Source: a virus. From it: 33,219 nucleotides of DNA. The notes under the pieces are model-generated. The model was given only the letters and a program-made list of their open reading frames with translations, did no database searches and was not told the DNA's origin. Positions within the stretch are counted from its first letter, which is position 1; every line of letters begins with the position of its first letter. Where the stretch lies: the IMG/VR virus record IMGVR_UViG_3300042458_003482, positions 1 through 33,219 of that record. The stretch is one strand, 5' to 3'. Shown piece after piece: positions 1 to 33,219 of the stretch. The position numbers and the translations under genes are program-made.

Positions 1-168
1 ATGAACATAGTACACACTAACAAGGGTGCATGGCAGGTGTCGGCGCCAGTGACAAACGGGCACGACACTTGGGTCGAAATCACGACTTTCTACGGGATTA
101 ACGAGAAAGAGGCGGTTGCCCGCTTCTACAACTCGGTTTGGAACTCGGGCTGGACGGTGGCCGAGTGA
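1..168 (+). CDS. Small hypothetical protein, 55 aa
   Basis: An ATG at the first base of the window opens a 55-residue frame ending in TGA. The product is soluble-looking, rich in aromatic residues (FYGINEKEAVARFYNSVW), with no membrane segment or cysteine. I do not recognise the family. It is the first of four plus-strand genes that overlap or abut, so it is probably translated as part of a short operon. The upstream promoter and ribosome site lie outside the window, so the start cannot be checked. Confidence 0.6.
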   Translation: MNIVHTNKGAWQVSAPVTNGHDTWVEITTFYGINEKEAVARFYNSVWNSGWTVAE

Positions 169-302
169 TTAAGGCAAGCGAGAACAAGGACTTGAAGAAG
201 CTGATGGAGTGGCATTTCCAGCAAGCAAACAAGAACCCAGACCAACGCGATTTTCATATTTGGGCCGCGACTCTGATTTCGCTCATTAGGGAGATACGAT
301 GA
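165..302 (+). CDS. Small hypothetical protein, 45 aa
   Basis: A GTG start overlaps the previous TGA (GTGA), and the frame runs 45 residues before a TGA that overlaps the next ATG (ATGA). Such stop/start overlaps on both sides are the main evidence that it is real. The product is charged at the N-terminus (IKASENKDLKKLMEWHFQQ) and looks mainly helical. No known family is recognised. Its position suggests an early or accessory role next to a DNA-binding protein, but that is only inference. Confidence 0.55.
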   Translation: MIKASENKDLKKLMEWHFQQANKNPDQRDFHIWAATLISLIREIR

Positions 303-448
303 AGCTGACAAAGCGCCAAAAACAGTTCCGTGCTCTTTTGATATTAGCAGCCGCTGTGGCTGTGTTTTACGTGGTTGGGCACTTGTGGTGGGTCGGAGAC
401 GGCTACTGCTGGGGTTCAATGACAGAATGCTTACTGGGGGACAAATAA
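299..448 (+). CDS. Small single-pass membrane protein, 49 aa
   Basis: The ATG overlaps the previous stop by four bases and the stop at 446-448 directly abuts the next ATG. After a basic N-terminus (MKLTKRQKQFR) there is one hydrophobic helix at about residues 12-30, followed by a tryptophan- and cysteine-containing tail. The positive-inside rule suggests the N-terminus faces the cytoplasm. The family is unknown. Small membrane proteins of this type are often phage accessory or superinfection proteins, but nothing in the sequence proves that here. Confidence 0.6.
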   Translation: MKLTKRQKQFRALLILAAAVAVFYVVGHLWWVGDGYCWGSMTECLLGDK

Positions 449-589
449 ATGGGGAACGAAACACCAATTCGCACCGTTCGCGTGGACGACAAGCTGTGGA
501 AGGCGGCTAAAGTTCAGGCGAAACGCGATGAGACCACGGTGTCCGAGGTAATAAATCGGGCGCTGCGTAACTTCACCGCGAAAAAATAA
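449..589 (+). CDS. Ribbon-helix-helix DNA-binding protein, 46 aa
   Basis: The 46-residue product has the layout of an Arc/MetJ/CopG ribbon-helix-helix unit. A short strand (TPIRTVRVDDKLWKAAK) is followed by helix A (residues about 13-24), a turn (RDETTVSE) and helix B (VINRALRNFTAKK). Proteins of this family dimerise through the N-terminal strand and use it to contact operator DNA. It starts one base after the previous stop and is followed by a strong terminator. It is the only clear transcription-factor fold in the window, so it is the best candidate repressor for the phage's own promoters, possibly the repeat region near 27.9 kb. That link is inference. Confidence 0.75.
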   Translation: MGNETPIRTVRVDDKLWKAAKVQAKRDETTVSEVINRALRNFTAKK

Positions 590-593
590 AGAA

Positions 594-632
594 AAACCCC
601 CACCACCTGGTTTGCGCAGGTGGTGGGGGTTT
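594..632. terminator. Bidirectional intrinsic terminator between convergent operons
   Basis: A perfect 16-bp inverted repeat (arms 594-609 and 617-632, loop GTTTGCG) carries CCCCCACCACC/GGTGGTGGGGG in the stem. Flanking A-rich sequence to the left and T-rich sequence to the right would give a U-tract on either strand. It sits between the end of the plus-strand operon (589) and the end of the minus-strand endolysin gene (645), where a shared terminator is expected. Confidence 0.93.
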
Positions 633-644
633 CTTTGTGTGTAT

Positions 645-1112
645 TTAAATGCTTGGTCGAGCGACCGCCATGATGAGCGAGTACTTGCGCTTTTTGATAT
701 AGAAGCCATCACCGTTTGATTGGCTGCCCTTGGCGTCGGCGCTTGTGTTGCCTTCCCAGACCTTCATGTACTTCAGTTTGGTGTTGTGCCAGCGCACGAT
801 TCCGACGTGGTCTGGTTGCTTGTCCTCATCGAACTGGAAAAAGACAATGTCGCCGCGCTTGGCCTGACCGATTGGCACCAGCTGGCCGTTGGCCGCAAGA
901 TACTTGAGCCACTCATCGCAAGATGCAAAGCCCTTTGTCTTGTTCTTAGGCGACACTGCCTTGATAAGACCTGCTTCATGGAATATCTTAGAAACGGCCA
1001 TTGCGCACCATGGCTGGTTGTTTAGCTTGTACCACTTGCCAAAGGTCGTGTCGTTGTTTGGGCCTTCTGTATAGCCGACGTACCCGTCTGCAATCTCAGT
1101 TAGTTTCTTCAT
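645..1112 (-). CDS. CHAP-domain endolysin
   Basis: The 155-residue product is essentially a single CHAP (cysteine/histidine-dependent amidohydrolase/peptidase) domain, which cleaves amide bonds in peptidoglycan at the end of infection. The likely catalytic residues are Cys36 in NNQPWCAMAVS, His102 in QPDHVGIVRW and Glu120 or Asn122 in VWEGNT. The intermediate motif AKRGDIVFF is also typical. There is no signal peptide and no separate wall-binding domain, so release must depend on a holin. The ATG overlaps the stop of the upstream membrane protein by four bases. The gene ends just before the convergent terminator, making it the last gene of the long leftward transcript. An amidase or endopeptidase specificity cannot be told from sequence. 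Confidence 0.9.
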   Translation of the reverse strand: MKKLTEIADGYVGYTEGPNNDTTFGKWYKLNNQPWCAMAVSKIFHEAGLIKAVSPKNKTKGFASCDEWLKYLAANGQLVPIGQAKRGDIVFFQFDEDKQPDHVGIVRWHNTKLKYMKVWEGNTSADAKGSQSNGDGFYIKKRKYSLIMAVARPSI

Positions 1113-1345
1113 TTCTTGCCCTTGGTCTCGTTGAATGCAGTTTCGATTTCGTCTTTGCTAAGCTTGCCATCTGCAACATAGGCCTTCGCAAGCGATTCGC
1201 CGACTTTTGCGACTGCAAGCAAACCCGCGATTCCAGCCATTGTAGCTGCTTCAATACCGAAAAGCGAACCCGCACCGATTGTACCGAGTGCAGATACGTA
1301 GAAAACCGCCGCAAGGCGAATGACTAGCTTCTTTGTTTGTTTCAT
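1109..1345 (-). CDS. Holin-like membrane protein, 78 aa
   Basis: After a basic N-terminus (MKQTKKLVIR) the 78-residue product has two hydrophobic helices at about residues 11-30 and 32-52. A charged soluble tail (KLSKDEIETAFNETKGKK) follows. Two close helices, a small size and direct overlap with the endolysin gene match phage holins, which form the membrane lesion that frees a cytosolic endolysin. The tail motif DGKLSKDEIETAF is common among short phage membrane proteins next to lysins. Whether this protein or the upstream 90-residue one is the actual holin (the other perhaps an antiholin) cannot be told. Its stop overlaps the endolysin ATG. Confidence 0.65.
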   Translation of the reverse strand: MKQTKKLVIRLAAVFYVSALGTIGAGSLFGIEAATMAGIAGLLAVAKVGESLAKAYVADGKLSKDEIETAFNETKGKK

Positions 1346-1614
1346 TTGGTGTCCTTTTCTGGTTTGTCTTTGTCTTTGAGACCGTTGCTTGCAAGCACTG
1401 CACCCAAACTGCCAGTCAAAAAGACGGTCAGCGTAGTAAGCAGTTCAATAAATGCTCTGTCGTTTGGTGCTTGCTCACCAAGTGGCTGTGTCACGAATAT
1501 GAGCGCCCACAAGATGCCAAAAACTGAACCCAAGAACACCAGCGCCAGTATGGTGCCGATAAAAACGATTAATCTCGCTTTGAGCTCCTCGTTGGTAAAC
1601 CTTTGTCTAGCCAT
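1342..1614 (-). CDS. Second holin-like membrane protein, 90 aa
   Basis: The product has a polar start (MARQRFTNEELKAR), then a long hydrophobic stretch (about residues 14-44) and a second one after a polar turn (about residues 55-78). It ends in a lysine-rich tail (KDKDKPEKDTK). This is a class II holin layout. The stop overlaps the next membrane gene by four bases and the start overlaps the end of the lipoprotein gene, so all four lysis genes are translationally chained. A holin/antiholin pair is a reasonable reading. The family is not otherwise recognised. Confidence 0.65.
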   Translation of the reverse strand: MARQRFTNEELKARLIVFIGTILALVFLGSVFGILWALIFVTQPLGEQAPNDRAFIELLTTLTVFLTGSLGAVLASNGLKDKDKPEKDTK

Positions 1615-1792
1615 TTGTCACCTCGGGGAGTATGTCTTTGGTGCAAGTGCCTGTGGGAATGCACTGTGGCGGGTTACACTCTGGCTTTTCCCAATTCTCG
1701 AACTCTTGACACGGGTATCTAACCCAGCCTTGGTACTGCGCACAGCCACTAAGGGTTATTGCGAGTAAGAAGAATGCGATAGATTTCTTCAA
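1607..1792 (-). CDS. Cysteine-rich lipoprotein of the lysis cassette
   Basis: The chosen start is a TTG at 1792, preceded by GGAG with a seven-base spacer. It gives MKKSIAFFLLAITLSGC, a classic lipoprotein signal with lipobox LSGC and lipidated Cys17. A longer TTG start at 1813 is possible but has a poor ribosome site. The mature part is only about 45 residues with five cysteines including the lipidated one (motifs YPCQEF, PECNPPQC, TGTC). The start region lies inside the continued frame of the upstream membrane gene, in another frame. The pairing of a small membrane protein with an overlapping lipoprotein recalls Rz/Rz1 spanins. A spanin would not be expected in a host without an outer membrane, so the role is open. 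Confidence 0.7.
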   Translation of the reverse strand: MKKSIAFFLLAITLSGCAQYQGWVRYPCQEFENWEKPECNPPQCIPTGTCTKDILPEVTNG

Positions 1793-1820
1793 CCTGGCGC
1801 TCCAATCTGTCAACAGAATC
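1749..1820 (-). other. In-frame continuation beyond a TGA (possible readthrough extension)
   Basis: Directly after the TGA at 1821-1823 the same frame stays open for 23 codons and ends in TAG. The encoded stretch (DSVDRLERQVEEIYRILLTR) is a convincing amphipathic coiled-coil segment. It reads as the natural C-terminal tail of the small membrane protein before it. Its second half overlaps the start of the lipoprotein gene in another frame. The continuation may be expressed by TGA readthrough, or be the remnant of a gene cut by a recent nonsense change. Confidence 0.45.
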
Positions 1821-1952
1821 TCACAGACTCGAGCCAGAGTTGGGTTTAAGTTCTACGAGATAATGCTTAACAAGCCATCTAACTAAGCCTGAAAAAGCCC
1901 CCACGATTGCCGCTATCGAAACGATGAGGGCGGCCCAGTCGGTTGGTGTCAT
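1821..1952 (-). CDS. Small membrane protein, 43 aa up to an in-frame TGA
   Basis: The ATG at 1952 has a strong ribosome site (AGGAG, five-base spacer). The product has one membrane helix (about residues 7-27, ALIVSIAAIVGAFSGLVRWLV) and a short polar part ending PNSGSSL before TGA. I recall small proteins of this type in other phages having a polar linker followed directly by a short coiled coil. Here that coiled coil follows in the same frame after the stop. It may therefore be a full-length protein of 67 residues made by readthrough, or a truncated gene. Lying just upstream of the lipoprotein and holins, it probably belongs to lysis. Confidence 0.6.
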   Translation of the reverse strand: MTPTDWAALIVSIAAIVGAFSGLVRWLVKHYLVELKPNSGSSL

Positions 1953-2043
1953 TTCTCTCCTGTAAGAAGCCCAGCGCTTCGGTTGCGTCCACGCTGTCGT
2001 CTATTGTTCGGACTACTGGTACCAGTTCACTCAGCAGTGTCAT
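1879..2043 (-). CDS. Uncertain small ORF, 54 aa
   Basis: An ATG inside the end of the preceding 45-residue gene opens a 54-codon frame (MTLLSELVPVVRTIDDSVDATEALG...). It fills the otherwise empty 74 bases between 2026 and 1953. The ribosome site is weak, and the last 25 codons overlap the membrane-protein gene, where the sequence becomes arginine- and glycine-rich and unconvincing. It could be a real small gene, or only its first part may matter. No family is recognised. Confidence 0.35.
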   Translation of the reverse strand: MTLLSELVPVVRTIDDSVDATEALGFLQERNDTNRLGRPHRFDSGNRGGFFRLS

Positions 2044-2164
2044 TTGTCTTTTCCAGCTCTTGAAGTCGTGCAGTAAGCATCGCCTTGTCAAGCGCTAGCA
2101 GTCCAATCTGCTCTCGCAGTGACGCGATTACCAGGTTGATGTCGAGTTGTGTCGTTTCTTTCAT
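2027..2164 (-). CDS. Small coiled-coil protein, 45 aa
   Basis: The ATG at 2164 has a strong purine-rich ribosome site (AAGGGGGCACAG) and overlaps the upstream stop (ATGA). The product is almost one amphipathic helix with regular leucines (DINLVIASLREQIGLLALDK, then LTARLQELEKT), so a short coiled coil is likely. No family is recognised. It sits between the tail-fibre gene and the lysis genes, where phages often keep small accessory proteins. Confidence 0.6.
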   Translation of the reverse strand: MKETTQLDINLVIASLREQIGLLALDKAMLTARLQELEKTNDTAE

Positions 2165-2319
2165 TCTGTGCCCCCTTGTTTTAGCCATTTTACGAAAATA
2201 ATCGGCAAGTCTGGGTGAAGCGGCTGCGCCTCTGTTTTTGCCTGCTCTTTGTCTGGCGCTGTCACAGGCTCTGTGATTAAAGTGCCGTCGTCATTGAATC
2301 CGACTAAGTAGTTGCTCAT
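2161..2319 (-). CDS. Small hypothetical protein downstream of tail fibre, 52 aa
   Basis: The ATG overlaps the end of the tail-fibre gene by four bases and the TGA overlaps the next ATG, so the frame is fixed by both neighbours. The product begins MSNYLVGFNDDGTLITEPV, has a charged middle, and ends in a short hydrophobic motif (LPIIFVKWLKQGG). No known domain is recognised. Its position suggests a tail-associated or fibre-associated small protein, by context only. Confidence 0.6.
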   Translation of the reverse strand: MSNYLVGFNDDGTLITEPVTAPDKEQAKTEAQPLHPDLPIIFVKWLKQGGTE

Positions 2320-3899
2320 TTGTTCTCCAGCGTTTCAACTCGAGCGTGCAAATCCTGAATCAGCCCCAGCATGCCAGGAATGATGAAACGCTCGTTCCAG
2401 TTTTCAACAAGCCCATCGCTATGGTCTGCCGCGATTGGGTAGTGCTCGGCCACCTCTTCTGCAACCAAACCTGGCACCAACATACCCGCTCTGTTGTCGG
2501 TAGGGTCGAGGTAGTCAGACCTAAACCTGAAAGCGCGAATCGGTATGTCTAGCAACTTCGCGGGGGCCATGTCTGGCACGTTTGCGATGTCTGTGATGTC
2601 CTCTTTAAAGCGTGCACTCGAAGCCGTGCTGCGTCTTGTGCGACCATTGGTGTCCATGCGGGTATTGGCAACGTTTGCGCTGGTAGATGGGTCTTGGTTG
2701 TAAAAGGCGTCCAGTGTGTAAACGTCGCCGCTTAGTTGCACACCAGTAGAGTTGCAAATAACGTAAGTAGTTGAGTTGAACGCAATCTGCGCTCCCCCAG
2801 AACTAACGTATGCGTGTGGGTAAGCTGTGGCACCAGCATTAAAACTGGAACCGTAGTGCATAATGACGCCAGAGATTGAAGCTGGACCAACAAAACCGAC
2901 AACAGAGTTGGCTTCTCGGAATGAAATGGCGTTTGTGCTTGCAGAAACTGTGACACGGCGAGCGCCGTCCGAAGTCTGAAGTGTAAAAGCAGTCAACGTG
3001 CCCGCACTCAAGCGGTCCACAGTGATAGAGCCAGCTTCGATTTCGGCCGCGGTGATTGTGTCTGCAGCGATTTCAGCCGCAGTGATTGTGGCACCTGCAA
3101 TTTGGTCCGCGGTGATTGTGGCAACTGCGATATTGCTGGCGGTGATAGTTGTAGCTGCGATTTTGGCGCCAGTGATAGTACCTGCAGCGATTGAGACCGC
3201 TTCGATTGTGCCAACCGCGAGCTTGCCACCAGTAATGCTGTTGGCAGAGATGCGGTCTGCTGCGAGTGAGCCAGTCGAGATGTTGCCAGCGTTAATATTT
3301 GAAACCGTGATAACCGAAGCATCGATGGTGCCCGCGGTCAGTTTATTGGCAGAAATCGAAGCAAGCGCTCCATCGCCAAGAGTAAAGCCCGACCAAGAGC
3401 CGCTGGTGAACCTATAGAACTTGTTGTCGTCATCAGTATCAAACCAAAGGTCGCCCTCGACGTAGGTGCCGCCAGTTGGTTGTGTGGTTTGGCGGTAGAT
3501 GCGGTTTTTGCCGTCGGCTGTTGTTTGTGCTGCCGCTGCCGCTGCGACTGCTGCCGCTGCCGCGGCTTCTGCTGCCGCTGCCGCTGTTTCTGCCGCTGCG
3601 ATTCCAAGGTCTTGCACTGAAACCCATGCTGTGCCTGTCCAGTAATACTGCTTGTTGCCGTCGTCTGTGTCGAACCAAACGTCGCCCTCGGTTAGCGGGA
3701 AAACAGAGCCGTCGGGAGCTGTCGGTTGGCGGTAGATGTGGTTCTTGCCGTTGACAGATGCTTCAATCGTGTTGATTTCGGTTTGGAGTTCGTCAGTCTC
3801 CTCAGTTGTGGCTGCCACGATTGGAATGATAGAAGTCTGAGTCATGCCTGTAGTGGTGACGGTGACTGGTGTTATTGCGATTTGCGGACAAAGTGGCAT
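2316..3899 (-). CDS. Tail fibre / receptor-binding protein with S74 self-cleaving chaperone domain
   Basis: The 527-residue product has three parts. The N-terminal region carries two copies of a short module (IYRQPTAPDG...GDVWFDTDDGNK and IYRQTTQPTG...GDLWFDTDDDNK) separated by an alanine-rich, probably helical, linker. The middle (about 175-300) is a degenerate repeat of the form ITAxxI, typical of a trimeric beta-helical shaft. The C-terminal 101 residues match the intramolecular chaperone of the peptidase S74 family. In that family a Ser-Lys pair cuts off the chaperone after trimer folding. The motif SSARFKEDI gives Ser427 and Lys432 at the expected five-residue spacing, and the domain ends in a coiled coil (LHARVETLEN). 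It likely forms the host-contacting fibre. The ribosome site GGGGGAG lies very close to the start. Confidence 0.88.
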   Translation of the reverse strand: MPLCPQIAITPVTVTTTGMTQTSIIPIVAATTEETDELQTEINTIEASVNGKNHIYRQPTAPDGSVFPLTEGDVWFDTDDGNKQYYWTGTAWVSVQDLGIAAAETAAAAAEAAAAAAVAAAAAAQTTADGKNRIYRQTTQPTGGTYVEGDLWFDTDDDNKFYRFTSGSWSGFTLGDGALASISANKLTAGTIDASVITVSNINAGNISTGSLAADRISANSITGGKLAVGTIEAVSIAAGTITGAKIAATTITASNIAVATITADQIAGATITAAEIAADTITAAEIEAGSITVDRLSAGTLTAFTLQTSDGARRVTVSASTNAISFREANSVVGFVGPASISGVIMHYGSSFNAGATAYPHAYVSSGGAQIAFNSTTYVICNSTGVQLSGDVYTLDAFYNQDPSTSANVANTRMDTNGRTRRSTASSARFKEDITDIANVPDMAPAKLLDIPIRAFRFRSDYLDPTDNRAGMLVPGLVAEEVAEHYPIAADHSDGLVENWNERFIIPGMLGLIQDLHARVETLENK

Positions 3900-3907
3900 C
3901 GCTCCCC

Positions 3908-4996
3908 CTAGAGTGTAATAGTGTAAGGGTCAACTACAGAAGTGAAGTAGCTGACGCGCCAGTTGTCGGCAGTGATTGAGTGCGCAAGGCCTTCGACCAC
4001 GCAGTTGATTGTGATGTTGCGTCCGTCGTAAGTCAAACGCTTCACCTGCACCAAGTCATTTAATTCAGTTTCAAGCATGTCGGTTGCGAGTGCACCGATG
4101 CCGATAGCCGTGAAGTCAATCTGCTCAGCTAGCACCACAGCATCTGCGTCTTTGCGGGCCGCATAAAGCGCGAGGTTGGCGGCTGCAGTATCATCAAAGA
4201 CTGGAGCATCGAGCTTTTTTGACTTTAAGCCGTAGGTCGAAACGCTGGACGAGAAGCGGGCCGTTTTCTGTGTCCTTTTTGGGCCTCTGAAAACGATTGC
4301 TTCATTGTAAACGTAGTCTGTGCCAGGGTTGGTGATGATGCCATCGTAGCCGACACTGTTGGCATCGCCTTGGTCAGAGAACAAGAGTCTGGTTGGGCGT
4401 GTGAACTTGTTGGCGATGCCCACAAGAGTCGCGACACCTGTGCGGCTAACGTAAAAACGACCGCCCACACAGTTCGCGCATTGTTCAAGCATTTCGAGAC
4501 AGCTCATATTTTGTTTGGTCTTTTGCATTACAGTGCTACCAGTCAAGCTGCGACCACCAGTCCAGTCGGCAAGGTCTAGAGCGCGAGCTGCACGAAGGGC
4601 TGCAGTCTCCTGGAATTGGCTAGTAGCCAGAGCTGGTGCGATTGCCTTAGCGATTTGAGCCAAGCCGTCCACGAAAGTGAGTGAAACGGTTGGGTAGATG
4701 CCTTGGTTTACTGCGTTGTTCTCGAGAAATCCAGTGTAGATGACAGTGCTGTTCGCAGTGATGCGTACTTGCATGCCAGCAACAAGGGTGTTGTACCACG
4801 GGCTTGAAGTGTTGCTCGGGTCAAAAGCGCCCGACTGGTTGTTCAGTACGATATCCGCAGTGCCAGACTCTAAAAAGTCATTCTGGTATTGGCGGCCTCG
4901 TCTGATTTCAACTTGAAGCAGCAAGTCATCGCTAACGTTGGTGAAAGAGCCACCGATACCGAAAGCGACTGTGAGCGTTGGTGCGTTAGCTGGCAT
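3908..4996 (-). CDS. Minor tail / baseplate-type protein, 362 aa
   Basis: The product follows the tape measure gene directly (the ATG overlaps its last stop base), where siphoviruses encode distal tail or hub-type proteins. It starts with a beta-rich region containing FLESGTADIVLNNQSGAFDP and VYTGFLE, a pattern I associate with minor tail proteins of actinophages that build the tail tip. The C-terminal half is also beta-rich with conserved-looking EAIVFRGPKRTQ. No enzymatic motif is visible. The assignment rests on order and general resemblance, not on a decisive motif. Confidence 0.7.
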   Translation of the reverse strand: MPANAPTLTVAFGIGGSFTNVSDDLLLQVEIRRGRQYQNDFLESGTADIVLNNQSGAFDPSNTSSPWYNTLVAGMQVRITANSTVIYTGFLENNAVNQGIYPTVSLTFVDGLAQIAKAIAPALATSQFQETAALRAARALDLADWTGGRSLTGSTVMQKTKQNMSCLEMLEQCANCVGGRFYVSRTGVATLVGIANKFTRPTRLLFSDQGDANSVGYDGIITNPGTDYVYNEAIVFRGPKRTQKTARFSSSVSTYGLKSKKLDAPVFDDTAAANLALYAARKDADAVVLAEQIDFTAIGIGALATDMLETELNDLVQVKRLTYDGRNITINCVVEGLAHSITADNWRVSYFTSVVDPYTITL

Positions 4997-6546
4997 TATA
5001 GAACCGCAAACTGGCTACCAGCACGGCGGCGCATTAAAGTCGCCAAGCCGTTTTTGATGCCATTGACTAGGTCGCCCTGTGAAACCACTGAGCCTGCGAC
5101 GTTCACTGTGATGTTGCCCCCGTTCATTGTGGTGTTCGATGCAATGTTGCCGTGGCCCGCGGACGCGAGCAGCGAAATAGTTGGGCTTGAAAGACCAAGT
5201 CTGGACTGCTTCAGCAAGTTCTTGCGGACAGCCTCTCTGGTGATTGGGTCGTCCATGCCTTTCAGCTTCTTGTTCTTTTTGTTCAATTCATCTTGCGCAG
5301 CCGCGGACTTGTCAAGAGCCGCGTTGTACTTAATAGTCTCTTCTTTGACGCCCTTCATATCGAACTTAAACTTGCCCATGGCGTCGGCTGCTTTGTCAGA
5401 ATCTTTGTTGAACTTGTTGGCGGCAACGCCGATTGCAACTAGCGCGACACCGAATGCGGCGGCACCTGCTGCAGCGGAAATACCGCCTGTTGCGAGTGCT
5501 GTGGCTGCGGCCGATGCGAGTGAAACAGTGCGCAAAGCCTTCATCACCTTGATAATCGCTTGCACTCCCTTGATGAGCCCAGCCACAGCAGCCGCCGTTT
5601 TTGCGCCAAAGAATGCGGCAGCGATTACGGCGCCGAGTGTTACGAAAACCTTGGTGTTGCGTGCTACAAATGAGAATATTTCGAACATCAGCTTACCAAA
5701 TGCTACGCCGTAGCTGATTGCAAGTTGGAACGCCGCGGCAAGCTTTTGCCCGTTCAGTTCGACCCACTTCTGGAGCAGTGGCAAAATGTCTTTTTGTAAA
5801 TAATCAATGAACTGCACAAGCGCGGGCAGCATCGCCTGGCCGATTGTGGTTTTAATGCTTTCAAATGAGTTCTTGAGCGCGATAATCGCACCCTCTGGAG
5901 TCTTGCGCAGCTCCTCGTTGAATCCTTTGTAAGTAGAGTTCAATACCTTGACAATAGCCGCAGCGCGTTCAGCTTCTGTGCCGTTCGAAATCAATTTCTT
6001 GGTCTGCTCATCAAGCACGAAGCCAGCCCTAGTTAACGCGCCGAATTGGCCGTTGAGTGCTTGTGCAAGACCATTTGTCATCGTCTTGAACTGGTCCGCA
6101 GACGCTGTTGCGCCCTTTTCGGCGGTCACGTAGTCCAGAATCGCAGGTGTCAATGCCTGAATAGATGAAGCCTGCAAATCGAACGTCGCGAGTTGTGACT
6201 GCACGACAGAGACGTTGCCTGCGGATACGACGCCGACCTTCTCTAATGCTTCAGCTTGCGCGTTTAGAATCTTGACTTGCTCGGCTGTAGCGCCGTTGGT
6301 AGTGAGCAAGATTTGATTGAGTCTCTGCTGTTCAGCCTCTGCGCGGATAGCCGCTTGCACGGAGTCTTTGCCAAGCTTGACTGCAAAAGCACCAGCCGCA
6401 AGAGCCGCAAGTCCGAAGGACTTTGCTGCCTTGTCGGCGAACTTGCCGAACTGCTTTTCCATTCTCGAAATGTCTTTGACAGCGGCCTTTGTGCCCTTGT
6501 CTGAATACTGGGTGAGAATGCGAGCGATTACTGCCCCAACTGCCAT
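4996..6546 (-). CDS. Tape measure protein
   Basis: The 516-residue product shows the usual tape measure layout. It has an alpha-helical N-terminus (KDISRMEKQFGKFADKAAKS), long alanine-rich helices, a hydrophobic middle (about residues 265-380) with possible membrane-inserting helices, and a glycine-rich C-terminal region. It lies between the chaperone genes and the tail-tip gene. Tail length scales at about 0.15 nm per tape-measure residue, so this suggests a rather short tail of roughly 75-80 nm. There is no obvious lysozyme or peptidase domain. Confidence 0.9.
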   Translation of the reverse strand: MAVGAVIARILTQYSDKGTKAAVKDISRMEKQFGKFADKAAKSFGLAALAAGAFAVKLGKDSVQAAIRAEAEQQRLNQILLTTNGATAEQVKILNAQAEALEKVGVVSAGNVSVVQSQLATFDLQASSIQALTPAILDYVTAEKGATASADQFKTMTNGLAQALNGQFGALTRAGFVLDEQTKKLISNGTEAERAAAIVKVLNSTYKGFNEELRKTPEGAIIALKNSFESIKTTIGQAMLPALVQFIDYLQKDILPLLQKWVELNGQKLAAAFQLAISYGVAFGKLMFEIFSFVARNTKVFVTLGAVIAAAFFGAKTAAAVAGLIKGVQAIIKVMKALRTVSLASAAATALATGGISAAAGAAAFGVALVAIGVAANKFNKDSDKAADAMGKFKFDMKGVKEETIKYNAALDKSAAAQDELNKKNKKLKGMDDPITREAVRKNLLKQSRLGLSSPTISLLASAGHGNIASNTTMNGGNITVNVAGSVVSQGDLVNGIKNGLATLMRRRAGSQFAVL

Positions 6547-6549
6547 GTG

Positions 6550-7107
6550 TTACTCTCGCTCTCTGTCTAAGTTCTTTTGTAAGATGGCTTTGACGTCATC
6601 GAGCGCTGCCAAGGTCTTCATCTGTGCCGACCTCTTGCGCTCATCTACAGCCCGCCAAATCAAACGCGACGGATTCTTAATCTCGTCTGTCAGATTTGTA
6701 ATGAACTGAATGCCGCTGCCAGTGCCGCCTGATGTGCGGCCCGCAACTTCGATAATCGCACCCGCTGCAGACTCGTTGATGAGTGCACCAGCACTGGTCG
6801 TGTAGTCTTTTCGGACTTTGCCTTGTGCTTTGGTCTTGCGAATGCCTTGCTGAATCACGCCTTGGTTGTAGGCAGGCCAGCCCGCACCACCGCGAGTGGT
6901 CTTTTTGGGTCTAAGTGGCTCAGTCGTTTTCCAGCCCCTCATCGGTGGGTCAGACTTTACAAATCCACGGGCTGCACGTTCAGCGTCTGAAAGTACAGAA
7001 TTGATAACCGAATTGAAGTTCTTGACCGCTTGCTTGTCAAAAGCCTTTAAAGCGGTAAGAGTCTCTTCGATTCCTACAAGAATGATGTCGCTTTCGGCCT
7101 CAGCCAT
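6550..7107 (-). CDS. Structural protein, possibly HK97 gp10-like, 185 aa
   Basis: The product begins with an alpha-helical segment (GIEETLTALKAFDKQAVKNF...VLSDAERAARGFV) like that of HK97 gp10-type tail-completion proteins. A loop region rich in Gly, Lys and Arg and a helical C-terminus follow. Its ATG overlaps the stop of the frameshifted chaperone product (TGA at 7100-7102), so it is the gene between chaperone and tape measure. Tail completion or tape-measure-associated function is plausible but not proven. No catalytic motif is seen. Confidence 0.6.
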   Translation of the reverse strand: MAEAESDIILVGIEETLTALKAFDKQAVKNFNSVINSVLSDAERAARGFVKSDPPMRGWKTTEPLRPKKTTRGGAGWPAYNQGVIQQGIRKTKAQGKVRKDYTTSAGALINESAAGAIIEVAGRTSGGTGSGIQFITNLTDEIKNPSRLIWRAVDERKRSAQMKTLAALDDVKAILQKNLDRERE

Positions 7108-7503
7108 GTTTTTTCGCCCGTTCTTTTAGGTAGGCAGTTATAGCTTCAAGTACCCCCTCGGGGGCATCGAGCAAGTCAATCGGTGAAATGCCTGTTTCCA
7201 CCGAGATAGCGGCTACAGTGTAGGTTAAGCTATCTCGGTGGACCCGAAAGACTCGTCAGCGTCGAGTTCTGCAGTGATGATGGTGTCCAAGAACTCTGGA
7301 CCCCACGGCTTGACAACAACGCCAGCCGCACCCATACACTTCCACGCCAACCAAAATATGTGTTCGATTTTTTGCTCTTCACCGAGCAGCTTTGGCATTC
7401 CTTTGCCGTATTGCTGCTCGAAAGCCACGATGACGCGAGGTGTCAGTTTGTATGAAGCCTCGACGCCGTCTGTGGTTTTAACCTTGATTGATAAGCCGTC
7501 CAT
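7100..7503 (-). CDS. Tail assembly chaperone, -1 frameshifted long form (gpGT-like)
   Basis: After a -1 shift near TTTCGGG (7243-7249) the frame continues for about 48 codons to TGA at 7100. The added part reads RVHRDSLTYTVAAISVETG, then ISPIDLLDAPEGVLEAITAY, and ends LKERAKKHG. This is a helical pattern typical of the T part of gpGT chaperones. A TGA in the -1 frame at 7255-7257 and the 0-frame TAA at 7225 limit where the shift can occur. The alternative start of an independent small gene is less likely, because no ATG or GTG with a ribosome site precedes the extension. Confidence 0.8.
7198..7249 (-). promoter_or_regulatory. Programmed -1 frameshift signal (slip site plus 13-bp stem-loop)
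   Basis: On the minus strand TTTCGGG (7249 to 7243) is followed after one base by CCACCGAGATAGC, an 18-base loop, and the perfect complement GCTATCTCGGTGG (arms 7229-7241 and 7198-7210). The loop holds the 0-frame TAA. The P-site tRNA on TTC can re-pair with TTT in the -1 frame. Pairing for GGG to CGG is imperfect, and the spacer is shorter than the usual five to nine bases, so the exact slip codon is uncertain. Confidence 0.75.
7225..7503 (-). CDS. Tail assembly chaperone, short form (gpG-like)
   Basis: The 92-residue product (MDGLSIKVKTTDGVEASYKL...) lies just before the tape measure region and carries the aromatic-rich core FEQQYGKGMPKLL...HIFWLAWKC seen in short tail chaperones. These bind the tape measure during tail assembly and are not in the mature virion. 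The ribosome site is GGGGGA with a five-base spacer. The gene ends at TAA inside the loop of a strong stem-loop, and a second frame continues after a -1 shift. The short and extended products should be made in a fixed ratio. Confidence 0.85.
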   Translation of the reverse strand: MDGLSIKVKTTDGVEASYKLTPRVIVAFEQQYGKGMPKLLGEEQKIEHIFWLAWKCMGAAGVVVKPWGPEFLDTIITAELDADESFGSTEIA

Positions 7504-7521
7504 TTGTTCCCCCTTGTTGGT

Positions 7522-7911
7522 TTATGACTTTGTAATAACTCCGCTAATCGGCCATGTAACCGACGCAGTTGCGAGTTCTCCGACGGCGCCATTAAGCGGA
7601 GTCCATTCGGATACTAACGCATTGAACGTGTATGCAGGTGAGCTGCCAGCAACTGGACGCACAGTCATTGAGACCGAGGTGCCGATTGTTGGGTAGATTA
7701 CAGATTCAAGCGCACCACCTGCGTAGTCCTGATTGAACTCGAAAGTGACGCTGTTGTCTGCAAGCCCAGCAACGCGTGTGCGGGCTGTGTTGCCAAAAGC
7801 CGTGGTCTCTACGACATCGAGCGTTGTGCCCAAAGTGACAGAAGTGACGTAGCTTGATAAATCTGTTGTGCCGAAAGTGACGGCAACGTTAGTCAGTACG
7901 ATACGAGCCAT
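7522..7911 (-). CDS. Major tail protein, paralogue A (129 aa)
   Basis: This is a beta-rich 129-residue protein (MARIVLTNVAVTFGTTDLSSYV...) in the standard position just upstream of the tail chaperone. It shares with the next gene the same frame and length, an N-terminal MAR[IL]VLTN, a core motif VETTAFGNTARTRVAGLADN, and a nearly identical C-terminal segment (WTPLNGAVGELATASVTWP). The tail tube subunit must be made in many copies. Its ATG follows the previous stop with no gap, so translation is coupled. Which of the two copies forms the tube is not visible. Confidence 0.82.
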   Translation of the reverse strand: MARIVLTNVAVTFGTTDLSSYVTSVTLGTTLDVVETTAFGNTARTRVAGLADNSVTFEFNQDYAGGALESVIYPTIGTSVSMTVRPVAGSSPAYTFNALVSEWTPLNGAVGELATASVTWPISGVITKS

Positions 7912-8328
7912 TTATGACACCGCCTTTGTGATGTTGCCATCGATTGGCCATGTAACCGATGCGGTTGCAAGCTCTCCGACGGCGCCGTTGAGTGGAGTCC
8001 ACTCAGACACCAAAGCGCTGAATGAATATGCAGGGTTGTCTGCGCCTGTTGTCGCGCCGTTTGGCTTGACGACTACTGCAGTTGTTGTGCCAACAAGTGA
8101 CGGTGAGCCGTTGATTGTGGCTTCGACGTTTGCCGCTGCGTAGTCCTGGTGGAACTCGAGTGCTACTGAGTTGTCCGCAAGACCGCCGATTCGTGTGCGG
8201 GCTGTTGTTCCAAAAGCCGTTGTCTCGATGACGTCGTCTGTTGTGGTCAGCGTGATTGAAGCGATGTGGTCTGAAAGATTAACGCCATTGATAGTGACAA
8301 AGGCGTTTGTTAAGACTAAACGGGCCAT
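7912..8328 (-). CDS. Major tail protein, paralogue B (138 aa)
   Basis: This is a tandem paralogue of the previous entry: MARLVLTNAFVTINGVNLSDHI, IETTAFGTTARTRIGGLADN and the same C-terminal motif. It differs mainly in a central loop (PSLVGTTTAVVVKPNG), which is longer here. The ATG overlaps the upstream TAA (TAATG). Two tube proteins could make a mixed tube, or one could be a minor or terminal variant. The close similarity at protein and DNA level in the last third suggests duplication with continuing gene conversion. Confidence 0.82.
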   Translation of the reverse strand: MARLVLTNAFVTINGVNLSDHIASITLTTTDDVIETTAFGTTARTRIGGLADNSVALEFHQDYAAANVEATINGSPSLVGTTTAVVVKPNGATTGADNPAYSFSALVSEWTPLNGAVGELATASVTWPIDGNITKAVS

Positions 8329-8498
8329 TACTCGGCTCCTTCTGCTTGTGTTTTGATGGGGCTATTGCTTGAAAGGTGCCCACCGCCGACAAGCGCGGCG
8401 ATATTGAGTCCAGCTTCTAGCAATTCTTTTTCAGCGACTTGGTCGCCTTTTTTCTTGTTGGCCACCACAAGGGTGTCCGAGGTGATTGTGTATTGCAT
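8328..8498 (-). CDS. Small head-tail module protein, 56 aa
   Basis: The frame begins MQYTITSDTLVVANKKKGDQ and continues VAEKELLEAGLNIAALVGGG. The motif of a strand pair followed by a helix ending in AALVxxGHL resembles small phage proteins that sit next to head-tail genes. The ATG has a ribosome site GGAG with a six-base spacer, and its TAA overlaps the next ATG (TAATG). A virion or connector accessory role is likely from context, with no known biochemical activity. Confidence 0.7.
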   Translation of the reverse strand: MQYTITSDTLVVANKKKGDQVAEKELLEAGLNIAALVGGGHLSSNSPIKTQAEGAE

Positions 8499-8499
8499 G

Positions 8500-8907
8500 T
8501 TAGTCTCCTTGACCCCATACGGTTAGTCGGTAGCGATAAGAAAGGTAGTCGATGTCGCCCGTTTGATAAGTGCCAGACTCTGCAGAAGTGACTCGCAACG
8601 TGTCGCAAGCACCACTTAGAGTGCGGTCAGATTCAATGGCCGCCTTGATTGAGTTGTCACCAGAACCCGCTAGGTATTTGTCTAGCTTGTCTTGTGCCGC
8701 ACGCTCCGAAAAGCGCTGCACGATGACGAACACATCAAGATTTGCCTGGTCCAAGCCGCGGGCGTTGTTCAAATCGAAAGTGAAATCGAGCTGGCCAACG
8801 ACGACGCAGGGTGGAACGATGACATCTGGGACGATGTCGTAGGTGCGCAGTCCCTCAATAGACGAAAGATTCTTTTTAATTCCGTCGCGAATCTGGCTGA
8901 TAATCAC
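8500..8907 (-). CDS. Tail terminator / head-tail joining protein
   Basis: The 135-residue product has the helix-then-strand layout of tail terminator proteins (MIISQIRDGIKKNLSSIEGL...VPDVIVPPCVVVGQLDF). This is followed by a central helix with a basic-acidic run (RFSERAAQDKLDKYLAG) and a C-terminal strand pair (LSYRYRLTVWGQ). Such proteins cap the tail tube and bind the connector. It starts with GTG at 8907, overlapping the previous TGA (GTGA). The order connector, terminator, major tail protein is the usual one. Confidence 0.75.
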   Translation of the reverse strand: MIISQIRDGIKKNLSSIEGLRTYDIVPDVIVPPCVVVGQLDFTFDLNNARGLDQANLDVFVIVQRFSERAAQDKLDKYLAGSGDNSIKAAIESDRTLSGACDTLRVTSAESGTYQTGDIDYLSYRYRLTVWGQGD

Positions 8908-9512
8908 GCAACAAGCCCGTTCATCTTGCGGAATGGGCGAATTAAAGCCTCGACGTCTGGGTCAAGGCGTGAAGTCAAACGAACTGTGCCGATTTCTGGA
9001 GTGCCCGCAACACCGAACGGAGATTGGCGGCGAACAAAAAGGCGAGAGGCTTGGAGTTTTGCAGCCATTGAGATTTCAGCTGGAACTGCAGCCCAACCCC
9101 ACACGGCAGTCACTTTGACGGACTGCGGCAGGTTGTAGGGAAAAATGTAAGAGTCGATAGCCAACAAGCGAGTAAGCGGCCAGCCGCGGCGTGGGTTGTT
9201 GACAGGCTCTACCATGTAATCATCGGCTTGCCAAATAGTGGTGTAGAGCTGGTCGAAGTTATCGTCTGTTGCGATTTGGGTAAGAGACACAAAGTCATCA
9301 ACATTACAAGTATACCAGTCTTGGGCCGTGTAGTAACGCACGACAGGCGCGGCAGTTGTGCCGTCTTTGTAAAAAAAGCGGCCAGTGTAATCGTCAATCA
9401 TACGGCTCGCGGTTAGAATCGCAGCTTCAAGTGCAGTGTCGTCCTGAATATCCTCAATCGCGAGGGACGTCTTCAGGTCGGACAGGGTGCAGTATGCGTT
9501 TGTTAGAGCCAC
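8904..9512 (-). CDS. Head-tail connector (gp6-like adaptor)
   Basis: The 202-residue product is strongly helical at the N-terminus (MALTNAYCTLSDLKTSLAIED...ASRMIDDYTGRFFY), the hallmark of gp6-like connector proteins of HK97-type phages. These form a ring below the portal. It has a beta-rich middle and the helix AAKLQASRLFVRRQSPFGVAG found in many such adaptors. The start is GTG at 9512 with an excellent ribosome site (GGAG, five-base spacer). It sits between the capsid genes and the tail terminator. Confidence 0.8.
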   Translation of the reverse strand: MALTNAYCTLSDLKTSLAIEDIQDDTALEAAILTASRMIDDYTGRFFYKDGTTAAPVVRYYTAQDWYTCNVDDFVSLTQIATDDNFDQLYTTIWQADDYMVEPVNNPRRGWPLTRLLAIDSYIFPYNLPQSVKVTAVWGWAAVPAEISMAAKLQASRLFVRRQSPFGVAGTPEIGTVRLTSRLDPDVEALIRPFRKMNGLVA

Positions 9513-9600
9513 GCTTTCTCCTTTTTTCAGTCTTTGATTGTACGGCTCGCTCGAGTGCGGGCTCGGCGGTTGCCGTTTCTAGTCGTTTTCGAGTTGCCAT
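9454..9600 (-). CDS. Uncertain basic small ORF, 48 aa
   Basis: An ATG overlapping the end of the glycosyltransferase gene opens a 48-codon frame (MATRKRLETATAEPALERAV...), very basic, ending in TGA inside the connector gene. It covers the only gap between the glycosyltransferase and the connector, where related phages often keep a small basic protein. The ribosome site is weak and 59 bases overlap the connector, so it may be only a chance frame. No family is recognised. Confidence 0.35.
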   Translation of the reverse strand: MATRKRLETATAEPALERAVQSKTEKRRKRGSNKRILHPVRPEDVPRD

Positions 9601-10268
9601 GAGATATGGTGCCTCTCGTCGAGCCAGTAACTCTTTTGGTGCGGCAGAATAGCCGCTGTGTTCACGTGGATTGGAAAGCCGAGCTGGCGAACCCTGCGGC
9701 TGAATAGCAAGTCTTCACTAATCCACTCACCGTTCAGCGGCCCGTCCCAGAACCAGCACCAGTCTGTGCCTTGGTGTGGGTCTGCGATTTCTCGCATCTT
9801 TTCCAAGACGCTTCTGTGGATTAGCACGCAGCCTGTTCCACAAGCATCTATCTCGAAAACGGCGTTTCGGTCGTACCTAAACAATGGCAAGAACCCCTCG
9901 GGGGCATCTTGAAAAATCGCGGGGACGGGCTTCGGATAGAGGCCTTCGTCCTTGAATGCTGCAAACACTAGGCCCGAAACTACGGGGCGTTCTAAGTGGT
10001 GCGCGGTGTTGATGAGCTGGTCAAACACTGAAACCGACAGCTGTTCATCAGAGTCTATTAATAGCAACCAGTCAGAGTCTGTGCTGTCCAAGAAAGTCTT
10101 GACTACTCTGTTGCGTAACTTGCTGAGAAGCCCGTTGCCTTTAACGCGGACAAAAGGGCCGAGTTTGTCGCTTCTGACTTGCGCAAGCTGGATAAGCTTA
10201 AAAGCGAAATCGCCATTTACGGTGCCTGGGTCACAGACGCCGATTGATACTTTGTGCCCTGATTTCAT
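9579..10268 (-). CDS. Family 2-like (GT-A) glycosyltransferase
   Basis: The 229-residue product has a GT-A layout. A Rossmann-like start (KVSIGVCDPG) is followed by an Asp-X-Asp metal and nucleotide-sugar site (LLLIDSDEQ, Asp72 and Asp74). Later come the acidic segment GEWISEDLLFSRRVRQLGFP and a histidine-containing end motif (ILPHQKSYW). Such enzymes transfer a sugar from a nucleotide sugar. Phages carry these among structural genes, and in mycobacteriophages such enzymes are known to decorate virion proteins. It sits between capsid and connector genes, so the neighbouring virion proteins are the likely substrates (inference). Its ribosome site, GGGGGAG, lies within a possible masking hairpin. 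Confidence 0.82.
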   Translation of the reverse strand: MKSGHKVSIGVCDPGTVNGDFAFKLIQLAQVRSDKLGPFVRVKGNGLLSKLRNRVVKTFLDSTDSDWLLLIDSDEQLSVSVFDQLINTAHHLERPVVSGLVFAAFKDEGLYPKPVPAIFQDAPEGFLPLFRYDRNAVFEIDACGTGCVLIHRSVLEKMREIADPHQGTDWCWFWDGPLNGEWISEDLLFSRRVRQLGFPIHVNTAAILPHQKSYWLDERHHISWQLEND

Positions 10269-10272
10269 GTGT

Positions 10273-10326
10273 CTCCCCCGAGAGGTGTAGGGCAGATGAG
10301 TCGGGGGAGTCCCACCTGCCCTACAC
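10273..10326 (-). promoter_or_regulatory. Interleaved inverted repeats masking the glycosyltransferase ribosome site
   Basis: Two perfect inverted repeats interleave in the order B1-A1-B2-A2 on the mRNA. B is GTGTAGGGCAG with CTGCCCTACAC (10316-10326 and 10285-10295). A is CTCCCCCGA with TCGGGGGAG (10301-10309 and 10273-10281). A2 contains the GGGGGAG ribosome site of the glycosyltransferase gene, four bases before its ATG. Pairing A hides the site; pairing B puts A1 into a loop. The two could exclude each other, or form a strained pseudoknot. A capsid-gene terminator is a weaker alternative, since no U-tract follows. Confidence 0.6.
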
Positions 10327-10346
10327 TTGTACTAGATTCTTTCAGA

Positions 10347-11696
10347 TTAGAAAGAAGGTGCTACCAAACCAGTGCCTGAAATGATTGAGGCTGCTGCTGG
10401 GTAACGTCCCGCTGTGAATGCGCTGAATCCGTAAACGACAGTCTTGATTGTCAAGCTGCCTGGAGATGTTGCATCGAAGCGGAGTGAGAATGGAGAACCT
10501 GGTTGCTCCCATAGGTGCATTTCGCGTGCATCAACCAAGTAGATTTCGTCTTGGTTTGTTGCTGCGCCGTAAGTTGTGCCTACGTTTGCATCTGTGATGA
10601 TTGGAAGACCAAGCAGCTGGTAGCCAGAGTTTGCGTATTGTGCAACTCCTGCACCAGTTGCAACTGCGTTCATTACGCCGTTTGCTGTTGGTACTACTAC
10701 TGGACGACCTGTTGAGTCTGTTGCAGCCAATAGGAATGCAAGACGACGTGGGTGCATAATCCAGTGTGTAGGTGTCGTAAAGACGTTGCTCTGTACTTGC
10801 TGCAAAGCGTCTGCTAGCTTTGGGTACAAGAGTGCGACTGTTGGTGTTGTCGCTGTGAATGTGATTGCGTTTCCACCTGAACCACGGATACCTAGCATCT
10901 GGCCATTTGAGCCAGTACCGTTTAGAATCTGTGAATCAAGTGTTGTGTGCCATGAACGAATGAGGTCTGCAACAACGAATGTGTCGATACCTGTACCGCG
11001 CTCGATTGCCTGGCGTGATAGGTCCTGTTGTCCTGCGATGGTTCTCACGTTAACAGTCAACAGTGTGTCGTCTGCGTCAGTCTCTGAAACTGCTGTGTTC
11101 TGTGTTTCCTGAACTGCAGTTGAAGTACCTGTCGTCATACGGGATATTTCAAGGGTCATACCTGAAGGGGGCAAGGCCATCTTATTTGTAGCGAAGTCCG
11201 CTGTTGGGCGTCCTGCGCGAGCAAGAGGAGCAGCTAGCTCTGTGAGGTACTGTGGTACTACAAGACCAACGAAGTTACCAGTGCCAACGTCACGACGCTC
11301 GACTGATTCTTCTTTCATGTGGCGAGCAAGGCGCTCGTTTGCTGAGTAGTCATTGCGGAATTGTGCATTGAACGCGTCCTTGATGAACGAGTTCTCAGAT
11401 TCTGCAGTATATGTGCGTGCTTCTGAGATGACGCGAGCGCCACCAACTGATGCAGGTGTTGCAACTGGTGCAACTGATGCACGTGCTTCTGCAGCCTTAA
11501 CGTCTGCTTCAGCTTGTGTCTTTAGCTTTTCGATTTTTGAATCGAGTGAACGTGACTCTTCTACAAGAGCGTCAACCTTCTCGGTCTCCTCTACAGTAAG
11601 GTCGGTACGGTTCTCTTCTGCTACTGCTTCGAGAACTGCGTCCATTTCAGCCTTAACTGCATCACGGCGCTCGATTACTTTGTCAAGAAATGACAT
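10347..11696 (-). CDS. Major capsid protein, HK97 fold
   Basis: The chosen ATG at 11696 has an AGGAG ribosome site with an eight-base spacer and gives 449 residues. A longer frame to 11792 exists but lacks a site. Residues about 1-105 form a charged coiled-coil scaffold region (SFLDKVIERRDAVKAEMDAV...), usually cut off by the protease during maturation. The rest carries HK97-type features: VPQYLTELAAPLARAGRPTA, a strand-rich core with DLSRQAIERGTGIDTFVVAD, and the late motif FTAGRYPAAASI. It follows the protease and portal genes as expected. Cleavage after about residue 100 would give the mature shell protein. Confidence 0.9.
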   Translation of the reverse strand: MSFLDKVIERRDAVKAEMDAVLEAVAEENRTDLTVEETEKVDALVEESRSLDSKIEKLKTQAEADVKAAEARASVAPVATPASVGGARVISEARTYTAESENSFIKDAFNAQFRNDYSANERLARHMKEESVERRDVGTGNFVGLVVPQYLTELAAPLARAGRPTADFATNKMALPPSGMTLEISRMTTGTSTAVQETQNTAVSETDADDTLLTVNVRTIAGQQDLSRQAIERGTGIDTFVVADLIRSWHTTLDSQILNGTGSNGQMLGIRGSGGNAITFTATTPTVALLYPKLADALQQVQSNVFTTPTHWIMHPRRLAFLLAATDSTGRPVVVPTANGVMNAVATGAGVAQYANSGYQLLGLPIITDANVGTTYGAATNQDEIYLVDAREMHLWEQPGSPFSLRFDATSPGSLTIKTVVYGFSAFTAGRYPAAASIISGTGLVAPSF

Positions 11697-11810
11697 TGTA
11701 TGGCTCCTTATGAGTTTGGATTCGAGGTGGTGGCGATTGGGCTCACGGCGCTTGAAGGGTGTGAGAGTCGCTCCGACTTCGGTATCTGACAACGATTTGC
11801 TGGCAGAATG

Positions 11811-12767
11811 CTATTTCGTGCTGTTGATGATAGCCTTGGCTAGGCGAAGCGAGATTGAACGAGGTTGTGCAGCTTTGTCCTCTTCTTCACCCATTGTGGC
11901 TTCGTCTTCCATTGGCGCCTCTTGTGCGCCCATCAATGCGGCCATCATTTCGACAGCTTCCATGACGTATTCGTGTCCTTCAGACATCTTTTCAAAGACG
12001 GTCTGCAGAATGATGAGTGACTCGCCTGAGACCTCACGGCCCTCTTTGACGGCTTGAATCGCGTTGGCCAGAGCCTCGCGAGCTTCGACTGTTGTAGTTG
12101 GGTAAGCGGGGTAAGTGACTACGCTGACGTCGCCGTCCGCGAGCGAAACTTCAGTGAGTGTGCGCTCTGTGCGGTCTGGACTCCACTTTTGGCGAATGAC
12201 GCGAAACGCGAAGCTCATTTGGTCAACGTCGCCGCGCTGGATTAGAGTCCACAAGTCGCGAGCTTCCGTAGTGTCTGGCAAGTCTGCGTCAAAGCGCAAG
12301 CCGACTTCGTCCTCGGACAATGTGAGTGTGCCGTTCTTTGTGCGTGCCAACGGTAAACCTTCGTGATTAATGAGCAAGCGGACATCTGGTGTCTCGCTGA
12401 GAGTCTTGCGGAATGCACCAGGAGCGATGCGCTCGCTGAATGGAAGCGGGACGCTTGAGTCGTTAAAGACCGCAGCATAGCCAGACAAGCGCATTGCGCC
12501 GTCCTCTGCCTCGCGTGTTTCAATATCGCGCACTGTAAAGGTGCGACGCTCGATTTCTTTCATCTTGCTCCTGTCTTCCCCCACGGAATCGCGCTGAACT
12601 TCACCGCCTGGCTCAATATCTTCAGAGATTGAGACTGCGACCATTTGGTCGATGGCGTCTTGCTTTGTGTCGTGGCAACCAAGTGTAGTGTAGCTGCCAT
12701 CTGATTCTTGCTTAACTGTGGCCCAGCCTGCGCAGTCGCTTTGCTGGTCGGAAACATAGTATGGCAT
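11811..12767 (-). CDS. Prohead maturation protease, HK97 (U35) family
   Basis: The 318-residue product has an N-terminal module of about 68 residues (MPYYVSDQQSDCAGWATVKQ...DAIDQMVAVS) that I recall from actinophage proteases. The U35 protease domain follows. Catalytic candidates are His135 in LLINHEG and Ser185 in DQMSFAFRV, with PGAFRKTL as a family motif. An acidic, helical C-terminus ends in basic residues and could bind scaffold. The protease removes scaffold regions from capsid subunits inside the prohead. Its ATG overlaps the portal's TAA (TAATG). Confidence 0.9.
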   Translation of the reverse strand: MPYYVSDQQSDCAGWATVKQESDGSYTTLGCHDTKQDAIDQMVAVSISEDIEPGGEVQRDSVGEDRSKMKEIERRTFTVRDIETREAEDGAMRLSGYAAVFNDSSVPLPFSERIAPGAFRKTLSETPDVRLLINHEGLPLARTKNGTLTLSEDEVGLRFDADLPDTTEARDLWTLIQRGDVDQMSFAFRVIRQKWSPDRTERTLTEVSLADGDVSVVTYPAYPTTTVEAREALANAIQAVKEGREVSGESLIILQTVFEKMSEGHEYVMEAVEMMAALMGAQEAPMEDEATMGEEEDKAAQPRSISLRLAKAIINSTK

Positions 12768-14197
12768 TAATTGACCTCATAAACGGACGATGGATTTTCA
12801 GGGTCAATCGTTGAGACTTGCTGCAACTGACCTGTTGGAACTCCAGTATGACCCATCGGCGGCAAGCCAACAGCCTCGAGGACCGATTTCGGCTCGAATC
12901 CGACTTGAATCAAGTTGGTTGCGATTTCTGCCCTCAGCTTCATACCGACCTCTTTTGCGTCTGTCAAGTCGATATTTTGCAGTGGAACTCTGTATTGGTC
13001 GCCGTCTGCGACTGGTGCCATGTCTTCCGATGCATGTACGTCGTTGACTGACAAAAAGCCCTCGTTCAGGCCTTTTGTGTAAGCCTCGTAGCGCTCGAGT
13101 GTTGTACCACGAAGCAAGGCGTCAAGGTTGAACTTGATGAAGCCGTCAGGCTCTGGCAGTAGAGGTGAAAGTGCTTGTTCAATGCGCTCCAAAAGTGGAC
13201 GCAGTGAGTGCTGTACGAAAGACAAGTTCTGTGCTTCAACGGATGCAAACGACATTGCGCCTGCCACTGGGTGGCCGAGTAATGAAATCGGGACGCGGAA
13301 AAGGCGAGCGATTTCTTCAACCCCAAAACGACGAACTTCGAGAAGCTGTGCATCTGCGGCGTTGAGTGTTAGCGGCTTAAACGAAGCGCCACCAGTCAGA
13401 ACGCCGAGCTTGCCCGCACGGTACGGGCCAGTGTGTGAAAGATTCCAGTTGCGTGCGATGTCTGTGATTTGCTCTTCAGTAAGTTCGCCTGGAGATTCAA
13501 TGACGCCGCCTGGGTTGGCCGCGTTTCCAAAGTAAGAGGCTGCGTACACTTCGGCTGCCATCGCAGAACCCAAAGTGATGCGGGCTGCACCGATTGGACC
13601 GAGTCCAAGCAGCTGGCCTGGGAGTCTAAAGAGTGGAATATGAAGCATCTCGCGCTTCGTCAGAATCATTGTCTTTGTGGCGCCCTCTGCAGATTGCAGC
13701 CCGTCATACAGGCTGTTCTGACTGTTGGTGCCGATTGTGACTTCGTAGTAGATTTCGGCTTCTGCACTCGGACGGCGAATGCGCACGTTCTGTGGGTTGA
13801 TGCAGTAAAGCTCCATGACATCGCCCAGCTCGTCGCGGACGGTCAGAATGAATGCGTTGCCGTGCAGGTTGAGCGAGGTTACGATTTGCTCGTAGAACTC
13901 CAGGCGTGTGGTGTCTGGATTCGGGCGGCTTACCCACTCTGGCTGCGAGCCATAGACTGCGGCGTACGAAATGCGTTGACGTCCTCTGCGCACGTAGGCA
14001 GAGAGGGGCAAGGAACCAATTGTATCACCTAAAAGGCGCACACACGCGTAAACGGTGGACATGCGAATTGCCGTGTCGGCATTAACATCAACTCCAGCTG
14101 GAGATGAGTATGCAGGACGGCCTGGCACTAGCGGCTCAACGAATTGGTTCTGTGCTCGTTGTTCACTAGCCTTGCGCAGTCTGTTTGATAGACTCAT
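12767..14197 (-). CDS. Portal protein, HK97 family
   Basis: The 476-residue product has the typical portal signature. After a basic N-terminus (SLSNRLRKASEQRAQNQF) comes VDVNADTAIRMSTVYACVRL followed by IGSLPLSAYVRR. Later motifs include NPDTTRLEFYEQIVTSLNLH with GNAF, and PISLLGHPVAGAMSFASVEA. These mark dodecameric portals of the HK97 type, through which DNA enters and leaves. Its start overlaps the upstream glycosyltransferase stop by four bases. The order portal, protease, capsid is standard. Confidence 0.92.
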   Translation of the reverse strand: MSLSNRLRKASEQRAQNQFVEPLVPGRPAYSSPAGVDVNADTAIRMSTVYACVRLLGDTIGSLPLSAYVRRGRQRISYAAVYGSQPEWVSRPNPDTTRLEFYEQIVTSLNLHGNAFILTVRDELGDVMELYCINPQNVRIRRPSAEAEIYYEVTIGTNSQNSLYDGLQSAEGATKTMILTKREMLHIPLFRLPGQLLGLGPIGAARITLGSAMAAEVYAASYFGNAANPGGVIESPGELTEEQITDIARNWNLSHTGPYRAGKLGVLTGGASFKPLTLNAADAQLLEVRRFGVEEIARLFRVPISLLGHPVAGAMSFASVEAQNLSFVQHSLRPLLERIEQALSPLLPEPDGFIKFNLDALLRGTTLERYEAYTKGLNEGFLSVNDVHASEDMAPVADGDQYRVPLQNIDLTDAKEVGMKLRAEIATNLIQVGFEPKSVLEAVGLPPMGHTGVPTGQLQQVSTIDPENPSSVYEVN

Positions 14198-15270
14198 TTA
14201 GTGGCCTTTTCTGTGTCGAGTTGGTACCAGCCGTCGTCCCAAAGGGTCAACAACCGCTTGAAATATCGCTCGTATTGCACGCCGACCGCTTCGAGTGAAT
14301 ATTTCTCAATCGCTTGCTTTCGGATAGCTGCGCGGTCTAAAGACTTGACGTCCTCTGCCGCTTGCACGAACTCTGCCAGCGTGTGGCATCTGTAGCCAGT
14401 CACACCGTCGATGTTTGTCTCTGTAAAAGCGCCCCAGTCGGTGGTGATTGTTGGAGTGCCGCAGGTCTGAGCTTCGACCACGATATTGCCGAATGGCTCG
14501 ATGTAGGTAGTCGGCGCAAAAAGTGCAACAGCGCCGCCCATCAACTCTGCCCGCTGTTCTGGGCCTACGTTGCCAACAAACTCGCCGTACCCGCCATTTG
14601 GAGTGCCAGGACCTGCGATTATGAGCCTCTTGCCGAGGCGCTCGCAGACCTCTTGCGCGATGTTGTAGCCTTTTCGCTCAATAAGTCTGCCGATAAAAAA
14701 GTAGTAGTCTCCGTCGCCTTTGCCCTCGGGAAACATTTCAGGCTCGAGATACCCAGGGATAACTGCGTCAAAAAAACCGCCATCAACTGTGGTTGGGTTC
14801 TTATGTCCCGCATAGATGGAGTGCATCCAAGCATAAGACTCGAAGACCTTGAACTTGGCGAAGGTGCCACCATAGCCGATGCCGAACTCCACCGCAGTGT
14901 GTGCAGGAAAAGAGTCTGCGATTGGCTTGTGTGCGTAGCCGCCAATCAAACAAATGAAGTCTTTCGGCTCGATACGTTCGCGCATGCGGTTGATGACCGT
15001 CGCGTTAAAGATTTGCCAGTGCGGCAAGCTCGTATCGAAAGAGGCTGTCGTGTAGTGGGCGTCGCCGACTGCTGCAGCTCTTTGCTGTTCGCTTATGCAA
15101 ACCACGTGCTCTGTCACTGGTGCTTCGTTCTGCTCGCCTGCGTAGAGAACGACCTCATGCCCGAGGTCTGTCATCATGATACAGAAACGACGCACTTTCT
15201 CTGTGAAAGCGCAAGTTGCGAAGTCTTTAGTGACTTGTGTGTGTGGCAGTGCTACAACATGAAATCTCAT
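14194..15270 (-). CDS. Family 4 (GT-B) glycosyltransferase
   Basis: The start chosen at 15270 has a ribosome site (GGGGGA, three-base spacer); seven extra codons upstream lack one. The 358-residue product has a GT-B fold. Its C-terminal domain carries FIGRLIERKGYN (Arg195 and Lys200 in the donor phosphate site) and the EX7E pair Glu258 and Glu266 in YIEPFGNIVVEAQTCGTPT. Family 4 enzymes transfer sugars with retained configuration. Its place between the adhesin genes and the portal suggests that it modifies virion proteins, as does the family 2-like enzyme downstream. An origin from a host cell-wall gene is possible. Confidence 0.88.
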   Translation of the reverse strand: MRFHVVALPHTQVTKDFATCAFTEKVRRFCIMMTDLGHEVVLYAGEQNEAPVTEHVVCISEQQRAAAVGDAHYTTASFDTSLPHWQIFNATVINRMRERIEPKDFICLIGGYAHKPIADSFPAHTAVEFGIGYGGTFAKFKVFESYAWMHSIYAGHKNPTTVDGGFFDAVIPGYLEPEMFPEGKGDGDYYFFIGRLIERKGYNIAQEVCERLGKRLIIAGPGTPNGGYGEFVGNVGPEQRAELMGGAVALFAPTTYIEPFGNIVVEAQTCGTPTITTDWGAFTETNIDGVTGYRCHTLAEFVQAAEDVKSLDRAAIRKQAIEKYSLEAVGVQYERYFKRLLTLWDDGWYQLDTEKATK

Positions 15271-15290
15271 TGGTCCCCCGACCTTTGACA

Positions 15291-15521
15291 TTAAAGCGCT
15301 GCGATTTCTTCTGCTGATAGGCCGAGTGCTGCAAGTTTTGCTTCAGCCGAAGCTTTTGCTGCGGCCTTTGCTGCAGCTGCAGCTTCTTCTTCTGCACGGC
15401 GTGCTTCAAAATCTGCTTGTGTCGCCAAATACTGGGCGAGTTCAGATTCTGTCATCGGGCGTTCGGTTGAGATGCCAGTAGTGCAATCAATCTCAACGAC
15501 TGTTGGTGTGTCTGTTGTCAT
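15291..15521 (-). CDS. Small alanine-rich coiled-coil protein, 76 aa
   Basis: The ATG has a GGAG ribosome site. The product has a short polar start (MTTDTPTVVEIDCTTGISTE), then a long helix rich in Ala, Glu and Lys (about residues 25-65). It ends in the motif KLAALGLSAEEIAAL, which I recall at the end of short tail-fibre-associated proteins in many phages. It may help fold or attach the preceding adhesins, but no activity is known. It ends just before the glycosyltransferase gene. Confidence 0.7.
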   Translation of the reverse strand: MTTDTPTVVEIDCTTGISTERPMTESELAQYLATQADFEARRAEEEAAAAAKAAAKASAEAKLAALGLSAEEIAAL

Positions 15522-15533
15522 TTTTTCTCCTTG

Positions 15534-16055
15534 TTATGAGTTTTTGATGCCGTAAAGAGTGATAGTCGAAAGAGCATTGAGAGAGCCAGTCGTGTACGTG
15601 ATGGCGTTTATTGCTGCAGTAGAGTTCCAAGTCCCAGCGCTGAAGTTGTTGGCTCCAGCGGTGGCTGCGTTCTCTGACGCTACGTACGCAAAAGTTGACT
15701 TGCGGGCGGTCGTTGAGGAGTAATTTGGTATGTAGATTTCGTAATTGCTGTAGCTGTTGGCTGTAGAGCTGGCAGCTGGCGAGGCGCCTATGTAAATAAA
15801 CGCTAGGTAACCGCCACCAACAGATTGACCAGATTGTGAACTGACGCTTGTTCCAGTCGCGTAGTTGCGTCGCCAGTTGTAATTAGTCCCACCATCACCA
15901 TTGAATGTAAACCAGTCGTCTCCAAACGCACCAGCATCAGTCCTGCGTATTGAAACCTTCATGATGAGGTCTTTGTAGCCTTGAGGTATTGATGTCAAAG
16001 ACACAGAAGACGCGCCAGCTGTGTATGTTCCAATCTTAACGTATGTGTTTGGCAT
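15534..16055 (-). CDS. Adhesin-array beta protein 1 (173 aa)
   Basis: This is one unit of a domain repeated in this array. Hallmarks are an N-terminal strand pair ending SLTSIPQGYKDLIMKVSIRR, an FNGD motif near residue 52, glycine- and serine-rich strands, a YIPNYSS element, and the C-terminal ending STITLYGIKNS. The domain is predicted to be all-beta, probably a trimer-forming sandwich. It is likely a sugar- or receptor-binding head on a virion fibre, judged by position next to collagen-like fibres; no known family is assigned. The ATG overlaps the previous TAA (TAATG). Confidence 0.75.
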   Translation of the reverse strand: MPNTYVKIGTYTAGASSVSLTSIPQGYKDLIMKVSIRRTDAGAFGDDWFTFNGDGGTNYNWRRNYATGTSVSSQSGQSVGGGYLAFIYIGASPAASSTANSYSNYEIYIPNYSSTTARKSTFAYVASENAATAGANNFSAGTWNSTAAINAITYTTGSLNALSTITLYGIKNS

Positions 16056-16582
16056 TATGCCGCCTTTATTCCGTAGAGGGCTACCGTCGTGCCAACATCA
16101 AAAGAGTTGGCGTTTGTCACGCACGTGACCGACGTAATCGCAGCTGTATTGCGCCAAACCGAAACGACTGTTTGGACGTAATCCAAAACAATGCCCGAAG
16201 AATTACTTGCGACGGCCATGCCAATCACCGATTTAGCCATAGACGTGTTCGTATAGCTCATAATATAGAAAGTATTCGGGGCGAACAGAGAAGCAGCTTG
16301 TGACGAACCAAACAAGCCACCGACATCAGCCTGTGTTCTGTTTGTTGCTCTTGTTGACCGCGCAGCAGCACCACCATCGTCATCAAGAAAAGTATAGCCG
16401 TAGTTTGCGCCAGAATCACCATTGAAACGCAGATTAAACTGAGACGCAGCCCCAGTGTTGCGGCCAACGGCACGAATCTCAATATCGGTGTAGGTCTGAG
16501 GTATGCTGCTGAATGTAATGGTCGCAGCTGAACTTGCGAGTGTTTGCGACGCTATCAATTCGTATGTTGCACTAGCTGGCAT
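16055..16582 (-). CDS. Adhesin-array beta protein 2 (175 aa)
   Basis: This is another copy of the domain, with ITFSSIPQTYTDIEIRAVGR, FNGDSGANYGY and the ending VGTTVALYGIKAA. It differs from copy 1 mainly in loops (DDDGGAAARST, FGSSQAASLFAPN), as expected for variable binding sites on a conserved frame. The FNGDSGANY motif may bind a metal or form a sharp turn. It is translated from an ATG nine bases after the upstream gene ends. Confidence 0.75.
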   Translation of the reverse strand: MPASATYELIASQTLASSAATITFSSIPQTYTDIEIRAVGRNTGAASQFNLRFNGDSGANYGYTFLDDDGGAAARSTRATNRTQADVGGLFGSSQAASLFAPNTFYIMSYTNTSMAKSVIGMAVASNSSGIVLDYVQTVVSVWRNTAAITSVTCVTNANSFDVGTTVALYGIKAA

Positions 16583-16591
16583 TGTCCCGTC

Positions 16592-17869
16592 CTATGCTAT
16601 TCCGTACAACGCAAACGACGTTAGCGTTGAAAAGTTGACGTACGCGCCAATCTGGATTTGTGTGACTGGCGCCAACACTCCCTGCATGCCAGAGTTGTTT
16701 CCAATAACCCCGTAATTCTGCCCACCAGTTGCAGTTGCTGGGTCTGTCCAACCACCAACCGAACGAATGGTCTTGTTTTTGTTTGGGTTTGTGTACTCAA
16801 GGATATCAATGATGTAGGCACCGACAGTGAAAGCAGTTGACGAAGCGCCAGGCATGAACGGGTAACAACCGTTGGTGGCTGCTGCCACCACGAACCTCGC
16901 ATTCGCGCCGTCTCCTTCAATCCCATGCGTCGCATAAACGTTCCCAGTCTGATTGTTGTATGTAATCAGAATATTGTCGGTTGGATTGGACGAACTGCCA
17001 GACCTAGAAACGCCTCGAATCTGCAAATGTGTGTAGTTTTGCGGTATGTTCGTGAAGATGATGGTAGAGGCTGAACCAGTCCCGTTTAGTGTGGCGATGC
17101 TGGAGTACGCGTTGGCGCTGGTAACAGCGCTTGATGCCGCTGAAGCGCTTGTGCCTTTCGAGTTCACACTCGACACTTGATATGTGTACGAAGTGTCAAG
17201 CGTTGCTGGTGTAATGATAGGGCTGAGTGCGCCATAAGTTGTGGAGCCGCTGGGGTTTGAAGTGACCACGTAGCTGTCTGCTCCGTCATTTGCGGCTGGT
17301 GTGAAAGCGACGGAAGCAAAACCAGCCTGGTCAGTGACGGCACCGATTGTCGGCGCTAAAGGTGCGGCAACATCGAAATGGCTTGAAACGCCATAAAGAG
17401 TGAAAGTTGAGTGCTGCAAGAAGGTGCCACCGTTACCAGACAAAGTGAGTGAAGTAATCGGGCCAGTAAACGAAGTAGAAACGGACTGCAGGTTCATGTA
17501 GCCAGCGGTGCTATTCGCTTCAGAAGCGGAATCAATAATGAGTTGCTTGTAGTTGCCGCCCGTGTAATTCGGTATATAGACTTCGGTGACGCCGAAGGTG
17601 TTAGCGGTTTGTTCGCTGGGAGTGTAATAAAAAAACGAAGTGAAAGCGCCAGAACTCACAGAACCGTTGAAGACCATGTACGTGCCTGAGTTACTTACCG
17701 CCCCGTTCATGCCTATAATGCCGTAGGCGTTAGCGAGTGCGTTTGAGCCGCGCACAGACATAACCAGCTTTAAGTCGGTAAAGCCCTGCGGGATATTGTT
17801 GAATGCTATCGTAGCCGCGCCGCCAGCACCGACGGTCTGAGTGTAAATCGGTTGTACGAATACTGACAT
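16592..17869 (-). CDS. Adhesin-array protein 3: two beta domains flanking an FnIII domain (425 aa)
   Basis: The product contains two copies of the array domain: residues about 1-163 (IAFNNIPQGFTDLKLVMSVR to STFTLYGVSSH) and about 254-425 (IFTNIPQNYTHLQIRGVSRS to SFALYGIA). Between them residues about 168-251 form a fibronectin type III-like domain (APTIGAVTDQAGFASVAFTP through TYQVSSVNSKGTSA). FnIII domains in phages are common spacers or weak sugar binders. A fusion of two heads with a spacer is a useful hint that neighbouring single-domain proteins pair with each other. Confidence 0.78.
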   Translation of the reverse strand: MSVFVQPIYTQTVGAGGAATIAFNNIPQGFTDLKLVMSVRGSNALANAYGIIGMNGAVSNSGTYMVFNGSVSSGAFTSFFYYTPSEQTANTFGVTEVYIPNYTGGNYKQLIIDSASEANSTAGYMNLQSVSTSFTGPITSLTLSGNGGTFLQHSTFTLYGVSSHFDVAAPLAPTIGAVTDQAGFASVAFTPAANDGADSYVVTSNPSGSTTYGALSPIITPATLDTSYTYQVSSVNSKGTSASAASSAVTSANAYSSIATLNGTGSASTIIFTNIPQNYTHLQIRGVSRSGSSSNPTDNILITYNNQTGNVYATHGIEGDGANARFVVAAATNGCYPFMPGASSTAFTVGAYIIDILEYTNPNKNKTIRSVGGWTDPATATGGQNYGVIGNNSGMQGVLAPVTQIQIGAYVNFSTLTSFALYGIA

Positions 17870-17871
17870 CG

Positions 17872-18393
17872 CTATGCCCCCGTCACGTTAGAGACAGAGA
17901 CGCCATACAAATCCCAGCGAGAGTGTGTGTCCCATCCAGTTGTTATGCCCAGGTTTATTGTGTTGATGGCTTCTGGGGTTTTGAACCAAAGCCCAGACTG
18001 CACAATGGCCAACCCAGACCCGTTTGCGTCGTAGCTGCCTTGAATCTTTATTGTCTTGTTTTTTACTGTCGATGTGTAGTCCAATATATCTATAATCAAA
18101 CCCCCATACACATTGGCCGTTCCAGTTGCTGCAGGCACGGCTGGCAAAGCAATAAACGTGTTCGTGCCGCCGTACCCACTGCCGCCTGTTGCTCCGTTTC
18201 CAAAGATTGAATGTGAGTTGTAGTTAGAGGCCCCAGCATCTGAGTTGAATTGGATAGAAGCGATGGCCGTAGCTGCGGCTGCCGTGCTCCTCATAAATAA
18301 ACGCAATTGTAAATGTGTAAAGTTTTGCGAGATACCTGTGATATTGGTTGCAAAACTCGAAAGAGCTCCACTAGCGATTGGATACATGCTCAT
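17872..18393 (-). CDS. Adhesin-array beta protein 4 (173 aa)
   Basis: This is a copy of the array domain with a shorter N-terminal part: NITGISQNFTHLQLRLFMRS, FNSDAGASNYNSHSIFGNG, and the ending RWDLYGVSVSNVTGA. It is most like the second domain of the upstream two-domain protein in the HSIFG/HGIEG stretch and in DILDYT versus DILEYT. It probably arose from that domain by duplication. Its start overlaps the end of the preceding gene by four bases. Confidence 0.73.
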   Translation of the reverse strand: MSMYPIASGALSSFATNITGISQNFTHLQLRLFMRSTAAAATAIASIQFNSDAGASNYNSHSIFGNGATGGSGYGGTNTFIALPAVPAATGTANVYGGLIIDILDYTSTVKNKTIKIQGSYDANGSGLAIVQSGLWFKTPEAINTINLGITTGWDTHSRWDLYGVSVSNVTGA

Positions 18394-18971
18394 TGACCGA
18401 TGCTCCTAACGCCATAAAGCACGACAGTGGAACCGCCTACAAAAACGCCACCGCTTTCGTCTGAGATGCGTATTGAAGTGATGCCGCTAGTCGAGCGGTA
18501 CAAAAAGTTGGTGAAACGAGTCAGGCTGCCTTGCGTTCCGCTGTTTATATCAGAAGCAGAGCGCGACAAAACTGTCTTGAACACAGAAGTGTTTGCATAG
18601 TTCATAATGTGTGTTACCATGGCACCGAACCTATAAGGTGCAGCTCCAGCAGCTGGTTCTGCGCCTACTCTACCGAGTGTCGCTGATGTGTTCCTGCCAG
18701 TTGTGACTGCAGCGCCATCACCAGACAAGTTTGTGTCGCTATAAAGCGCAGAAACGTCATCATTTAATCGCAAGTACAAAAAACCCTGTAAGTTTGCTGA
18801 TGTGTTGCGGGTATTCCAAACTAGCATGAGGTCTCTATAGCCCTGCGGTATCGAAGTGAATGCGAGTTCATATCCAGTGCCGCCACCAGCTGGCGTTGTG
18901 TACTTTGCAATAGGCACAAGCGCGCCGTGCATCGTTCCAGCAGCGTTTGATGCGTATGGTTGTAATGCCAT
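18390..18971 (-). CDS. Adhesin-array beta protein 5 (193 aa)
   Basis: The start chosen is the ATG at 18971, overlapping the upstream TAA (TAATG). The product has a 20-residue lead (MALQPYASNAAGTMHGALVP) and then the array domain: FTSIPQGYRDLMLVWNTRN, LRLNDDVSALYSDTNLSGDG, and the ending GGSTVVLYGVRSIGQ. The typical FNGD is replaced by LNDD. The lead may link the head to the collagen-like fibre protein encoded just upstream. Confidence 0.75.
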   Translation of the reverse strand: MALQPYASNAAGTMHGALVPIAKYTTPAGGGTGYELAFTSIPQGYRDLMLVWNTRNTSANLQGFLYLRLNDDVSALYSDTNLSGDGAAVTTGRNTSATLGRVGAEPAAGAAPYRFGAMVTHIMNYANTSVFKTVLSRSASDINSGTQGSLTRFTNFLYRSTSGITSIRISDESGGVFVGGSTVVLYGVRSIGQ

Positions 18972-19525
18972 TAGGCTGTAATGTCCCCGAGCAAGACCCA
19001 ACTATCAGTCCCGCGCTTTAGGAGTGTCGCACCAGAGTATTGCGCTCTTAGTTTTAGACCTGGGTTTGACACGATTGTGACTCCACCAGTGGCAGCGACA
19101 GTCACTTGGCCTGCTCCAGTTTGTAGCAACGTGATTTGGGCACCGATTGCAAAAGCGGCAGAGCTGTTTAGGGGCACAGTCAATGTGATTGCGGAAGCGT
19201 TGTTGAGTTCAACTAGTTTGCCGTCGTCGCCAATAACAAGGGTGTAAGTCGTGCCTGTTTGCGCATTGATGACAGTGGCAGGCGCGGGGCCAGTTACTCC
19301 AGTCGCACCAGTCGGACCTGTCGGTCCAGACGGACCTGTCGGTCCAGTTGCGCCAGCAGAACCAGCAGTGTAAGCGTAGGCTAACGAGTTCCAAGCAGTA
19401 GAACCGTTGCCCATCTTCCACTTGTCGGTGTCTGTTTCGAGTCCGATTTCACCCTGCGCAAGAATGGGATTGTTAGCTGTCCAGTTGGCCGCGGTATCTC
19501 GGCGCTGTTGGAGTCTTGATGTCAT
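18971..19525 (-). CDS. Short fibre protein: Mtd-like N-terminus, collagen-like linker, beta head (184 aa)
   Basis: The N-terminal 50 residues (SRLQQRRDTAANWTANNPIL...KWKMGNGSTAWNSLAY) match the short virion-anchoring module known from the N-terminus of the major tropism determinant and many phage fibres. Residues about 54-80 are Gly-X-Y collagen-like repeats ([14 protein letters not shown]). The rest is a compact beta domain (YTLVIGDDGKLVELNNASAI...) of a type common at fibre ends. The layout anchor, stalk, head argues for a short trimeric side or tail fibre. It lies between the long collagen-like protein and the array domains. Confidence 0.8.
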   Translation of the reverse strand: MTSRLQQRRDTAANWTANNPILAQGEIGLETDTDKWKMGNGSTAWNSLAYAYTAGSAGATGPTGPSGPTGPTGATGVTGPAPATVINAQTGTTYTLVIGDDGKLVELNNASAITLTVPLNSSAAFAIGAQITLLQTGAGQVTVAATGGVTIVSNPGLKLRAQYSGATLLKRGTDSWVLLGDITA

Positions 19526-19546
19526 GTTGGCTGCTTTCTCTCTTGG

Positions 19547-21460
19547 CTAGAATGTCGTGACGGACGCGCCAGCGTCAATCGTGTAAGTCCATGAAGTGGT
19601 GCCCGATGTTTCTGCGTTGTAGATTGCGTCTCCCCAAAGGTTTGATGCACCGCCGTCGAGGTAGTCCACAACGGGGTTGTCGCCGCCTTGTGGTCCAGTC
19701 GCGCCTGTCGCGCCGACGGGTCCAGTTGAACCAGTTGCACCGACTGGGCCTGTTGCACCGCTTGCACCAATGGCGCCTTGTGGGCCTGTCGGTCCAGTTG
19801 CGCCTGTCGCGCCGTCTGTGCCGTTAGTGCCTGCGGGGCCTGTGGCGCCTGTTGCACCGACGGGGCCTGTAGCACCGACGGGGCCTGTAGCACCGACGTC
19901 ACCTGCGACACCTTGTGGACCAGTAGCGCCGACGGGGCCTGTGGCACCGATTGGGCCTGTGACTCCGACCAAACCTTGCTCGCCTTGAATGCCTTGTGGG
20001 CCTGTCGCACCAGTTGCACCTGCGGGGCCTGTTGGTCCTTCAGCACCTGTCGCACCGACTGGACCTGTTGGGCCAGTAGCACCGACCGCGCCTGCGGGGC
20101 CTGTAGCACCAGTTGCACCAGTCGCGCCATCAACTCCCGCAGGGCCTGTTGGACCTGTAGAACCGATTGGACCTGTCGCACCTGTTGGGCCTGGCACCGT
20201 CGAATCCGCACCTGTTGGGCCTGTAGCGCCGATTGGGCCTGTTGGACCAGTCGAGCCTGTTGGACCTTGTGAGCCTGTGGCGCCTGTTGGGCCTGTTGGG
20301 CCGACTGGTCCTTCGGGGGCTTGCAGTGAAGTGATGACAAACGAGTAGTGCTGTGAGCCCTCTGTGTAAAAGTTGATTGAACGTGCCGTGCCGTCGTCGT
20401 TGCGTGCGTAAAGCTCGACTATCATGCGGTCGGTTTCTGCTACTGCAGAGCTTGGCAGCACAATTTCGAGCTGTGTAAGCATCGGATTTGCGCCGTCGTA
20501 TGGAATTAGAGTTGCATCTGTGTCGCCGATAGTTGCAAGGACTGTGCCAGCGCTGTCTGCAAGTTTTAAGCGAGCGAACGCATAAACGTCAGAGCCGTTA
20601 GTGGGCTTGCTAAAGAAAAGATTAAAGCGCTGCACGCCAGCTGGAATCAGCGTGAAACCAAACTCCTCGCTGATGTACTGCTGCATAAGCTCTGTCGAGT
20701 TGCCAGCAACGGAGTTTGTGACAGTCGCCATCGCTGCGCCAGTTGGCTCTGTGCCAAGCTGCTTGTAACCAGTCAGCTCTGTGATGGACTCATTGAAATA
20801 GTAATAGCGGCCTGTGGTATAACCCTGTGGACCAGTCGCACCTGTCGCACCTGTGGCGCCTGTTGCACCAGTTGCGCCGACTGGGCCTGTTGGGCCTGTC
20901 GCGCCGATTGGGCCAGTCACACCTGTAGGGCCTGGAACAAACGAATCCGCACCTGTTGGGCCTGTAGCGCCGATTGGGCCTGTTGGACCAGTTGCACCCT
21001 CGATGCCTTGTGGACCTGTTGCACCAGTCGCGCCAACGGGACCTGTAGCGCCGATTGGGCCAGTCACACCGATTGGGCCAGTCACGCCGATTGGACCTGT
21101 AGGACCAACTTCGCCTTGTGGCCCAGTGGCACCGATTGGGCCAGTTACACCGACCTCGCCTTGAATGCCTTGAATGCCTTGTGGGCCTGTAGAGCCAGTC
21201 GGTCCCGTCGAGCCTGTTGGGCCTGTAGAGCCGATTGGGCCTGTGACACCTGTTGGACCGATAGCACCTGTCGCGCCTGTTGGGCCTGTTGACCCTGTTG
21301 GACCTGTCGCACCGACTGGACCTGTAACACCAGTTGCACCTTGCGGGCCTGTCGCACCTGTAGGGCCAGTTGGACCCGCAGGTCCTTGAGCACCAGGCGA
21401 CATGATTTCAACGGTGTTGACGTCCTTGATTACCGTGACTTCGTTGCAGTTATTAGACAC
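19547..21460 (-). CDS. Large collagen-like fibre protein (637 aa)
   Basis: Two long runs of Gly-X-Y repeats (residues about 23-213 and 384-593, mostly GPTG, GATG and GPIG) flank a beta-rich domain (214-383, beginning [20 protein letters not shown]). A short C-terminal domain (594-637) follows. The repeats should form triple helices about 50-60 nm long each (about 0.29 nm per residue), so this is a long trimeric fibre. The N-terminus has a cysteine and an acidic stretch ([18 protein letters not shown]) that may attach to the virion. Phage collagen-like proteins are usually tail or head fibres; here the association with glycosyltransferases suggests surface display. The Thr-rich repeats could be sugar acceptors (inference). 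Confidence 0.88.
19682..20311 (-). repeat. Collagen-like coding repeats, tract 2
   Basis: This is a tandem nine-base-periodic coding repeat for Gly-X-Y triplets (GGX CCN ACN-type codons), read on the minus strand. Degenerate units such as GGCCCGACG/GGACCTGTT recur many times. Such tracts can change length by slippage or recombination, so length polymorphism among related phages is expected. They also create large overlapping frames on the other strand and in other frames, which are not genes. Confidence 0.9.
20822..21394 (-). repeat. Collagen-like coding repeats, tract 1
   Basis: This is the second Gly-X-Y repeat block of the long fibre gene, separated from the other by the 170-residue beta domain. 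Units similar to those of tract 2 recur, including [11 protein letters not shown] here and [11 protein letters not shown] there, which shows that the blocks share an origin. A duplicated collagen segment around an inserted domain is the simplest explanation. Confidence 0.88.
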
Positions 21461-21809
21461 GTGTTACCTCTGGGGCCACAGTTAGCTGCCCTTGAATCAA
21501 ACGGTCAACAAGACCACCAGACGAAGTCAGCTCGACGTCATAAACGTAATAACCCTCGTCAAGTGCGCGAGTTTGTGCCGCGCTGATTGTGATAACAACT
21601 GTGCCAGTCAACGGTGTAATAACGATGCCATTCGCGGGGCTTGTCAGTGTCAATTCTGCCTCTGCAGAACTGTACTGCTGGCGCACCTGCATTGCGGCGG
21701 TGTAGCCAGTCAAGTTGATGGCTGTGCCACTAGAGTCCTTGTATAACACTGTGACCGACCAGGTTGCTCCCTGGTCAATAGTCGCGTTGTAAATGCCAGC
21801 TGTCATCAA
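21453..21809 (-). CDS. Fibre/baseplate N-terminal-type protein, 118 aa
   Basis: The product is a compact beta protein ([49 protein letters not shown]). It resembles the short N-terminal module of phage baseplate upper proteins and fibre adaptors. These bind the virion end of a fibre. It is translated just upstream of the large collagen-like gene, with eight bases of overlap, so an adaptor role for that fibre is plausible. The exact family is not certain. Confidence 0.68.
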
Positions 21810-21946
21810 TTAGCCTTTTCTGTAGCCCAAACGAGGAAGGAACCGAGAGCGATGAGAGCAATCGGCGGTGAGAACAAAGCCAAACCAACCGTCACCAAAG
21901 CGACGCCAAGCACTTCAATCGCAAGTCCAGCATCAAAACGCTTCAT
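21806..21946 (-). CDS. Small membrane protein, 46 aa
   Basis: The ATG at 21946 has a GGAG ribosome site with a four-base spacer; the frame extends upstream but lacks another site. The product has two hydrophobic stretches (ALVTVGLALF and IALIALGSFLVW) separated by SPP, so a helical hairpin in the membrane is likely. The stop overlaps the next gene (ATGA). It lies between the terminase and the fibre adaptor genes. No family is recognised. Confidence 0.6.
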   Translation of the reverse strand: MKRFDAGLAIEVLGVALVTVGLALFSPPIALIALGSFLVWATEKAN

Positions 21947-21953
21947 TTTTCTC

Positions 21954-23513
21954 CTAGACTTGAATCGTGCGATAGGCGACTTTCGGCGCCACTGGTTCTG
22001 GGTTAATAAGAGCATCTGTGCGACCAAGATAGGCGAGCACTGCAGCTATCAGTCCGTCAATCTTGTGACTTTGTGATGGCTTCATGACTTGTCCGTACCG
22101 AGTCGGTACCGCGTTTGTCACGTGTCTTGTAAGTTCTGCTTTGCCGCTGTGTTTCAAACGGCCCTCGAGAATGTCCTCGAGAAAGCGGTCTAGACCCTGC
22201 GCCATCAGCTTTCGCTGGCTTGAAGGATAAACCGCAACTACCTTGTCAGCAAAAGTGGAGTTCCAAGCGTCAAGGTAAGACTGCCAGCCCGATGGGTCTG
22301 CCCATATCTTGTGCACTTTGTACTTGGTGAAAGCTATTCTCACAGCCTCATCAACTTCGACTCTTGGGACTTCCCAGCCGTAACCCGCGGGTCCAGGTGG
22401 TCGCTCCCAACACTCGAGTTGAAAAATCTTGCCGTCTTCAACGCGGCACGCAACCAAGACAGTGGAGTCGTCTTTCCGCGAACCGTCGTAACCGAGCACG
22501 ACTTCCGTGCCCTCTGCCAGCTCTTCAGGTTCTGCTGCTGCGTTCCATGCTGTGATGTCCATGTAGCGGTCTGTGTCCGTGGACGGCTGGTTTAAAAAGT
22601 AACGCCTCGCATCTGACGCTTTCGTCATTGGGTCTTGGATTTCGGCCATTAAACGGTCGGCGTCCAGCCATTTGAAAGCGGGGCCATACACGACAGCGAG
22701 CGCTTTTTTCAACTTCTCGCTGTCCTGCAGGTCTGGAACTTCGGGCGCTTGCTTGTGGTCGAATAACAGGCCTGGATTTTTAGTGCGGCCTTCTTGTATC
22801 GAAATCCATAAGCGGTGCGTTTGTTCGGCGATTGATTCCTCGCCGACCGAATACATTGTCGAAGTCTCGAGCATCCAAGGGTCTGCCACTTTACGCTTGG
22901 CGAGGTTACGCCGAACGGTTTCGTGCATTCGCTTGAGCTCGGGGCTCGAATAGAGGTGTGTTTCATCTGCAACCGCAAAAGACTCTTTGCCGCCGTCTTT
23001 TGATGCAGAAGCTGCTGTTGATGGCACGATTTCGCCGCCACCTTTTAAGAATGTGCGAGTCAAACCCACGTCAATGCCTGGGTACTCGGTGCCAAAGTTC
23101 GTTTTGATGTGCTCTAGCATGTAACGCACGTTGTCGTACGTGTTGCCAGACTGCGATTCTTCAGTCGCTAGACATCTGATGAACGGGTACTGCACTGGCT
23201 TGCCGACTGGGTTGCCGAACTGGTCCCAACGGTCAAAGCGAGCAGGGCCGAGAGCCTCGAAACATACGAGCATTCCAGCCAGCTCAGATTTCGCACGACC
23301 TTTGGGCCGCGAGAAAAACGCACGCCGAACAACTCGTCTCCCGTTCTTGTCGAGTTCATATGCTTTGAGTATAAAAGCCGCTTGCTCATCATCTAAGACT
23401 ATGGCCTCGCCTTGCACGTCGCCTGGTCCGTGGACTAGATAAGTCTCAATCCAGTCAATCGCGTCCCAACCGAGCGAGATAAAGCTACTCTGTTGCCGTT
23501 TCTTCTTTGTCAA
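21954..23513 (-). CDS. terL: Terminase large subunit
   Basis: The 519-residue product packages DNA into the prohead. The ATPase domain has a Walker A-like SRPKGRAKSE (Lys75) and a Walker B-type ESFAVADETHLY (Asp183, Glu184). The nuclease domain has VLGYDGSRKDDST (Asp343), ADPSGW (Asp406) and SHKIDGLIAAVLAY (Asp486), the expected metal ligands of an RNase H-like fold. The start is TTG at 23513 with a GGGGAG site close by and 29 bases of overlap with the small subunit. This type is common in cos-packaging actinophages. Confidence 0.93.
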   Translation of the reverse strand: MTKKKRQQSSFISLGWDAIDWIETYLVHGPGDVQGEAIVLDDEQAAFILKAYELDKNGRRVVRRAFFSRPKGRAKSELAGMLVCFEALGPARFDRWDQFGNPVGKPVQYPFIRCLATEESQSGNTYDNVRYMLEHIKTNFGTEYPGIDVGLTRTFLKGGGEIVPSTAASASKDGGKESFAVADETHLYSSPELKRMHETVRRNLAKRKVADPWMLETSTMYSVGEESIAEQTHRLWISIQEGRTKNPGLLFDHKQAPEVPDLQDSEKLKKALAVVYGPAFKWLDADRLMAEIQDPMTKASDARRYFLNQPSTDTDRYMDITAWNAAAEPEELAEGTEVVLGYDGSRKDDSTVLVACRVEDGKIFQLECWERPPGPAGYGWEVPRVEVDEAVRIAFTKYKVHKIWADPSGWQSYLDAWNSTFADKVVAVYPSSQRKLMAQGLDRFLEDILEGRLKHSGKAELTRHVTNAVPTRYGQVMKPSQSHKIDGLIAAVLAYLGRTDALINPEPVAPKVAYRTIQV

Positions 23514-23934
23514 GCTCCCCCACCACTCTCAACAAACGAGTTCGTCGCTGGTCAGATAGGGTCTTGTTAGATTTGGCCCCCTCTGCTTCACCATCGACCT
23601 GCAACCGAAGCCGCATTCTGTCCTCTGGTGTAGCGCCAAACTTCGCGACTCGGAGCCGCAATTCTGCTCCCACGTTGTCACCGTTCCAAAAGGACGAGTG
23701 CAACAGGGCTGTATCGATTAAAAAATCCCAGTCAGTGTCTGTGAATGTGGCAGCCTGTGCAGATTTGCGCCAAGTGTCCCACCAAGTGAAGGTCTGTGTG
23801 TGCCAAGGGTATCCAGCGGGCAAATCAGGACCGCGCAAGATACCGTCTTGCACTACGACCTGCGTTGGTACAGGGTCTGCATTGCGGCGCCGACGCTGTT
23901 CTGCGTCCTTTGGCGCTGGGCCTTTGCCTGCCAT
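23485..23934 (-). CDS. terS: Terminase small subunit
   Basis: The 149-residue product starts with a basic GKGPAPKDAEQRRRRNADP segment typical of small terminase subunits of actinophages. Helices with aromatic motifs (TFTWWDTWRKSAQAATF, DTDWDFLIDTALLHSSFW) follow, and then an acidic C-terminus. It recognises the packaging site and recruits the large subunit. The ribosome site is AGGAG before the ATG. The upstream untranslated stretch (23935-24097) is where a cos site would lie. Confidence 0.82.
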   Translation of the reverse strand: MAGKGPAPKDAEQRRRRNADPVPTQVVVQDGILRGPDLPAGYPWHTQTFTWWDTWRKSAQAATFTDTDWDFLIDTALLHSSFWNGDNVGAELRLRVAKFGATPEDRMRLRLQVDGEAEGAKSNKTLSDQRRTRLLRVVGELDKEETATE

Positions 23935-24097
23935 GTTTCTCCTAAAGTTGACTAATCATTGAATGGTCTGACCATTAAAATCCTGAACCCGTACGCGCCG
24001 CGTCCTTTGGGGCAGCGGGGTCTCTGTACGCGTGAGTTTTTGAAGTTCGAGGGGGGGTGGAAAAATGCCAGAGAGGGGGTTTGTTGTTGCTTTGTGC
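23935..24097. other. Candidate cos / packaging-initiation region (163 bases)
   Basis: No gene occupies the gap between the HNH endonuclease and small terminase genes, the usual place of cos. It contains a perfect 7-bp palindrome around one base (AATGGTC-T-GACCATT, 23962-23976), a direct repeat GTACGCG (23991-23997 and 24026-24032), and G-rich stretches near 24050-24080. The palindrome and direct repeats are candidate terminase-binding sites. The cut position itself cannot be seen. The octamer GTACGCGT at 24026 recurs at 27899 in the other large non-coding gap. Confidence 0.5.
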
Positions 24098-24385
24098 TTA
24101 GCGGCGTGCTGAGTTGCAACTGCGGCATAGTACGCGCAAGTTGCTCATTTCGTTACTACCCCCTAGGGATAGGGGGGTTATGTGGTCCACTGTCAAGTCG
24201 GACGGCAGGCCACAGAGTGAGCACCAAGGTTGCAGCTCTCTCATCTTTTTTGAAATGCGCCGCCATTCGCTATCGTAACCGCGCTGGCTGGCTGAGGGTC
24301 TAGTACCCCTGTATACTTTGTGACATTCTAAACAACGCGAGCTATCGCGCACTAACACACCACAATCGGTGCAGGGTTTAATCAT
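24098..24385 (-). CDS. HNH endonuclease of the packaging module
   Basis: The 95-residue product has a first zinc ribbon (Cys5, Cys8, Cys18, Cys21 in CTDCG...CLEC) and then an HNH domain with Cys55, Cys58, Cys87 and Cys90. Its active-site core is VDHITPLSLGG (Asp67, His68), followed by MSNLRVLC (Asn82). The last metal histidine of the usual CxxCH motif is Asn here (CRSCNSARR). HNH proteins beside terminases stimulate cos cleavage in HK97-like phages. The start at 24385 overlaps the upstream stop by eight bases; more upstream ATGs exist, so the true start may be up to 12 bases earlier. Confidence 0.85.
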   Translation of the reverse strand: MIKPCTDCGVLVRDSSRCLECHKVYRGTRPSASQRGYDSEWRRISKKMRELQPWCSLCGLPSDLTVDHITPLSLGGSNEMSNLRVLCRSCNSARR

Positions 24386-24584
24386 CGTCCTCATCATCTT
24401 CATCACTAAAGACGTCGTAAATAACGCGCATGCGCTCCTCTTGTGGGAGCGCCATATAAACATTTAGAGTGGACGTAACCACCCGAGTGAGAAGGGTTTC
24501 GATTGCGTCGAAGCTGAGGGGAGCGTCTGTGAGGAGATTGGTCTCAATGGCACCAATGGAAATCGAAATGGAGAGGTTGCTCAT
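24378..24584 (-). CDS. Small acidic hypothetical protein, 68 aa
   Basis: The ATG at 24584 follows a G-rich ribosome site (TTGGGGTCAAA). The product has a beta-rich start (SNLSISISIGAIETNL), a helical middle, and a strongly acidic tail (SDEDDEDDD). An acidic tail of this kind is often seen on single-stranded DNA-binding or partner-recruiting proteins, but the rest does not match a known fold. It follows a possible promoter (24622-24651). Confidence 0.6.
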   Translation of the reverse strand: MSNLSISISIGAIETNLLTDAPLSFDAIETLLTRVVTSTLNVYMALPQEERMRVIYDVFSDEDDEDDD

Positions 24585-24621
24585 TTTGACCCCAAAAATA
24601 CAACTCGACCCCAAGAGGATA

Positions 24622-24651
24622 AGTCTAGCACACCACACGCCTTGCGTGCAA
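24622..24651 (-). promoter_or_regulatory. Possible promoter for the packaging and structural genes
   Basis: On the minus strand TTGCAC (24646-24651) and TAGACT (24622-24627) lie 18 bases apart, an acceptable -35/-10 pair. Between them a small palindrome CACGC-CTT-GCGTG (24636-24648) could bind a regulator. This is the only gap between the nucleotide operon and the packaging genes, so a promoter is expected here. The sequence match is weak. Confidence 0.35.
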
Positions 24652-24660
24652 CAAGCAAAC

Positions 24661-25248
24661 TCATGCCTCTGTTGGCGTGTCGAGCATCAGCCCCAAGCGA
24701 GGCCATTCGGTTTCCGTCCATGTGTGCCCTTTCCCATTTGCACATGTGCAATCTTCTGCAGCGCACCTGCAGCCGTGATTTCTGCAGAGCAGAAGCCCTT
24801 GGTCCAGCTTGATAACTAACGACTTTGTACAATACGGGCATCTTAGTCTTGCCGTCAAGGGCCTCTGCTCCAATCCTAGCAGGATTTTCACCTGCAAGTG
24901 ACGTTTCGATACCGAAAAGCTAATCTCTTCAATTAGCGGTGTGCGGTTGTCAGTCGGCCACTTCTCTATCGTGTCGGCCACCCAAAACAACGAGCGCTCG
25001 GCGTTCGTGTTTGGAGTTGCCCCCTGGTCTAGCCCTAGCCTAAGCTCGGCTTCCCAGAGAAGTGTATCAGTGCGAATGTCAAGAATCGCATCAAGCACAT
25101 CGACACGCAATGGGAGTCTAGGCCCTGGAACTGACCGAGTGGAGCGCTCGCCAGTACGGCCAGGCTCCAGCTCGGCACTTAGGTCCTTGTACCAAGTGGC
25201 CACGTCTCTAATCTCCTGCGCGGTTTCAATTAGCGGCTTATCAGACAC
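24661..25248 (-). CDS. Zinc-binding hypothetical protein, 195 aa
   Basis: The chosen start is a GTG at 25248 with a GGGAG ribosome site, overlapping the dUTPase stop by eight bases. A longer frame from a TTG at 25299 is less likely. The N-terminal two thirds are helical and unlike known families. The C-terminal part holds seven cysteines (Cys137, 140, 155, 160, 162, 167, 169) in CPYC, LLCRNHGCRC and EDCTC, so it probably binds one or two zinc ions. In actinophages, proteins with this plan lie near replication genes. Binding of nucleic acid is plausible but unproven. Confidence 0.65.
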   Translation of the reverse strand: MSDKPLIETAQEIRDVATWYKDLSAELEPGRTGERSTRSVPGPRLPLRVDVLDAILDIRTDTLLWEAELRLGLDQGATPNTNAERSLFWVADTIEKWPTDNRTPLIEEISFSVSKRHLQVKILLGLEQRPLTARLRCPYCTKSLVIKLDQGLLLCRNHGCRCAAEDCTCANGKGHTWTETEWPRLGLMLDTPTEA

Positions 25249-25672
25249 CAGAACTCCCAAAACCCGAAGCGCCACGGTCGGTTTTGGGGAGTTCGTCAAC
25301 CTGCTGCGCCTCTACATCTAGAGAGGCATTTGTCATGAGAATGTACTGAACCAAGCGCATGCCAGGCTCTATCTTGACTGGTTGGTCAGTCATGTTCCAC
25401 ACACCAGCAAAGAGCGGGCCAGTGTAGCCACAATCAATCACACCTTGTGCAACCATGAGACCGTGTTTGCGCAATGTGCTAGAGCGAGCTGTAAGCAAGC
25501 CCCACGTGCCCTCGGGCACCTTAATCGCAACACCAAGCGGAACGTCCACGAAAGTGTGTGGTTCAATCACCATCTCTGCATCACAGTACAGGTCGAAACC
25601 CGCATCATCTGAGTACGCTTTAGTCGGTGCCAAGCCAGTAGGTGTCAGTACGCGGTACAATAACGCTGCCAT
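25241..25672 (-). CDS. dut: dUTPase (trimeric type)
   Basis: The ATG at 25672 has a GGAG site. The 143-residue product contains all five trimeric dUTPase motifs in order: DDAGFDLYCD, ARSSTLRKHG, GVIDCGYTGPL, MRLVQYIL, and the glycine-rich C-terminal RGASGFGSSGV. It hydrolyses dUTP to dUMP, preventing uracil in DNA and supplying dUMP for thymidylate synthesis. It lies in the purZ operon and overlaps its neighbours on both sides. Because all motifs are intact, activity is expected. Confidence 0.93.
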   Translation of the reverse strand: MAALLYRVLTPTGLAPTKAYSDDAGFDLYCDAEMVIEPHTFVDVPLGVAIKVPEGTWGLLTARSSTLRKHGLMVAQGVIDCGYTGPLFAGVWNMTDQPVKIEPGMRLVQYILMTNASLDVEAQQVDELPKTDRGASGFGSSGV

Positions 25673-26048
25673 GCTTACTCCATTCTTCAATAGATTCATA
25701 TACTGGTATTTCAAGGGCTGCAAGTCCAACGCTGTTCATGCCGATATCGCCAATCACGATGACTGGGATTTCTTTATCAACAGCATATTGAACCTCAAGC
25801 ACAGTGCCCACAGTCAGGATACCACGAACGAGAACGGCCACAAGGACGTCTGCTTGCTCGAGTACACGCAGATTTCCCCAATGCACGAACTCGTCTGGCA
25901 CTAAATCGCTTGGTGCTTGCCACGCACCAGCTGGGTCATACACCCAAGAGCATTCTTGCTCTTTGAAATGTGCCTTGATTGCATCTTTGACTTTGTTCAC
26001 TTTCGCGCCCTCGTCGAAGTCAATCGGTGCAGCTAGATAGACAATCAC
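25620..26048 (-). CDS. Nucleoside 2-deoxyribosyltransferase-like protein, 142 aa
   Basis: The chosen start is a GTG at 26048 overlapping the previous TGA (GTGA); a GTG at 26066 is also possible. The product begins VYLAAPIDFDEG, and its centre LEQADVLVAVLVRGILTVGT followed by LEVQYAV matches nucleoside 2-deoxyribosyltransferase and dNMP N-glycosidase folds. Glu85 is the candidate catalytic residue. Such enzymes cleave or exchange the base of a deoxynucleoside or its monophosphate. In this operon it might remove unwanted deoxynucleotides, for example dAMP, and so favour the Z base. That role is inference. The gene overlaps the dUTPase start by 53 bases. Confidence 0.72.
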   Translation of the reverse strand: MIVYLAAPIDFDEGAKVNKVKDAIKAHFKEQECSWVYDPAGAWQAPSDLVPDEFVHWGNLRVLEQADVLVAVLVRGILTVGTVLEVQYAVDKEIPVIVIGDIGMNSVGLAALEIPVYESIEEWSKHGSVIVPRTDTYWLGTD

Positions 26049-26440
26049 TTGGCGAAGCCGCCCCACTCACCGTTGTGACGTGCATACTGCGCCATTTTGG
26101 TGTAGATAGCGATGTCATGCCATGTGTCGTCGCTTGGTTTGCGTCCGTCTGCGTAACCGCCAACAAGACGGGCCACCTTGCCGAGCACATAGAAAGCGAT
26201 GCCGAGTTCATCATTTGAGACGTCCTTTGGCTCGCCAATCATTTGACTCAGCGCAAAGCCAATGACTTTGAGGTCAGCACTACCATACTCCAAGGCCTTT
26301 GGAATGACAGAGTCTAACTCGTTGCGTGTCTCGTCCAGCCACCACTCAGCCAGCTGCTTCACACCGTCTGGTGCAGTGTCGCCTTCAAGTGGTAGCTTAC
26401 CAAGCGCGGCCGCCAGGTCTTCCCATTTCTCAAACGCCAT
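26045..26440 (-). CDS. All-helical protein of unknown family, candidate MazZ-like
   Basis: The ATG overlaps the purZ TAA (TAATG). The 131-residue product is predicted to be all alpha-helical. A conserved-looking C-terminal half (NDELGIAFYVLGKVARLV, YADGRKPSDDTWHDIAIYTK) carries acidic residues Glu78, Asp105 and Asp109, and an N-terminal helix carries Glu37 and Glu41. This recalls MazG/HisE-type NTP pyrophosphohydrolases but lacks their exact ExxE motif. I recall similar proteins in other actinophages without a known function. Its place directly after purZ makes a dGTP-to-dGMP role (MazZ) attractive but unproven. Confidence 0.6.
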   Translation of the reverse strand: MAFEKWEDLAAALGKLPLEGDTAPDGVKQLAEWWLDETRNELDSVIPKALEYGSADLKVIGFALSQMIGEPKDVSNDELGIAFYVLGKVARLVGGYADGRKPSDDTWHDIAIYTKMAQYARHNGEWGGFAK

Positions 26441-27474
26441 TATTTCACCCACGCCATTGTTGATGGTCCTGTGCCCACAAGCGCAACACGCGCATTGACT
26501 GCGTCCTCGATGTCCTTGATGTACTTGGCTTGGTCGTCAGACAAAATGTCAATCTGTGACTGGTCTTTCAGCTCTGGAAAGATGTAATCGAACATGGTGA
26601 GCGCGATTTTGACATTTGGTGAGCCGCCGTTTGCAATGACTGCCTCACGAACTAGGGCTGCATCAAAATGGCCGACACGGCGAATCTTTTGAGTCACTGT
26701 GGTGCGCTCTGCCTCTAGACCAAGCTCTTCCCAGTTGGTCTCGTTCTCGAGTGGACCAGAGTTGCCAGCCACACGGATTGGGTAAGTGCGTGCAGTTACC
26801 CAGACATCAAAGATGTCCACTGCTTTGTCCCAAGGTGAAACGCCAGCTTGTGACAAGAAGTCAATGGCACGGCAATCTTGGCTTGTGCAGAATGGGTACT
26901 GACCTGCGTGCAATCCGAGTCCATAGCCCTGTGTGCCTTCGATTAGCGCTGTGCCACCAAGGCGCAAGTGCTCGCGAATAACTTTTGAAGTATCTACTCC
27001 GCCGCCGAATAGAGTCGCCTTGCGCATGATGCGGTCCGCACGTGCAGCGCCGATTCCCTTGCTGGTCGAGCCGATTCTGGCTTGGATATTGTCTGCGGTT
27101 TCGATATCGTGGTGCATAGGCTCCAAGATGGTCGCCTGGTCGTCCACGAGGATGCGTGAGCTGGCTTCGTAGCCTGCCTTGTCTAGGTCGTGCAGCTCGC
27201 GATTGAAGACTTCCATGTCAATCTCTGACCCTGCCGCGATGATGAGGTCAGACTCTGGGGCTGTCACTGCATTCACTGGAATTGAGCGCAAACGCCAAGC
27301 GTATGACTCCTCTCCGTCTGGCCCCTTGCCATAGACTGTGTGCCCAGCGTTTGGCCCTGCAACTCGAATGCCCATGAATGGTGCGTCTGATGTCGCGGAT
27401 AGGTAGCCTGCTACTGCTCCCTTGCCTTCGCTGCCGTACTGACCGCCAACAACGGCGATTAAACGTCCTGCCAT
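26440..27474 (-). CDS. purZ: Aminoadenylosuccinate synthetase (PurZ), Z-DNA synthesis
   Basis: The 344-residue product is an adenylosuccinate synthetase homologue. The P-loop-like start reads GGQYGSEGKG: Ser15 takes the place of the catalytic Asp in the WGDEGKG of PurA, a known mark of PurZ. His45 (GPNAGHTVY) is kept, as are the IMP/dGMP-site motif STSKGIGAARADR and EGTQGYG. The GTP-specificity motif TKLD of PurA has become TMFD (293-296), consistent with PurZ enzymes using (d)ATP. PurZ joins aspartate to dGMP; host PurB and kinases then give dZTP (2-aminoadenine). The shorter length compared with PurA (about 430) also fits. A ribosome site GGGGGA precedes the ATG. Confidence 0.88.
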   Translation of the reverse strand: MAGRLIAVVGGQYGSEGKGAVAGYLSATSDAPFMGIRVAGPNAGHTVYGKGPDGEESYAWRLRSIPVNAVTAPESDLIIAAGSEIDMEVFNRELHDLDKAGYEASSRILVDDQATILEPMHHDIETADNIQARIGSTSKGIGAARADRIMRKATLFGGGVDTSKVIREHLRLGGTALIEGTQGYGLGLHAGQYPFCTSQDCRAIDFLSQAGVSPWDKAVDIFDVWVTARTYPIRVAGNSGPLENETNWEELGLEAERTTVTQKIRRVGHFDAALVREAVIANGGSPNVKIALTMFDYIFPELKDQSQIDILSDDQAKYIKDIEDAVNARVALVGTGPSTMAWVK

Positions 27475-27486
27475 TTGATTCCCCCT

Positions 27487-27816
27487 TTAGAAGTTCGGAG
27501 TGTCACTCGACACTGCCGTTTTTTCGTTCCAGTAGTCGGGCTCTTTCCGACTGTACTGGGGTGAGCGGCACTGGTGTTTAGCCAGTACGAACTCGTATTG
27601 CTTTGCGATGTTGCGAATCCAACGCCGCTCTAGGTAGAAGCCTGGCCGCCACCTAGAAACTCCATATGTCTGTCGCTTATTGAATAGGCACTGTGCCTCA
27701 GTCAACAAGTCCACAGGAATCGGGTCACACTCGAAGCGAAACCCGCACCACTGCGCTTTCCAAATAAAGCCAAAACAGGACAAACACACCCCACCTTGAG
27801 CTTTTTTATCCTGCAT
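27487..27816 (-). CDS. Cysteine-containing hypothetical protein, 109 aa
   Basis: The product has a first pair Cys11-x-x-Cys14 in GGVCLSCFGF. Further cysteines (24, 30, 43) and a late HQC follow, as well as basic and aromatic residues (VSRWRPGFYLERRWI). The arrangement suggests a zinc-stabilised small protein that I recall near replication genes in actinophages, but no function is known. It is the first gene after the repeat-rich gap and probably heads the purZ operon. The ribosome site is an AGG eight bases before the ATG. Confidence 0.6.
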   Translation of the reverse strand: MQDKKAQGGVCLSCFGFIWKAQWCGFRFECDPIPVDLLTEAQCLFNKRQTYGVSRWRPGFYLERRWIRNIAKQYEFVLAKHQCRSPQYSRKEPDYWNEKTAVSSDTPNF

Positions 27817-27842
27817 TTGAGAACCTGACTGTTGGTGTGCCT

Positions 27843-27960
27843 ACCGACTTCACCGACCGCCCCCCCTTATAGGGGGGGGCGAAGTCGGTCAAGTTTCGGT
27901 ACGCGTAGGCCGTGAATTGACCGATACTGCGACGGTCAATATCGGTCAAGTCGGTCAAGT
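27843..27960. repeat. Cluster of CGGTCAA repeats with a GC-rich hairpin
   Basis: CGGTCAA occurs at 27886-27892, 27933-27939, 27943-27949 and 27952-27958, and in inverted form (TTGACCG) at 27917-27923. An 11-mer GTCGGTCAAGT is repeated exactly at 27884 and 27950. Left of these, ACCGACTTC and GCCCCCCC pair with GGGGGGGC and GAAGTCGGT around a TTATA loop, with a seven-base bulge. The cluster fills the only sizeable gap in the replication region, so it could be an operator array, replication origin iterons, or both. Confidence 0.7.
27866..27892 (-). promoter_or_regulatory. Possible promoter of the purZ operon
   Basis: On the minus strand one repeat unit supplies TTGACC (27887-27892) as a -35, and TATAAG (27866-27871) follows after 15 bases as a -10. 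The spacing is short of the ideal 17. The -10 lies at the tip of the GC-rich hairpin. It would drive the gene at 27816 and the purZ operon. The overlap with the repeats suggests repression when a regulator binds. Confidence 0.4.
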
Positions 27961-27966
27961 TCATCA

Positions 27967-28134
27967 TCACCCCTGGTGCCCCCAGCCAGTGCCCTTAAAG
28001 ACGACCCCTGGAGAGGACCAAACTCTATCAGCAAGCTGGCCACAACACAAGGGCGCCACGGTCTCGCCATGCACTGAACCGTCCACCGTCAGGGACATGC
28101 TGCATATCCCGCAGCGAAACTCATAAATCGGCAT
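27967..28134 (-). CDS. FmdB-type zinc-ribbon protein, 55 aa
   Basis: The ATG overlaps the PrimPol TAA (TAATG). The product begins MPIYEFRCGICSMS, the hallmark start of FmdB-family zinc ribbons. It continues with a second cysteine pair in APLCCGQ and the ending RVWSSPGVVFKGTGWGHQG, also typical of that family. Four cysteines (Cys8, Cys11, Cys30, Cys31) probably bind zinc. FmdB-like proteins are thought to act as small regulators, but their function is not settled. The link with a primase-polymerase is worth noting. Confidence 0.85.
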   Translation of the reverse strand: MPIYEFRCGICSMSLTVDGSVHGETVAPLCCGQLADRVWSSPGVVFKGTGWGHQG

Positions 28135-30212
28135 TAAACAATCCCCTCGAATGGTAGCGGTGCTCCAAGCACATACGGCTTGCAGTGGCTGTAATAGCGC
28201 CCTTGGCCAGATGCTCGGACTGACAAGTGCCCAGTGTTCTCCAGCTGTGAAATCGCCTTCTTGATTTGGTCGGTTCCACCCTCGATTGCCTGGACGATTT
28301 GATTGGTGGACAGCTCTGCCCCGTGCTTCTCCATGAACTCCGACAGCTTTCGCATCAGGTATTCATGAGGTGAGAAGCCAGTCTGTCCACCAACGATTGA
28401 GATTTCGATACTGTTATCGGGCTTGGAAATCAAGTCCACAGTACCGACAAAGGACGCCTCTTGTGAGATTCCGCGCACGAAACCTGGGCGGTCCTTGGTG
28501 ATTTTGAGATTCAGCTTGCCATTAGAACCACGGCCGAAAGGCATGGAAACGTCCACAGAAATGGCGACGCCGTCAATGTCTGCACGCTTTGCTTGTGCAC
28601 CGATGGCGTAATTGCCGCGGTTGTCCTTGCTCTTGGTGACGTGGTCAATAGTCAAGACCGCAGCCCCCCACAAACGGAGCGGGCGCAGCACAACCTGCGA
28701 GAATTGAGTCGCGTCTTTGTTCTTTTCAAGGTCCAAGCCCAGCAGGTTCATGGCGGCGTTGACACCGTCCATTACAATCAAGTCGGGTGTGAAGTCGCGA
28801 ATCGAGCCCAAGAGAGCTTGCTGTGCGATTTCGTTGTAGCCCCCATCTGGGTTGGCGTACTTGAAGCGGGCAAAATGCTCACGCATGACGCCGAGCGCCT
28901 TCAGACGGCCGCGGATACCACGCTTGGAATCCTCGAAGTCAATGTAAAAGACCTTGTTGCCCTGCACCAGTTGCTGGCGCACAGCTTCCAGCGCCACCCA
29001 AGTCTTTCCAGATTCTGATTCACCAAATATGGCGTTAATCTTTCCCGCATAGAGCAAGCACTGACCGTCGGTGCGGTAAAGCACTGTGGGTCCAGGTTCT
29101 GTCTCGTCCTCATCGAACTCGACCAACCTTGGAAGCCAGCTGGTGTCGGGTTCTGGCGCGGGCAGTTCTGCGATGTCTGGGTCTGGCTCTGGCGTAGGCT
29201 CAGACTCCAGCCACGCGCTGACATCAATCGGCTGCAGGTGACTGCCACCGCCTGTGCCAAATCCCTTGGCTTTCAGCGCTGCCGCAGCCTTTGAGAAGTC
29301 GCCACTGTGCTCGACTAGGGTGTACACCGCGAACTTGGAGTAGGCACGCTCTGCGTCAAAGATGGTGCTGGTGCTGAAGCAGTAGAAAAAGTCTGTGCCG
29401 TCGAAGCCCGTGGTGGCAGAGATGCCCTCGGACTTGCCTGGACGGCGCCACGCGGTTGTGCCGCGGTTTGTGAAGACCTTTGACCACCCCAAGGGCAACA
29501 GAATCTCGTCCCAGCTCGTCTTTGCGTTATAGTCGTCGCCTGGAAGTTCGCGGTTCTCTTCCCGAGTACCCACGGAGACCTCGGAAGCCACCACGGAAGC
29601 CTTTGGAAGTTGGTCAAAATATTTGAATAAAGAGTGAATCGTCTCGCGCTCGTCGAGGCTCAGGACGGGTATTGTCTCAATCGAGCCCGAAATAAGTTGC
29701 CAGACCCCACCCGATGGGTGGCAGGTGCCGCCTGTTGGTGCGACCACCACGAAGCCACCCTCGCCGCGAGTCTCGGCAAGCACATCTACGCCATCATTTG
29801 CACCTGGCCTGCGAGCCAGCTTTGTGTTGCCTGGGACTTCACCGTCTAAGCGGTAGAGCCAGTGCAAACCACCCGAAGGTGTCATTTCGCAATAGCCATC
29901 GTTAAGTCTTGACCAAAGAGCATCGATGCCCATTTCGTGGGCCATCTCTTTGATTTGAGTGTGCATTCCGTCTGCCACGGCGCGACCTTCGAGTTCCATC
30001 ATCTCGAGCGAGCCCGATATCTTGCCCGTGATTAGTCCGACGCCTTGTGCGTCCTTGAACCAGGCTTGCAGCTCATCGGTGGTCGGCATCTTGCTCTGGT
30101 ACTCTTTCCAGGAGCCAATGCCTGGACGCTTGGAGCCGTCGGCCATAACTGGCACAACCGAGCACCCAGCCGCTGCGAATCTTAAAGCGGCAGTGAAGAC
30201 ATCTAGTGACAC
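28134..30212 (-). CDS. PrimPol-helicase fusion, replication protein
   Basis: The 692-residue product starts with a bifunctional primase/polymerase domain (about 1-200). Motif I reads LEMMELEGRA, with two acidic residues (Glu73 and Glu75) where Asp is usual. Motif II is SGGLHWLYRL, and motif III-like DVLAETRGEGGFVVVAPTGG follows. Residues about 385-580 are a RecA/RepA-type helicase with Walker A GESESGKTW and Walker B LIVMDG. The end (about 632-680) is a winged helix. It is the only polymerase in the window, so it probably both primes and copies the phage DNA, as in cyanophage S-2L, whose PrimPol accepts both A and Z. The GTG start has a GGGGGA site. Confidence 0.88.
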   Translation of the reverse strand: MSLDVFTAALRFAAAGCSVVPVMADGSKRPGIGSWKEYQSKMPTTDELQAWFKDAQGVGLITGKISGSLEMMELEGRAVADGMHTQIKEMAHEMGIDALWSRLNDGYCEMTPSGGLHWLYRLDGEVPGNTKLARRPGANDGVDVLAETRGEGGFVVVAPTGGTCHPSGGVWQLISGSIETIPVLSLDERETIHSLFKYFDQLPKASVVASEVSVGTREENRELPGDDYNAKTSWDEILLPLGWSKVFTNRGTTAWRRPGKSEGISATTGFDGTDFFYCFSTSTIFDAERAYSKFAVYTLVEHSGDFSKAAAALKAKGFGTGGGSHLQPIDVSAWLESEPTPEPDPDIAELPAPEPDTSWLPRLVEFDEDETEPGPTVLYRTDGQCLLYAGKINAIFGESESGKTWVALEAVRQQLVQGNKVFYIDFEDSKRGIRGRLKALGVMREHFARFKYANPDGGYNEIAQQALLGSIRDFTPDLIVMDGVNAAMNLLGLDLEKNKDATQFSQVVLRPLRLWGAAVLTIDHVTKSKDNRGNYAIGAQAKRADIDGVAISVDVSMPFGRGSNGKLNLKITKDRPGFVRGISQEASFVGTVDLISKPDNSIEISIVGGQTGFSPHEYLMRKLSEFMEKHGAELSTNQIVQAIEGGTDQIKKAISQLENTGHLSVRASGQGRYYSHCKPYVLGAPLPFEGIV

Positions 30213-30239
30213 TATTCCCCCGTTCGTTTTTCAATGCGT

Positions 30240-30308
30240 GCGACGCTGGGACTTGCACCCAGTGCTGCCTGATTCGCTCTTCCCCAAGCACGAACCTCGC
30301 AACGTCGC
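30240..30308 (-). other. tRNA-like structure upstream of the PrimPol gene
   Basis: In the 137-base gap before the PrimPol start the minus strand folds into a cloverleaf-like 69-base element. It has an acceptor-type helix GCGACG/CGTCGC (30303-30308 with 30240-30245). It also has a 6-bp helix TGCTTG/CAGGCA with a 13-base loop (30285-30290 and 30266-30271), and a T-arm-like helix CTGGG-TGCAAGT-CCCAG (30246-30262). The T-loop keeps most tRNA features. The anticodon loop is too long and the D-arm poor, so it is not a normal tRNA. It may be a degenerate tRNA, a regulatory mimic, or chance. Confidence 0.35.
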
Positions 30309-30349
30309 GCCTTCCCCAGATGAGTGGAAGGATACTCCCTGCGGAAGCT

Positions 30350-30796
30350 TTAGACTGGTTTAGCGTTCAGCTGTGCCAATAGAGCCGCGACTTCTGGTGT
30401 GATACCTGCTGCGGCTGGTGCTGCTGGTGCGGCTGCTGCCGCCCCTGGCTTGTGTCCCTGCGCCTTTGCGAGCGCGATAGGGTCTTGTGATGCGTCCTCT
30501 AGAACCCAAGGGGCTGTTTTGCCAGGCTTGGCGACACCCTGCTTGATACGACCTAGGACTTTTTGCCCGATTAGCGGGCGCAGTGATGAACGAAGTGCGA
30601 CATTGAAAAACAGCACGTCGCTGTGTTCCTCGCCTGTGTCCAAGTTGATAAGGTCACAGCTGATGGCGTCTGCTGGGCCGTTCACCGTCTCGATGCCAGT
30701 ACGGTACTCGATTGGCTTGAAGATAAGCAACTGACCTGCGAGGTCTGCTGCCTTTGGGCCCGCGCTGGACGCGGCTGGCGAAGCGAATGCTTCCAT
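30350..30796 (-). CDS. Replication-associated protein, possibly ssDNA-binding, 148 aa
   Basis: The ATG at 30796 has a GGGGA site and overlaps the previous TAA (TAATG). A beta-rich core (LAGQLLIFKPIEYRTGIETV, ADAISCDLINLDTGEEHSDV, LFFNVALRSSLRPL, GQKVLGRIKQGVAK) is followed by a long Ala/Pro linker and a short helix (EVAALLAQLNAKPV). The beta core plus flexible tail is a layout seen in OB-fold single-stranded DNA-binding proteins, and its place beside the Cas4-like nuclease and PrimPol supports that. I recall related actinophage proteins, mostly unannotated. Confidence 0.62.
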   Translation of the reverse strand: MEAFASPAASSAGPKAADLAGQLLIFKPIEYRTGIETVNGPADAISCDLINLDTGEEHSDVLFFNVALRSSLRPLIGQKVLGRIKQGVAKPGKTAPWVLEDASQDPIALAKAQGHKPGAAAAAPAAPAAAGITPEVAALLAQLNAKPV

Positions 30797-30900
30797 TATT
30801 CCCCTGCTTTCGTTTGGTTGGTGGTGGTGGTTGGGTCGCATTCAGCAGACTCGATAATCTCTTTGATTATGTCGTTGATGGTTTTCTCAGGCTGTGTCAC
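30796..30900 (-). CDS. Small acidic hypothetical protein, 34 aa
   Basis: A GTG at 30900, preceded by GAGGGG, opens a 34-codon frame (MTQPEKTINDIIKEIIESAE...) whose TAA overlaps the next ATG. It overlaps the end of the Cas4-like gene by 14 bases. The first half is an amphipathic helix; the rest is threonine-rich. It fills the only space between two firm genes, which favours it. No family is recognised. Confidence 0.45.
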   Translation of the reverse strand: MTQPEKTINDIIKEIIESAECDPTTTTNQTKAGE

Positions 30901-31621
30901 CTGGGCACCCCTCGACGAGAGACTTACTGAATGGTTTGAAGTATGGACACCAACTGCAAAGCCTATCGGCTTCCGCGGGTATTTGACCCCAAATCTCTGG
31001 ATTTGACTCGACATCTGCCGCGGCAAGAAGCGCGTGAATGGAGTCCAGGCGAGCAAGCGCGTCAAGCGCCACCTGCTCGTCGTAGTCGTGCATGACCAAG
31101 ACCATGTCTGTGAGCGAGCCTGATGTTGGTAGGTAGCAGAGTGCCACACTTTTAACATCAGCGCCTTGTTGAGCGAGTCCGTAGGCGTAGAGCTGGACTT
31201 GAATAATCTGCTGCTGGTCTGCACCAAACTTCTTATAGTTGGCCAGTTTAGTCGCACCTGTCGTTTTCCAATCGAGAACGACACCGTTCTTGACGTCATA
31301 AAGGTCAACGGTCCCAGCAAGATTCCCGCGGATTTGTACACGCTGCTCGATGAGAAATCCCTCGCGCTTGCCGAATACCTCTGCCAAGTATGCGTGAATT
31401 GCCGTTCCGACCTGAGCGCTCCACGAACCGCCCTGCATCGCGTTTGGCTTTTCCCAGTCCAAGAGCTTATACGCGAGACGCCTTGTGCATTTATGGCCCA
31501 CCTCGCTTGGTCCGATTGCGACTTGACCACTTCGGGGTGACCAGATACCTGCCTGGACAACAACGTCACGGACGGCATTGGCGTATTCCTCTTGGTCGCT
31601 GAATAGTTTGGCATATGTCAT
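30887..31621 (-). CDS. Cas4-like PD-(D/E)XK exonuclease
   Basis: The 244-residue product has the RecB-type nuclease motifs of the Cas4 family. These are His76 (GTAIHAYL), GTVDLYDVKNGVVLDWKTT with Asp106, Asp117 and Lys119, and QVQLYAYGL as motif QxxxY. Four cysteines (Cys45 in GHKCTRRLAY; Cys222, Cys225 and Cys239 in LCSWC...GCPG) are placed to hold an iron-sulphur cluster. Such phage enzymes resect DNA ends in recombination. The ATG overlaps the small acidic gene upstream (ATGA). Confidence 0.88.
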   Translation of the reverse strand: MTYAKLFSDQEEYANAVRDVVVQAGIWSPRSGQVAIGPSEVGHKCTRRLAYKLLDWEKPNAMQGGSWSAQVGTAIHAYLAEVFGKREGFLIEQRVQIRGNLAGTVDLYDVKNGVVLDWKTTGATKLANYKKFGADQQQIIQVQLYAYGLAQQGADVKSVALCYLPTSGSLTDMVLVMHDYDEQVALDALARLDSIHALLAAADVESNPEIWGQIPAEADRLCSWCPYFKPFSKSLVEGCPGDTA

Positions 31622-31716
31622 TCTTCATCGTCCTCGTCCTCGTAAACGACGTGGTCGGGCACATTCGGCTGGCGTCCCCAATCGGGCGCTGGCACTATCG
31701 GGTCAACGAAGCTCAT
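31618..31716 (-). CDS. Very small acidic protein, 32 aa
   Basis: An ATG at 31716 opens 32 codons (MSFVDPIVPAPDWGRQPNVP...) ending in an acidic run (EDEDDEE) and TGA that overlaps the Cas4-like ATG. Its start overlaps the end of the upstream gene by 14 bases. The tight overlaps and the clean acidic tail argue for a real gene. No function is known; a partner-binding peptide for the nuclease is only a guess. Confidence 0.45.
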   Translation of the reverse strand: MSFVDPIVPAPDWGRQPNVPDHVVYEDEDDEE

Positions 31717-32020
31717 CAGTCTCCACAAGGGTGAATCGGCGAGAGACTGACTCTGTCGATAAGAAGCCCAAAATAGAAGGAGCCAAAACCTCTTTGGCCT
31801 TGCGAAGGTCGAGTCTGGTGCTGGTCACTTTTGTCCAGCGAACCACGGGAGAGCCGTCCAAGGTGCCAATCTCGTTTTCACCGAGTGCCTCTTGAATCTT
31901 CTCTTTCGCAGTCGTGGCCTTTTCTTCAAGTGCCTTGATTTCAACCTGAGTCTTTTTGTACAGCTCGAGCCAGCCCGCCATATCGACGGGCAACTCGATG
32001 CTGCTCTTTTGTTCGTCCAT
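31703..32020 (-). CDS. Recombination-associated phage protein, 105 aa
   Basis: The ATG has a strong GGGGGGACAG ribosome site. The product has a helical N-terminal half (AGWLELYKKTQVEIKALEEK, likely coiled coil) and a C-terminal half. The pattern IGTLDGSPVVRWTKVTSTRL resembles accessory proteins encoded beside phage exonucleases. It probably works with the Cas4-like nuclease that follows it. No catalytic site is visible. Confidence 0.6.
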   Translation of the reverse strand: MDEQKSSIELPVDMAGWLELYKKTQVEIKALEEKATTAKEKIQEALGENEIGTLDGSPVVRWTKVTSTRLDLRKAKEVLAPSILGFLSTESVSRRFTLVETDELR

Positions 32021-32029
32021 CTGTCCCCC

Positions 32030-32446
32030 CTAGTACCAGTTGTTCTTTTTCCAGTGACGCCACGCGCCGCAAGGGCCCGCCGAGCCGTACCGTCTGCCGA
32101 TGTACGCAAGCGCTGCGACTGTCTGCGCCACCTGCGTTTTTGAGTGCTTCATTCCAAGGTTCTTGTAAGTCCCTTCGAGAAGCTGTCCCACACCCGACGC
32201 TGTGCTTGTTGGGTTTTTAGCCTTTGCGTTCCAGTGAGACTCCTTGGTCAGGAGTGCATTGAAACACTTGTAGTGCTTTTCTGTCAACAGTTCCCGCGCT
32301 ATCTCCTTGGCATCGACCGTCATGAGAGGCGGTCTGTCCCTGAAAACCACTGGAACTGCTTTTTCTGCTGTTAAAACCGAACTAAAAAGTGCTATTGCTG
32401 CCGCTGTCGCGGCGATTGTGAAAAGTCTTTCGAAAAGCGGGCGCAT
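32030..32446 (-). CDS. Lytic transglycosylase-like protein with N-terminal membrane anchor
   Basis: The ATG at 32446 has a GGAG site. After a hydrophobic N-terminal segment (about residues 7-25, FTIAATAAAIALFSSVLTA) the 138-residue product carries FNALLTKESHWNAKAKNPTS with the expected catalytic Glu. TASGVGQLLEGTYKNLG and YIGRRYGSAGPCGAWRHWK follow. This is the pattern of phage transglycosylase or lysozyme-type domains. The membrane segment or signal suggests export. It lies in the replication half, far from the CHAP endolysin, so a role in early entry, release, or host wall remodelling is open. Confidence 0.75.
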   Translation of the reverse strand: MRPLFERLFTIAATAAAIALFSSVLTAEKAVPVVFRDRPPLMTVDAKEIARELLTEKHYKCFNALLTKESHWNAKAKNPTSTASGVGQLLEGTYKNLGMKHSKTQVAQTVAALAYIGRRYGSAGPCGAWRHWKKNNWY

Positions 32447-32466
32447 GTGCGCTCCTTTCGCGAAGG

Positions 32467-32817
32467 TCAGTCAAACTTCGGTTTGTCATAACCTGCGGCT
32501 TTGAGTAGGTCGAGGAATACCGACAGAGGCAATATAGCTGGCCAGTCTGCGATATGTGATTCCCCCTGACCGTCCAAGCGAAGCACTGCCACTGGCAGCA
32601 ACCCCTCTTGGTGGCGGTCTCTAAGTTGTTTCATGGCCATTGCGACATTAATGCCGCGACGCGCCTTGACTTCGATGTCCACCCCTGGAACACCTGTGAC
32701 GTCCGTGCCTTGACGGCCCGAACCCGCGGAAAGCGCATATGGCCAACCGTTAGCGGCGAAATACTTCGCCACAATGTCTTGTGATTTAAGTCCTCGTTGG
32801 ACTCGAGAGTGTGTCAC
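32467..32817 (-). CDS. Holliday-junction resolvase-like nuclease, 116 aa
   Basis: The chosen start is a GTG at 32817 overlapping the upstream TGA (GTGA), with GGGGG six bases upstream; longer frames start inside the neighbour. The product has the phage resolvase layout: RGLKSQDIVAKYFAANGW, then SGRQGTDVTGVPGVDIEVKA with Asp, Glu and Lys of a PD-(D/E)XK site. AMKQLRDRHQEGLLPVAVLR follows. It would cut four-way junctions or branched DNA before packaging. A Vsr-like or other PD-(D/E)XK role is possible. Confidence 0.75.
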   Translation of the reverse strand: MTHSRVQRGLKSQDIVAKYFAANGWPYALSAGSGRQGTDVTGVPGVDIEVKARRGINVAMAMKQLRDRHQEGLLPVAVLRLDGQGESHIADWPAILPLSVFLDLLKAAGYDKPKFD

Positions 32818-32972
32818 CCGAGCCCCCATGCTGCGAGCGCCAAAGTCACCAAAAACAGGGTGACGAGGGGCCAGCTGACGGAAATGGGGTCTCGGGTGCT
32901 TTCCCCCGAAAACGCTTTTTTGAAGTGTTGCCATTGGTCTAGGTCAGACTTTGGCTTTCTTAGATTTGGCAT
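32814..32972 (-). CDS. Small tail-anchored membrane protein, 52 aa
   Basis: The ATG at 32972 has a GAGAGG ribosome site. The product has a polar N-terminus (MPNLRKPKSDLDQWQHFKKA...) and one C-terminal membrane helix (about residues 34-51, VSWPLVTLFLVTLALAAWGL). A tail-anchored topology is likely. It overlaps the next gene by four bases (GTGA) and the previous one by 29. The family is unknown. Confidence 0.55.
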   Translation of the reverse strand: MPNLRKPKSDLDQWQHFKKAFSGESTRDPISVSWPLVTLFLVTLALAAWGLG

Positions 32973-33219
32973 TGAGTGCCTCTCGGATTTCGGCGTCCGC
33001 TTCATAAGGCGAGTGGTAGTAGCCCACACAAATGCCTTCAGCTGAACGAATGGCGAGCGCCCAAACGCTCGCAGGTAGTGTTACCTTGTAGAGAGTCCCG
33101 TGTTGGTTCTCTCCCACGAACTCGGCCTGTGGTGGCAGTGGTTCGTGCAGAATAGCGTCGAGCTGCTTTGCTGGGTTTGAGTTAAACTCGACGCGCTTTG
33201 CTAGTGTGAAGTTGTACAT
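32944..33219 (-). CDS. Hypothetical protein, 91 aa
   Basis: The ATG lies at the last three bases of the window, so its ribosome site cannot be seen, but the protein is complete (MYNFTLAKRVEFNSNPAKQL... to KSKKAKV). It is soluble and mixed alpha/beta with a basic C-terminus. PQAEFVGENQHGTLYKVTLP and AEGICVGYYHSPYEADAEIR are its most distinctive parts; no family is recognised. It would be the first gene of the leftward block, facing the plus-strand genes across the window ends. Confidence 0.6.
   Translation of the reverse strand: MYNFTLAKRVEFNSNPAKQLDAILHEPLPPQAEFVGENQHGTLYKVTLPASVWALAIRSAEGICVGYYHSPYEADAEIREALNAKSKKAKV

Follow-up and report, generated by a model that had tools for sequence, protein, structure and literature searches.

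The region described here, five adjacent genes of an IMG/VR virus record, probably encodes two adhesins with three subunit slots each: heterotrimeric concanavalin-A-like tail-fibre heads with slot-specific cassette exchange, whose stoichiometry and receptor we infer. The record was analysed over its whole length of 33,219 bases (the window) and carries genes for terminase, portal, protease, major head protein and tape measure. According to the proposed model, one subunit each of class 1, class 2 and class 3 would assemble 1:1:1 into a pseudo-threefold head that forms the tip of a tail fibre.

Six domains in five genes

The adhesin block (positions 15534–18971) consists of five adjacent minus-strand genes, transcribed in the order E, D, C, B, A, and encodes six copies of one all-beta domain. 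A prior sequence-only reading had described six copies of one beta domain in five tandem genes. This was confirmed by BLASTP between the gene pairs (E about 1e-16 to 1e-5 for most pairs, the lowest being 2e-16) and by ten columns that are invariant in the six-copy alignment, among them the I and Q of a SIPQ motif, an arginine, the N of FNGD and the LYG ending. The FNGD-like middle and the LYG ending that it had listed are borne out by these invariant residues in 6/6 copies; its common SIPQ start stands for the I and Q, but gene D has ISQ instead. The two copies that it had placed around an FnIII spacer in one protein are both present in protein C. The spacer itself is FnIII-like, but its match to Pfam fn3 (PF00041, E = 0.067) lies below the family cut-off.

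Table 1. Adhesin and fibre features of the window. Scores are those of the class 1/2/3 HMMs.
Feature	Positions	Strand	Description	HMM scores (1/2/3)
Gene E	18390–18971	−	Class 2 subunit, first of trio I; domain 18405–18926	94/120/98
Gene D	17872–18393	−	Class 1 subunit of trio I; no tag, domain almost at the start	131/65/69
Gene C	16592–17869	−	Single open frame, 425 aa; last subunit of trio I and first of trio II	
C1 (N-terminal domain of protein C)	17384–17869	−	Class 3 subunit of trio I	62/62/142
FnIII-like spacer in protein C	17120–17383	−	Connects trio I with trio II	
C2 (C-terminal domain of protein C)	16595–17119	−	Class 1 subunit of trio II	132/61/73
Gene B	16055–16582	−	Class 2 subunit of trio II	115/146/116
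Gene A	15534–16055	−	Class 3 subunit of trio II	82/85/134
Upstream fibre protein	18971–19525	−	Mtd_N (PF18454, E = 3.2e-12), short collagen match, small beta domain ending GDITA	
Collagen-like fibre protein	19547–21460	−	PF01391, E = 1.2e-55	

As shown in Table 1, each copy was assigned to one of three classes with HMMs whose training sets excluded the window and its close relatives. From these assignments, the window holds two complete trios, I (E-D-C1, in the class order 2-1-3) and II (C2-B-A, in the order 1-2-3). The most likely start of gene E is the ATG at 18971, and a tag of about 15 aa precedes its domain. Gene D overlaps gene E, and genes A and B have one base in common, giving a coupled start. 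Protein C unites, by way of its spacer, the last member of trio I and the first member of trio II in one chain, which would tie the two heads covalently in series. The same class 3-spacer-class 1 fusion is found in L029 and L283 with divergent sequences.

Three classes in trios of related phages

On sequence evidence, the three classes are ancient paralogues. An IQ-TREE analysis of 90 domains under a site-heterogeneous model placed class 1 in one clade (support 100/97) and class 3 in another (99/92), while class 2 formed almost one clade with window gene B (as the identical L009) at its base with weak support. When mapped on the domain tree, gene position within the trio changes 6 times, versus about 110 times after shuffling within trios. 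The same-class copies of window trios I and II are just 30–35% identical. Given this identity and the age of the classes, there was no recent local expansion, and the term expanded family that had been applied to the block is misleading for this phage. A recent local duplication was likewise ruled out, the same-class copies being closer to those of other phages.

A profile made from the six window copies recovered more than 500 relatives among the viral-contig matches listed. An iterated HMM search over the fetched loci identified at least 319 domains, and this first set contained at least 53 loci with three copies and at least 19 with six. Two further scans, each with the pattern of a single class, brought the total to at least 196 distinct loci. 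The order was 1-2-3 in 162 of the 196 loci listed and 1-2-3-1-2-3 in 15, with nine copies in 2 and the order 2-1-3 in a few. The latter order occurs in the window, L029, L076, L273, L283, L301 and L313, and each class is still present once in the trio. Copy number was tested on the 134 arrays, among the loci listed, that lie at least 900 bases from both stretch ends. It is a multiple of three in 131 of these (three copies in 116, six in 14 and nine in 1). The three exceptions (L036, L087 and L090) have divergent extra or single copies outside trios. In a held-out set of new loci that were fetched by a class 1 DNA motif alone, 34/34 arrays away from the ends were complete trios with one copy per class; a seeming exception, L354, has a class 3 gene truncated by the stretch end.

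Nine subunits in three trios were observed in two phages (L197:4375–9083 and L026:1449–8522). The class 1 subunit of L219 is closest to trio 2 of L197 and its class 2 subunit matches trio 3, which indicates that subunits mix between trios.

The position of the tag provides a second regularity. A median of 19 aa precedes the domain in the first gene of a trio compared to 2 and 2 in the others, and in the four 2-1-3 trios that were counted, the tag sits on class 2, now first, while class 1 has none. In sequence, the tags look like short hydrophobic peptides, MSPILGIYAS being one example. Some phages have longer stalk and fn3 domains on the first chain in place of the short tag, and clear fn3 domains are located just ahead of the class 1 domain in some relatives. 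The genes themselves are tightly spaced, with 242 of 516 junctions overlapping by one base and 492 of 516 at 20 nt or less. Such coupled start and stop codons may lead to equal synthesis of the three subunits. The tag or stalk domain of the first gene would dock the head on the fibre, and the second and third subunits would have no attachment of their own.

Since most solved phage fibre tips are homotrimers, the classes might instead form three separate homotrimers, stacked or at different sites, an arrangement that likewise needs one gene per class. A distant single-copy relative in the C-terminal part of one long Erythrobacter phage fibre protein is in keeping with this arrangement. However, two of the three subunits have no attachment sequence, with about 2 residues before the domain, and the tag goes with the first gene and not with a class. 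One complex with a single anchored chain fits these asymmetries better than three independent homotrimers. The three classes also co-occur, with threes in 131 of the 134 arrays listed and all classes in 34 of 34, and AlphaFold2 docks classes 1, 2 and 3 as a linked chain with a pTM of 0.79. Three homotrimers are therefore considered unlikely.

Several phages (L022:8508–9335, L016, L041, L050, L059 and others) have a glycine-rich C-terminal domain of 250–300 aa on their class 2 or class 3 chains. Pfam Gly_rich_2 was assigned in the one such domain tested, and the domain is a putative second tip on the same head.

Fold, assembly and place on the virion

Predicted as a single copy, as the sequence-only reading had suggested, window protein D gave a confident all-beta AlphaFold2 model (pLDDT = 92.6, pTM = 0.88) with twelve beta strands. 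In the PDB, the nearest folds are those of galectins, ERGIC-53 and the C-terminal sandwiches of GH32 proteins, with a Z of about 6 to 7.9 and 3–16% identity to the adhesin domain. The best match has a Z of 7.9 and an rmsd of 4.0 over 125 residues, and a Foldseek search gave no match at E below 0.001. A concanavalin-A-like beta sandwich is the proposed fold, with the reservation that these middling Z scores may reflect a common beta-sandwich arrangement only. Matches in a library of viral models include many single-domain proteins from uncultured tailed phages as well as proteins containing collagen; thus, the fold belongs to a wider superfamily.

For the assembly, the trio of L073 was chosen in which the three genes are in one frame and the stop codons were read through as short links. 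Since single domains all collapsed into one block in mixed alignments, only in-frame trios and pairs were used and block placement was checked. The resulting alignment was shallow at 29 rows (28 partial or full relatives). The linked trio, which is that of a relative and not the window's own, was predicted over 518 residues with a pLDDT of 80.4 and a pTM of 0.79, a value to be read with the reservation that the very short artificial links favor contact. Domains with no confident mutual arrangement are expected to yield a much lower pTM, and the model therefore supports a compact trimer. Covariation between classes exceeded that of random pairing (top-20 mean of 0.152–0.156 versus 0.105–0.112), and the highest-ranking pairs lie close to the ends of the chains, a signal that common ancestry and linkage could also yield. 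A Foldseek search with the whole linked trio gave solely tandem beta-sandwich matches. The heteromeric heads that had been suggested from the sequence are thus well supported, as far as a predicted complex allows, by the trios with one of each class, the one tag per trio and the placement of the linked subunits by AlphaFold2.

The model of a 391 aa viral protein, BFVD A0A516MP80, aligned with the linked trio across about 400 columns (TM 0.58 by target). Judged from the model, this protein may represent two such domains fused in nature.

The collagen-like fibre protein (Table 1) is likely the stalk and the protein encoded immediately upstream of gene E is likely the stalk end on which the trio docks. 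The C-terminal domain of the latter also precedes trios in many other loci. The window fibre genes sit between terminase and portal, so that attachment to the capsid is possible; the trios could belong to capsid-attached fibres or neck whiskers and not to tail-fibre heads, which is a location that is compatible with a heterotrimer. Elsewhere, however, the trio follows tape-measure and phrog_5313 genes (L126, L219) or a tail fibre protein (L103), and an Mtd_N domain is present in the upstream protein, the only window protein in which it was found. A capsid or neck location consequently appears improbable.

As a tail-fibre head, we infer that the trio serves to bind surface glycans on the basis of its fold and place only. 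Receptor contact would be made by the loops that connect the conserved strands, with a surface glycan as the most likely ligand. With PDB fold matches of Z up to 7.9, carbohydrate binding is a guess.

Among cultured or named phages, matches were limited to the ct2KA10 records and the one distant Erythrobacter phage. In this phage, vB_EliS-L02, a single divergent copy (L090:7917–8444) lies in the C-terminal region of a long tail fibre protein and may be a homotrimeric relative from a cultured phage. Searches of cellular genome contigs with the patterns of one protein and with the class 1 motif found no relatives. This suggests lytic phages, but the narrow patterns may also account for the absence.

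Other genes of the window were noted in passing. Two glycosyltransferase-like genes on the minus strand (14194–15291 and 9579–10268) match phrog_3408 and phrog_34859, the first being flanked by the adhesin genes on one side and the portal gene on the other. A PurZ-like 2-aminoadenylosuccinate synthetase (phrog_1211, E = 4e-81; Pfam Adenylsucc_synt, E = 9.5e-44) occurs together with a Prim-Pol/AAA protein (26440–27474 and 28134–30212, both on the minus strand). Prim-Pol/AAA is reportedly the polymerase type of the Z-DNA cyanophage S-2L. From these sequence matches, the genome of the window phage may contain 2-aminoadenine.

Subunit exchange and comparison with known systems

Exchange of subunits was analysed in 216 distinct trios. 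Summed over the classes, 37 trio pairs have one class at 80% identity or more, and in 22 of these both other classes are below 60% (7/11, 8/13 and 7/13, class by class). Nearest-neighbour agreement between classes (3–5/210) was dropped as too noisy in favor of near-identical pairs and a comparison of their flanks. At 85%, there are 18 such pairs and several have closely related flanks. In the pair L126/L182, the upstream 4.9 kb are 92% identical and the downstream 1.9 kb are 90% identical, while classes 1 and 2 have been replaced. A similar pattern is seen in L192/L189, L135/L136, L034/L102 and L241/L244. Assembly chimeras could account for some of these swaps but hardly for the repeated pattern.

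The gene junctions lie within short conserved stretches of about 130 bases, and the start and end motifs of the sequence-only reading thus coincide with cassette boundaries. Crossover would take place at the conserved LYGI-stop-start-SIPxTYTDL junctions, and specificity would be changed by replacing a single subunit with another of the same class. The pool of interchangeable receptor binders that had been envisaged stands insofar as subunits are exchanged, but only own-class subunits are. In its stricter form, a pool would consist of alternative binders that act singly, with different ones serving different virions or hosts. The strong divergence of the copies and the exchange of single genes between phages are as such a pool would have them; threes with one copy per class, coupled starts and a single tag per trio are not predicted by it, making this explanation very improbable.

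Searches of Pfam, NCBIfam and PDB sequences with the adhesin proteins were empty, and their PHROG matches were marginal, scattered and to families without an assigned function. Membership in a known family was thereby ruled out as nothing usable was obtained, and the statement that no described family could be named was right. Although common in uncultured phages (at least 196 loci), the trio family is absent from Pfam and NCBIfam; it would account for many small-gene trios that go without a name.

R pyocin-type fibre tips are built from one gene as three identical subunits. At the fibre end, R pyocin tail fibres have a lectin-fold receptor-binding domain like the proposed trio head (PMC6363177). 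No comparable heterotrimeric receptor-binding head of a phage emerged from a literature search, which is weak evidence of absence.

The nearest precedent is the unrelated virophage DSLV2, in which three consecutive collar paralogues with position-specific clades co-purify as a 1:1:1 heterotrimer when co-expressed (PMC12724248). The DSLV2 tail proteins bind Synechococcus cells, an anti-LPS antibody blocks this binding, and the phage relatives of these proteins were modelled as homotrimers in the same study (PMC12724248). Three consecutive genes with position-specific clades also occur here. However, the DSLV2 proteins are of the tail collar type (PF07484, T4 gp37-like), whereas the window adhesins have no Pfam match, a predicted concanavalin-A-like fold and belong to tailed phages. 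The DSLV2 heterotrimer was measured, while the window-type trio is known from its genes and the linked-trio model. PF07484 was absent from the five window proteins (E up to 1) and from 74 class 1 members (E up to 0.01). Hence, by analogy, the trio may work like the DSLV2 heterotrimer but is not a member of its type.

Complement C1q also has a heterotrimeric head, in which three beta-sandwich paralogues sit near a stalk of collagen. The likeness is one of plan only: C1q carries collagen and head in one chain, while here collagen is confined to the two separate upstream genes of Table 1, and no Pfam match to the C1q family was found in the window proteins or class 1 members. According to part of a study of cryoconite and marine phages, putative C1q-like receptor binders are replaced by diverged homologues in otherwise near-identical genomes (PMC7468147). 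The variable-island binder described there is a single 1.7 kb gene and a three-class rule is not reported in that part of the study (PMC7468147).

On balance, the trios are favored to be a widespread obligate three-slot adhesin with a pool of cassettes for each slot, recombination of one gene at a time and a combinatorial host range, with two such heads joined in series in the window phage. Receptor binders of phages are usually regarded as homotrimers, and host range is predicted from one gene. If three subunits form one head and are exchanged independently, specificity would be combinatorial and three genes would have to be read together. An asymmetric head of this type would also be a tractable system for understanding how heterotrimers pick one of each partner.

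Follow-up and report, generated by a model that had tools for sequence, protein, structure and literature searches.

The 33,219-nucleotide viral sequence analyzed here (IMG/VR record IMGVR_UViG_3300042458_003482, hereafter the window) very probably carries an operon of the PurZ0 type for 2-aminoadenine (Z), in which dAMP is removed by DmtZ, DatZ is not needed, and clearing of the nucleotide pool would be the main means of excluding adenine. The genes purZ, h135 (encoding a 135-residue helical protein), dmtZ and dutZ overlap and all lie on the minus strand. The original prediction of a purZ operon with a dUTPase, an NDT-like protein and a helical protein was borne out by family models (NF038379, PF05014 and PF00692) and by 36 related contigs. 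Base cleavage, which it had offered as a new route, was already published in February 2026 for PurZ0 phages (Poubanne et al. 2026, PMC12884076). Two features go beyond the main text of that paper, namely a PurZ0 lineage without polymerase I, having PrimPol only, as in S-2L yet without DatZ, and the h135 gene beside purZ, of which the main text makes no mention.

PurZ type and conservation of the cassette

The purZ gene (positions 26440–27474, minus strand) encodes a predicted 2-amino-adenylosuccinate synthetase of 344 amino acids. Its product scored 344.6 bits against the NCBIfam model NF038379 (amino_Aden_PurZ; cut-off 300) and 416.3 bits against a PurZ profile built without the window, and its translation contains the PurZ hallmark GSEGKG, in which Ser replaces the catalytic Asp of PurA. 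The best PDB match was 7VF6 (1.9e-87), which is the PurZ0 of Archimedes (PMC12884076), with the enzymes of phiVC8 (5.5e-28) and S-2L (2.4e-27) far behind; in the tree, the window protein fell on the PurZ0 side of a branch labelled 100*, with 45 rows against 2. Judged by its sequence, the protein is of the PurZ0 type and not PurZ.

Among viral contigs reached through the window PurZ, the 135-residue gene was present in 36/36, and the NDT and dUTPase genes were found in the same order in 35, the remaining contig ending inside the 135-residue gene; given this conservation, the cassette is no chance arrangement. A 109-residue gene (27487–27816, minus strand), located 12 bases upstream of purZ, was present in all 33 related contigs that cover that stretch and has a weak match to phrog_10480 (0.00055). 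At the other end, dutZ is overlapped by a gene of 212 residues (24661–25299, minus strand), for which membership of the Z pathway was not supported and which matches phrog_1467, of unknown function (2.2e-10). A genome end (cos) lies at 24003–24020, flanked by HNH and terminase genes, where two related contigs start and stop.

DmtZ and DutZ

The dmtZ gene (25620–26066, minus strand) encodes 148 amino acids, or 142 from an alternative inner GTG start at 26048, and its product is a predicted NDT-family dAMP hydrolase or deoxyribose-5-phosphate transferase. It matched PF05014 at 34 bits (cut-off 28.8) and a DmtZ profile built without the window at 71.0 bits (E 7.6e-20). Five residues were mutated in the DmtZ of the Gordonia phage Ghobes, namely Tyr6, Asp12, Pro57, Asn77 and Glu103, of which the loss of Asp12 abolished dAMP hydrolysis (PMC12884076). 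Their respective equivalents in the window protein, Y10, D16, P45, N65 and E91, were invariant in 16/16 PurZ0-linked NDT proteins. Glu91, which is Glu85 in the shorter numbering and the candidate residue of the original prediction, aligns with the DmtZ nucleophile. Overall identity to Ghobes DmtZ is 26%, and Val113 takes the place of the Ghobes Trp124 ‘lid’, a position that is Trp in 10 of the 16 proteins and Val or Ile in the other six, and that was not counted as DmtZ-defining, since the lid comes from a docking model of Ghobes DmtZ and is not a mutated residue. By these sequence features, the NDT-like protein is a DmtZ. The DmtZ of Ghobes and Wayne cleaves dAMP to adenine, and DmtZ is also able to transfer deoxyribose phosphate to Z (PMC12884076).

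The adjoining dutZ gene (25241–25729, minus strand) encodes a predicted dATP/dGTP diphosphatase of the dUTPase fold, which scored 90.2 bits against PF00692 and 182.9 bits against a DutZ profile built without the window. The best 60 of 1,618 phage dUTPase records all came from PurZ0 genera (60/60), as assigned by genus and not by pairing individual records with PurZ. In PurZ0 phages, DutZ converts dATP and dGTP to dAMP and dGMP, and it is retained in 98/98 of their genomes (PMC12884076). Since the published DutZ first hydrolyzes both triphosphates to monophosphates, the window ‘dUTPase’ would be a part of the mechanism and also a source of dGMP. The proposal that base cleavage replaces DatZ therefore holds in that the NDT-like protein appears to be a DmtZ, whose published relatives cleave dAMP, but cleavage would not work alone, as DutZ would act before it.

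Considering that PurZ is of the PurZ0 type and that all five DmtZ residues are kept, the operon is a member of the published PurZ0/DmtZ/DutZ kind. By analogy, we infer that its enzymes act like the DutZ and DmtZ of Ghobes and Wayne, whose activities are published, and that the phage DNA holds Z. Ghobes shares the order purZ0, h135-type gene, dmtZ and dutZ (with small genes in between), the separate dmtZ and dutZ, the lack of DatZ and the catalytic residues of DmtZ, whereas it differs in encoding DNA polymerase I and in the DmtZ divergence described above. The Arthrobacter phages of the Wayne/HeadNerd type have the same PurZ0, DmtZ and DutZ functions, which are predicted ones in the window, but their dmtZ and dutZ are fused and, in HeadNerd, a DUF5664 protein stands in place of h135.

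DatZ, MazZ and the polymerase

The absence of DatZ and of a canonical MazZ from the window, as originally noted, was confirmed by Pfam and profile searches. No match to PF12917 or PF01966 (HD/YfbR-like) was found in the window or its relatives, and PF12917, the DatZ family, matched 0/51 PurZ0 records (12 named phages, and 8 plus 31 contigs), while both DatZ controls were matched. A profile of six DatZ proteins and profiles of MazZ-1 and MazZ-2 retrieved nothing at E≤10 from the window and five related contigs, although each found its own members; PF04447, used for MazZ, gave no match. The window is a fragment with approximately 3 kb missing, which leaves room for a DatZ gene in the remaining part; however, neither the two Pfam families nor the DatZ profile found one in the three complete relatives (G001–G003; 34–35.5 kb), two of which have both ends in common while the third has a 99-base terminal repeat, and such a gene is therefore scarcely to be expected.

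A PrimPol with an AAA ATPase domain (28134–30212, minus strand; PF09250, 43.2 bits; PF13481, 43.3 bits) was the only DNA polymerase found in the window lineage, in which the PolB and PolC families were not found. PolA (PF00476), represented in PurZ0 phages typically by DpoZ-1, was absent from all eight window-group records, three of them complete, but present in 12/12 named PurZ0 phages; in the published set, PurZ0 and polymerase I were perfectly matched (PMC12884076). The cyanophage S-2L likewise has PrimPol as the sole polymerase found, and adenine exclusion is thus probably achieved in the pool in both, although S-2L differs in having PurZ instead of PurZ0, DatZ and MazZ-1, and a PrimPol that is unmatched by PF09250. 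Because the complete genomes encode only PrimPol, without polymerase I, selection of Z over A in the window lineage most likely depends on DutZ and DmtZ clearing the pool.

This reading has to be weighed against two others. Adenine may be rejected at the polymerase step, through a preference for dZTP on the part of the window-type PrimPol or of a polymerase recruited from the host, in which case DutZ and DmtZ would only supply dGMP and salvage Z bases. The window PrimPol indeed branches apart from the PrimPols of Ghobes-like phages (the best 30 of 45 matching records include none of the 12 cultured PurZ0 phages opened), its first acidic motif is Glu-x-Glu against Asp-x-Asp in Archimedes, and the transfer activity of DmtZ would suit salvage. 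Nonetheless, the S-2L PrimPol incorporates A and Z alike and relies on DatZ (PMC8065100), and the universal retention of DutZ also argues for pool clearing; rejection by the polymerase is thus considered unlikely. Still less probable is a main function of the NDT-like protein other than dAMP removal, for instance one confined to transfer or salvage, or one directed at cleaving a different deoxynucleotide. Its low identity to Ghobes DmtZ, the Val at the lid position, and the variability of dmtZ, which in the 36-contig comparison exceeds that of every other pathway gene in the cassette, would fit such a role, but the equivalent of Asp12 and the Tyr/Asn/Glu set are invariant, and its position beside dutZ is fixed.

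In the preferred mechanism of pool clearing, DmtZ would cut the glycosidic bond of dAMP, releasing adenine, or alternatively pass the deoxyribose phosphate of dAMP to a Z base, generating dZMP. PurZ0 would condense dGMP with aspartate, and a lyase, either the phage PurB (found in relatives only) or that of the host, would then yield dZMP, to be converted by host kinases to dZTP. DatZ would not be needed with the DutZ and DmtZ pathway, and pool clearing would parallel the role of DatZ for the non-selective PrimPol of S-2L. A further nucleotide-processing step is probably added by h135.

The h135 protein

The h135 gene (26045–26452, minus strand) belongs to a PurZ0-linked family with members in 31 named phages, which span five genera. 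It lay beside PurZ at 33/33 further loci, so that the co-occurrence of the gene pair in other purZ phages, raised by the original prediction, was affirmed here as in the contigs above. The family occurs in all named PurZ0 groups examined except the Arthrobacter phages; in HeadNerd, the one such phage opened, DUF5664 occupies its slot. It was also present in 44 of the 45 PurZ0 rows of the tree, a count that is biased, as most rows were found through h135, and the fair counts are those that start from PurZ.

Structure models of h135 are four-helix, and the protein has no Pfam match. In particular, the Pfam model of DUF6378 (PF19905), a phage helical domain, matched none of 12 members even at E 10. 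Profile–profile comparison, however, gave 67% and 77% with a 57-sequence DUF6378 set and 16% with a smaller, 15-sequence alignment. The two families have a common signature, in the order [KR]x3YG, Kx2R and Dx3Dx3Y, the end part of which is present by selection, since the 57 sequences were gathered by their D-S-W-x-D-I-A-G-Y end, unlike the YG and K-x2-R parts. In Foldseek searches of BFVD, where rows 1–7 were the own family of h135, DUF6378 or nucleotide-modification-associated domains made up 13 of rows 8–50 for the window model, and DUF6378 made up nine of the same rows for the model of a second member (L104), all at E≥0.15. Foldseek retrieved nothing from the PDB at E≤0.001. Among unrelated helical rows, h135 aligned with iMazG 2q73 (Z 3.9, 66 residues, 3.3 Å; and Z 5.0, 55 residues, 3.9 Å) and HisE 1y6x (Z 4.1, 75 residues, 4.2 Å), and the S-2L MazZ structure was absent among the PDB matches listed. 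By sequence, h135 retrieved only two designed proteins from the solved structures, and the DUF6378 set only one unrelated chain.

Several other assignments were discarded. Identity with MazZ-1 or MazZ-2 was rejected by profile comparison (0.3% and 0.05%, respectively), and DUF5664 (PF18909) by its Pfam model, which matched 0/8 window-group records but did match HeadNerd and SH-Ab; phrog_474, a ‘phosphofructokinase’, was dropped as weak (E 0.002, 1/12 members). The h135 protein is similar to DUF6378 and may be a nucleotide phosphohydrolase, although the function of DUF6378 is itself unproven to our knowledge. That the family is a partner or regulator of PurZ0, and not an enzyme, is a competing view, credited with a little under an even chance. 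It accords with the missing MazZ profile link, with the mixed and weak PDB matches, and with invariant acidic residues that lack the E-x2-E pattern of MazG. On the other hand, an enzymatic role is favored by the likeness to DUF6378 in profile and fold, by the invariance of acidic and basic residues, and by the occupant of the same slot in HeadNerd, DUF5664 being a dATP/dGTP pyrophosphohydrolase in Wayne.

Implications

A bolder proposal, which we hold only tentatively, is that the window lineage represents a third route to Z-DNA, in which a sole, non-selective PrimPol operates without DatZ, and DutZ together with dAMP cleavage by DmtZ would alone exclude adenine; h135 would then be a so far undescribed enzyme of nucleotide processing, ancient within the PurZ0 line and replaced by DUF5664 in Arthrobacter phages. 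These results add an uncultured lineage to those with the DmtZ/DutZ route, bring to attention one uncharacterized gene adjoining purZ, and separate PurZ0 from the polymerase I with which it had been perfectly paired. The lineage offers a clean means of testing whether base cleavage, by clearing the pool, can on its own exclude a canonical base from a genome.

The purZ operon and its PurZ0

On the minus strand of the window, a virus record of 33,219 bases, PrimPol (28134-30212) is followed in order by genes for a zinc-ribbon protein and a protein of 109 aa, then by PurZ (26440-27474), the helical protein h135 of 135 aa (26045-26452), an NDT-like protein (25620-26066) and a dUTPase (25241-25729), with overlaps between neighbouring pathway genes; beyond these lie a gene of 212 aa, one small gene, HNH and the terminase genes. 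Re-reading of gene content and positions showed that the operon had been correctly described in the original prediction, in which the 142-aa protein with Glu85 is an inner-GTG reading of the same frame as the 148-aa NDT-like protein, where this residue is Glu91. Elsewhere in the window, a collagen-like repetitive tail fibre gene (19547-21460) sits between the terminase and portal genes, glycosyltransferase-like genes (14194-15291 and 9579-10268) lie amid virion genes, and a 425-aa gene (16592-17869) had no PHROG match at E 0.001.

The window PurZ exceeded the PurZ model cut-off, and was found at 416.3 bits by a profile built from named phages with the window left out. Its top solved-structure match was 7VF6 (1.9e-87), followed by PurA chains (7e-44 for 5k7x, the Pyrococcus PurA of PMC12884076), while the phiVC8 and S-2L PurZ structures matched only near 1e-27. 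By sequence, this ranking is the pattern expected of a PurZ0, and in a tree of 47 PurZ proteins the window PurZ fell among the 45 PurZ0 rows. In L089, two PurZ matches lie side by side (1-243 and 1897-2904), one truncated and the other inverted; this duplication probably reflects faulty assembly.

Absence of DatZ and MazZ

The DatZ family PF12917 was found in none of 20 PurZ0 records and none of 31 further contigs, while both DatZ controls were matched; PF01966, which detected 2 of 3 DatZ controls, was absent from six window-group records and two Gordonia phages. A six-member DatZ profile that recovers all five DatZ-carrying loci searched found nothing in the window, its relatives G001-G005 or Archimedes (E<=10), nor did MazZ-1 and MazZ-2 profiles. 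Family matches and profile searches thus confirmed the original observation of a purZ operon with an NDT-like gene and no DatZ or MazZ. A DatZ gene elsewhere in the genome had been named as counter-evidence; since PF12917, PF01966 and the DatZ profile detected none in the window and relatives, the prediction is not refuted by sequence search.

Because G001 (length 34,098) and G002 (35,464) both have their ends at window position 24003-24020, and G003 (34,080) has a terminal repeat of 99 bases, these relatives were taken as complete genomes. About 3 kb of G001 is missing from the window, and this stretch holds a purB-like lyase (L066:6512-7843; Lyase_1, 112.1 bits); purB is also present in Ghobes, Archimedes, Keanu, Hiyaa and Galactica.

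DutZ and DmtZ

In the available part of PMC12884076, DutZ of Ghobes and Wayne converts dATP and dGTP to monophosphates, and their DmtZ cleaves dAMP to adenine and also moves deoxyribose 5-phosphate onto Z; dutZ occurs in 98 of 98 PurZ0 genomes and dmtZ in 85. Profiles from named phages, the window left out, detected the window DutZ at 182.9 bits and DmtZ at 71.0 bits. Judged from these similarities, the window PurZ, DutZ and DmtZ are members of this system. Base cleavage, as originally guessed, is probably the mechanism here but is not new; no other account of the PurZ0/DmtZ route was found in the literature searched.

The window DmtZ keeps all five residues that were mutated in the Ghobes enzyme, and none of them varies among the 16 DmtZ proteins aligned, while the Trp124 lid of the Ghobes docking model is Val in the window and Trp in 10 of the 16. 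Against the related contigs L005, L006, L011 and L012, dmtZ was the most variable pathway gene: L005/L006 share 96% identity with the window in PurZ and 99% in h135 but just 69-72% in DmtZ, and L011/L012 share 92% in PurZ and 86% in DmtZ. Such uneven divergence looks like dmtZ allele exchange.

The h135 protein

h135 occurred in 31 named-phage records (Microbacterium 18, Gordonia 6, Streptomyces 5, Curtobacterium 1, Micrococcus 1), equal to the PurZ counts in each of these five genera. It was absent from the Arthrobacter records, 105 of which carry PurZ; HeadNerd, the one Arthrobacter phage opened, has DUF5664 in the h135 slot. The gene directly followed purZ in all 11 of the 31 records opened. 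Among 33 further loci found by the h135 profile (including copies of Ghobes, Goodman and Hiyaa and one repeat of an earlier contig), h135 followed PurZ in 33, with DutZ in 33 and DmtZ in 25.

h135 was modelled as a bundle of four helices, at a mean pLDDT of 78.6 for the window protein and 91.7 for that of contig L104; MazG-type structures matched weakly. By hhalign, h135 scored 67% against 57 DUF6378-type sequences (77% with the other h135 alignment) and 16% against a smaller 15-sequence DUF6378 alignment; as controls, eight other families gave at most 1.7%, ten column shuffles 0.8% and the reversed alignment 3.1%. Both families share, in the same order, [KR]x3YG, Kx2R and Dx3Dx3Y, although the 57 sequences were gathered by their D-S-W-x-D-I-A-G-Y end, so that this part of the signature, unlike YG and Kx2R, is present by selection. 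The likeliest predicted role of h135 is that of a nucleotide phosphohydrolase. The terms 'hypothetical', 'unknown function' and 'PurB' do not appear in the available part of PMC12884076.

Polymerase content and proposed exclusion of adenine

All 12 named PurZ0 phages searched had polymerase I (PF00476), as against none of eight window-group records. It occurred in 16 of 31 further contigs, those without it being close kin of the window, which include short fragments, together with six that have fused DmtZ-DutZ. These six (L101, L105, L106, L108, L110 and L111), which are 37-45 kb long and basal in the PurZ0 tree, had no polymerase I match within their possibly incomplete sequences. PolC and PolB families were absent from all 16 records searched, and PrimPol was present in 14. 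By window counterparts and family matches, G001 frames of at least 350 aa were virion, terminase, glycosyltransferase, PurB or PrimPol, one 383-aa frame being assigned solely by a weak tail-protein match (0.0046). The first acidic motif of the window PrimPol is Glu-x-Glu, common to its aligned relatives, whereas that of Archimedes is Asp-x-Asp; PrimPols of Arthrobacter globiformis phages are 44-48% identical to its N-terminal half.

The window lineage thus departs from the perfect match of PurZ0 and polymerase I reported in PMC12884076, the available main text of which does not mention PrimPol. The new parts are this polymerase I-free lineage and the h135 gene, base cleavage having already been published. 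In S-2L, according to the available part of PMC8065100, PrimPol is the sole polymerase and uses A and Z alike, with dATP cleared by DatZ. Since the window lineage shares this polymerase situation but has no DatZ, DutZ and DmtZ together would, by analogy, be its likely substitute for DatZ.

Follow-up and report, generated by a model that had tools for sequence, protein, structure and literature searches.

A PurZ0 phage lineage without a recognised PolA gene, and a conserved, predicted MazG-like partner of the synthetase

Introduction

The described systems closest to the one studied here are those of the PurZ0 phages, namely Gordonia phages Ghobes and Archimedes, Microbacterium phage Goodman, Streptomyces phages Galactica and Hiyaa, and Arthrobacter phages Bennie and Wayne. 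They encode the synthetase PurZ0 and the hydrolase DutZ, usually together with DmtZ and often with a PurB-like lyase. The core purZ0-dmtZ-dutZ operon has been published, and the same study added DmtZ and a DUF5664 protein to the PurZ0 picture and measured the activities of DutZ, DmtZ and DUF5664 proteins in phages Ghobes and Wayne (PMC12884076). DutZ hydrolyses dATP and dGTP, DmtZ either releases adenine from dAMP or transfers the deoxyribose-phosphate of dAMP to the Z (2-aminoadenine) base, and the DUF5664 protein of Wayne is a dATP/dGTP diphosphohydrolase (PMC12884076). Wayne-like phages have also been described as carrying one dUTPase-like gene in place of datZ and mazZ (PMC8599892). According to the published view, PurZ0 is paired with a dedicated PolA, which is congruent with it and has been termed DpoZ-1 (PMC12884076); neither PrimPol nor primase is mentioned anywhere in that paper.

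Other Z-phages are organised differently. Phages phiVC8 and SH-Ab 15497 have a synthetase of the PurZ subtype, DatZ and DpoZ-2, and DutZ and DmtZ are not part of their published picture (PMC12884076). Cyanophage S-2L has a PrimPol as its sole polymerase, whereas the other Z-phages rely on a DpoZ (PMC8599892). Adenine exclusion in S-2L is pool-based, a non-selective PrimPol being combined with the removal of dATP (PMC8065100, PMC8342488).

We analysed a virus record of IMG/VR, 33,219 bases long, hereafter called the window. Its lineage has PurZ0 and DutZ in common with the named PurZ0 phages, and a similar gene order after purZ0, but it is devoid of the DNA polymerase I that those examined possess. 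With phiVC8 and SH-Ab 15497 it shares a PurZ-family synthetase and pool enzymes. Like S-2L, it has a set of Z-DNA genes and, as sole polymerase candidate, a PrimPol; however, the two archaeo-eukaryotic primase (AEP) proteins differ, and S-2L uses an ATP/dATP-dependent PurZ (Gln at the Asp296 position), DatZ and MazZ where the window has PurZ0, DutZ, DmtZ and a predicted MazG-like partner.

Results

The gene at 26440-27474 (minus strand) starts with ATG, has no internal stop and encodes a protein of 344 aa. Pfam, PHROG and PDB matches, a tree and active-site residues identify it as a PurZ0-type 2-aminoadenylosuccinate synthetase, which would join dGMP and aspartate into dSMP. The product matches PF00709 (E=9.5e-44) and phrog_1211, '2-aminooxy adenylosuccinate synthetase' (E=4.1e-81), and its top PDB sequence match (E=1.9e-87) is 7VF6, the PurZ0 of Gordonia phage Archimedes (PMC12884076). 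Among named phages, the closest proteins are those of Streptomyces phages Galactica and Keanu (52-55%), whose genes are annotated as PurA-like, followed by matches in Gordonia, Curtobacterium, Arthrobacter and Microbacterium phages; the identity to named phages ranges over about 41-55% (tblastn), with a top value of 54.5%. Because 36 further IMG/VR loci encode the protein at 84-96% identity, in addition to these named matches, the reading frame is not a chance one.

In a tree of 146 PurA/PurZ-family proteins, the window protein groups with phage PurZ0 enzymes in a 63-row clade (support 100), which also contains Archimedes (7VF6), Ghobes, Sapo, Goodman, Olihed, Bennie, Galactica, Hiyaa and Parvaparticeps. 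The PurZ enzymes of Vibrio phage J3, SH-Ab 15497, S-2L and BUCT555 form a group apart, and the window enzyme is therefore a PurZ0. The rows of the clade come from phages or viral contigs with one exception, L122, a contig of 14.6 kb from a Verrucomicrobia bin, which carries the same operon as the PurZ0 phages and is probably viral despite its bin. The original prediction, that this gene is a PurZ and marks a phage likely to use Z in its DNA, thus stands as far as a phage PurZ-family enzyme is concerned, given the tree and an operon with known Z-DNA enzymes, and is amended to the PurZ0 subtype; the tree did not place the protein among PurA enzymes, and the length and phage setting on which the prediction drew were borne out. 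Altogether, it is very likely that the 344-aa protein is a PurZ0-subtype synthetase of a phage with the core Z-DNA gene set, from which a Z content of its DNA is predicted.

Two motifs had been put forward as hallmarks of PurZ. The replacement of the catalytic Asp of PurA by Ser was confirmed (Ser15, in GSEGKG), and Ser15, His45 and Asp296 are kept across all PurZ0 in the alignment. However, the GSE motif is not diagnostic: when bacterial and archaeal genomes were scanned with a pattern that selected for the motif itself, 77 usable homologues were obtained, all with GSE. The second motif, TMFD at 293-296, had been misread as a departure from the GTP-reading TKLD, since T293 and D296 of the guanine-reading TxxD of archaeal PurA are both retained. 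We therefore rejected GSE plus TMFD as proof of PurZ; as GSE is also found in a widespread chromosomal family, it is the tree and the operon that carry the PurZ0 assignment.

Every PurZ0 in the alignment, like E. coli PurA, has Asp at position 296; Asn or Gln replaces it only in the four enzymes of the PurZ group. In S-2L PurZ, residues of the TxxD motif contact the adenine of (d)ATP, and ATP or dATP is the donor (PMC8342488). The conservation of Asp296, set beside this adenine contact, thus argues for GTP, which on this one motif is probably the phosphate donor of the window enzyme. In the original PurZ0 paper, by Tong and colleagues in 2023, PurZ0 is likewise said to use GTP. A later assignment of ATP to PurZ0 and GTP to PurZ (PMC12884076) is probably a swapped phrase, because it clashes with the ATP/dATP data on S-2L PurZ and with the conservation of the motif. 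As a separate observation, a basal branch of the PurZ group is formed by a PurZ-like gene of Bacillus phage vB_BpsS-140 (L060, 3962-5083); its product has GSEGKG but Asn at the Asp296 position, and no adjacent annotated pool enzymes were seen within the stretch covered.

On the 3' side of purZ0, three reading frames follow with overlapping ends: a 135-aa frame, a nucleoside deoxyribosyltransferase-family frame and a dUTPase-family frame. The deoxyribosyltransferase-family protein (25620-26066, minus strand, 148 aa; PF05014, E=3.6e-8) is DmtZ-like, and it retains residues Y6, D12, P57, N77 and E103 of Ghobes DmtZ. Y6, D12, P57 and E103 are found in 97 of 97 proteins and N77 in 96, whereas the proposed lid residue Trp124 is Val in the window and Trp in only 21 of the 97, so that it is not a family-wide feature. 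The dUTPase-family protein (25241-25672, minus strand; PF00692, E=1.2e-25) is DutZ-like. We place its start (ATG) at MAALLYRV, within the longest reading frame, which begins at 25729. When dUTPases from 1,580 phage records, sampled at even spacing, were ranked by identity, the best matches (46-55%) came from Microbacterium and Arthrobacter phages of PurZ0 groups and the others reached about 39% at most. The dUTPase neighbour on which the prediction relied is indeed present, three genes downstream of purZ0 in the same operon, but it is likely to be a DutZ, a dATP/dGTP hydrolase in characterised relatives, rather than an ordinary housekeeping enzyme. Nor is the operon of a new type in its core, since enzyme and core operon are of an already known kind (PMC12884076); the novelty lies in a PurZ0 lineage without PolA and in a conserved, near-universal partner gene, predicted to be MazG-like.

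A PurB-like lyase is encoded in G001-G003, three genomes of the window lineage, within a segment absent from the window (PF00206, E=1.4e-31 in G003). Between the PrimPol gene and purZ0 lies a 109-aa frame (27487-27816, minus strand), also found in G001-G003, with a weak match to phrog_10480, and the same replication module contains a PD-(D/E)XK exonuclease (30887-31621, minus strand; Pfam and PHROG match). A three-sequence DatZ profile had no match in any locus scanned, and small seed profiles found neither DatZ nor DUF5664 genes in the window lineage.

The 135-aa gene (26045-26452, minus strand) shares 13 bp with the 3' end of purZ0, and all PurZ0 viral loci examined for it have a homologue immediately after PurZ0. 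The family occurs in 31 records of the annotated phage collection, from phages of Microbacterium (18), Gordonia (6) and Streptomyces (5) plus Curtobacterium and Micrococcus, a tally by host genus which equals that of the non-Arthrobacter actinobacterial phages matching PurZ0; none of the Arthrobacter phages in this collection has it. In Arthrobacter phage Bennie, the slot directly after purZ0 is occupied by gene 48, a dATP/dGTP diphosphohydrolase of the DUF5664 family (PF18909). No sequence similarity between this protein and the partner was detectable by HHalign, and the partner profile did not match the small gene that follows purZ in Vibrio phage J3 (possibly MazZ-2) either, one-sequence templates making both comparisons weak tests. 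The partner family is not described in PMC8599892 or PMC12884076.

Fold model, profile comparison and synteny lead us to predict that the partner is an all-alpha MazG-type (DUF6378-like) NTP pyrophosphohydrolase. The protein itself has no Pfam match, and 51 members of its family gave weak Pfam matches only, to DUF6378 in two cases; a PDB sequence search with the family profile returned weak matches only, mostly to designed helical proteins. The AlphaFold2 model (pLDDT 83.5) is all-helical, with four long helices in a bundle. Foldseek gave no significant match in the PDB; among viral folds beyond the family itself, DUF6378 and 'nucleotide modification associated' proteins came closest. Against PDB structures, Z was about 5 for iMazG and for dCTPase/DCTPP1 and lower for MazG, values that for a helical bundle are too low to stand by themselves. 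The HHalign score of the partner profile against DUF6378 was 24.0 over 73 collinear columns, above all of 200 column shuffles (mean 10.5, maximum 19.0). Both families have the collinear motif YG...K..R...DxW.D..Y, although the Pfam model of DUF6378 does not recognise the window partner, and the invariant positions of the partner family include K52, Y56, G65, E82, K92, R95, D109, D113 and Y117. We consider it reasonably probable that the partner is a divergent all-alpha NTP pyrophosphohydrolase that replaces DUF5664. In S-2L (L053, MW334946), a frame at 7334-7573 (plus strand), opposite to annotated S2L_16, matches DUF6378 (E=1.9e-8), and this phage may thus encode an unannotated DUF6378 protein.

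The window is a fragment, 1.9-3.6 kb short of its relatives, and four genomes were judged complete: G001, G002 and G003 of its own lineage and G014 of a sister clade (75%). G003 (34,080 bp) has an exact terminal repeat of 99 bp and G014 one of 123 bp. The ends of the independent relatives G001 (34,098 bp) and G002 (35,464 bp) flank approximately the same 10 bases, 24010-24019 of the window, a probable cos site; several further contigs end at about equal distance after purZ0. As to the host, the terminase resembles those of actinobacterial phages, and the capsid protein has almost no named match. Two further genes were recognised by Pfam matches of their G003 counterparts. One encodes a collagen-like repeat protein near the terminase (window 19547-21460, L048 8822-10621), has many internal DNA repeats and varies in length among relatives; the other codes for a glycosyltransferase and lies before the portal gene of the virion module (window 14194-15291, L048 13182-14279).

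The PolA domain (PF00476) was found in none of the 14 window-lineage records, including the three judged complete, and it was absent from three sister-clade records, including complete G014; PolB and Pol III alpha were absent from the five records tested. The loss of PolA simply through the cutting of the window contig was rejected, since complete relatives are also without it. PolA is present in the next clade out (61-63%, L079-L081) and in every named PurZ0 phage examined. Six other PurZ0 records (G021, G022, G023, G031, G034 and G041), none of them judged complete, also have no PolA, which suggests that its absence recurs across PurZ0 groups.

As its one candidate for a DNA polymerase, the lineage has a 692-aa AEP (Prim-Pol) plus AAA_25 helicase-like protein (28134-30212, minus strand; PF09250, E=7e-11; PF13481, E=4e-11), present in all 14 records. 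At its metal-ligand positions (ELE, SGGLH, AETR), Glu stands at all the Asp positions of the pattern DxD/E ... H ... D. The same Glu pattern (ExE/E) is seen in Arthrobacter phage Peas, a phage without PurZ. The role of the AEP as a replicative polymerase is therefore putative, and the protein may be a primase only.

Discussion

How could such a lineage exchange A for Z? Judging from characterised homologues, DutZ would convert dATP and dGTP to their monophosphates, and the MazG-like partner would most likely do a similar job, so that dATP is removed and dGMP supplied to PurZ0. The tree and the residues suggest that PurZ0 would join dGMP and aspartate into dSMP, the precursor of dZMP, with GTP as the probable donor. 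A PurB-like lyase of the phage, present in the complete relatives, or the PurB of the host would then release dZMP, which host kinases would raise to dZTP, while DmtZ may destroy dAMP or re-use its sugar for dZMP. A non-selective polymerase, either the PrimPol of the phage or the replicase of the host, would finally put Z opposite T in a pool depleted of dATP. We propose a non-selective enzyme because no PolA-type DpoZ was found in the lineage and because S-2L provides a precedent (PMC8065100). By analogy with S-2L, adenine is probably excluded through the dNTP pool and not through the choice of the polymerase; DutZ and DmtZ would take the role that DatZ has in S-2L. We give roughly even odds to the wider scenario, in which the lineage dropped, or never had, a Z-selective polymerase and replaces A by pool control only, using an undescribed near-universal MazG/DUF6378-like enzyme besides DutZ and DmtZ, and in which the same may have happened independently in several other PurZ0 groups.

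Pool control has to be weighed against other readings of the same genes. That polA is merely missing from the assemblies is hardly credible: the window being a fragment speaks for it, but neither the two genomes with terminal repeats nor the two with cos-like ends contain PF00476. It would be equally surprising if the phage had captured a chromosomal-type GSE PurA-like protein for a use other than Z-DNA, such as nucleotide detoxification. The GSE motif in 77 bacterial and archaeal homologues, many of them encoded beside a dCTP-deaminase-like gene, gives this idea some ground; however, the tree splits the chromosomal proteins from phage PurZ0 (L122 aside), positions 293-294 are TM in PurZ0, whereas most chromosomal proteins have NH or an F there, and the chromosomal loci have other neighbours than the operon of PurZ0 phages.

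The two remaining readings concern the polymerase. Z might be made and used but selected by the AEP-helicase, or by an unrecognised protein, in replacement of DpoZ. The AEP is the sole polymerase candidate in all 14 records and has unusual carboxylates (ExE, E) at its metal ligands, but the same ones occur in Peas without PurZ, the S-2L PrimPol is non-selective (PMC8065100), and the pool enzymes have been kept, as would be the case if exclusion depended on them; we regard such selection as unlikely. A possibility that we take more seriously, though tentatively, is a branch of the preferred explanation and retains Z-DNA: the host replicase would copy the phage DNA once the dATP pool is emptied, the AEP serving only as primase and helicase. 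The Glu residues at its catalytic Asp positions and the occurrence of this AEP type in Peas favour such a division of labour, whereas its maintenance in every record of the lineage and the use by S-2L of its own PrimPol point to a phage polymerase. Pool control alone as the means of swapping A for Z outside S-2L becomes directly testable with complete genomes that have PurZ0 and no PolA, and the further near-universal, uncharacterised gene of the PurZ0 operon is a concrete protein to assay.

The occurrence of GSE in so large a chromosomal family means that the signature alone over-calls Z-phages. In loci L125-L201, from many bacterial phyla and some archaea, the GSEGKG PurA-like gene lies at about 6001-7000, and a dCTP-deaminase-like gene was found near it in 56 of 80 loci (for example L160, 7023-8060, PF22769), 12 of which additionally have a deoxynucleoside kinase-like gene. 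PADLOC gave no match for the PurA-like and dCTP-deaminase-like pair, which is a possible nucleotide-based defence or modification operon. A second GSE PurA-like group (L152, L177, L181, L182, L187-L195, L197, L198 and L200) lies in a toxin/defence-like setting, with a DUF7002 neighbour in 17 loci and, in 12, a single protein that combines IrrE-peptidase and Macro domains.
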